From the NCBI GenBank assembly GCA_031082285.1, contig JAVHLK010000052.1, positions 1-34,023 on the forward strand: a stretch of DNA of 34,023 nucleotides. Reading direction: 5' to 3'. Of this stretch, positions 1 to 34,023 are shown in pieces. A program made the translations under genes and the position numbers. The DNA comes from Desulfomonilaceae bacterium. Lineage in GTDB: Bacteria; Desulfobacterota; Desulfomonilia; Desulfomonilales; Desulfomonilaceae. The notes below the pieces were generated by a model. That model was given only the letters and a program-made list of their open reading frames with translations, made no database searches and was not told where the DNA came from. Each line of letters begins with the position of its first letter. The stretch's first letter is position 1.

Positions 1-147
1 ATACCCGGCCTTGATCATTTTTCTGAAGAGACTCTGGAGTTGCCGATACGTCAGATTATACTTGAGCATGAAAAGGTTGTCTTCCAACCCGGACCTGATG
101 TCCTCCAACACCTCTTTGGCACTGATTTTCAATGCCGGCTTAGCCAT
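1..147 (-). CDS. N-terminal fragment of a helix-turn-helix-like repeat protein (cut by window edge)
   Basis: The minus strand is open from an ATG at 147 to the window edge and gives 49 residues beginning MAKPALKISAKEVLEDIRSG. A purine-rich GAAGAGGG stretch about 8 bases upstream can serve as ribosome binding site. The fragment matches, position by position, both repeats of the membrane protein at 1492-2496: a basic/Ile start, A-x-E, then I/F-R-S-G-M/L, an acidic residue, L-x-x-x-Y-N/S-L/I/V, R-x-L-x-x-L-F-R/K-K and a glycine about 5 residues on. The pattern predicts two or three short helices of helix-turn-helix type. I do not recognise a named family and cannot see the C-terminal part, so function is unknown. 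The reading frame is well supported by this internal homology. Confidence 0.75.
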   Translation of the reverse strand, partial: MAKPALKISAKEVLEDIRSGLEDNLFMLKYNLTYRQLQSLFRKMIKAGY

Positions 148-314
148 CCGACGCCCTCTTCCCGATCTCTGACATTCGACGTTTCGGACCTCTTTGCCAA
201 ATCTAAACCTATCCACCGGCTATTTCAATCTCAATATCCCGGACCGAGTGGGTGCCTCGCCGGCCTGCCCTCGTTCGGCGTCCGGTAGGAAGGTCTTCGA
301 CTCACGGCCAAAAG

Positions 315-345
315 CGTTTTCCGATTCGGAAAACGATGCTACAAT
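315..345 (+). promoter_or_regulatory. Palindrome overlapping a putative promoter of the glutaredoxin-like gene
   Basis: Positions 315-323 (CGTTTTCCG) and 327-335 (CGGAAAACG) form a perfect 9-bp inverted repeat with a 3-base centre. TACAAT at 340-345 resembles a sigma-70 -10 box, and the matching -35 position falls inside the palindrome, although no good -35 hexamer is seen. The start codon it would serve is at 399. The arrangement resembles an operator covering a -35 region. An RNA hairpin is the alternative reading. Confidence 0.35.
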
Positions 346-398
346 TGCCGAATTCCAGATTGGAAGGACCGCCGTTCTGAGAATTGGAGAGACACTCT

Positions 399-647
399 AT
401 GGAAATCTGTAAGTTGTACAGCCTTAGCACATGCAGCCACTGCAAGTCCTGCAAGAGATTTCTGGGAGAATGTGGGATTGAATACGAGTTCACGGATGTT
501 GACCTGTTGCCCGACGAGGATCGTAACGACGTAATCGAGGAAATCAAGCAGCTGACCGCAAGGTGTGCGTTTCCTACGATCGTGATCGGAGACAAGGTAA
601 TCGTCGGATTCAAAGAAGACGAGATCCGGGCCGCACTGGGGATGTAA
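399..647 (+). CDS. Glutaredoxin-like thiol-disulfide oxidoreductase
   Basis: This 82-residue protein has a glutaredoxin fold pattern. A first beta strand (CKLYSLS) leads into a C-S-H-C redox motif at residues 12-15. A cis-proline segment (AFPTIVI) follows in the second half, then a G-F-x-x-x-E-I motif near the C terminus. Length is normal for small bacterial glutaredoxins/NrdH-like proteins. Start chosen at ATG 399 because GGAGA at 386-390 lies about 8 bases upstream; an in-frame TTG at 384 overlaps that site. Additional cysteines at 4, 18 and 24 are unusual for the family and could allow metal or glutathione-independent chemistry (inference). It is probably a cytoplasmic reductant of disulfides or ribonucleotide reductase; the partner is not evident from the neighbours, and it appears monocistronic. 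Confidence 0.85.
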   Translation: MEICKLYSLSTCSHCKSCKRFLGECGIEYEFTDVDLLPDEDRNDVIEEIKQLTARCAFPTIVIGDKVIVGFKEDEIRAALGM

Positions 648-987
648 GCATTGCCCCATATTGCCCATGTGTGAATCGGTATGAGGGTTCTGTAGCAGCC
701 GGCCTCTCGGGTGGTTTCGCGCGGTTGCCGCCTTCCCGAGTGGCACGTAATGGACAGATCATGGGTATGAATTGGTGTCGTTTCGATGTATGTCTCCTGA
801 ATGGAGCAGAGCCGCTTCGGGTTACGGATGGGGGGCTTTGGGGGGATAGAGTCTTCCCCCAAATTACGGCGCAACGAGCGATCTTCATACCCCATCTCCG
901 AGGCGAAGCCCTGGAGGGCCTGCCGGCGGGCAAGGACTTTCATGTTTCGTTGTACCTTTGCCGGCATGATGGTTCAGGTGTAAGACA
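648..987. other. Gene-free stretch with one hairpin
   Basis: No convincing coding region is seen on either strand; the open frames present lack ribosome binding sites and recognisable domains. An 8-bp inverted repeat, TTTGGGGG at 837-844 and CCCCCAAA at 856-863, could form a hairpin with an 11-base loop. It lacks a T-run, so it is not a clear terminator. Confidence 0.4.
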
Positions 988-1353
988 GTGCAGTTCCGTC
1001 TCTTTTTCGAACATAAGGGAAGCGGTTTTCGGACCCTCTTGCTGCTGGAGTTCCTCTACGAAGAGGAAACAGACTGGTACGAAGTCCGAGTGTTCAGGGG
1101 AGAAGAGATCATCGGCTACGTTCACGGCTACGCGAATCGTGGATGGACCCCGCAAGTCAACAATATCTGGGTTGCGGAGACGTATCGTCGACAGGGAATC
1201 GGGTCGTTCATGATGTCGAAGATCGAGGAGTACTTCGGTCAGATTCCCTTACCGGCCACGCCCATAGAAGACAACACGGCGGCCCGCGGGTTCTGGAAGC
1301 TTTATATGAGTGGCTCCCGGGTCCGAAACAATGAGGATGAGCCATTGAAGTAG
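988..1353 (+). CDS. GNAT-family N-acetyltransferase
   Basis: A 121-residue protein with the acetyl-CoA binding signature of the GNAT superfamily: a beta strand NNIWVAETYR followed by R-R-Q-G-I-G-S (Q/R-x-x-G-x-G/A pyrophosphate loop) and an amphipathic helix MMSKIEEYF. A later segment with DNTAARGFWKLY matches the usual GNAT motif where an aromatic residue ends the acyl-CoA site. It is shorter than the common 140-170 residues. The GTG at 988 is the first usable start after an in-frame stop at 967-969, so the N-terminal strand may be minimal. The upstream AGGTGTAAG is only a weak ribosome binding site. The acceptor substrate cannot be predicted; the gene stands alone between the glutaredoxin and the repeat protein. 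Confidence 0.75.
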   Translation: MQFRLFFEHKGSGFRTLLLLEFLYEEETDWYEVRVFRGEEIIGYVHGYANRGWTPQVNNIWVAETYRRQGIGSFMMSKIEEYFGQIPLPATPIEDNTAARGFWKLYMSGSRVRNNEDEPLK

Positions 1354-1415
1354 GTGTGTTGCGGCCGGTGTCCGCCGTACCTGGAGATTCACCGTGATTT
1401 TTCGCGGCAGGAGTT

Positions 1416-1505
1416 ATGATGGTTCAAGAGCGTATTGAAGCGAGTGCTGCGCACATTCGTTCAGCGTTTCAGGGTGACTACTCCGTCCGGGATGAATCCC
1501 CATAA
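1416..1505 (+). CDS. Short leader peptide overlapping the next gene (tentative)
   Basis: A 29-residue frame starts at ATG-ATG (1416) with CAGGAG five bases upstream, the best ribosome binding site in the area, and ends at TAA 1503-1505. It reads MMVQERIEASAAHIRSAFQG and continues 9 residues. The ATG of the repeat protein (1492) lies inside its end, so translational coupling is possible. Alternatively it is the true N terminus of that protein separated by a frameshift. No homology is recognised. Confidence 0.35.
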   Translation: MMVQERIEASAAHIRSAFQGDYSVRDESP

Positions 1506-2496
1506 CCCGCCCATTAACGAACGCCGCGGCACGCGTATGGAGACGCGAGTGGGGGAAAGGCCAAGACTGACCGTCAATGCTCGTGAGGCTGTCCGTCTCT
1601 TCAGGTCCGGCATGAGTGACGTGGACCTGATCAGAAGGTACAGTATTTCTGCGCGGAGCCTTGAACGACTCTTCAAGAAACTCCTCGACGAGGGCGAGAT
1701 CGACAAGGCCGAACTGAACGGAAGGCTCTACAAGTCCGATAGGTCTCACATCGTCGACGTGGTCTCCCACACGGTCCTCAGGCGGCCGAAGTCCAAGAAG
1801 AAAATCAGAATCAGCGCGGGAGAAGTCGTACGGCTCATCCGATCGGGAATGAGCGACATCGAACTGATGGACCGGTATAATGTCTCCGCTCGGGGTCTTG
1901 ACCGGCTCTTCAGGAAGCTCATGCAGCGGGGAGACATTGACCGGGAAGACTTGGAACAGAGAAAGCGGGCGTTCCATTGGGCCGACATCGCGTACGTGAG
2001 ATCTGAAGGACAGTCGCCGGAATCTCTCGAAGAAGAGGACTTAGAGGCTGATGACGATCGTACGGGATTTCGCGACTTCCCTGCAGAGCATAAAGTCCTC
2101 ATATCCGCGTTGCTCGGCGCCCTCTGTGGAATACTGCTTACCGCGTTGTTCTTCGTGTCCGTAGCGGGTTGGGAAAAGACGCGGGACCTCGCGGCCGGCC
2201 CCAAGAGCGTCGCACCATTGATGGACGGGTCCCCGGATCCCCTCGATGCGGCGGTGCAACAGATGATCTCGACTCTGGAGTCGATCGCCCGCGGTGACGA
2301 CCCGCCGGGAAATGCCGATGGGGGAGAGCGATCGCCCCAATACGAGCAATGTCTGAAAGACTGTGACAGAGACCACACGCGCGGTGATGATGCGGAAAGG
2401 GCACTCTGGGTGAACTGTAGGAAGAGTTGTGTGGCGCTGCACAGCAAGCGGCTGAGAGAGATACGATCGTTATATCAACGTCCCGCGTTGTGGTGA
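1492..2496 (+). CDS. Membrane protein with two helix-turn-helix-like repeats and a twin CX3C tail
   Basis: With the ATG at 1492 the product is 334 residues; in-frame alternatives are TTG 1435 and ATG 1537, none with a strong own ribosome binding site. Domains: repeat 1 at about 24-78 and repeat 2 at about 104-158, closely similar to each other (both contain RSGMSD, then L-x-x-x-Y, then L-x-R-L-F-K/R-K-L) and to the fragment at 1-147. An acidic linker follows (SLEEEDLEADDD). One hydrophobic segment at about 202-224 is a probable transmembrane helix. The C-terminal part of about 110 residues carries four cysteines, C287, C291, C309 and C313, as CX3C-17 residues-CX3C. Likely topology (inference): repeats in the cytoplasm and the cysteine pair outside, where disulfides could form a helical hairpin. 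The family is not recognised and function is unknown. Confidence 0.8.
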   Translation: MNPHNPPINERRGTRMETRVGERPRLTVNAREAVRLFRSGMSDVDLIRRYSISARSLERLFKKLLDEGEIDKAELNGRLYKSDRSHIVDVVSHTVLRRPKSKKKIRISAGEVVRLIRSGMSDIELMDRYNVSARGLDRLFRKLMQRGDIDREDLEQRKRAFHWADIAYVRSEGQSPESLEEEDLEADDDRTGFRDFPAEHKVLISALLGALCGILLTALFFVSVAGWEKTRDLAAGPKSVAPLMDGSPDPLDAAVQQMISTLESIARGDDPPGNADGGERSPQYEQCLKDCDRDHTRGDDAERALWVNCRKSCVALHSKRLREIRSLYQRPALW

Positions 2497-2675
2497 TGAT
2501 TGTCCGGACCGTTGACTCGAACCGGAATGCTCCGCTGTGGTGATTGCGAACAGCGGGCGCTGTGGAATGCGACGCGGCCCGGCGGAACGCCGAAGGCGGT
2601 TTTCCCCGGCACCGCGCGGGTGCTTCCGGCGACGTCTGAGCGGGTTTAGAACGTCGCGTGCGAAAGGATCGTTTC

Positions 2676-3494
2676 ATGCCAGGTAAACGGGTATTCTCGT
2701 TGCTCCTGCTTACCGCCCTTGTGGCGGGTCCCTGGTGCCCACCGGTCGTTGACGGCGAACAGACGGGATTTACCGTCCCTCGAACAGCTCCCCTGTACCA
2801 GGCTCCGCCCTGGGAATATCGCGACAACAGGGCCATCGTCATCGTATTCGAAACCACCCCCGACATCCTGACCGAACTCGTCCCCGAACCTCTGGTTCCT
2901 CATGCGCTCAATTACGCGTTTGCATACATCGGCAGGTACAACCTTGAGAGCCCGTCGAAGCTGACGTATCACGAGGCGGGCATCGGCATTCCTTCATCCT
3001 ATGAGACGACCCAAGGCAAGTTCGCCGCATTCATCTACTCGGACAAGGTCATGCCGTTGGCCGCAGGACGCGAGATCTGGGGATCGCCCAAGAAAGACGC
3101 AGTGATTCAGTTCAAAGAGGACGGCAAGCGGGTCACCGCCACGGTCTCACGTGGAGGGAGAGCCGTTATGCGGGCAACGTTGAGCAAGGACAGGAAACTC
3201 GACCCGAAGATGGGTTGGCCCGAAGCCCCATGGTTTTCACTGAAGCTCGTCCCCTCGGTGGAGAAAGATGCTCGACCGGCCGTCATGCAGATTACGTCGA
3301 CAACGGTAAGGGATCGATTCAAGGAACTGTATGCCGGAAAGGCGACTTTGGAATTTGATTCGACCCCTGACGACCCGCTCGGCAAGATGAAGGTCCTGGG
3401 ATTGGTTTCCGCCCAATTCGCCGTGTACGACTTTGACATTGGTTACGGCGAAATTCTCCACGACTATCTGGCCGAAGCCGAACGCAGACGATGA
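2676..3494 (+). CDS. Exported acetoacetate decarboxylase-family protein
   Basis: A 272-residue protein. Residues 1-27 form a signal peptide: MPGKR, then a hydrophobic core VFSLLLLTALVAG, then a polar region before EQTGF. The mature part resembles the acetoacetate decarboxylase (ADC) superfamily. The key segment is GREIWGSPKK, residues 131-140; K139 corresponds to the Schiff-base lysine of ADC and K140 to its neighbour that lowers the pKa. A YHEAG segment at 98-102 supplies a glutamate typical of the active site. ATG 2676 is chosen because GAAAGGA lies 8 bases upstream; GTG 2658 would add six residues. Classical ADCs are cytoplasmic, so export is odd. ADC-like proteins also include other enzymes, so decarboxylation of acetoacetate is not established. 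Neighbours give no pathway hint. Confidence 0.75.
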   Translation: MPGKRVFSLLLLTALVAGPWCPPVVDGEQTGFTVPRTAPLYQAPPWEYRDNRAIVIVFETTPDILTELVPEPLVPHALNYAFAYIGRYNLESPSKLTYHEAGIGIPSSYETTQGKFAAFIYSDKVMPLAAGREIWGSPKKDAVIQFKEDGKRVTATVSRGGRAVMRATLSKDRKLDPKMGWPEAPWFSLKLVPSVEKDARPAVMQITSTTVRDRFKELYAGKATLEFDSTPDDPLGKMKVLGLVSAQFAVYDFDIGYGEILHDYLAEAERRR

Positions 3495-3866
3495 AGCCTC
3501 GAGGCCTGCCGCGTTGACTGAGAACAGGCATCGTGGTACCTCTGGACATGGAATGGGGTTTGCACCGACACGCGCTCATAGGCGTTCACATAAGCGTCTT
3601 GGCCACCCGGCACTGAAGAAACTGTCTCAAAACTGGGCGTGCGCCGCGCAATCCCCCGTCCCGCGGGATTGCGCGGCGAGGTGTGGAAAGGCTTCCTCAC
3701 CCCAACCCTTTCCCAGAGGGAGAGGGAGCAAGATGAGTCCCGGAGGGACAGTGTGAAATTAGACCGGTCTTTCGAGGCCGGGTCTGAGGCAATCTTGCCT
3801 TAAGTCAACGCCTATGGTCACGCGCCGGGGTTTGCGATCCTGCCGACCAGGGAGACAATCGACCTC
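3495..3866. repeat. Gene-free stretch with hairpins and short dispersed repeats
   Basis: Three elements are visible. First, AAACTGTCTCAAAA at 3619-3632 recurs exactly at 33181-33194, both followed within two bases by GGGC. Second, a perfect 14-bp inverted repeat with arms 3642-3655 and 3665-3678 and a 9-base loop. Third, a 9-bp hairpin with one G-T pair, arms CCCTTTCCC (3706-3714) and GGGAGAGGG (3718-3726), of the kind seen in many REP-type intergenic repeats. None is followed by a T-run. No gene is supported here. Confidence 0.6.
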
Positions 3867-6116
3867 ATGATAAGGCTCACCGATCTCTTCCGAGACTTGC
3901 CGATCAGCCTGAAGCTGCTGCTCTCCTACTCGTCCGTCTTCATGGTCACCATCCTCCTGGGCGGTCTGGTTATCTATCACTTTGTCCGCAATGCCATCGA
4001 AGCCAACATAGAGAGCGAACTGCACAATACCACGACGACCATCCTTAGCATGGTTCGTACCGCCGCGAACACGTCGATCAAGAACCATTTGCGCGCGGTT
4101 GCCGAACAGAACCGAAAGATCATAGAACTCATTCACAGTCGTCAGAAAGAAGGGTGGATGACCGAAGATGAGGCGAAATTGCAGGCTCGCCAGATCGTTT
4201 TGAGTCAAACGATCGGCAAGACGGGATACATCTATTGCGTGGACAGTTTCGGCAAGGCACCCGTACACCCCAACCCGGGAGTGCAAGGGAGAAGTTTTCT
4301 TCAGCACAAGTTCGTGCGAGATCAGATACAAATGAAGGAAGGGTACCTCGAATATGAATGGAGGAACCCCGGTGAGGATCACAAGAGGCCCAAAGCACTC
4401 TACATGACCTACTTCGAGCCGTGGGACTGGATCATTTCCGTCTCGTCCTACCGAGAGGAATTTGCCGAGCTTGTCAAGGTTGACGATTTCCGCGACAGCA
4501 TCCTGGCCCTGAGATTCGGCAAGACGGGATACTCGTTCGTGCTCGACAGCAAAGCCAACGTCATCGTCCATCCCATACTGCAAGACAGTGTTCTCGATGC
4601 AACCGACGCGCAAGGCAACCGATTCGTTCATAAAATCATTAACGTGAAACGGGGCAAATTGACCTATTCCTGGAAGAACCCGGGTGAAGAGTCCTTCCGA
4701 GACAAGCTGGTCATCTTCGACTACATACCCGAGTATGACTGGATTGTTGCTTCATCGTGCTATCTGGACGAATCGTACGCGGCACTGACACGAGTGAGGA
4801 ACATCGTATTCGCCACGGTGATAGGGACCCTGCTGCTGGTCATACCCGTCACCTTGGTCATCAGCGGCAACATATTGAGGCCTCTCAAGTCATTGATGAA
4901 TGGTTTGACTTCACGCCGGTCCGGAGACCTGACGGTTCGCATGGAGGTCGGCTCTGAAGACGAGTTGGGCCAATTGGCCAGGTACTTTAATGAATTCATG
5001 AACAAAATCGAAGGATACAAAAACAAGCTGTTGGAGGAAATCCGGGAGAGGAGCCAAACCGAGGAAGCCTTGCGGCTTTCCGAAGAGATGTTCTCCAAGG
5101 CATTCCATTGCAGTCCAAGCGGGATGATCATTGCTTCGATCAGAAACGGCCGCGTGATCAATGTGAATGAAAGCTTCTTGCGTTTCACCGAGTATTCGCT
5201 TTCCGAAGTGCACGACAAGTCCCTCCTGGACCCTCATTTTGTGATGGATACGGACACGGCCGGGGCCCTGCTCGATGAAGTGCGCCGAAACTCCCGGCTG
5301 GTAGGTCGCGACCTACGGTACTACACATCCTCCGGAGAGGCTCGATCCGGGGTGATATCAGCCGAACTCATCGAGCTTTGGGGTGAGGAATGCATGCTGG
5401 CCGCGCTGGAGGATCTCACCGATTCCCAGCGCTTGGAAAGGGAAATTCTCCACATCAGTGAACGGGAACATCAGAAGATCGGGCGCGATCTTCACGACGA
5501 TCTGTGTCCGCACTTGATAGGGGTGGAAGTGCTCAGCACGGTTCTCGAGCAGAAACTCAACGGCAGGTGTCCGGCCGAAGCTTCCGATGCGGCCGAGATC
5601 CGTAAACTCATTCAAGACTCCATTCACAAACTTCGCAGATTGGCGAGAGGTTTGTGCCCCGTCGATCTTGGCGACGAGGAGTTCGGCTCGTCACTGGCCT
5701 CTTTGGGGCGCTATGTCGAGGACATTTTCGGCGTTACATACCATCTTCAATGCGATGTGCCCATCGTCGTCCACGATCCTACGGTAGCCGGCCATCTGTA
5801 TTACATTGCACACGAAGCCGTTCACAACGCGGTCAAACACTCCGGAGCGGAGAACATCCATGTGAGTTTTACGTCGGAAAACGGTTTGCTCGAACTGAAG
5901 ATTAGAGATGACGGCCGCGGAATTACGAACGCGGACTCCTCCAACGGAATGGGACTCAGGATCATGAACTATCGGGCGAGGAGGATAGGAGCCTCCATCG
6001 AAATAGAAAGAGATTCGCGGGGCGGCACGTCGGTGACTCTGAAAATCAAGGCGTCTGACTGCAGCATTGACCGCGGGGAAGGACCGAATCACCAATGGTC
6101 GGAGCTAAGGTGCTGA
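3867..6116 (+). CDS. Membrane sensor histidine kinase with tandem Cache, HAMP and PAS domains
   Basis: A 749-residue kinase of the NarX/DegS (HisKA_3, HPK7) type. Order: transmembrane helix at about 17-39; two extracytoplasmic Cache-type units, each with a K-T-G-Y start, a V-H-P segment and a Y-x-W-K/R-N-P-G-E motif; a second transmembrane helix at about 311-335; HAMP to about 390; PAS at about 405-525; dimerisation helix with the phosphoacceptor in GRDLHDDL (H543); and an ATPase domain with NAVKHSG, DDGRGI and NGMGLRI boxes. ATG 3867 follows GGGAGA. The end overlaps the response regulator by 22 bases, so the two are co-translated. Cache domains of this kind usually bind small organic acids or amino acids, which fits the carboxylate-uptake genes downstream (inference). 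Confidence 0.93.
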   Translation: MIRLTDLFRDLPISLKLLLSYSSVFMVTILLGGLVIYHFVRNAIEANIESELHNTTTTILSMVRTAANTSIKNHLRAVAEQNRKIIELIHSRQKEGWMTEDEAKLQARQIVLSQTIGKTGYIYCVDSFGKAPVHPNPGVQGRSFLQHKFVRDQIQMKEGYLEYEWRNPGEDHKRPKALYMTYFEPWDWIISVSSYREEFAELVKVDDFRDSILALRFGKTGYSFVLDSKANVIVHPILQDSVLDATDAQGNRFVHKIINVKRGKLTYSWKNPGEESFRDKLVIFDYIPEYDWIVASSCYLDESYAALTRVRNIVFATVIGTLLLVIPVTLVISGNILRPLKSLMNGLTSRRSGDLTVRMEVGSEDELGQLARYFNEFMNKIEGYKNKLLEEIRERSQTEEALRLSEEMFSKAFHCSPSGMIIASIRNGRVINVNESFLRFTEYSLSEVHDKSLLDPHFVMDTDTAGALLDEVRRNSRLVGRDLRYYTSSGEARSGVISAELIELWGEECMLAALEDLTDSQRLEREILHISEREHQKIGRDLHDDLCPHLIGVEVLSTVLEQKLNGRCPAEASDAAEIRKLIQDSIHKLRRLARGLCPVDLGDEEFGSSLASLGRYVEDIFGVTYHLQCDVPIVVHDPTVAGHLYYIAHEAVHNAVKHSGAENIHVSFTSENGLLELKIRDDGRGITNADSSNGMGLRIMNYRARRIGASIEIERDSRGGTSVTLKIKASDCSIDRGEGPNHQWSELRC

Positions 6117-6760
6117 TTGTCGAGGATCATCCCATTTTCAGGATGGGCCTGAAGCAACTCATCAACCAGGAAAGCGAACTCGAGGTGTGCGGTGAAGCCG
6201 ATGACGTGGCCGGAGCCCGCAAGGCCATTGCAGCCATTGAGCCGGACATAGCCATCGTGGACCTGTCGCTCAACAACAGCAACGGCATGGACTTGATCAA
6301 GGAGTTGTCCTGCAGGGACAAGCAGATTCCCGTGGTGGTATTGTCCATGCACGATGAGAAAATCTACGCGGAACGTTGCCTACAGGCCGGAGCCAAAGGC
6401 TACATCATGAAGCAGGAAGCCTCGCTTGCCGTAGTCAAGGCCATCCGCACCGTTCTCTCCGGAAACTGTTACGTCAGCGAGAAGGTCATGACTCAGGTCA
6501 TAAGCAGGCTTCAGGGGGACAACGATCCGGCGGGGAGTTCGCCGCTCGCCGTCCTCACCGACCGGGAGCTGGAAGTGTTCCAATTGGTCGGCAGGGGACT
6601 GACTTCCGGTGACATTGCAAGACGATTGAACATCAGCGTCAAGACCGTGGGCACATACAGAGAACGGATAAAGGACAAGCTCGGTTTCAAACGTTGCGGA
6701 GAACTGGTGAGACTTGCAGTTCTGTGGACCGAGAACCAGGATCGGGCGAAACCCGAGTAG
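6095..6760 (+). CDS. NarL/FixJ-family response regulator
   Basis: A 221-residue regulator with an N-terminal receiver domain: acidic pair E10-D11, phosphoacceptor D56 in AIVDLSL, a conserved S/T region (VVLSMHD) and lysine in AKGYIMK. A C-terminal LuxR-type helix-turn-helix follows (about 148-212), with LTDRELEVFQLVGRG, then ISVKTVGTYRERIKDKLG. It overlaps the kinase gene by 22 bases and is its obvious partner. Likely action: phosphorylation drives dimerisation and binding upstream of target genes. The nearest candidate target is the liv-type cluster starting at 7555, about 800 bases downstream on the same strand, but no binding site was identified. A 6-bp hairpin (6757-6762/6768-6773) sits on the stop codon and lacks a T-run. 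Confidence 0.95.
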   Translation: MVGAKVLIVEDHPIFRMGLKQLINQESELEVCGEADDVAGARKAIAAIEPDIAIVDLSLNNSNGMDLIKELSCRDKQIPVVVLSMHDEKIYAERCLQAGAKGYIMKQEASLAVVKAIRTVLSGNCYVSEKVMTQVISRLQGDNDPAGSSPLAVLTDRELEVFQLVGRGLTSGDIARRLNISVKTVGTYRERIKDKLGFKRCGELVRLAVLWTENQDRAKPE

Positions 6761-7554
6761 GTTAACGACCTACAAGACTTTAGGGGATGTGCCTACTCAA
6801 GTATCACTGATTTCCCTCTTCTGCCGACCGTACACCTTTCGTAGAATCACACCCGTAATCCGATGGGTTTTCGAGGACCCACGACCGGCCGAGGGACGGG
6901 TCCAACGAGTCGCGAATGCAGGCGCTCCCTCACCCCCCTTTGCCGGGAGTAAAGCAGGGGGCCGCGGAGCGAAGATTCCAACGAACGGACCCGATCGGCT
7001 TACACGGGCTCAAGGCACAGACCGATAGGCGATCGCCCAATCCCGGGGATGATTTTCTCATGAGAAATTCCCTTGCATCGCCGGCCACGTTCCTCTATTC
7101 TGTGTTCCGCCTGATACCCAATCGTTACGCGACCTCTCTTGCCGACCGATGCGGGGACGTGAAGATTCGCTCATTCGGGCCGGCAACGGAGAACATGATA
7201 CGCTCCCGGAAGTTGTTGTGTATGGTTCACGGCGAACGCAACACAATCCCTTTTTCCAAGCGCAACTTTTTCCATTCCGACTTGATTCGAGGCAGCCGAT
7301 ACAAAACGTCTTCAAAGCCTTTTCGCTGCCTTGGGAAAGTGCGCTGAATTCGGTGTGGCGACTGGTTGGGATGACGGCATCCTGCCGGCACTCTTCAGTC
7401 CGGGGGGCCACGAGGTCTCCCGAAATCCATATGAGCTGAATGTGAGCACGCTCCCTGCACACGGCCCCACTCAAGTCGATCCGTGCCAACGGTGCAAGAG
7501 GTCATGGTACGGACCGTGACTGCTTGATTCACGCAACTCAGGCGGGAGGAGGCT
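6761..7554. other. Long gene-free region upstream of the transporter cluster
   Basis: About 790 bases without a supported gene. Open frames of 60-143 codons occur on both strands but none has a recognisable domain, and they overlap one another. A C-rich/G-rich imperfect inverted repeat lies around 6929-6962 (CCCCCCTTT ... AAAGCAGGGGG), similar in composition to the repeat at 3706-3726. The region should hold the promoter of the livH cluster, but I could not place a convincing -35/-10 or sigma-54 site. It may contain a degraded gene. Confidence 0.5.
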
Positions 7555-8439
7555 ATGGACATTATTCCCCAGATTATCGTGAGCGGTTTGGCCGCCGGCG
7601 GAGTCTATGGTCTTATCGCACTGGGATTCGTGCTGATCTATAAGGCCACCAGCATATTGAATCTTGCCACCGGCCAATTCATGACGTTGGGCGCCTTTAT
7701 GTGCCTCTCCATCATGGGTCAGACATCAGCTCCTTTCTATGTCTCCTTCATGGTCACCATGGCCTTCGCAGCGCTTCTTGGAGTGGTGATCGAGCGGGTC
7801 ATTCTTCGGCCGCTGATCGGTGAGCCCATCATTTCGGTGATCATGGTGACGATCGGTCTGGCAAGCATACTCAGAGGGTTGACGCACATCATCTGGTCCC
7901 CCGACTACCGCTCATTTCCACCGATTTTCCCTCCTCAGCCGCTTGACCTCGGATTCGCCATCGTGCCGTCAGGGCTTCTATGGGGATTCATTTTTGCCAT
8001 GGTGTGTACCGCTCTGTTCGCGGCCACCTTCCGGTACACGAGGACGGGACTCGCCATGCGAGCCACCGCGAGCAACCAGCAGGCAGCCTTGTCCATGGGA
8101 ATCGGCGTCAAGAACGTCTTCGCCCTCTCATGGAGTTTCGCGGCCGTCACCGCGGCCATCGGCGGCATCATCATCGGCAACATAAGCGGTATCAGTATTC
8201 ATATGGGCGACATTGGTCTGAAAGTCCTTTCCGTGATCATTCTCGGAGGGCTGGACAGCATTGTCGGGGCCATAGTCGGCGGATTCATCATCGGTCTGCT
8301 TGAGAATTTCGCCGGCGTGTACCTCGATGCCGTTATGGGCGGCGGAACCAAAGAGGTCGTTCCCTTTGTGGTTCTCGTCATCATCATCATGATCCGGCCC
8401 TACGGTATCTTCGGCAAAGAGATCATCGAGCGGGTCTGA
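7555..8439 (+). CDS. livH: Branched-chain amino acid-type ABC transporter permease, LivH family
   Basis: A 294-residue, strongly hydrophobic protein of the LivH family (BPD_transp_2). The N terminus has the family signature: GLAAGGVYGLIALGFVLIY followed by TSILNLATGQFMTLGAF. Later segments include ATASNQQAALSMGI, the cytoplasmic loop that contacts the ATPases, and VIILGGLDSIVGAIVGGFIIG near the end. About eight membrane helices are expected. ATG 7555 is preceded by GGGAGGAGG, a strong ribosome binding site. It forms the membrane channel together with LivM (8548-9591). These importers carry branched-chain amino acids, but many paralogues take up aromatic or aliphatic acids, urea or amides. The embedded acyl-CoA ligase makes a carboxylic acid more likely here (inference). 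Confidence 0.95.
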   Translation: MDIIPQIIVSGLAAGGVYGLIALGFVLIYKATSILNLATGQFMTLGAFMCLSIMGQTSAPFYVSFMVTMAFAALLGVVIERVILRPLIGEPIISVIMVTIGLASILRGLTHIIWSPDYRSFPPIFPPQPLDLGFAIVPSGLLWGFIFAMVCTALFAATFRYTRTGLAMRATASNQQAALSMGIGVKNVFALSWSFAAVTAAIGGIIIGNISGISIHMGDIGLKVLSVIILGGLDSIVGAIVGGFIIGLLENFAGVYLDAVMGGGTKEVVPFVVLVIIIMIRPYGIFGKEIIERV

Positions 8440-8547
8440 CGCCGGACCTGAGTATTGACATGAGCATGAGCACGCTCCAAGAGTGGCGCCGATGCTCCTC
8501 TTACCAGAGAGCGTCGCCGGCCGCAGGTTACGACGAAAAGGTGCCAT

Positions 8548-9591
8548 ATGCGATGCGGAGACTTTAAAGAATCGTACCTCGAAGACGAGAAGATTTTCCA
8601 GACGCTCTTCGTGAAATTCTGGCTGGTCCTGCTCGCCGCCGGCCTCATCCTGCTCCCCGCCATAGCCAACGAATACATTCTTTACGTGGCGAACCTCATC
8701 GGGATCGCAATCATCGGTGCTGTAGGATTAAACCTCCTCACGGGCTGCACCGGCCAGATCTCCCTTGGGCATGCGGCCTTCGTGGGAGTGGGTGGATACA
8801 CCACGGCCGTGCTCATCACCAAAGTAGGAATGCCTTTCTGGTTTGCAATGCCCATGGGTGGACTGGCGTCGGCAGCGGTCGGGCTGGTTATCGGCATCCC
8901 CTCTCTTCGAGTGAAGGGACTGTACCTCTGCATCGCAACACTTGCCGCTCAATTCATTCTGGAATGGATTTTCGTCCATTGGGAAGCGGTCACTCACGGA
9001 ATCCGCGGGATCAATGTCCCCCCCCCGCAGCTGGGGAGCATGGTATTCGACACGGAGCGGAGTTTTTACTACATCACGTTGCTCTTGGTCGTCGTCGGCG
9101 TCGGCTTTGCCCGGAACATACTGAGAACCAAGTGGGGTCGGGCTTTTGTGGCTATCCGCGACAGAGATCTTGCCGCGGAGATGATGGGCATCAACCTCTT
9201 CAGATACAAGTTGGCCGCCTTTGCCGTCAGCTCGTTCTACGCCGGCATCGCCGGAGGCCTGTGGGTCAGCTTCATCAAGGTAGTCACTCCCGAACACTTT
9301 CCTTTTTCCCTCTCCATCGAGTATCTCGCGATGATCATCGTGGGCGGCCTGGGCAGTATCCTGGGTTCGATCTTCGGTGCGATCTTCATGGTTGTGGTCC
9401 CCGAGATGTTGAACGTAATAGCAAGCGCATCGAGAGACCTTTTCCCGACCATGGGCAAACACTTTATTCCCATGAAGGAGGTTGTTTTCGGTACCCTCAT
9501 CGTCCTGTTTCTCGTATTCGAGCCGCATGGGTTGGCAGAGATTTGGCATCGAATCAAGAACTTCTTCACGCTGTGGCCCTTTTCATATTGA
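8548..9591 (+). CDS. livM: Branched-chain amino acid-type ABC transporter permease, LivM family
   Basis: A 347-residue permease with the LivM hallmarks: GLNLLTGCTGQISLGHAAFV and GGYTTAVL near residues 55-85, GIPSLRVKGLYLCIATLAAQF, then WGRAFVAIRDRDLAAEMMGI and KLAAFAVSSFYAGIAGGLW, and MIIVGGLGSILGSIFGA in the last third. An N-terminal extension of about 30 polar residues (MRCGDFKESYLEDEK) precedes the first membrane helix. ATG 8548 is used, with GAAAAGG about 6 bases upstream. It lies 108 bases after livH and is very likely in the same transcript. It forms the heteromeric transmembrane pore with LivH; the ATPases are LivG and LivF further downstream. Confidence 0.95.
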   Translation: MRCGDFKESYLEDEKIFQTLFVKFWLVLLAAGLILLPAIANEYILYVANLIGIAIIGAVGLNLLTGCTGQISLGHAAFVGVGGYTTAVLITKVGMPFWFAMPMGGLASAAVGLVIGIPSLRVKGLYLCIATLAAQFILEWIFVHWEAVTHGIRGINVPPPQLGSMVFDTERSFYYITLLLVVVGVGFARNILRTKWGRAFVAIRDRDLAAEMMGINLFRYKLAAFAVSSFYAGIAGGLWVSFIKVVTPEHFPFSLSIEYLAMIIVGGLGSILGSIFGAIFMVVVPEMLNVIASASRDLFPTMGKHFIPMKEVVFGTLIVLFLVFEPHGLAEIWHRIKNFFTLWPFSY

Positions 9592-9799
9592 GTGTCGCGT
9601 CCAGCCGGGTCGCTCTCAGTAGCGGTCGACGGGTTTGTGTCGGGAACGGCGTACCGCATCACGAAAGGACAGGAACAAGCGGTACGAAACTCAGTGGTGA
9701 AATGGGTCCGTAGTTCACTCACGGAAATGGCTTCAGGCCGACGGCTGATAGGTATTTGATTTACCTAACTATTTCTGAAGGTTACAGGAGGGAAGCGAA

Positions 9800-10978
9800 A
9801 TGAGAAGCAAAGTGTGTTGGTTGGCAATCCTATTCGTCATTCCGGGACTTATGTTGGGAGGGCCGGCCGGCCCCGTCTCAGCCTCCGATGTGATCAAGGT
9901 TGGAGCCGTCCAGCCCATCACCGGCCGCTTCGCTTTTGCCGGAGGAAATATCAGTGCGGGTCTGAAAGACGCCCTGATGATGGCCAATGAAGCCGGCGGT
10001 ATCGACGGCAAGAAGATCGAGTACATCATGGAGGACGGCCAGTACAAGCTCGACGTGGCAACGGCCGCATTTAAGCGGATTATGACCAGGGACAATCCGC
10101 TGATCATGTACGGGGAGAGTACCGGCCTCGGAAAGGCCATGGGACCGGAAATCATGAACCGGTACAAGATCCTGTACAGTTCCACATCCTTTTCGGGCGA
10201 ACTGGCGGACGCCAAGGCCAACCCCTTCGTGTTCGTTCCCGGTCCCACCTATGCGGACATGTTCGGGATCCTGCTTAAGTACATTGCTCAGGAGAAACCC
10301 GGGGCCAAGGTGGCGTTTTTCTACAGTGACACGGAGTTCGGCAAAGATCCCATCCCGTACGCCCGTGAGATGTGCAAGACGCTGAAACTCGACCTGGTGG
10401 CGGAAGCCGTAGCGCAAGTAGGGGCGGTGGACGTGACCTCCCAGGTATTGGATCTCAAGCGAAAGAATGCCGAGTACGTCATCTTCCAGGGATTCGTGAT
10501 TGCTCCTGTTGCGACGGTTATCAAGCAGTGCCGAGATTTCGGAATGAAGACCAAGTTCATGGGAACTTTCTGGGGCACCACAAAGATGCTTCTCGACGAA
10601 CTGGGCCCCCTTGCCGAAGGATACATGGGGGTCAACCCCTACAACTTCTGGTGGATGGAAGACGTTCCCATGATCCAGAAGATCCAGACCTACACCAAGA
10701 AGAACTACCCGGATGTCAAATTCAGACCTAACTCTTACATGCAGGGGTTCGCCACCGGTCTCATATTCGTGGAGTGCCTCAAACGCGCGGCCAAGGCGGG
10801 AGACCTCACCGGTGAAGGACTCGTCAAGGCGCTGCAATCGATAAAGGATATGGACACGGGCGGGCTTACTGCTCCGCTTACATGGAAAGACAACAAGTTC
10901 CCGGTGGCCAAGATCTGGAAGGCCAACGTTGAGAAGAAGATTTTCGAACCCGCGTCCGATTGGATGACCGTGGAGTAG
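9800..10978 (+). CDS. livK: Periplasmic substrate-binding protein of the Liv-type ABC importer
   Basis: A 392-residue binding protein (Peripla_BP_6, type I fold). A signal peptide covers about residues 1-29: positive start MRSK, hydrophobic core, cleavage near SAS/DVIKVG. The mature protein starts with the typical IKVGAVQPITGRFAFAGGNI, then KDALMMANEAGGIDGKKIEY and lobe-hinge segments such as KNAEYVIFQGF. The ribosome binding site AGGAGGG lies about 8 bases before ATG 9800. It sits between the permeases and the acyl-CoA synthetase. The gene name is by family position; similar proteins in anaerobes bind aromatic or fatty acids as often as leucine, so the ligand is open. A gap of 208 bases before it may contain an internal promoter. 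Confidence 0.93.
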   Translation: MRSKVCWLAILFVIPGLMLGGPAGPVSASDVIKVGAVQPITGRFAFAGGNISAGLKDALMMANEAGGIDGKKIEYIMEDGQYKLDVATAAFKRIMTRDNPLIMYGESTGLGKAMGPEIMNRYKILYSSTSFSGELADAKANPFVFVPGPTYADMFGILLKYIAQEKPGAKVAFFYSDTEFGKDPIPYAREMCKTLKLDLVAEAVAQVGAVDVTSQVLDLKRKNAEYVIFQGFVIAPVATVIKQCRDFGMKTKFMGTFWGTTKMLLDELGPLAEGYMGVNPYNFWWMEDVPMIQKIQTYTKKNYPDVKFRPNSYMQGFATGLIFVECLKRAAKAGDLTGEGLVKALQSIKDMDTGGLTAPLTWKDNKFPVAKIWKANVEKKIFEPASDWMTVE

Positions 10979-11012
10979 ACGGAAGCTAAGCACACGGAAT
11001 CGCAACTACAGT

Positions 11013-11145
11013 CACATCCTGCGTAGGATGTGGTGAGCGAAGCGAACCGCATAGTTTGCAAACTTGTCTCGACAGATGTGGTGACCCCGCAACAAGAGCG
11101 GGGTCACCACATCCTACAATGCCGGGCACCCACAGAGGGATGCCC
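11013..11145. repeat. REP/REPIN-like palindromic cluster
   Basis: Nested inverted repeats fill the gap between the binding-protein and ligase genes. An 8-bp hairpin is at 11013-11020/11025-11032. A perfect 16-bp hairpin has arms 11075-11090 and 11098-11113 and a 7-base loop. An outer pair, GTAGGATGTGGTGA at 11023-11036 and its exact complement at 11104-11117, bounds a 95-base unit. A further imperfect hairpin (GGGCACC ... GATGCCC) lies at 11124-11145. The layout matches mobile REPIN-type elements. It could also attenuate or protect the transcript. Confidence 0.75.
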
Positions 11146-11171
11146 CTACTCTCTTGGAACATAAGAACAAC

Positions 11172-13070
11172 ATGACTGAGACTCTTCCACACCTTCTTGT
11201 CGAAAACGCTCGAAAGTTCGGCCACGACAAAGTGGCGCTTCGAGAAAAGGAATTCGGCATCTGGCAGTCGGTCACCTGGCAGGAATACCTGGACAATGTG
11301 CGGGACCTCGCCCTGGGGCTGCTTGCCTTGGGCTACCGGGACGGCGACAAGCTCGCTATCCTGGGTGACAATCGACCGGAATGGCTGTACGGCGAACTTG
11401 CCGTTCAAAGCCTGGGAGGGGCATCAGTCGGAATCTTTCCCGACAGTGTCATCGACCAGGTCAAGTACGTCATCGATCACTCGGATGCGACGTACCTGCT
11501 CGTCGAGGACCAGGAACAGACCGACAAGTTTCTGGAAATAAAAGACCAATGCCCAAAGGTTCGACACGTGATCGTGGATGACATGAAAGGGATGCGGTAT
11601 TACGACGATCCCCTCCTCATTCCGCTGGAAACCGTCAAGAAGATGGGAAGGGACCTCGGAACCGGAGAGCCGAACCTCTTTGACTCGTATCTCGATCGCT
11701 TGACCGATTCTACGGTAGCCATCCTTGCCTATACCTCGGGCACCACGGGACTGCCCAAGGGCGCGATGATCACGCATCGCAACATGGTGCGGATGGCCGT
11801 GCATCAGGACGAGATCGATCCCGCGGAACCCTGGTACAACCACGTATCGTTTCTCCCCCTCCCCTGGGTCGGCGAGCAGATGACCGCGGTGTCCTGGAAT
11901 CTCTACAAGGGTTTCACGGTGAACTTCCCCGAGAAGGCGGAAACGGTCCCTGAAAACATCCGCGAGATCGGTCCGCAGATTCTCTTCGCGCCGCCGAGAT
12001 TCTGGGAAAAGATCTGCTCGGACATTCAGGTCAAGATTCAGGATGCCGTATGGATCAAGCGCCTGCTGTACAAGTGCACCATGCCGCTGGGATACAAGAT
12101 TGCCGAAGCCAGGCTCGCCGGTAAGTCAAACCCGCTGATGACCCTCTTGGACCGGATCTGCTACCTACTGATGTTCCGATCCCTGAAGAACTACTTCGGT
12201 ATGGGGAATTTCCGAAACTGCTACACGGGCGGCGCCGCGCTCGGTCCGGAGATCTTTAACCTCTTCCAAGCCCTGGGCGTGAACATCAAGCAAGTCTACG
12301 GACAAACGGAAACCGCGGGGATTGCCGTCGGCCACCGGAACGGAGACATCAAACTCACCACGGTGGGAGTTCCCATTCCCGCCACCGAGATCGGAATCTC
12401 CGACACCGGGGAAATCCTCGTTAAGGGCCCCACGGTATTTGCCGGGTATTACAAGAACGACGAGGCCACGCGGAAGACCTTGGTCGACGGTTGGCTCAAT
12501 ACGGGAGACCAGGGGCTCATCGGCGAAGACGGTCATCTGATCATGATCGATCGTATGAAAGACGTGATGGAACTCTCCGACGGCACAAAATTTTCTCCTC
12601 AGCTCATCGAGAACAAGCTCAAATTCAGCGTATACATATCCGAAGCCGTCGTCGTGGGAAAGAACCGACCGTACGTGGGCGCCATGATCAACATTGACAT
12701 GGCCACGGTAGGCAAGTGGGCGGAAAACAGGAAGCTAACGTACACGACCTACACCGACCTGTCCCAGAAGCAAGAGGTGTACGATCTCATCGCGGACGAA
12801 GTCGCCCGCGCCAACAAGACCCTGCCCAAGGCCGCGAGGGTGGCCAAGTTCGTCATGCTGCACAAGGAACTGGACGCGGATGACGATGAGATGACTCGTA
12901 CGAGAAAAGTAAGAAGGTCCTTTGTGGAAGAACGATATTCGCAACTCGTGGAAGCGCTGTACGGCGACGCGGACAGACTGGAAGTCGCTTCCGACATCAA
13001 ATATCGTGACGGCACCGGATTTCGCATGCAGACCACCGTGCAAGTGCGATCCGTGCCCGACATCCGGTGA
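11172..13070 (+). CDS. Long-chain-type acyl-CoA synthetase (AMP-forming) embedded in the transporter cluster
   Basis: A 632-residue AMP-forming synthetase of the FAA1/FadD15 type. ATP/AMP motifs: YTSGTTGLPKGAMITHR (about residue 190), QVYGQTETAG, then NTGDQGLIGEDGHLIMIDR and KDVMELSDGTKFSP. The C terminus has TRTRKVRRSFVEERY, the usual end of this subgroup, rather than the P-K-T-x-x-G-K motif of shorter ligases. Reaction: carboxylic acid + ATP + CoA to acyl-CoA + AMP + PPi. ATG 11172 is chosen by similarity of the start (MTETLPHLL); TTG 11154 is possible, and neither has a strong ribosome binding site. Position between the binding protein and the ATPases suggests it traps the imported acid as CoA thioester (inference). 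Substrate chain length or aromaticity cannot be read. Confidence 0.93.
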   Translation: MTETLPHLLVENARKFGHDKVALREKEFGIWQSVTWQEYLDNVRDLALGLLALGYRDGDKLAILGDNRPEWLYGELAVQSLGGASVGIFPDSVIDQVKYVIDHSDATYLLVEDQEQTDKFLEIKDQCPKVRHVIVDDMKGMRYYDDPLLIPLETVKKMGRDLGTGEPNLFDSYLDRLTDSTVAILAYTSGTTGLPKGAMITHRNMVRMAVHQDEIDPAEPWYNHVSFLPLPWVGEQMTAVSWNLYKGFTVNFPEKAETVPENIREIGPQILFAPPRFWEKICSDIQVKIQDAVWIKRLLYKCTMPLGYKIAEARLAGKSNPLMTLLDRICYLLMFRSLKNYFGMGNFRNCYTGGAALGPEIFNLFQALGVNIKQVYGQTETAGIAVGHRNGDIKLTTVGVPIPATEIGISDTGEILVKGPTVFAGYYKNDEATRKTLVDGWLNTGDQGLIGEDGHLIMIDRMKDVMELSDGTKFSPQLIENKLKFSVYISEAVVVGKNRPYVGAMINIDMATVGKWAENRKLTYTTYTDLSQKQEVYDLIADEVARANKTLPKAARVAKFVMLHKELDADDDEMTRTRKVRRSFVEERYSQLVEALYGDADRLEVASDIKYRDGTGFRMQTTVQVRSVPDIR

Positions 13071-13088
13071 CGACAGAGCGCGACAAGT

Positions 13089-13913
13089 ATGACACAACCA
13101 ACGAACACCACTCGGAATGAAGAGTATCTCCTCAAGGTGGAAGGCATCTTCCTTCGCTTCGGCGGGGTGAACGTCCTTTCCGACGTTACCACCTCGGTGA
13201 AGGAAGGAGAGATTTTCGCCATCATCGGTCCCAACGGAGCGGGTAAGACCTGTTTGCTCAACTGCGTGAACCGATTCTACCACCCCAGCCAAGGACGGAT
13301 CTTTTTTGAAGGTCGAGACATCACACCGCTCAGGCCTTATCAGATTCCACCGCTGGGAATTGCCAGGACCTTTCAGAACGTCGAGCTGTTCAGGGGAATG
13401 ACGGTCATCGACAACATCAAACTCGGGCGACACGTGCACCTCGACACGGGTCTGTTGTCCGCAGGGTTCTATTTCGGCAAGGCGAGGAGAACGGAACTGG
13501 CCCTGAGAAAAGAGATCGAGGAAAGGATAGTCGATCTGCTGGAAATCGAGCACATTCGCAAAAAGAAGGTAGGAACCCTGCCCTACGGATTGCAAAAGAG
13601 AGTGGAACTCGCCAGAGCGCTCGCCATGCAACCGAAACTCCTGTTGTTGGACGAGCCGGTGACCGGCATGAACCTGGAAGAAACCGAGGACATCGCCAGA
13701 TTCATCCTGGACATTCACGACGAATGGGGAGTGACGGTCATCCTCATAGAGCACGATATGGGTGTGGTAATGGATATCTCGGATCGAGTGTGCGTGCTGG
13801 ATTTCGGGGTTAAGATAGCCGAGGGTCCTCCACGGGAAATCCGGCATGACGATCGGGTCATTAAGGCGTATCTCGGAGAAAAGGACCTGACCTACTCACG
13901 CCTGGGAGCGTAA
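13089..13913 (+). CDS. livG: ABC transporter ATP-binding protein, LivG family
   Basis: A 274-residue ATPase. Walker A GPNGAGKT at 47-54, Q-loop in ARTFQNVELF, LivG-type signature LPYGLQKRVELARAL at about 164 (LPYGxQ replaces the usual LSGGQ, as is normal in LivG), Walker B LLLLDEP at 184-190 with catalytic E189, and H-loop in LIEHDMGVVM. The end GPPREIRHDDRVIKAYLGE is typical of LivG. The start ATG 13089 follows the synthetase stop by 18 bases. It pairs with LivF, 6 bases downstream, to power the LivHM channel from the cytoplasmic side. Confidence 0.95.
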   Translation: MTQPTNTTRNEEYLLKVEGIFLRFGGVNVLSDVTTSVKEGEIFAIIGPNGAGKTCLLNCVNRFYHPSQGRIFFEGRDITPLRPYQIPPLGIARTFQNVELFRGMTVIDNIKLGRHVHLDTGLLSAGFYFGKARRTELALRKEIEERIVDLLEIEHIRKKKVGTLPYGLQKRVELARALAMQPKLLLLDEPVTGMNLEETEDIARFILDIHDEWGVTVILIEHDMGVVMDISDRVCVLDFGVKIAEGPPREIRHDDRVIKAYLGEKDLTYSRLGA

Positions 13914-13919
13914 TGAACC

Positions 13920-14723
13920 ATGGCCGAAATGCTGGAAGTCAACAATATCGAAGTCATCTACAATCAGGTCATCTTGGTGCTCAAGGGGATGTCCCTTCGC
14001 GTGAGCGACGGCCAAATCGTCACGATTCTGGGAAACAACGGTGCGGGAAAGAGCACGACGCTCAAGGCAATCTCCGGTCTGCTTAAGTCCGAGAACGGCC
14101 AGGTCACCGACGGTTCGATCAGCTTCCAGGGAGAGCGCATTGACAAGGTGGATCCGGAGAAGATCGTCCGAAGGGGGATCTTCCAGGTGATGGAAGGTCG
14201 TCAGGCATTCGAGGATCTGACGGTGGAAGAGAACTTGCTGGTCGGCGCACACACCGTCAAGAGTCGAAAACAGATCAAGAAGGACCTGGAGATGGTCTAT
14301 ACCTACTTTCCTCGACTGATCCAGCGCAGGAGCTTCCAGGCGGGATACATTAGCGGAGGCGAACAACAGATGCTCGTGATCGGCCGGGGGCTCATGGCAA
14401 AACCGAAGCTCATGCTGCTCGATGAGCCGTCCATGGGCCTCAGCCCCATGCTCGTAGGCGAGATCTTCGACATCATCCAGCGTATCAACAAGGAAGAAAA
14501 CGTCACCATCCTGCTCGTGGAACAGAATGCACGAATGGCCCTCACCATCGCGGACCACGGTTACGTCATGGAAAACGGCCGCATCGTCCTTGACGATGAC
14601 GTTGAGAAGCTCAAGGAAAACGCTGATATCAAAGAATTTTACTTGGGTCTGACAGAGATGGGTACGAAGAAGAGCTACCGCGACGTCAAACACTACAAGC
14701 GGCGCAAAAGGTGGTTGACCTGA
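13920..14723 (+). CDS. livF: ABC transporter ATP-binding protein, LivF family
   Basis: A 267-residue ATPase with Walker A GNNGAGKS at 38-45, signature ISGGEQQMLVIGRGL, Walker B LMLLDEPSMGLSP and H-loop-region LLVEQNARMAL, where Q replaces histidine as is usual in LivF. The gene starts 6 bases after livG; its ribosome binding site (GGGAG at 13904-13908) lies inside the livG end, so translation is coupled. The C-terminal tail after the ATPase core (EMGTKKSYRDVKHYKRRKRW) is longer and more basic than in standard LivF of about 235 residues. It is the last gene of the plus-strand transporter run. Confidence 0.95.
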   Translation: MAEMLEVNNIEVIYNQVILVLKGMSLRVSDGQIVTILGNNGAGKSTTLKAISGLLKSENGQVTDGSISFQGERIDKVDPEKIVRRGIFQVMEGRQAFEDLTVEENLLVGAHTVKSRKQIKKDLEMVYTYFPRLIQRRSFQAGYISGGEQQMLVIGRGLMAKPKLMLLDEPSMGLSPMLVGEIFDIIQRINKEENVTILLVEQNARMALTIADHGYVMENGRIVLDDDVEKLKENADIKEFYLGLTEMGTKKSYRDVKHYKRRKRWLT

Positions 14724-14809
14724 TCTTGCGCAGAGACAACGCGGCACGCACGTGGCGAACCGTCACACAATTCAAGTGCCAAAACGCTTCCCATGGCGTA
14801 GTCCGCCCA

Positions 14810-15013
14810 TCATGAACGAACGCATGATATCTTCTTCGAAAGAAGTTCACGCATGAGCTGTAGCGATTCCTCAGCCAATCTTATTCCAAACGTTGGGGAG
14901 TCCATATCAATAGTTGCCCTTCCTGCTTCCTTGGGATACAAATCTTTGAGATAGTCGGTATAAGAACTGAACTCAACCTCGTCTCTTGGCCGTTCTCTCT
15001 GCTTTCTTGTCAT
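14810..15013 (-). CDS. Small hypothetical protein (67 residues)
   Basis: ATG at 15013 on the minus strand is preceded by GGGAGAAAAGCA, a good ribosome binding site. The product begins MTRKQRERPRDEVEFSSYTD and has a charged N terminus, a middle segment with DLYPKE, and a helical end (LAEESLQLMRELLSKK). No family is recognised. It overlaps by 41 bases a second tiny frame upstream (14973-15095). Two small overlapping genes of opposite orientation to their neighbours can be toxin-antitoxin pairs, but no toxin motif is visible and this is only a suggestion. Confidence 0.5.
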   Translation of the reverse strand: MTRKQRERPRDEVEFSSYTDYLKDLYPKEAGRATIDMDSPTFGIRLAEESLQLMRELLSKKISCVRS

Positions 15014-15095
15014 TGCTTTTCTCCCATCGATCAATAGCTTCCGCCAACTGGGCATGGTAGAATCTCGGATTCAGAGTCGTGTCAAAATCTTCCAC
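14973..15095 (-). CDS. Possible very small protein upstream of and overlapping the 67-residue gene
   Basis: From GTG 15095 the minus strand encodes 40 residues including NPRFYHAQLAEAIDRWEKSN and a basic tail. Composition looks protein-like, and it overlaps the next small gene in the arrangement of a coupled pair. There is no clear ribosome binding site, and the frame stays open upstream to 15221, so the start is uncertain. It may be the tail of a degraded gene. Confidence 0.25.
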   Translation of the reverse strand: MEDFDTTLNPRFYHAQLAEAIDRWEKSNDKKAERTAKRRG

Positions 15096-15221
15096 GGCTT
15101 CGCCTCGGGAAACGGGGTATGAAAACCGCACGGTGGACAAGAATAATTGGGCGGACTCGTCTCCCCACCAGCCCCCAATACGCGGTCCGGAATCGGGCCG
15201 CTCCGGACGGGAGAGTTTCAC

Positions 15222-16103
15222 ATGGATTTCGAGAGAGTATGTATCGTCGGTGCCGGTCTCATGGGCTCCGGCATTGCCCAGGTGTGTGCCGGCGCCGGCT
15301 TGGAAGTGACTCTGTGCGATGTGGACGGCGAGGCTCTTGACCGAGCACTAAAGAATATCGCCTGGTCTGCCGGCAAGCTGGTGGAAAAGCAGAAACTGGA
15401 TGGGCCCGTGGAATCCATCATGGCCCGTATATCCCCTACAGATAATCTCGCCGAGGCCGCCGGAGCGGATCTATGCATCGAGGCGGTCTTTGAGAAGCTG
15501 ATCTTGAAGCGCGAAGTGTTTGAGCAACTATCTGCTGTTGTCGCGCCGAACACGTTGCTCGCGAGCAACACCAGTGCAATTCCCATCAGTACTTTGGCGG
15601 CTGCCGTCCCATGTCCGGAACGGGTCTTGGGCCTCCATTTCTTCAGCCCTGTTCCTATGATGCAGGCTGTCGAGGTGGTACGGAGCCAATTCACCAGCGA
15701 CGACATCTTCGCCAAGGGCAAGCGCTTTGTCGAAACCATCGGAAAGGAACCCATCCTCGTTCGGAAAGACGTACCGGGCTTTCTCATCAACCGCATCAAC
15801 TTTCCGGCAATCATAGAGGCCATGCGAATGGTGGAGGCAGGCGTGGGAACGGTGGAAGACATTGACAAGGGGCTGCGCCTGGCCTCCGGTCGCAGGATGG
15901 GAATCTTCGAAACCGGTGACATGGTAGGTCTGGACGTGACCTGCGGAGCTCTCACCGCAATCTATGAAGAGACCAAGGATCCGAGATGGTTCCCGCCGGC
16001 CATACTACGGCGCAAGGTCATGGCCGGACATCTTGGTAAGAAAACCGGAAAAGGCTGGTACGAGTACGACGCTGACGGCACACGGAAGGGGCCTGCAGAC
16101 TGA
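15222..16103 (+). CDS. 3-hydroxyacyl-CoA dehydrogenase (3-hydroxybutyryl-CoA type)
   Basis: A 293-residue, single-domain-pair enzyme (3HCDH_N plus 3HCDH). NAD-binding GAGLMGSGIAQ follows the first strand; the catalytic region has ASNTSAIPIS, LGLHFFSPVPMMQAVEVV (catalytic histidine) and VPGFLINRI. The C-terminal domain follows with GIFETGDMVGLD. Size fits the short bacterial 3-hydroxybutyryl-CoA dehydrogenases rather than the fused FadB type. ATG 15222 has GGGAGAG seven bases upstream; an upstream extension to 15147 is open but lacks support. Reaction: (S)-3-hydroxyacyl-CoA + NAD+ to 3-oxoacyl-CoA + NADH. The two thiolase genes directly downstream would cleave the product, consistent with one degradation operon. 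Confidence 0.95.
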   Translation: MDFERVCIVGAGLMGSGIAQVCAGAGLEVTLCDVDGEALDRALKNIAWSAGKLVEKQKLDGPVESIMARISPTDNLAEAAGADLCIEAVFEKLILKREVFEQLSAVVAPNTLLASNTSAIPISTLAAAVPCPERVLGLHFFSPVPMMQAVEVVRSQFTSDDIFAKGKRFVETIGKEPILVRKDVPGFLINRINFPAIIEAMRMVEAGVGTVEDIDKGLRLASGRRMGIFETGDMVGLDVTCGALTAIYEETKDPRWFPPAILRRKVMAGHLGKKTGKGWYEYDADGTRKGPAD

Positions 16104-16140
16104 GCAATGGTTTGGATAAACTCACGGCACGGAGAAACGA

Positions 16141-17394
16141 ATGAACGAAGTAACCCTTGCAGCTGGGGCAAGAACACCTGTGGGCAGGTACATGGGCGCT
16201 CTCAGAGAAGTTCAGGCGTACGATCTTGCAGCTCTGGTGCTTGACGAAGCAGTCAAGCGTGCGGGAATCGAACCCGCACTGGTGGATCAAGTGATCGTGG
16301 GCCAGGCCTATCAAAGTGGAGAGTACGTGAATATCGCGCGCATGGCACTTCTCACGGCCGGTTGGCCCGAGAGTATCCCCGGCGTGACCCTGGACTGCCG
16401 CTGCTGCACCGGTCTCGATGTCGTCCGCTACGCAGCCGCACTTATTGCATCGGGTCAGGCCGAAGTCGTCGTCGCGGGCGGTGTGGAAAGCATGAGTAAT
16501 GCCGAATTCTACCTTCCGGGCAGCGTGAAATGGGGAATCGGCGGGACAGGAGGCATGCCGAAAGGCCACGGCGATCTCTCAATATGGGGAGTAGCTCTGT
16601 ACGATCGTATACAGAGGGCGCGGGTGATGTCCCAGCCGGCGGAGCGATACGGTATTTTGCCGGCCATGATGTCGTGGGCGGAGACCGCCGCCGAGGAGCA
16701 CTCGATAACCCGCGAACAATGTGATCGCTGGGCCCTGGACAGCCATCGCAAAGCATGCGCGGCAATCGAGGCCGGAAAGCTTTCGGAAGAAATGGTCGCG
16801 GTGAGAGTTCCCCAGCGTAAAGGGGAGCCGATAATCGTGGACCGCGATGAGAATCCGCGATCGGACTCAACGCTTGAGGCATTGGCTCGCCTCAGGCCCG
16901 TACTCGGCGGGGTCTGCACGGCCGGCAATTCGTCCACTGAGAATGACGGCGCCGCAGCAGTGGTGCTGATGTCCGCGTCCAAAGCTATGGAGCTGAGTCC
17001 GGAGCCTCTTGCAGTATTCAAGTCGTGTGCTCTGGTCGGCGACGATCCGCGCAAAACCTACCGGACAGTGCCTCTTGCTGCGAGCAAGGCCCTCCACATG
17101 GCCGGGCTGTCTATGAATGACATGGATCTCATAGAAATTCAGGAAGCATTCGCGGCCCAAGTATTGGCCGACCTCACGGAGATGGGGATCGGACCGGAGG
17201 ACTATGGGAAAGTCAACGTCAACGGCTCGGGTATTTCCCTCGGGCATCCGATTGCCTGCACGGGTACCCGAGTGTTGGTGTCCTTGCTGTACGAAATGAA
17301 GCGCCGTGGCGCCAGGTATGGACTCGAGTGCATCTGCGGCGGAGGTGGACTCGGAATAGCAGCGGTCTTGGAAAGAAAAAACGTTAAGGAGTGA
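16141..17394 (+). CDS. Thiolase-family protein (acetyl-CoA acyltransferase), divergent NEAF motif
   Basis: A 417-residue thiolase. The nucleophile is in TLDCRCCTGLD; alignment to the canonical VNRxCxSG places it at C88. The histidine lies in SLGHPIACTG, and the second acid-base cysteine is in CICGGGGLG near the C terminus. The usual N-E-A-F motif reads Q-E-A-F (Q334), a change in the oxyanion-hole/water-binding asparagine. ATG 16141 follows GGAGA. It lies 37 bases after the dehydrogenase gene and 6 bases before the second thiolase. Probable role: CoA-dependent cleavage of a 3-oxoacyl-CoA. The motif change may point to an unusual acyl chain or a condensing role (inference). Confidence 0.92.
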   Translation: MNEVTLAAGARTPVGRYMGALREVQAYDLAALVLDEAVKRAGIEPALVDQVIVGQAYQSGEYVNIARMALLTAGWPESIPGVTLDCRCCTGLDVVRYAAALIASGQAEVVVAGGVESMSNAEFYLPGSVKWGIGGTGGMPKGHGDLSIWGVALYDRIQRARVMSQPAERYGILPAMMSWAETAAEEHSITREQCDRWALDSHRKACAAIEAGKLSEEMVAVRVPQRKGEPIIVDRDENPRSDSTLEALARLRPVLGGVCTAGNSSTENDGAAAVVLMSASKAMELSPEPLAVFKSCALVGDDPRKTYRTVPLAASKALHMAGLSMNDMDLIEIQEAFAAQVLADLTEMGIGPEDYGKVNVNGSGISLGHPIACTGTRVLVSLLYEMKRRGARYGLECICGGGGLGIAAVLERKNVKE

Positions 17395-17400
17395 CGGACA

Positions 17401-18591
17401 TTGTGCGCTGAACTACGTGATGCGGTGGTTGTGGATGCCGTGCGGACCGCATTTGGACGAGCCGGCGAGAAAGGAATCTTCTGGAGAACCAGAGCTGAAG
17501 ATCTCTGCGTTCCGGTGGTGAAGGCTCTGTTGCACCGCAACCCCGCGGTCAAACCGGAAATGATTGAGGACAGCATCTGGGGCGTCACCAACCAGATCAA
17601 GGAGCAGGGCGGAACTCTCGGCAGAATGGTCCCGATGTTGGCAGACTGGGGATGGGAGATCCCCGGATGCTCCATCGACAGGATGTGCGCGAGCGGTCTG
17701 ACCGGAATAGGCTTCGGCGTGACCTACATAGCGAGCGGAATGGCCGACTGCCTCATCTGTGGGGGAGTGGAACACATGGGACATGTGCCTATGGGATTCA
17801 TGCGGGATCCGCACCCGAGGGCCGAGGAAGTGATGGGTGATGCGTCTGCTTTCAATATGGGAATGACGGCTGAGAATATTCACGATCAATTTCCCCAGTT
17901 CACGAGAGGAATGGCCGACGAGTACGCCCTCGCCTCCCAGCGCAAGACCGAGCTGGCGATCGAGGCCGGCAAGATGAACGACATGGTCGTGCCCGTTGAA
18001 GTCGAATTAGAGAACGGCACACGAATGCTTGTTGAGAAAGACCAGCAGCCCCGTCCCGGAACCACCCTTGAAGCGCTGTCCACGTTGAAGACCCCGTTCA
18101 AGGAGAACGGCAGGGTCACCGCGGGGAACGCGGCCGGGCTCAACGACGGTGCTTCAGCGGTTCTCTTGATGTCTCGGCGAATGGCCGAGGACCTGAAACT
18201 GATGCCCACAATGAGATGGGTCGCGTCGGGCGTGGCGGCCGTCGACCCCCGACTCATGGGAACCGCGCCTGTTCCCGCCACCCAAAAAGCACTGACCAGA
18301 GCAGGACTGACCATGGCGGATATCGATCTTGTGGAGATGAACGAAGCGTTTGCCGTTCAGGCACTCTATTGTCTCGACAAATGGGGATTGGCGCCGGACG
18401 ACCCAAGAGTCAATCGCTGGGGCGGATCCGTCGCATACGGACACCCTCTTGCCGCTTCAGGCCCGCGCCTCGTGGCGTTTCTGGCTGGCCTTTTCAAAGA
18501 GAATCCCTCTGCACGGTACGGATTGACCACCATGTGCGTGGGACGGGGCCAGGGCTATTCGATCGTCTGGGAGAATATGACGACGGGCTGA
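17401..18591 (+). CDS. Thiolase (acetyl-CoA acetyl/acyltransferase)
   Basis: A 396-residue thiolase with all catalytic signatures: C96 in IDRMCASGL, NEAFAVQAL, AYGHPLAASGPR and CVGRGQG near the C terminus. Length matches the family. The start is TTG 17401, preceded by AAGGAG at 17386-17391; no in-frame ATG exists near the expected N terminus. The gap to the previous thiolase is 6 bases, so translation is probably coupled. Two different thiolases after one dehydrogenase suggest different chain lengths, or one cleaving and one condensing enzyme (inference). The gene ends the plus-strand run; downstream transcription meets the minus-strand DUF523 gene, with a 7-bp hairpin (18759-18765/18770-18776) between them. 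Confidence 0.94.
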   Translation: MCAELRDAVVVDAVRTAFGRAGEKGIFWRTRAEDLCVPVVKALLHRNPAVKPEMIEDSIWGVTNQIKEQGGTLGRMVPMLADWGWEIPGCSIDRMCASGLTGIGFGVTYIASGMADCLICGGVEHMGHVPMGFMRDPHPRAEEVMGDASAFNMGMTAENIHDQFPQFTRGMADEYALASQRKTELAIEAGKMNDMVVPVEVELENGTRMLVEKDQQPRPGTTLEALSTLKTPFKENGRVTAGNAAGLNDGASAVLLMSRRMAEDLKLMPTMRWVASGVAAVDPRLMGTAPVPATQKALTRAGLTMADIDLVEMNEAFAVQALYCLDKWGLAPDDPRVNRWGGSVAYGHPLAASGPRLVAFLAGLFKENPSARYGLTTMCVGRGQGYSIVWENMTTG

Positions 18592-18758
18592 GGGGCATGC
18601 ATTCGGGTGCGCCCGCTTCAGTGACGCGGGAATCTGATTTTCAGGTTCCGGAGTGCTCGTTTCCACCTCAATCGTTCGAGTGTTTGATCTTAATACTCGA
18701 CGGATGTGGTCTCCCATTCTTGATCGCCCCATCCGAAGGGTATGCTCGGACAGGATCG

Positions 18759-18776
18759 GCAGGACGCCGGTCCTGC
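18759..18776. terminator. Hairpin between convergent genes (weak terminator candidate)
   Basis: GCAGGAC at 18759-18765 pairs with GTCCTGC at 18770-18776 around a 4-base loop. It sits between the convergent thiolase and DUF523 genes. There is no T-run on either side, so intrinsic termination is uncertain. Confidence 0.3.
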
Positions 18777-18830
18777 TGAAAACCCACCCCCCGAGGCCGC
18801 GAGCCCAATGACACGACGCGGCCGGGAGGA

Positions 18831-19301
18831 TCATGTGGACGTTCCATCGTACGCCTCGACCGGATCCTCTTCGGTCAAGATCGAGAAGCCGTGACGCCTC
18901 AGAAGCGCCACGGTGACTCCGCAACCCGGTTGTCTTGTTCCTTCAATGTCGACACGGCGTACGCCGCACGAAGGGCTGCCCTCTTTGAACACGATCAGTC
19001 GGGGCGTCACCAATTGTACAACTCGGTTGACCTCTTCGGCACCACGAACAAAGTGAGATGTGCGGTCTCTGCCCGTTCGGTCCAGTATCCGGGCCCTTCC
19101 TTCCAGGACCTCCACTCCGTCTCCCCCCATGAAGCGACATTGCGGTCTGGGAATTCCCAACCCGCCCAGCACTTCCGGGCATACGGGAACCAGCGTCCAC
19201 CCGGCCGCGAGATGATCCAAATGGGGATGAGGAAACGCCCTCCCGTCGTACCGAGTACGCAAACCCGCCAGGCACGCGCTGATAATGATGGGTTGCCGCA
19301 T
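18831..19301 (-). CDS. DUF523 family protein
   Basis: A 156-residue protein with the conserved DUF523 pattern: IISACLAGLRTRYDG at the N terminus, VPVCPEVLGGLGIPRP, and FKEGSPSCGVRR in the second half. The conserved cysteines in SACL, PVCPE and SPSCG suggest metal or cluster binding (inference); the family is often annotated only as uncharacterised. The start is ATG 19301. It is the last gene of a four-gene minus-strand run, 34 bases after purM, so it may be transcribed with purine genes; a functional link is not known to me. Confidence 0.88.
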   Translation of the reverse strand: MRQPIIISACLAGLRTRYDGRAFPHPHLDHLAAGWTLVPVCPEVLGGLGIPRPQCRFMGGDGVEVLEGRARILDRTGRDRTSHFVRGAEEVNRVVQLVTPRLIVFKEGSPSCGVRRVDIEGTRQPGCGVTVALLRRHGFSILTEEDPVEAYDGTST

Positions 19302-19335
19302 GGCTTGTCCTCGGTGCCGTGAGTCATGAGTTCGA

Positions 19336-20379
19336 TCACACGAATCTCACGACCTTTTCAGGATCCGTACGCTCTGCAACGTCACCGATGACCCACGCGT
19401 TCAATCCCCTTGTCCCAAGGCTTTCCAGTATCGCGTCGGTGCAATCGGGCGGTACGATCATCACATACCCGACACCCATATTAAAGGTTCGGTACATCTC
19501 ATCGTCATCCAGCCTTGCTTCACGCCGGAGCACGTCGAATATCCGCGGAACGTCCCATGAACCGTTTCGTATGACGACGGAACAGTCCGGAGGGAGTATC
19601 CTCGGCAGGTTTCCCGTAAATCCCCCGCCGGTAATGTGAGCCATACCTGAGATCGGTATGCGTGCGCAGAGATCCAGAACAGGTTTCACGTATATGGTCG
19701 TGGGCGTGAGGAGTTCCTCTCCAAGCGGTTTTCCGATTTCATTGAGACGGGTCTCCGTCGTATATCCCTTCACATCGAAGAGCACCTTTCGTACCAGGCT
19801 GAATCCGTTGCTGTGCAGACCCGAAGACGCAATGCCTACGACTTTGTGAGAAGGCCGGATCGCGGACCCGTCGATCACCTTGGATCCATCGACAATACCC
19901 ACACAGAAGCCAGCGAGATCGTATTCTCCTGCGCCGTAGAAGTCCGGCATTTCAGCGGTCTCTCCCCCGATCAGTGCGCAACCTGCGTCCTCACAGCCGT
20001 CTGCAATTCCTGAGATGACGGACCGGACAACGTCTGGTTCGATTGCGCCCGTGGCCAGATAGTCCAAGAAAAACAGGGGCTCCGCGCCCGTGACCAGCAG
20101 ATCGTTCACATTCATGGCCACCAAGTCTCTCCCCACGGTGTGGTGAACTCCCGTGAGAAACGCAATCTTGAGCTTGGTTCCCACTCCATCTGCCGCGGAC
20201 ACCAGCAACGGGTCGTCGTATTGTCGCCAATGGGGACGAAACAGTGCGGCAAACCCACCCATCTTGCCCGTGACCTCGGGCCTGAACGTAGCCCTGATAC
20301 GATCCGACAAGGATCCGATGACCCGGTCGGCCAACTCGATGTCAACACCCGAATCTTTGTAGGTGATCTTGTCGTTCAT
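19336..20379 (-). CDS. purM: Phosphoribosylformylglycinamidine cyclo-ligase (AIR synthetase)
   Basis: A 347-residue PurM. Key segments: TYKDSGVDIELAD at the start, the glycine-rich VTGKMGGFAALF, SAADGVGTKLKIA, the metal/ATP-binding MNVNDLLVTGAEPLFFLDY, GCALIGGETAEMPDFY and THTG-like AHITGGGFTGNLPRI. It catalyses the ATP-dependent ring closure of FGAM to AIR, the fifth step of purine synthesis. ATG 20379 is preceded by AAAGGATG; an upstream in-frame extension to 20415 is not needed. The gene is not next to purN, as often found, but follows two nucleoside-salvage genes on the same strand. Confidence 0.97.
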   Translation of the reverse strand: MNDKITYKDSGVDIELADRVIGSLSDRIRATFRPEVTGKMGGFAALFRPHWRQYDDPLLVSAADGVGTKLKIAFLTGVHHTVGRDLVAMNVNDLLVTGAEPLFFLDYLATGAIEPDVVRSVISGIADGCEDAGCALIGGETAEMPDFYGAGEYDLAGFCVGIVDGSKVIDGSAIRPSHKVVGIASSGLHSNGFSLVRKVLFDVKGYTTETRLNEIGKPLGEELLTPTTIYVKPVLDLCARIPISGMAHITGGGFTGNLPRILPPDCSVVIRNGSWDVPRIFDVLRREARLDDDEMYRTFNMGVGYVMIVPPDCTDAILESLGTRGLNAWVIGDVAERTDPEKVVRFV

Positions 20380-20495
20380 AGTGCATCCTTTAGTTGTTGC
20401 AGGAGCTCGGTACACGTGTTCCGGAATACGGTGTCGAATTCACGGCACTTATCTTCGGCTTGGCGGCGCGGCCCCGTGCACGATCAATCTTACCC

Positions 20496-21842
20496 CTATT
20501 CTCCACACTCACGCAGTCCCACCCCGCGGCCTATCTCCGAGGCCATGGTCCGTGCGCGAGCCTTGAACTCTTCTTCGTCCACAGTGGTAATCCGGCCGTG
20601 ATCCACTACCATCCTGCCGTTCACGATGACATCTCGAACATCCGATCCCCGGGCCGCATAGACCAGGTGAGATTCGGGGACATACATGGGAGTAAGATGC
20701 GGCCGATCCGGATCGATCACGATCACGTCCGCAAACTTGCCCGGCTCAAGGGATCCGATTCGGTCGTCCATGCCCAGGACTCGTGCACCGTCGATGGTGG
20801 CCATTCGGAGCACGGTGCGTGCGTCGAGGGCCTCCGGGTCGCGGGTGACGAGTTTTGCCATGAGAGACGCGGATCGCATCTCTTCGAACAGGTCCAGGTT
20901 ATTGTTGCTCGCAGGGCCGTCCGTGCCGATCCCCATTGCCACTCCTCGACGGCTCAGACCCGACGCATCGCATGCTCCCGCGGCAAGCTTCATGTTGCTT
21001 TCGGGACAGTGCACCACTCCCACGCCCGCCTCGACGAGCATCTCTTTCTCCCGATCGGACAGGTGCACCGCGTGGACGGCTACAAAACCTTCCCCGAGGA
21101 TATTCAACGCGTCAAGGTGCTCCACCGGTCGGCGACCGTACCGGTGAGCGACATCGTCGACCTCGGGGGCGGTCTCCGAGACATGGCAGAAAAGAAGGGT
21201 GCGGAGCTCCCTCGCCAGAGCCGCAGCGTCTCGGAGGGTTTCCGGGCTGCAGAGGTACGTCGAATGGCAGAACAATGCCGGCGAAATCAGCGGGTCCCGC
21301 GGACACGATTCGAGAAACTCGTGCATCCGGCCTTTCCAGGAACCCGGTGAGGCCGCGTCGGGAGCCGGCACATCGAGGATCCCCTGGGCAATTACCGCTC
21401 GGAGCCCAACATCCACGGCGGCCCGAGCCGCGTGTTCCATGTGGAAATAGCCGTCGGCAAAGGTCGTAATACCGTTGAGGGCCATCTCCATCGAGGAAAT
21501 CATGGTCCCGAGGTACACGAATTCCGGTCCCACATGTGTGCTCTCAGCGGGGAAAATGTACTCGTTGAGCCACCGATGAAAGGGAAGATCGTCGGCAAGT
21601 CCTCTGAGCAGGCTCATTGCCGCATGCACATGACCGTTGATCAATCCGGGCATGATCAAACAATGGGAGCAATCCACGATCCGCGCATCGACCTCCTCGG
21701 TCAACCGGGAAACGTTCACCTCAACGAGGCGGTCTTCCGCGATCAGCGTCTTTTCATGTTTCACGACCCCGGTTCGGCCCGGCTCCGTGAGGATCATGCC
21801 TCCCACCAGAACCGTGTTTTCCGAAGGAGCCTTCTCCGTCAT
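20496..21842 (-). CDS. mtaD: MTA/SAH deaminase-type amidohydrolase
   Basis: A 448-residue metal-dependent amidohydrolase of the TrzA/AtzA/MtaD group. Metal and catalytic motifs: GLINGHVHAAMSLLRGLADD (HxH), LLFCHVSETAPEVD (third His and Glu), FVAVHAVHLSDRE, and GIGTDGPASNNNLDLFEEMR (catalytic Asp). GSLEPGKFADVIVID closes the barrel. This subgroup deaminates 5'-methylthioadenosine and S-adenosylhomocysteine. MTEK at ATG 21842 is taken as start because AGGAAGG lies 9 bases upstream; ATG 21851 would be too close to that site. It begins 31 bases after the nucleoside phosphorylase gene, suggesting the pair acts in sequence: deaminate, then phosphorolyse the 6-oxopurine nucleoside (inference). Confidence 0.88.
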   Translation of the reverse strand: MTEKAPSENTVLVGGMILTEPGRTGVVKHEKTLIAEDRLVEVNVSRLTEEVDARIVDCSHCLIMPGLINGHVHAAMSLLRGLADDLPFHRWLNEYIFPAESTHVGPEFVYLGTMISSMEMALNGITTFADGYFHMEHAARAAVDVGLRAVIAQGILDVPAPDAASPGSWKGRMHEFLESCPRDPLISPALFCHSTYLCSPETLRDAAALARELRTLLFCHVSETAPEVDDVAHRYGRRPVEHLDALNILGEGFVAVHAVHLSDREKEMLVEAGVGVVHCPESNMKLAAGACDASGLSRRGVAMGIGTDGPASNNNLDLFEEMRSASLMAKLVTRDPEALDARTVLRMATIDGARVLGMDDRIGSLEPGKFADVIVIDPDRPHLTPMYVPESHLVYAARGSDVRDVIVNGRMVVDHGRITTVDEEEFKARARTMASEIGRGVGLRECGE

Positions 21843-21873
21843 CGATCTCATCCTTCCTCGCGGGTCCCGGTCA

Positions 21874-22701
21874 CTACCGCACGGCACGCGCCAATGCGGC
21901 TTCCACCAAGGCACTGAGCCGAGGTTCGGCCAGTTTCGCGTTGGCGATCACCTGTTCCACGGATATGGGTTCCATACGGTCGGGGAGGTTCACGTTTGTC
22001 ACCGCGGCCAGAGCCATGGTCCTGAACCCGACCTGACGTGCCGTAATAACTTCCGGGACCGTGCTCATCCCCACCGCGTCCGCTCCCAACATTCGGAGCA
22101 TTCTTGTTTCCGCGGGAGTCTCCAGGCTCGGACCTGCGACCGCGACATATACTCCGTGCCGTATGGCAATTCTCAGATCGGCCGCGGCCTCCTCGACCAT
22201 CCGGATCAATTCCGGGTCATAGGGTTTACTCATGTCCGGGAACCGCTCTCCCAGTCGCTCATCGGAGAGTCCTCTCAACGGATTGTCTCCAATGAGATTG
22301 ATATGATCCGTGACAATCATGATGTCGCCGGCGCGGAAATGAGGATTCAATCCGCCCGCGGCACTGTTGATCAACAGAAGTTCAGCGCCCAGGGCTCGCA
22401 TGATCCGAACGGGAAGTGTGACCTGGTGCGGCGAGTACCCCTCGTACAAGTGAATTCTGCCCTGCATCGCCACCACACGGCGCCCGGACAGCGTTCCGAA
22501 GATGAGACGTCCCCTGTGGCTCTCAACCGTGGCGGCCGGGAAATGAGGAATGGCCTCATACGGCACTTCATGGGTGACCGCAATCCGTTCACCGACGCCT
22601 CCGAGTCCGGTCCCGAGAACAATCGCGGCCCACGGCTTCGCACCGACTTTGCCCTGGAGAAAGGCCGCGGCCTCCTGCACTGATTCATAGACGTGTTCCA
22701 T
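21874..22701 (-). CDS. Purine nucleoside phosphorylase, trimeric class
   Basis: A 275-residue PNP/MTAP-superfamily protein with PNP-type motifs: VLGTGLGGVG (phosphate binding), MQGRIHLYEGY, INSAAGGLNPHFRAGDIMIVTDHIN (split here only by name), AGPSLETPAE and VGMSTVPEVI. The base-contacting stretch reads AVTNVN, with the asparagine typical of 6-oxopurine-specific enzymes; adenosine/MTA-specific members carry aspartate there. It should therefore prefer inosine, guanosine or methylthioinosine. ATG 22701 follows GGGGGAA by 11 bases. It is the first gene of the minus-strand salvage/purine run; the 296-base gap to the divergent ligase gene should hold both promoters. Confidence 0.93.
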   Translation of the reverse strand: MEHVYESVQEAAAFLQGKVGAKPWAAIVLGTGLGGVGERIAVTHEVPYEAIPHFPAATVESHRGRLIFGTLSGRRVVAMQGRIHLYEGYSPHQVTLPVRIMRALGAELLLINSAAGGLNPHFRAGDIMIVTDHINLIGDNPLRGLSDERLGERFPDMSKPYDPELIRMVEEAAADLRIAIRHGVYVAVAGPSLETPAETRMLRMLGADAVGMSTVPEVITARQVGFRTMALAAVTNVNLPDRMEPISVEQVIANAKLAEPRLSALVEAALARAVR

Positions 22702-22997
22702 GGTATACTATTCCCCCAAGGATGAACGGAGTATCGTGGATCGACTCGACGAAAGTCAAGCATCTTTGCCGGGGAACCATATCTGCAGGTTCTCATGAGA
22801 TAGCGGCTTACCCTGGGTGTTCCCGGCGTTGCCCGCCTTGAACCCCGAGGAGCCGCGTCGACGAGCGTTCGATGGATCCATGGGAAAGACTCTGACGTTG
22901 TGTTCCGACTTCGTTCCCCGAACCACATGCGTGCAGAGGCTCATGCGCCGAAGAGAGCGAACCCTCGCGCACATCTTCTATGAGGAGAGGAGAATCC

Positions 22998-24659
22998 GTG
23001 ACAAAACAACCGCGTACCATTTTCCGTACCGAGTCGTCGTACGCTTATCCTTTATTGATCAAGCAGCTTCTCAATACCCCTATCTACTATGCACCCGACC
23101 AGGAGATCGTGTACCGAGACCGGGTGCGACACACGTACCGCGATCTCTACCGCCGCATCGACCGACTGGCCTGCGGCCTTTCCGCATTGGGAGCAGGACC
23201 CGGCGATACCGTGGCCGTCCTGGATTGGGATTCCCATCGATACCTCGAATGTTTCTTCGCCGTTCCCATGATGGGAGCAATCCTCCACACGGTAAACGTT
23301 CGACTGTCCCCCGAGCAGATCCTGTACACCATGAACCATGCCGAGGATCTGGTCGTTCTGGTGCACGAAGACTTTCTGCCGATGCTGGAGGGAATCGCGG
23401 GCAAACTTGAGACGGTGAAGACCTTTGTCTTGCTCAAGGACGGGCCGGATACGCCGCAAACCTCTCTCCCCATCGCGGCCGAGTATGAGGAGATGCTCGG
23501 TACCTACGACGAACCGTACGACTTCCCTGAGTTTGATGAGAATTCACAAGCCACGACCTTCTATACGACCGGGACCACGGGAGATCCCAAGGGAGTGTAT
23601 TTCAGCCACCGGCAGCTCGTATTGCATACGCTCTCCGTGGGATTGGCCGTTGCCGGGTACACTGCTCCGGGGCGGTTTCAGTCCGGGGACGTGTACATGC
23701 CTTTGACCCCCATGTTCCACGTCCATGCCTGGGGATTTCCCTACCTCGCCACCCTCATTGGAGCCAAGCAGGTATATCCGGGACGGTTCGATCCGGCCGC
23801 GGCCTTAAGACTTATCCATAAGGAAAAGGTGACCTTTTCGCACTGCGTGCCCACCATTCTCCACATGCTGGTGGACCATCCCGAGGCTCAAGGAATAGAC
23901 CTCAGCGGCTGGAAAGTCAACACGGGAGGTATGTCTCTGCCCAGGGGATTGGCAAAGAGACTCATGGACATGGGTATTGAGATATTTCATGGATACGGCA
24001 TGTCGGAAACCTGTCCCATCCTCACGCTGGCAAACCTCAAGCCCCACATGATGGAGTGGGACCGGGAACGGCAATTGGACTACAGGACCAAGACCGGATT
24101 CCCTCTGCCGCTGGCCGACTTGCGGGTGGTCGACTCCTCGGGCAGGCATGTGCCGCGGGATGGCGAGTCCACGGGTGAGATCGTGGTGAGAACTCCGTAT
24201 TGTACTCAAGGTTACTTCAAAGACCCCGAACGGTCGGAAGAGCTCTGGCGAGGTGGTTACCTGCACACCGGCGACGTGGCTCACATCGACGATCAAGGCT
24301 ACGTGCGCATCACCGACCGACTCAAGGACGCGATCAAGACCGGCGGAGAATGGATTTCCTCACTTGAGTTGGAAAGTCTCATCAGTCGTCATGAAGCCGT
24401 GTCCGAGGTCGCGGTAGTCGGGGTGCCCCACGAGAAATGGGGCGAAAGGCCGGTGGCGCTCATCGTGTCCAAGGACGGGGCCGCGGATAAGGTGACGAGC
24501 GACGCGTTACGAGCTTTTCTCGAGCAGTTCGTCGCGCAGGGACGTATCTCCAAATGGGCCATACCGGACGATTTCATGTTCGTGGACGAGATCCCCAAGA
24601 CCAGTGTCGGGAAGATCGACAAGAAGATAATCAGGCAACGAATGGAGCCTTTAGAGTGA
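22998..24659 (+). CDS. Fatty-acyl-CoA ligase (AMP-forming)
   Basis: A 553-residue ligase of the medium/long-chain acyl-CoA synthetase type (AlkK-like length). ATP-binding FYTTGTTGDPKGVYFSHR, acyl/adenylate motif GYGMSETCPI, YLHTGDVAHIDDQGYVRITDR hinge region, KDAIKTGGEWISSLELE, and catalytic-lysine motif PKTSVGKIDKK near the C terminus, all intact. GTG 22998 is chosen because GGAGAGGAGA lies directly upstream; the ATG at 22980 overlaps that site. It is a second, shorter CoA ligase distinct from the one in the liv cluster, transcribed divergently from the nucleoside phosphorylase gene. The substrate is probably a free fatty or aryl-alkanoic acid (inference). Confidence 0.94.
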   Translation: MTKQPRTIFRTESSYAYPLLIKQLLNTPIYYAPDQEIVYRDRVRHTYRDLYRRIDRLACGLSALGAGPGDTVAVLDWDSHRYLECFFAVPMMGAILHTVNVRLSPEQILYTMNHAEDLVVLVHEDFLPMLEGIAGKLETVKTFVLLKDGPDTPQTSLPIAAEYEEMLGTYDEPYDFPEFDENSQATTFYTTGTTGDPKGVYFSHRQLVLHTLSVGLAVAGYTAPGRFQSGDVYMPLTPMFHVHAWGFPYLATLIGAKQVYPGRFDPAAALRLIHKEKVTFSHCVPTILHMLVDHPEAQGIDLSGWKVNTGGMSLPRGLAKRLMDMGIEIFHGYGMSETCPILTLANLKPHMMEWDRERQLDYRTKTGFPLPLADLRVVDSSGRHVPRDGESTGEIVVRTPYCTQGYFKDPERSEELWRGGYLHTGDVAHIDDQGYVRITDRLKDAIKTGGEWISSLELESLISRHEAVSEVAVVGVPHEKWGERPVALIVSKDGAADKVTSDALRAFLEQFVAQGRISKWAIPDDFMFVDEIPKTSVGKIDKKIIRQRMEPLE

Positions 24660-24737
24660 TGGTTCGGGTGTGATGGTTCCGGTGGAAGGGAGAGCCGGCA
24701 TGCCTGATTGACGGTACAAAGTCTTGTGGTCTGTTCC

Positions 24738-25184
24738 CTACGGCTCCCGGACCATCCCGATTCCGTTGGATCCGTGGGAAAACGGCAGGAGCACCCATAT
24801 GCGGTTTTCGTCTCTCCTTCGTACCGGCAAAAATTGAGACCCGCGATTGGGGTGTTTCTCGTCGTACAGAACGAGTCCTTCATCCGTCATCTTCCATCGA
24901 CCCTCCGACGGTCTGAAGAAATTCTCCATTGTCATGGTCCCGTCTTCCCGCAGCGTCATGGAACAGGTGCCGCGGAAACGGGTGACCCGGGCGCTCTTTG
25001 TATCGGTCACGCCCCATCGAAAGAAATCGTCGGAGCATGTCCACGTCCCCACCATAAAATCCGAGGTGACCCTGACCTCTTGCGCCGGATCGATCAAAGG
25101 CGACCGCGGAATGCCCGGCTCGTTGGGAACCACCCCTGCGAGCAGTGGTATCAGGGTCAGGGCAAATACCTGAATATTCAACAA
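24738..25184 (-). CDS. Small exported protein of unknown function
   Basis: A 148-residue protein. The first 17-20 residues (MLNIQVFALTLIPLLAGVVP) look like a signal peptide without a lipobox. The mature part, with FMVGTWTCSDDFFRWG, TCSMTLREDGTMTMENFF, EGRWKMTDEGLVLYD and RIWVLLPF, has repeated W/F-x-strand patterns that suggest a small beta-barrel of lipocalin-like type; this is structural inference only. The start is TTG 25184, eight bases after GGGAG; a second TTG follows directly. Two cysteines (in TWTCSDD and GTCSMT) could form a disulfide outside the cytoplasm. It lies just downstream of the DedA/YqaA-like gene on the same strand. Confidence 0.6.
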   Translation of the reverse strand: MLNIQVFALTLIPLLAGVVPNEPGIPRSPLIDPAQEVRVTSDFMVGTWTCSDDFFRWGVTDTKSARVTRFRGTCSMTLREDGTMTMENFFRPSEGRWKMTDEGLVLYDEKHPNRGSQFLPVRRRDENRIWVLLPFSHGSNGIGMVREP

Positions 25185-25257
25185 GACTCTATCTCCCGGA
25201 CGTCATTTGGGCCCGATAGTTTATACCAGAGCCCCTGCCGGGAGTCCAGCCTGACGG

Positions 25258-25827
25258 TCAGTTCATGACGTACTTTACGAGCACAAATCCGCCCACCAAG
25301 AGGACCGCGAACACTATCGCCAATGTGTTGAAGTATTTGTCTATGAACGACTTAATCGGAGGCCCGAAGTAGTAGATCAGCGTCGACACGAGGAAGAAAC
25401 GTGCCGAACGGCTGACGAAGGACGCGAGAACGAACACGAGGAAATCGATCTTGAACGCGCCTCCCGCGATGGTAAACACCTTGTAGGGTATGGGCGTGAA
25501 GCCGGCGATCGCAACCGCCCACGCGGCATAGTTGTTGTACAGTTCACCGACCGCCTGCCACTTATCCATAAACCCGTAAAACGCGACGATTCGGTTTCCG
25601 ACGACTTCCATGAACTCGTAACCGATAAGATATCCCAGCATTCCGCCGAGTACCGACCCGACTGAACACACGGCCGCGAAGTAGAACGCCTTGCTCGGTA
25701 TCGAGATGGCAAGGGCGATCAAGAGGACATCCGGCGGAACGGGAAAAAACGACGACTCGGAGAACGCCAGCAGGAACAACGCCGGCACGGCATACGGGAC
25801 TGTACGCCCAGGAGAGTACCCAATCAT
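25258..25827 (-). CDS. DedA/YqaA-type (VTT domain) membrane protein, apparent N-terminal frameshift
   Basis: From ATG 25827 the product is 189 residues with about four or five membrane helices. VTT/SNARE-associated family features are ESSFFPVPPDVLLIALA, GSVLGGMLGYLIGYEFME, and AGFTPIPYKVFTIAGGAF with SRSARFF (the conserved proline/arginine re-entrant region). The usual family start (R-R-L/S-Y-D-W-V-L-S-W-A) is present in another frame from ATG 25840 as MRRSYDWVLSWAYSP and would join the body at PYAVPALFLLAF if one base were removed from GGG at 25796-25798. So the gene is either recently broken or read from the weaker internal start, or the sequence has an error. Family members transport lipids or maintain membrane potential; the exact role is unknown. 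Confidence 0.85.
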   Translation of the reverse strand: MIGYSPGRTVPYAVPALFLLAFSESSFFPVPPDVLLIALAISIPSKAFYFAAVCSVGSVLGGMLGYLIGYEFMEVVGNRIVAFYGFMDKWQAVGELYNNYAAWAVAIAGFTPIPYKVFTIAGGAFKIDFLVFVLASFVSRSARFFLVSTLIYYFGPPIKSFIDKYFNTLAIVFAVLLVGGFVLVKYVMN

Positions 25828-26126
25828 ATGATCTTCGCATCCACTTCAACGTAGAATCCTACCTTTCGGGTATCCGTGATCTCTGTCGAACCGGTCGGCA
25901 TTGCACTGCAAGACACACGTGCTCCTTGCACCGGGCTGCGCCGCGCGGCCCGGATGAGCATGACTTCGGGAATTCGTCGAGAAGCCTTCTTTGCAACGAT
26001 GTCTTGGTACTTACGATGAGTCCGGTCTATTCACTTTCACATCCCACGGGAGCAAGCATCAATTACCTGAAATCGCACATGCCGTCACGGAAACGATCCG
26101 AGGACCTCGGATGGTGTCAGAATATC

Positions 26127-28790
26127 CTAGAACTGATCCAGGTCCGAACCCGCATAATCCCATCTCGATCCCCGTACGGGGGTCGGTCGCTCATGACTGG
26201 GACCGCTTCCCTGCTTAAAAACCTCTTCCACGCCCTGGTCCGAAGACGCCACCAGACCCGTTCGCGGATCGATCATACGGCGTTCCACCGAAGGCGGTTC
26301 CGCGAACTCCTCGACCGGTTTGTCTTGCAAGAGTTTCTTGATGAACAGTCCCCAAATGGGCACGGCGGCCTTACCGCCGGTCTCACCGGCCCCGAGCGAA
26401 ACCTCTTCGTCGAACCCTACCCAAACGCCGGCGGTGTACCCCGGCGTAAAGCCCATGAACCAGGCATCGATATTGTCGTTGGTGGTCCCGGTCTTTCCGG
26501 CAATATCAGGTCTGCCTACGATCTTTTTCAGAATCGTAGCGGTCCCTTCCCGGACCACGCCTTGAAGGAGCGTGGTCATGATGTACGCGGTGCCTTCGTC
26601 GATGCGCCTGCGTGCGGGAATTGCCCGTCTTGACGACGGGTTCCGCTCGTCTGGATCAAGAAACGACTCTGCCGAAGCCTCGTGTGCGACCGTTTGAATG
26701 CGCGGACCACCCTCATCCACAGGGTCGTCCAGGAGGATGGGCGGATCGTTTTGTTCCAGGATCTTGCCGTTGCGGTCCACAATCTTGGTCACGTACACGT
26801 TGGGCACAAGATATCCCCGGTTGGGGAACACGGAATACGCATTGAGCTGTTCCTCCAACGATACGCCGGTGGAACCGAGAGCCAGCGTCAAGTTGTTCAC
26901 CAGAGGAGATTCGTACCCCAACTTGCGTGCGTACGCCTTGGCGTGCTCCAGTCCTATTTGCTGCAAGACCTTGATTGTCGGAATGTTTCTCGAGTGGACC
27001 AGAGCGTTCCTGAACGTCACCGGTCCCTGGAATCCCCCACGGTAGTTCTTCGGTCTCCAGACCTCGCCGGTGCCGGGTACGGTCAGCTCCAAAGGTGAGT
27101 CCATGATGATGTCTGCACACGTAAATCCCTTGTTGAGTGCCGCCGCGTAGATGACCGGTTTGAAGGACGAGCCCGCTTGCCGCCGAGATTGAACTGCACG
27201 GTTGTATTCAGATTCCTGGTAGCTGTACCCCCCCAGCATGACCCGGACGTAACCCGACCGGTTTTCCCTCATCATGAGAGCGGCCTGTGCCACCGGATGT
27301 TGCACGGGGTCCAGGATGAAGTGACGCATCATGTCTTCGGTGTAGACCTTGTAGTTCTTCATCTCGGGGTCCTGGTTGCCGTACTTCTTGAGGTACAACT
27401 CCCGGCGCTTGGTATTGGGGTCCACGATCCGAACCATAATGAGATCCCCGACCTGAAAAGGCAAATCCCCCTTGGCAAAATTTCGTGTACGAAGTTCCGG
27501 CCGAGTGAACGGGGTCCGAACCCACCAGTCGGAGTTCGGGTCAATCTTGATTTGGCCCACGTACTCGCGTTTCACCCCGTCACGCACGTAGCTCCCCATG
27601 CGCACGTCGATGCTCTCGTCATCTATGTGGGTGATCACCCCGTCGGTGACATCTCCGAATCGCAGGGGAGCCTTCATGGACTCCGTCTTGTCCTGGAGAA
27701 ACTCCATTACGCCCTTCACATTGAGCGTCTGAAGCGGCCCTCGGTATCCCTGCCTCTTCGTCAGTTCCTCAAGGCCCACTTCCATGGCCGCACGCGCAGC
27801 CTTGGTCAATTCAAGGTCGACCGTCGTATACACCTGCAGTCCGCCCTTGTACAGCGCGGTCTCTCCATACTTTTTCACGATGTATTTCCGCACGTGCTCC
27901 ACGAACCCCGGCGCTATCTTGCTGTTCGGGTTTTCCGTCGTGACGATCTCGGGCCGTTCTTCGATCGCCTCATCGTATTGGGCCTCGGTGATATAACCGT
28001 CTTCCTGCATCCTTCGGAGCACGTAGTGAGCCCGCTTGAGAGCCCCTTCGTAATTCTTGTCGGGCGAGTTTCTCCCGGGACGCTGTGCCAAGCCTCCCAA
28101 CATGGCGCATTCCGCTATACTCAAGTCTTGAACGTGTTTGTTGAAATACGTTCGTGCAGCGGCTTCCACACCGTACGCCCTGCTCCCCAAGAAGATGTGG
28201 TTGAGATAGAGGTACAGGATGTGTTCCTTGGTCATTGACGCGTCTATTCGTCGCGCCAATATCATTTCTCGGATTTTTCGAAAGATCTTCTTTTCACGTG
28301 ACAAGAGAAAGGCTCTCGCCACCTGCTGCGTTATGGTACTGGCTCCCGGACCAATCCTTCCCCTTTTGAGCGTCTCCACCACGGCTCGCAGCACGGCCTC
28401 TTTGTCTACTCCCGGGTGGGTCCAGAAGTTCTTGTCCTCCGCGGCGACATACGCGTCTTGGAGCATCTTGGGAATCTGTTCGAAAGGTACGACGAAACGA
28501 CGCTCCTCTGCCAGTTCTTCGATGAGTTCCCCTTTATTCGCGTACACCCGTGTCACGATGGGAGGAGCATAGTTCTTGAGTTTGTCGATGTCCGGCAGGT
28601 CCTTGATGAAGAACAGGTAGCTTTGCGCCGCCACTCCGGCCAGCCCGGCGACGCACCCGAATCCCATGAGCAGGAGCAGACGGGCGAACCCGTTGAAAAG
28701 AGACCACCTTTTTCGGCCGCTTTCGACCTGTTCGTGCATGTCCCAATAGGGGTTCGAATTGTTTCGGCCGCCATAGGACGATGGTTTCAA
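26127..28790 (-). CDS. mrcA: Penicillin-binding protein 1A (bifunctional transglycosylase/transpeptidase)
   Basis: An 887-residue class A PBP. A cytoplasmic N terminus and membrane anchor at about 36-62 are followed by a GT51 glycosyltransferase with catalytic E118 in AAEDKNFWTHPG, GASTITQQVAR and YLNHIFLGSRAYGVEAAA. An OB-like linker spans about 380-470. The transpeptidase has S541 in SSFKP, SRN at 600-602 and KTG at 766-768. It polymerises lipid II and cross-links peptides in the periplasm. The start is TTG 28790 with AAGGAGA about 8 bases upstream; the first in-frame ATG would remove 17 residues before the membrane anchor. The long insertion between the domains is the feature that separates PBP1A from PBP1B/1C. 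It stands alone with its own A/T-rich upstream region (28791-28956). Confidence 0.96.
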   Translation of the reverse strand: MKPSSYGGRNNSNPYWDMHEQVESGRKRWSLFNGFARLLLLMGFGCVAGLAGVAAQSYLFFIKDLPDIDKLKNYAPPIVTRVYANKGELIEELAEERRFVVPFEQIPKMLQDAYVAAEDKNFWTHPGVDKEAVLRAVVETLKRGRIGPGASTITQQVARAFLLSREKKIFRKIREMILARRIDASMTKEHILYLYLNHIFLGSRAYGVEAAARTYFNKHVQDLSIAECAMLGGLAQRPGRNSPDKNYEGALKRAHYVLRRMQEDGYITEAQYDEAIEERPEIVTTENPNSKIAPGFVEHVRKYIVKKYGETALYKGGLQVYTTVDLELTKAARAAMEVGLEELTKRQGYRGPLQTLNVKGVMEFLQDKTESMKAPLRFGDVTDGVITHIDDESIDVRMGSYVRDGVKREYVGQIKIDPNSDWWVRTPFTRPELRTRNFAKGDLPFQVGDLIMVRIVDPNTKRRELYLKKYGNQDPEMKNYKVYTEDMMRHFILDPVQHPVAQAALMMRENRSGYVRVMLGGYSYQESEYNRAVQSRRQAGSSFKPVIYAAALNKGFTCADIIMDSPLELTVPGTGEVWRPKNYRGGFQGPVTFRNALVHSRNIPTIKVLQQIGLEHAKAYARKLGYESPLVNNLTLALGSTGVSLEEQLNAYSVFPNRGYLVPNVYVTKIVDRNGKILEQNDPPILLDDPVDEGGPRIQTVAHEASAESFLDPDERNPSSRRAIPARRRIDEGTAYIMTTLLQGVVREGTATILKKIVGRPDIAGKTGTTNDNIDAWFMGFTPGYTAGVWVGFDEEVSLGAGETGGKAAVPIWGLFIKKLLQDKPVEEFAEPPSVERRMIDPRTGLVASSDQGVEEVFKQGSGPSHERPTPVRGSRWDYAGSDLDQF

Positions 28791-28956
28791 TTTACTGTCT
28801 CCTTCACCATTGTCTGCCTCCCAAACGTATCATGGAACCACCATCGTGTCTACGGCTATAGAGGAATAGACCGGTAATTTCAATATAATTAGGCAAAAAA
28901 ACAACTTACTCCTTTAAAAAAATCCGAAATCGTGCTCCGTCATTTCATATCACGAG

Positions 28957-30234
28957 CTAGCGAAGAAAGGTCTGGGGAAGAAACAAGGAAATGGCCGGAA
29001 TGAATGTGACCAGTATCAAGCAGCCCAACAGCAGCAAGAGGAAAGGCAACACTCCCGTAGATACCTCCGTGAGGCTCTTGTCGGTAAGTCCCATGGCCAC
29101 GAAAAGGTTCAGACCGAACGGAGGCGTTAGGAAGCCGAACTCGATCACCATCACCATGATCACGCCGTAATGGATGTAATCGATGCCGAATCGGTTCAAG
29201 GTCTCCACGAACAAAGGAGAGAGAATGAGCATGGCCGACACGTTCTCCATGACGGTTCCCATGATGAGGAACATGATGTTGACCAGTATCAGGAAGACCC
29301 AGCCGCTGTGAACCCGAGACGTGATCAGATCGGCCATTTGGTGCGGCAATCTTTCGGAAGTAAGCAGCCAAATGAGTGTCATGGCGCATGCGAGGATGAA
29401 CAGCAGACAACACGACAGAATGGCCCCCTGCCTGCACACCTCCGGGACCTTGGTGATCTTGATCTCCCTGTGTATGACTACTTCCACGAAGAGCGCATAG
29501 ACCACGCTGACCCCTGCGGCTTCGGTGGGGGTGAAAATTCCCGTATAGATGCCTCCCAGTACGATGACCGGCAGCATGAGGCCCCAGATTCCTTGTCTCA
29601 GGGTATGAAAGGTCTGGCTCCATGTGATCTTTTCCTCGGAATACCAGCGGTTCTTGTACGCGGTCACGACGATGTAGGCCACGAATACGCCGCCGATGAG
29701 CAGACCCGGAAATATCCCCGCCATGAAGAGCTCGGCCACCGAGACGTTCATCACCATGCAATAGAGGATCATGGGTATCGACGGAGGAATCACGATACCC
29801 AGCGATCCCGCGGACGTGACGAGACCGACGGAGAACCGTTCGTCGTATCCGGACTTGATGAGCGCGGGAATCATGATGGAACCGATGGCAACCACCGTCG
29901 CGGGACTGGATCCCGACAGGGCCGCGAAAAACAGGCACGCCAACGTGGTTGCAACGGCCAGACCGCCGGGATATGACCCCACGAAAGAGTTGACGATGGC
30001 GATCAGACGCCTGGCCATGGCGCCTTCCGTCATGATGCTTCCGGCTATGATGAAAAAGGGAATGGACAGGAGCACTGAGTTGTCAAGTGCGTTGAACAGC
30101 TGCTGGGGGAGCACCATGAGTGACGTGGAAGTATGGGCAAACAGCGCGGTCGCGGCCGTCAGCGCCATCAGGATGGCGATGGGCATGCCGATTACGAGGA
30201 GAACGAAGAAACAGACGATGATGGTCGCTATCAT
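28957..30234 (-). CDS. dctM: TRAP transporter large permease subunit
   Basis: A 425-residue, 11-13-helix protein of the DctM family. Typical segments: VIGMPIAILMALTA near the start, SVLLSIPFFIIAGSIMTEG, GSSPATVVAIGSIMIPAL, VTSAGSLGIVIPPSIPMI (helical hairpin with paired prolines) and TPPFGLNLFVAMG in the second half. It provides the Na+-coupled translocation path. The start ATG 30234 lies 2 bases after the dctQ stop, so the two are co-translated. The substrate of TRAP systems is set by DctP and is usually a carboxylic acid. Confidence 0.96.
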   Translation of the reverse strand: MIATIIVCFFVLLVIGMPIAILMALTAATALFAHTSTSLMVLPQQLFNALDNSVLLSIPFFIIAGSIMTEGAMARRLIAIVNSFVGSYPGGLAVATTLACLFFAALSGSSPATVVAIGSIMIPALIKSGYDERFSVGLVTSAGSLGIVIPPSIPMILYCMVMNVSVAELFMAGIFPGLLIGGVFVAYIVVTAYKNRWYSEEKITWSQTFHTLRQGIWGLMLPVIVLGGIYTGIFTPTEAAGVSVVYALFVEVVIHREIKITKVPEVCRQGAILSCCLLFILACAMTLIWLLTSERLPHQMADLITSRVHSGWVFLILVNIMFLIMGTVMENVSAMLILSPLFVETLNRFGIDYIHYGVIMVMVIEFGFLTPPFGLNLFVAMGLTDKSLTEVSTGVLPFLLLLLGCLILVTFIPAISLFLPQTFLR

Positions 30235-30236
30235 GA

Positions 30237-30746
30237 TTACTCAAGCACGAGCGCCTTATAGGGCTCGTGACGCCAAAACGCAGCGAAATGCTTCCCGGCG
30301 AGAAGTATGAACCGGCACCCCATGATGACGGAAAAAAACGGAACCGGAAGGTAGAACCAGTACTTGGGCAACTGCAACGCGGAGGTCAGGGCCTCGAAAC
30401 GGTGCAGCTTCATCGTCTGTTCCCACCCGTACCATGCCACCACAAGCATCAGCAGAGCCGAGAGTACATTCACGATCACTCTCATCCCGTGCCGCAGGCG
30501 ATCGTTGGAGGACCGCTCGTACAGCAGGTTCATCGAGAAGTGAACCCCGTACTTGACGCCCAGAGCCGCACCGAGGAACGTAATGAAGACGCCCAGATAT
30601 CGGGCGAGTTCCTCCATCCAAGTGAAGCTGAAATTCAGGACGTATCGACAGAACACCTGCACAAAGGTGAGAAATGCCAAGCCGAGCAGGACAAAGACGA
30701 GGACCCATTCTTCAAACCTGTTGATGCTGCGGATGAAGCCTTTCAT
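30237..30746 (-). CDS. dctQ: TRAP transporter small permease subunit
   Basis: A 169-residue protein with four predicted membrane helices, typical of DctQ. Segments FEEWVLVFVLLGLAFLTFVQ, CRYVLNFSFTWMEELARYL (the family's F-x-W-x-E-E motif) and GVKYGVHFSMNLL are characteristic. ATG 30746 is chosen because AAGGG lies 5 bases upstream; GTG 30752 would overlap that site. It forms the membrane complex with DctM, whose gene follows by 2 bases, and follows dctP after 167 bases containing a strong hairpin. Confidence 0.95.
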   Translation of the reverse strand: MKGFIRSINRFEEWVLVFVLLGLAFLTFVQVFCRYVLNFSFTWMEELARYLGVFITFLGAALGVKYGVHFSMNLLYERSSNDRLRHGMRVIVNVLSALLMLVVAWYGWEQTMKLHRFEALTSALQLPKYWFYLPVPFFSVIMGCRFILLAGKHFAAFWRHEPYKALVLE

Positions 30747-30852
30747 GAACACCCTTATACCATAACCTACGATGCAGTGAAGCAGCTTTCGCCCGCGCGG
30801 ATCTGCGCGAGCATGTTCGTGCGTCGGAAGGCCCGGGATCTCCTCATGACAA

Positions 30853-30892
30853 GGACCCGGGGAGCGTCTTTTCGACGCGACTCCCCGGGTCC
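30853..30892 (-). promoter_or_regulatory. Strong intercistronic hairpin between dctP and dctQ
   Basis: Arms GGACCCGGGGAG (30853-30864) and CTCCCCGGGTCC (30881-30892) are perfectly complementary, and an inner GCGTC/GACGC stem extends the structure. Read on the minus strand it lies shortly after the dctP stop. There is no T-run, so it probably stabilises the dctP message or partly attenuates read-through, giving more binding protein than permease (inference). Confidence 0.6.
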
Positions 30893-30913
30893 ATTCGTCC
30901 TGAAGCCGGCCTG

Positions 30914-31945
30914 CTACTTACCCGAATGGCTGTCGACTTTCTTGATAAAGAAATCAAACACGTCGGGGCCGATCTTCTCTCGGTACGTGGCCCACACGCT
31001 TTTCATGGCATCCTTGAAGGCTTGCCGCTCTTCCGGGGTCAACGTGGTCACTTTTACGTTGTTCTCCTTGCAGTACTGTTCGACGGAGATGCCGGACTTA
31101 GGAAGGCTCGTCATGAGCTTCGCGTTCTCTTCCCGATTCACCTTTATGGCTGTCTTGGCCGCATCCCGGAAGATCTGCTTCTGCTCCGGAGTGAGTTTGT
31201 CCCAAAGTTCCGGAGTGACGATGATGACGCACTCGGTAAGGATGTGGTCGGTATCGGTCACGAACTTGGTGATCTCCGTGGCCTTGATGAGAATTGAGGT
31301 AAGCAGCGGGTTCTCCTGAGCGTCAATCGTGCCGTTCTGAAGTGCACTGTATATTTCGGGAAACGGGAGATCCGTGGGAGATGCACCGAGAGCCTTAAAG
31401 GTATCAATATAGATCGGGCTTTTCATGACCCGGATCTTGAGCCCTTTGAGGTCTTCGGGCTTTCGGATTTCCCTCTTACTGTTCGTGATGTCTCGGAATT
31501 CGTTTTCGGTCCATCCAATGCCCACAAAACCTTTTTTCGGCAGAAAGCCGAACAGTTTTTCCTGCACCTCGGGGTCGTCCAAGGTCGCGTACGCAGCCTC
31601 TCGGCTCGGAAACACGAAAGGAAGGTCCACCACCGCCACCTCGGGCACATAGTTTTGAAGAACCGCGGTGGTGATGCTTGCCATGTCCAATGTGCCGCTT
31701 TGGACCTGTTCGGTCAAAGAAGTCTCGCTTCCCAACTGACCGAAGGGAAAGGTCTTGATTTCAATGGCGCCGTTGGTCTTGTCCTTAACGTACTCGGCAA
31801 ACGCGTCGATCCCCTTGGACTGCCCATGGAACGGTGGGGCTATGTGACCAAATTTGAGCTTCATGGGATCGGCCGCATATGCGGGAAATGACGACACCAT
31901 GAAGACAATCGAAAGACAGACGACCAATACACCCAATTTTTTCAT
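30914..31945 (-). CDS. dctP: TRAP transporter substrate-binding protein
   Basis: A 343-residue periplasmic protein with a clear signal peptide (MKKLG, hydrophobic core, cleavage at AYA/ADPMKLK). The DctP-type core has LKFGHIAPPFHGQ at the start of the mature chain. The ligand-carboxylate arginine is R162 in LKIRVMKSP, followed by FKALGASPTDLPFPEIYSAL and NGTIDAQENPL. Start ATG 31945 is preceded by CGGAGG. It captures a carboxylic acid and delivers it to DctQM. It is first in the transcript, and the gap after it carries a stabilising hairpin. The specific acid is not deducible. Confidence 0.96.
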   Translation of the reverse strand: MKKLGVLVVCLSIVFMVSSFPAYAADPMKLKFGHIAPPFHGQSKGIDAFAEYVKDKTNGAIEIKTFPFGQLGSETSLTEQVQSGTLDMASITTAVLQNYVPEVAVVDLPFVFPSREAAYATLDDPEVQEKLFGFLPKKGFVGIGWTENEFRDITNSKREIRKPEDLKGLKIRVMKSPIYIDTFKALGASPTDLPFPEIYSALQNGTIDAQENPLLTSILIKATEITKFVTDTDHILTECVIIVTPELWDKLTPEQKQIFRDAAKTAIKVNREENAKLMTSLPKSGISVEQYCKENNVKVTTLTPEERQAFKDAMKSVWATYREKIGPDVFDFFIKKVDSHSGK

Positions 31946-32175
31946 TGTGCACCTCCGTTGCATGACACTTTTCCAGTTCTCGAGAGATGGAATCCGAGAC
32001 CCGGCTGAAACCCGAGCCACGTACCGTTCCCCGTCCAACCCGAATGGGTACCGACGCGCATCACAATACCATGAATTCTCATCGCACGACATCCAAAATC
32101 CTTCCCCGACGCCGCGAGGTGCTTTGCAACATCATCTTGGCGGGCCGATGCAACGAAAAGGCCCATGTTGCCGGT

Positions 32176-33108
32176 TCAGAGTTCACGGAGTCTCCAGGCT
32201 GCCCGCATCGCATCTTCGTAGCCCTGATCGATCCATCTGTTTACCACATCTTCCTTGAAGTTGAAGGTGGCGGCCGGGAACCTCCCCAGGGGCTTGGCCG
32301 GTCGGATAAGGGTGATATCGCAACCGGGAAAGTCCTCGGCCTTGACGCGAGTCGAGGACTTGATACTCACCGCGATCAATCGTCGGATTCCCGAATCGTA
32401 CAACGGCCTGATTGGGAGCCATTGTCGCACGCCGCCGTCACTGAGGCGATCTCGATCCTTCTCAACACTTGAGAACAAGAACGGAACCGACATGGACGCG
32501 CCAAGAACGTTCCACGCCTCATCGTCCTCACACTCTTGCAGCCGGAACCAGAGCGGCCTTCCAAGCGGCCGGCGCAAATCCGGAGTTCCGAACACGGTCA
32601 CGAAGACATGGCACGAGCTCGCCCTCACCGCGTCCATGTCCAGGTAGGCTTCGATCAAAGGTCGGATCCGATCCATGCTGAAGATGCCGTCTCGATGCAG
32701 CCGTCCAAGGGTACCTTGGTAAGACAAGAACTTCACGGCCGATGCGGCGTACTTGGCATACCTCAACAGTCTGAACTTCGGAACGGGAAGCAGCAGGAGC
32801 CCCAGGTCCGCGGCCGCGGTCGCTGCCAACTTGCCTATCCGCCGGAAGTCGGGCTTGACAAGGTCGGTTCTGGTGAGTTCAATCCACAGGCGGTACGCCT
32901 TGTCCCAATCATTCTGACAGACAAGCGCCCCGTTCAATGCTCCGATGGAACTCCCCGCCACGGCCTGGAACGATAGTCCCAGCTCACGGAACGCCTTCCA
33001 GCAACCGAGTTGATACGCTCCCCGCGCTCCCCCCGCGGAGAGCACCAAGCCGAGACCCGAACCGGCCTCTTGTTCGGATAAGGTGAAGCGTTGAGAATTC
33101 TTGCTCAT
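32176..33108 (-). CDS. Patatin-like phospholipase / lysophospholipase
   Basis: A 310-residue patatin-domain hydrolase. The oxyanion-hole loop is SAGGARGAYQLG at about 24-35, the nucleophile elbow is GSSIG with S54, and the catalytic aspartate is D224 in LSDGGVRQW, giving the Ser-Asp dyad of the family. There is no signal peptide, so a cytoplasmic or membrane-associated role in phospholipid or lysophospholipid hydrolysis is likely. ATG 33108 fits the domain start but has no good ribosome binding site; ATG 33138 is an alternative. Neighbours (TRAP transporter, repeat-rich intergenic region) give no pathway link. Confidence 0.9.
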   Translation of the reverse strand: MSKNSQRFTLSEQEAGSGLGLVLSAGGARGAYQLGCWKAFRELGLSFQAVAGSSIGALNGALVCQNDWDKAYRLWIELTRTDLVKPDFRRIGKLAATAAADLGLLLLPVPKFRLLRYAKYAASAVKFLSYQGTLGRLHRDGIFSMDRIRPLIEAYLDMDAVRASSCHVFVTVFGTPDLRRPLGRPLWFRLQECEDDEAWNVLGASMSVPFLFSSVEKDRDRLSDGGVRQWLPIRPLYDSGIRRLIAVSIKSSTRVKAEDFPGCDITLIRPAKPLGRFPAATFNFKEDVVNRWIDQGYEDAMRAAWRLREL

Positions 33109-33841
33109 TGGAGATTGTGGTTGGATCCTACTACACATCGAATCATACCGCGCGGGTTTCCGCCCGCCTCCCCGCCGGCAAAACTGTCTCAAAAATCGGG
33201 CTCTTTGTCCAGTGGTGCCGGCGAGTCGCGCATGGCACGACGTCTGAGAGAGTCTTCCGCGAATATAATACCCATTTTCTACCTACTCTTTTTTTTGATG
33301 CTTTTTTTGTTGACAACATTCACCGGCCATGTATAGTAAACTAACAAAGCAATCCATTACAGAATCTGATTTGCCTACAACAGATGGAGGGTGACGGAGC
33401 ACCATACTGTCGGCTACTTGCGGGGAACAACCTGTTGCACACTCCAGCGGCGGACGCTTGGGGATTGAGAGAGCAGTCGGCTGTTCTCGAGCGGATAGCG
33501 AACCAATCATGGTCAGGTGAGCGCCTCGGAACTGATGCGGTGAGCCGCGTTCTGGTGTGCGTGGAAGGTTAAGTTTACTTTAGTCACATTAACGTTATTA
33601 CGTCGCTAAGTAGAAAACGGGTCGGGGTCTAGCGGTCGGGGTACGCGTTGAGCGTCAGCTCCAGCCGTTGCCGTGGTGCCGCGCGCACGGATGACGGTCC
33701 TCCGCGGCTTAGGCGAATGAGTCCGCCCTGTCGGTTGCCTCCTCTGGGGTTGCGGACGCCGACACATGGCTTCTGAGGCAGATGCTCATCGGAAGAGCCG
33801 CAATGCCGCGGGATCATGAAGTGGGAGGTATGGAGGGGGAG
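33109..33841. other. Gene-poor leader region with promoter and a dispersed repeat
   Basis: About 730 bases without a supported gene. It holds the repeat AAACTGTCTCAAAA (33181-33194, also at 3619-3632), a T-rich tract at 33286-33309, and the promoter at 33310-33337. About 500 bases of unexplained sequence follow, up to the ATG at 33842. A 62-codon frame at 33384-33572 has no ribosome binding site or domain. The stretch around 33571-33615 is noticeably A/T-rich. Confidence 0.5.
33310..33337 (+). promoter_or_regulatory. Sigma-70-type promoter
   Basis: TTGACA at 33310-33315 and TATAGT at 33332-33337 are separated by 16 bases. This is the closest match to consensus noticed in the window. Transcription would start near 33344 and run rightward into a leader of about 500 bases before the next gene. 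Confidence 0.6.
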
Positions 33842-34023
33842 ATGGTCAATATTCGGACGCTTACGGCTGGCCTCGTGCTCTCTATTGGGTGCCTGTTTCT
33901 TGCTTCCGACACCGATGCCCAGTGGAGTGTCGGTTTGTCTAATGCGAACAACGAATTCCTCTATGGTCACTACGGCCAACTAGGCCATCACGGATTCTTC
34001 GGAGAATACGATATCGACGCGAG
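33842..34023 (+). CDS. N-terminal part of an exported hypothetical protein (cut by window edge)
   Basis: ATG 33842 follows GGAGGGGGAG, an excellent ribosome binding site. Sixty codons are visible before the window ends. Residues 1-26 form a signal peptide (MVNIRTLTAGLVLSIGCLFL, then DTDA/Q). The start of the mature chain is rich in Gly, His, Tyr and Asn (a run such as NEFLYGHYGQLGHHGFFGEY). No family is recognised from this fragment. The long leader and strong upstream promoter suggest regulated or high expression. Confidence 0.65.
   Translation, partial: MVNIRTLTAGLVLSIGCLFLASDTDAQWSVGLSNANNEFLYGHYGQLGHHGFFGEYDIDA

Follow-up and report, generated by a model that had tools for sequence, protein, structure and literature searches.

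ToxR and CadC have the layout of membrane-tethered one-component regulators (PMC8517210). The membrane protein described here would resemble them in its predicted N-terminal cytoplasmic helix-turn-helix (HTH) part, its single predicted membrane helix and its predicted C-terminal periplasmic segment, but it differs in carrying an unrelated, wingless HTH in two to five tandem copies (among orthologs) and a short C-terminal region with a twin CX3C motif, and its DNA binding is putative. Membership of the ToxR/CadC family was rejected since the protein lacks a winged OmpR-type domain: no Pfam match to Trans_reg_C, the OmpR-type winged HTH, was obtained for it, and its structure model has no strands.

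RodZ carries an HTH-fold domain on a cytoskeleton protein with one membrane crossing. In SepH, an HTH motif binds FtsZ (PMC7968930). Both proteins share with the present repeat an HTH-fold domain, theirs being placed on a cytoskeleton or division protein, whereas the repeat belongs to a different HTH sequence family, occurs in tandem multiplicity and has no visible link to MreB or FtsZ. MrkH, a c-di-GMP-dependent transcription activator, is comparable in having a PilZ receptor domain on a protein whose presumed target is DNA. However, MrkH is not built from the repeat, whose relatives have PilZ after one to three HTH-like repeats and a putative action on DNA. Zinc ribbons and SHOCT are likewise short modules found on a wide range of unrelated host proteins, many of them in the membrane, and SHOCT is weakly resembled by the end of the repeat (PF09851, 14.0 bits, below the cut-off of 27), but the repeat is found in one family in these data, with up to ~100 copies per genome. 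Within the HTH superfamily (Rrf2, ArsR, Lrp and AraR, as well as DUF433), the repeat is alike in its helix 2-turn-helix 3 core, which has the same register. It differs from this superfamily by the absence of a wing, by a fourth helix that charged pairs appear to hold in place, by scores below every Pfam gathering score, by its occurrence in one bacterial family here and by hosts that go beyond transcription factors.

Repeat copies and the membrane protein in the window

The window corresponds to the entire contig C262 (34,023 nucleotides) of a 5.6-Mb Desulfomonilaceae genome of 314 contigs (G000). The sequence-only reading had described one domain used three times in two nearby genes. A six-frame search with an independent profile, made of 28 copies from elsewhere in the genome with all window copies left out, recovered exactly three copies: one within the cut minus-strand gene (1-129, 57.7 bits) and two HTH-like modules on the plus strand, copy 1 at 1570..1728 (60.0 bits) and copy 2 at 1807..1965 (67.7 bits). 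No further copy was found in the window, the next six-frame match having 3.0 bits, and the best score among 1000 shuffled versions of the 334-residue protein was 7.0 bits. The features by which the domain had been recognized, R-S-G-M/L, a central Y and L-F-K/R-K, are indeed part of the family consensus (xIxAxExxxDxRSGMxDxxLMxKYxLSxxGLxSLFxKL, ~53 residues). The count of three copies in two genes holds for the window but not for the genome, where ~68 copies occur in ~51 ORFs.

The minus-strand gene (1..147, start ATG at 147) is the 5' part of a stand-alone repeat gene that has lost its 3' part at the contig end. Its counterpart in another genome of the family, G005, is a complete 87-residue ORF with one copy (L095:1950-2210:-, 61% identical). 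The gene order is kept there: an opposite-strand stand-alone repeat gene is followed by the counterparts of the glutaredoxin gene (399..647, plus strand, PF00462; 79% identical), of the GNAT acetyltransferase gene (988..1353, plus strand, PF00583; 68% identical) and of the membrane-protein gene (31%). Since this neighbourhood is conserved, the cut gene of the window corresponds to a conserved one-domain protein. A PADLOC search gave no meaningful match.

Local duplication, also suggested earlier, accounts for only one part of this arrangement. Copies 1 and 2 are mutual nearest relatives (53% identity), so that duplication within the gene is the best explanation of the tandem pair. The minus-strand copy, by contrast, has its nearest relatives on contigs C11, C280 and C6 (56, 53 and 51%), ahead of the neighbouring gene (47%), and a local duplication linking the two genes is therefore not supported.

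The membrane-protein gene (1492..2496, plus strand) encodes a predicted single-pass protein of 334 residues with two N-terminal repeats, as read from its translation and its orthologs; since these orthologs have short leaders, the gene may start at ATG 1537 instead of 1492. The linker between the copies (1729..1806) carries the motif S-x-x-S-H-x-V, represented in orthologs by SQQSHVVEL, SQRSHMVEL, SQRSHIVEL and SQLSHFVEL. As had been noticed before, a transmembrane helix lies C-terminal to the second copy: hydropathy predicts a single one (2095..2169), with a G-x3-G motif. The C-terminal region (2170..2493), predicted to be periplasmic, is conserved at its end among orthologs and contains the twin CX3C motif (C-x3-C ... 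C-x3-C, 2350..2430). In the alignment of five orthologs (A6), the G-x3-G and all four cysteines are invariant. Searching with the C-terminal 142 residues alone revealed orthologs in four other genera (G005, G010, G008 and G006; E 5e-21 to 1.5e-8), bearing 2, 2, 5 and 2 repeat copies. Each has one predicted helix, and in most of them basic residues precede it on its N-terminal side, a pattern that predicts a cytoplasmic position for the repeats and a periplasmic one for the tail, the latter being a prediction from charge bias alone.

Fold and family assignment of the repeat

The AlphaFold2 model of copy 2, computed with a 12-copy alignment (A3), contains four helices (8-16, 21-28, 32-45 and 50-58; mean pLDDT 86.4, pTM 0.65). 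Structural comparison by Foldseek and VIA-align gave individually weak matches (none at E <= 0.001, Z up to 6.4) that are nearly all HTH domains, namely the ArsR-type 1y0u (Z 6.4), the Lrp-type 2w25 (Z 5.7), DosR/ComA/NarL, DeoR, MarR and DUF433. The ESCRT-III recruitment domain 2xvc is also among the better matches, and all of them lie below Z 8, a range where likeness may be a mere common arrangement. The model has the helix-turn-helix core proposed from the sequence and, together with these matches, supports an HTH-like fold with a three-helix core. For the tandem pair, the prediction (pLDDT 68, pTM 0.37) was too weak to give a domain arrangement.

Profile comparisons point in the same direction. 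Among PDB sequences the matches are weak, the top two being the winged HTHs 2ma3 (E 0.02) and 4egy (E 0.2), with alignments that span helix 2 and helix 3. The weak winged-HTH sequence matches, to 2ma3, to AraR and to an Rrf2-type protein of genome G338, share the register of the repeat. The host proteins gave weak matches to HTH_45 (6.8e-5) and DUF433 (4.3e-5), again in the register of winged HTHs. No Pfam or NCBIfam model scored above its cut-off for the repeat; the best Pfam match of the window protein is DUF433 (17.6 bits versus a cut-off of 23.6), and the sub-threshold Pfam matches are mainly HTH families, such as HTH_45, DUF433, MCM_WH_arc, HTH_28 and MarR_2. An assignment to an established non-DNA-binding family, which would have spoken against the earlier reading, was not obtained in this profile search. 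As modelled, the repeat adds to the HTH fold a new family that no Pfam or NCBIfam model covers. A literature search found no description of it, which is not proof of absence, and no paper linking Desulfomonile with PilZ or with a lineage-specific expansion.

In an alignment of 67 copies, D10, R12, G14, K23, Y24, S27, E48 and R52 stand out as a conserved core, position 23 being K or R in 64 of them. The top covarying pairs include 17-52 (D17-R52) and 12-48 (R12-E48), with weak statistics owing to related paralogs; both pairs are compatible with charged contacts holding helix 4.

Two indicators of DNA binding did not discriminate. The mean net charge of the repeat (+1.0, range -6 to +7) lies beside those of 18 TetR_N (+0.2) and five GerE domains (+4.2) from the same genome, and the repeat does not differ from TetR_N plus GerE taken together (p = 0.97). 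Since the TetR_N domains are equally neutral, the charge of the repeat is no argument against DNA. Conservation of the recognition helix gives no clear signal either: the exposed face of helix 3 varies to much the same degree as the other exposed positions, and is neither unusually conserved nor unusually variable. These exposed residues also vary between orthologs of the window protein, and a consensus of Q/S/K on helix 3 is common to many paralogs. DNA is a putative target of the repeat.

Amplification, distribution and fusion partners

A pairwise search of the source genome detected 64 places at E <= 10, of which ~45 had E values under 0.01, and a 31-copy profile extended this to ~70 places at E <= 0.01 (best 7.7e-25). 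The 68 copies followed up reside in 51 ORFs and have a mean identity between paralogs of 34%. The repeat hence outnumbers the two classical HTH families compared in this genome, GerE (5 domains) and TetR_N (19 domains). The membrane tethering proposed for the repeat applies to the window protein and its orthologs but not to most hosts, since hydropathy predicts a membrane segment in only ~8 of the 51 ORFs.

Half of the 18 genomes of the same family, presumably Desulfomonilaceae, contain the repeat, with 2, 30, 34, 47, 50, 58, 63, 64 and 99 copies at E <= 1e-6; at the looser threshold of E <= 1e-3, the counts reach 103. The other nine have no copy at E <= 1e-6, one of them (G002) showing a single match at 9.8e-5. 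The high copy number is also seen in the two-contig genome G005, so that amplification is not an effect of contamination or assembly. The repeat is absent from 24 other genomes of the same class, and of 395 evenly sampled genomes of the phylum the only positives were three members of the family plus G338, with one marginal match. We rejected this match since its sequence reads as the winged-HTH part of a regulator of the Rrf2 type. Phyla beyond Desulfobacterota were sampled solely by a narrow five-copy peptide pattern which, in genomes of 84,980 species, gave three loci, in two Desulfomonile tiedjei MAGs and one Deltaproteobacteria MAG. No repeat was found in plasmids, phages or viral contigs. 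Within the searched genomes, the repeat is firmly restricted to one bacterial family of Desulfobacterota, in support of the lineage restriction envisaged at the outset.

In the source genome, the repeat forms stand-alone proteins of 85-95 residues, occurs in one to three copies and is fused to PilZ, receiver (REC), PAS plus HD-GYP, zinc ribbons, pentapeptide repeats, a BamB-like propeller, AIM24, Yip1, a protein kinase and membrane helices. Receiver fusions comprise REC-repeat-repeat and REC-repeat-repeat-PilZ-like proteins. In most genomes having it, this module is amplified to ~30-100 copies and serves signalling and membrane proteins as a mix-and-match building block.

The PilZ partner deserves particular attention. 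Pfam PilZ (PF07238) is above cut-off on 11 repeat ORFs, which include 11 of the 12 PilZ matches of the genome, and reading of the sequences adds more. The usual c-di-GMP-binding signature consists of RxxxR and [DN]x[ST]xxG. These motifs follow one another in 16 repeat-PilZ ORFs, so that a general lack of RxxxR among the PilZ partners is rejected. Across the family, genomes with at least 30 repeat copies have 6-17 PilZ matches versus 0-2 in the others, while GGDEF counts differ far less between the same groups (2-10 versus 1-7). Moreover, GGDEF cyclase genes directly adjoin repeat-PilZ genes on the same strand in four other genera (G003, G008, G009 and G010), and in G001 a REC-GGDEF gene and a REC-repeat-repeat gene whose tail is PilZ-like are ~360 bases apart. 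A link of the repeat module with c-di-GMP signalling is thus well supported at the levels of gene content, neighbourhood and motif.

Possible roles of the repeat and of the membrane protein

Our preferred reading, held at a little below even chance, is that the window protein is a membrane-tethered one-component regulator and that the repeat is a family-restricted HTH-fold module amplified into a genome-wide signalling set. In such a regulator, the two tandem repeats (two to five in orthologs) would lie on the cytoplasmic face of the membrane, and one helix with its GxxxG motif would join them to the periplasmic segment, in which two disulfides between the four invariant cysteines could close a hairpin. 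This hairpin may sense an envelope condition, and the state of the periplasmic segment would then set the pairing of membrane helices via GxxxG, that is, dimerization of the subunits. Helix pairing would, in turn, position the tandem HTHs on a cytoplasmic target, most likely DNA. In the soluble relatives, the repeat would act as an output module for receiver or PilZ (c-di-GMP) input domains. Within this scheme, direct observation covers the repeats, their family, its distribution and fusions, the pairing of cyclase with repeat-PilZ genes, and the orthologs, in which the cysteines and GxxxG are invariant; the topology and the HTH fold are predicted, and DNA as the target, redox or ligand control, and dimerization through the membrane helix are what we infer.

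The four-helix model with its HTH core and the best PDB matches, nearly all of them DNA-binding HTHs, count in favour of a regulator, as do the weak winged-HTH sequence matches in the same register. So do the REC-repeat-repeat(-PilZ-like) layouts, which are those of response regulators, the GGDEF neighbours, the PilZ fusions with their motifs and the orthologs keeping helix, GxxxG and four cysteines. On the other hand, structural matches below Z 8, a net charge near neutral and exposed helix-3 residues that differ between orthologs count against it, and a BamB-like propeller, Yip1, pentapeptide repeats, AIM24 and a protein kinase are odd partners for a transcription factor.

This last aspect leads to an alternative that we consider a serious contender, though of somewhat lower probability: the repeat could be an HTH-fold protein-protein docking module, comparable to RodZ with MreB or SepH with FtsZ, through which ~50 proteins per genome join a common scaffold or partner, the membrane protein being a multi-copy anchor. 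The wide variety of partners, from zinc ribbons to propeller, kinase and membrane domains, fits docking well, as do the excess of copies over GerE and TetR_N, the near-neutral mean charge, the helix-3 consensus in many paralogs, the structural match to 2xvc and the precedent of SepH (PMC7968930). However, sequence and structure matches are mostly to DNA-binding HTHs, the receiver and PilZ fusions are laid out like transcription regulators, and no protein partner is known. The membrane-tethered regulator is slightly favoured over docking.

The nucleoid anchor put forward in the sequence-only reading, in which tandem repeats would hold the chromosome at the membrane through DNA binding of low specificity, seems improbable. 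The two to five tandem copies on a membrane protein and the predicted HTH fold suit it, but the positive charge is neither strong nor consistent, few host ORFs have membrane segments, and the four invariant cysteines of the tail point to a periplasmic role in sensing or structure. Least credible of all is a repeat without common function, spread by domain shuffling and co-opted copy by copy: the marked divergence of paralogs and the diversity of partners agree with it, but the conserved core, in which the apparent charged pairs R12-E48 and D17-R52 rank high in covariation, the persistence of cyclase/repeat-PilZ gene pairs across genera and the retention of the window protein as orthologs in five genera speak against it.

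The repeat links ~50 otherwise unconnected proteins per genome, and an undescribed, family-restricted domain tied to c-di-GMP receptors makes a case for a lineage building its own signalling network. A broader and more speculative proposal, to which we give roughly one chance in three, is that one family invented or captured an HTH module and used it to build a regulatory network of its own, with ~30-100 modules per genome. Much of this network would be under c-di-GMP control, through the pairs of cyclase and repeat-PilZ, and it would include an envelope- or redox-sensing membrane protein in which the number of DNA-binding modules varies from two to five between genera. Desulfomonile, a dechlorinator genus, probably has the repeat in its type species as well.

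Repeat-PilZ genes and cyclase genes

In four genera, a GGDEF cyclase gene directly adjoins, on the same strand, a gene joining the repeat to a PilZ (c-di-GMP receptor) domain (loci L123, L124, L125 and L126; genomes G003, G008, G009 and G010), and the cyclase is of the REC-GGDEF type, with a receiver domain, in three of these four loci. Since both surviving repeats of the small genome G009 sit on repeat-PilZ genes, the module may serve at its core in this pairing with PilZ beside a cyclase.

A repeat-only ORF of the own genome (L027:1423-1689, contig C77) overlaps a GGDEF cyclase gene at the latter's 3' end. Inspection by eye of the three reading frames following this ORF revealed no PilZ, so its PilZ seems to have been lost or never to have been present.

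Sensor fusion and clustered repeat ORFs

In a Desulfomonile MAG, one protein (L060:3864-6077) has the order PAS-PAS-repeat-repeat-PilZ-like; a single chain would here combine sensor, module and c-di-GMP receptor. Elsewhere, 9 kb of the own genome (L067, C254:22000-31500) hold four different repeat-bearing ORFs, in one of which a zinc ribbon is surrounded by three copies.

The window membrane protein and neighbouring genes

The twin CX3C motif in the tail of the membrane protein (2350-2430) is invariant in five orthologs, and no Pfam family was found for it. The ortholog L097:4206-5993 (minus strand) carries five repeat copies, whereas the window protein has two, which shows that repeat number changes between orthologs.

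Downstream lie an acetoacetate decarboxylase-family protein with a signal-like N-terminal sequence (2658-3494) and an ordinary NarL-type two-component pair (3867-6760), in which a Cache-HAMP-PAS histidine kinase (HisKA_3) gene comes first and an overlapping receiver-GerE response regulator gene second.
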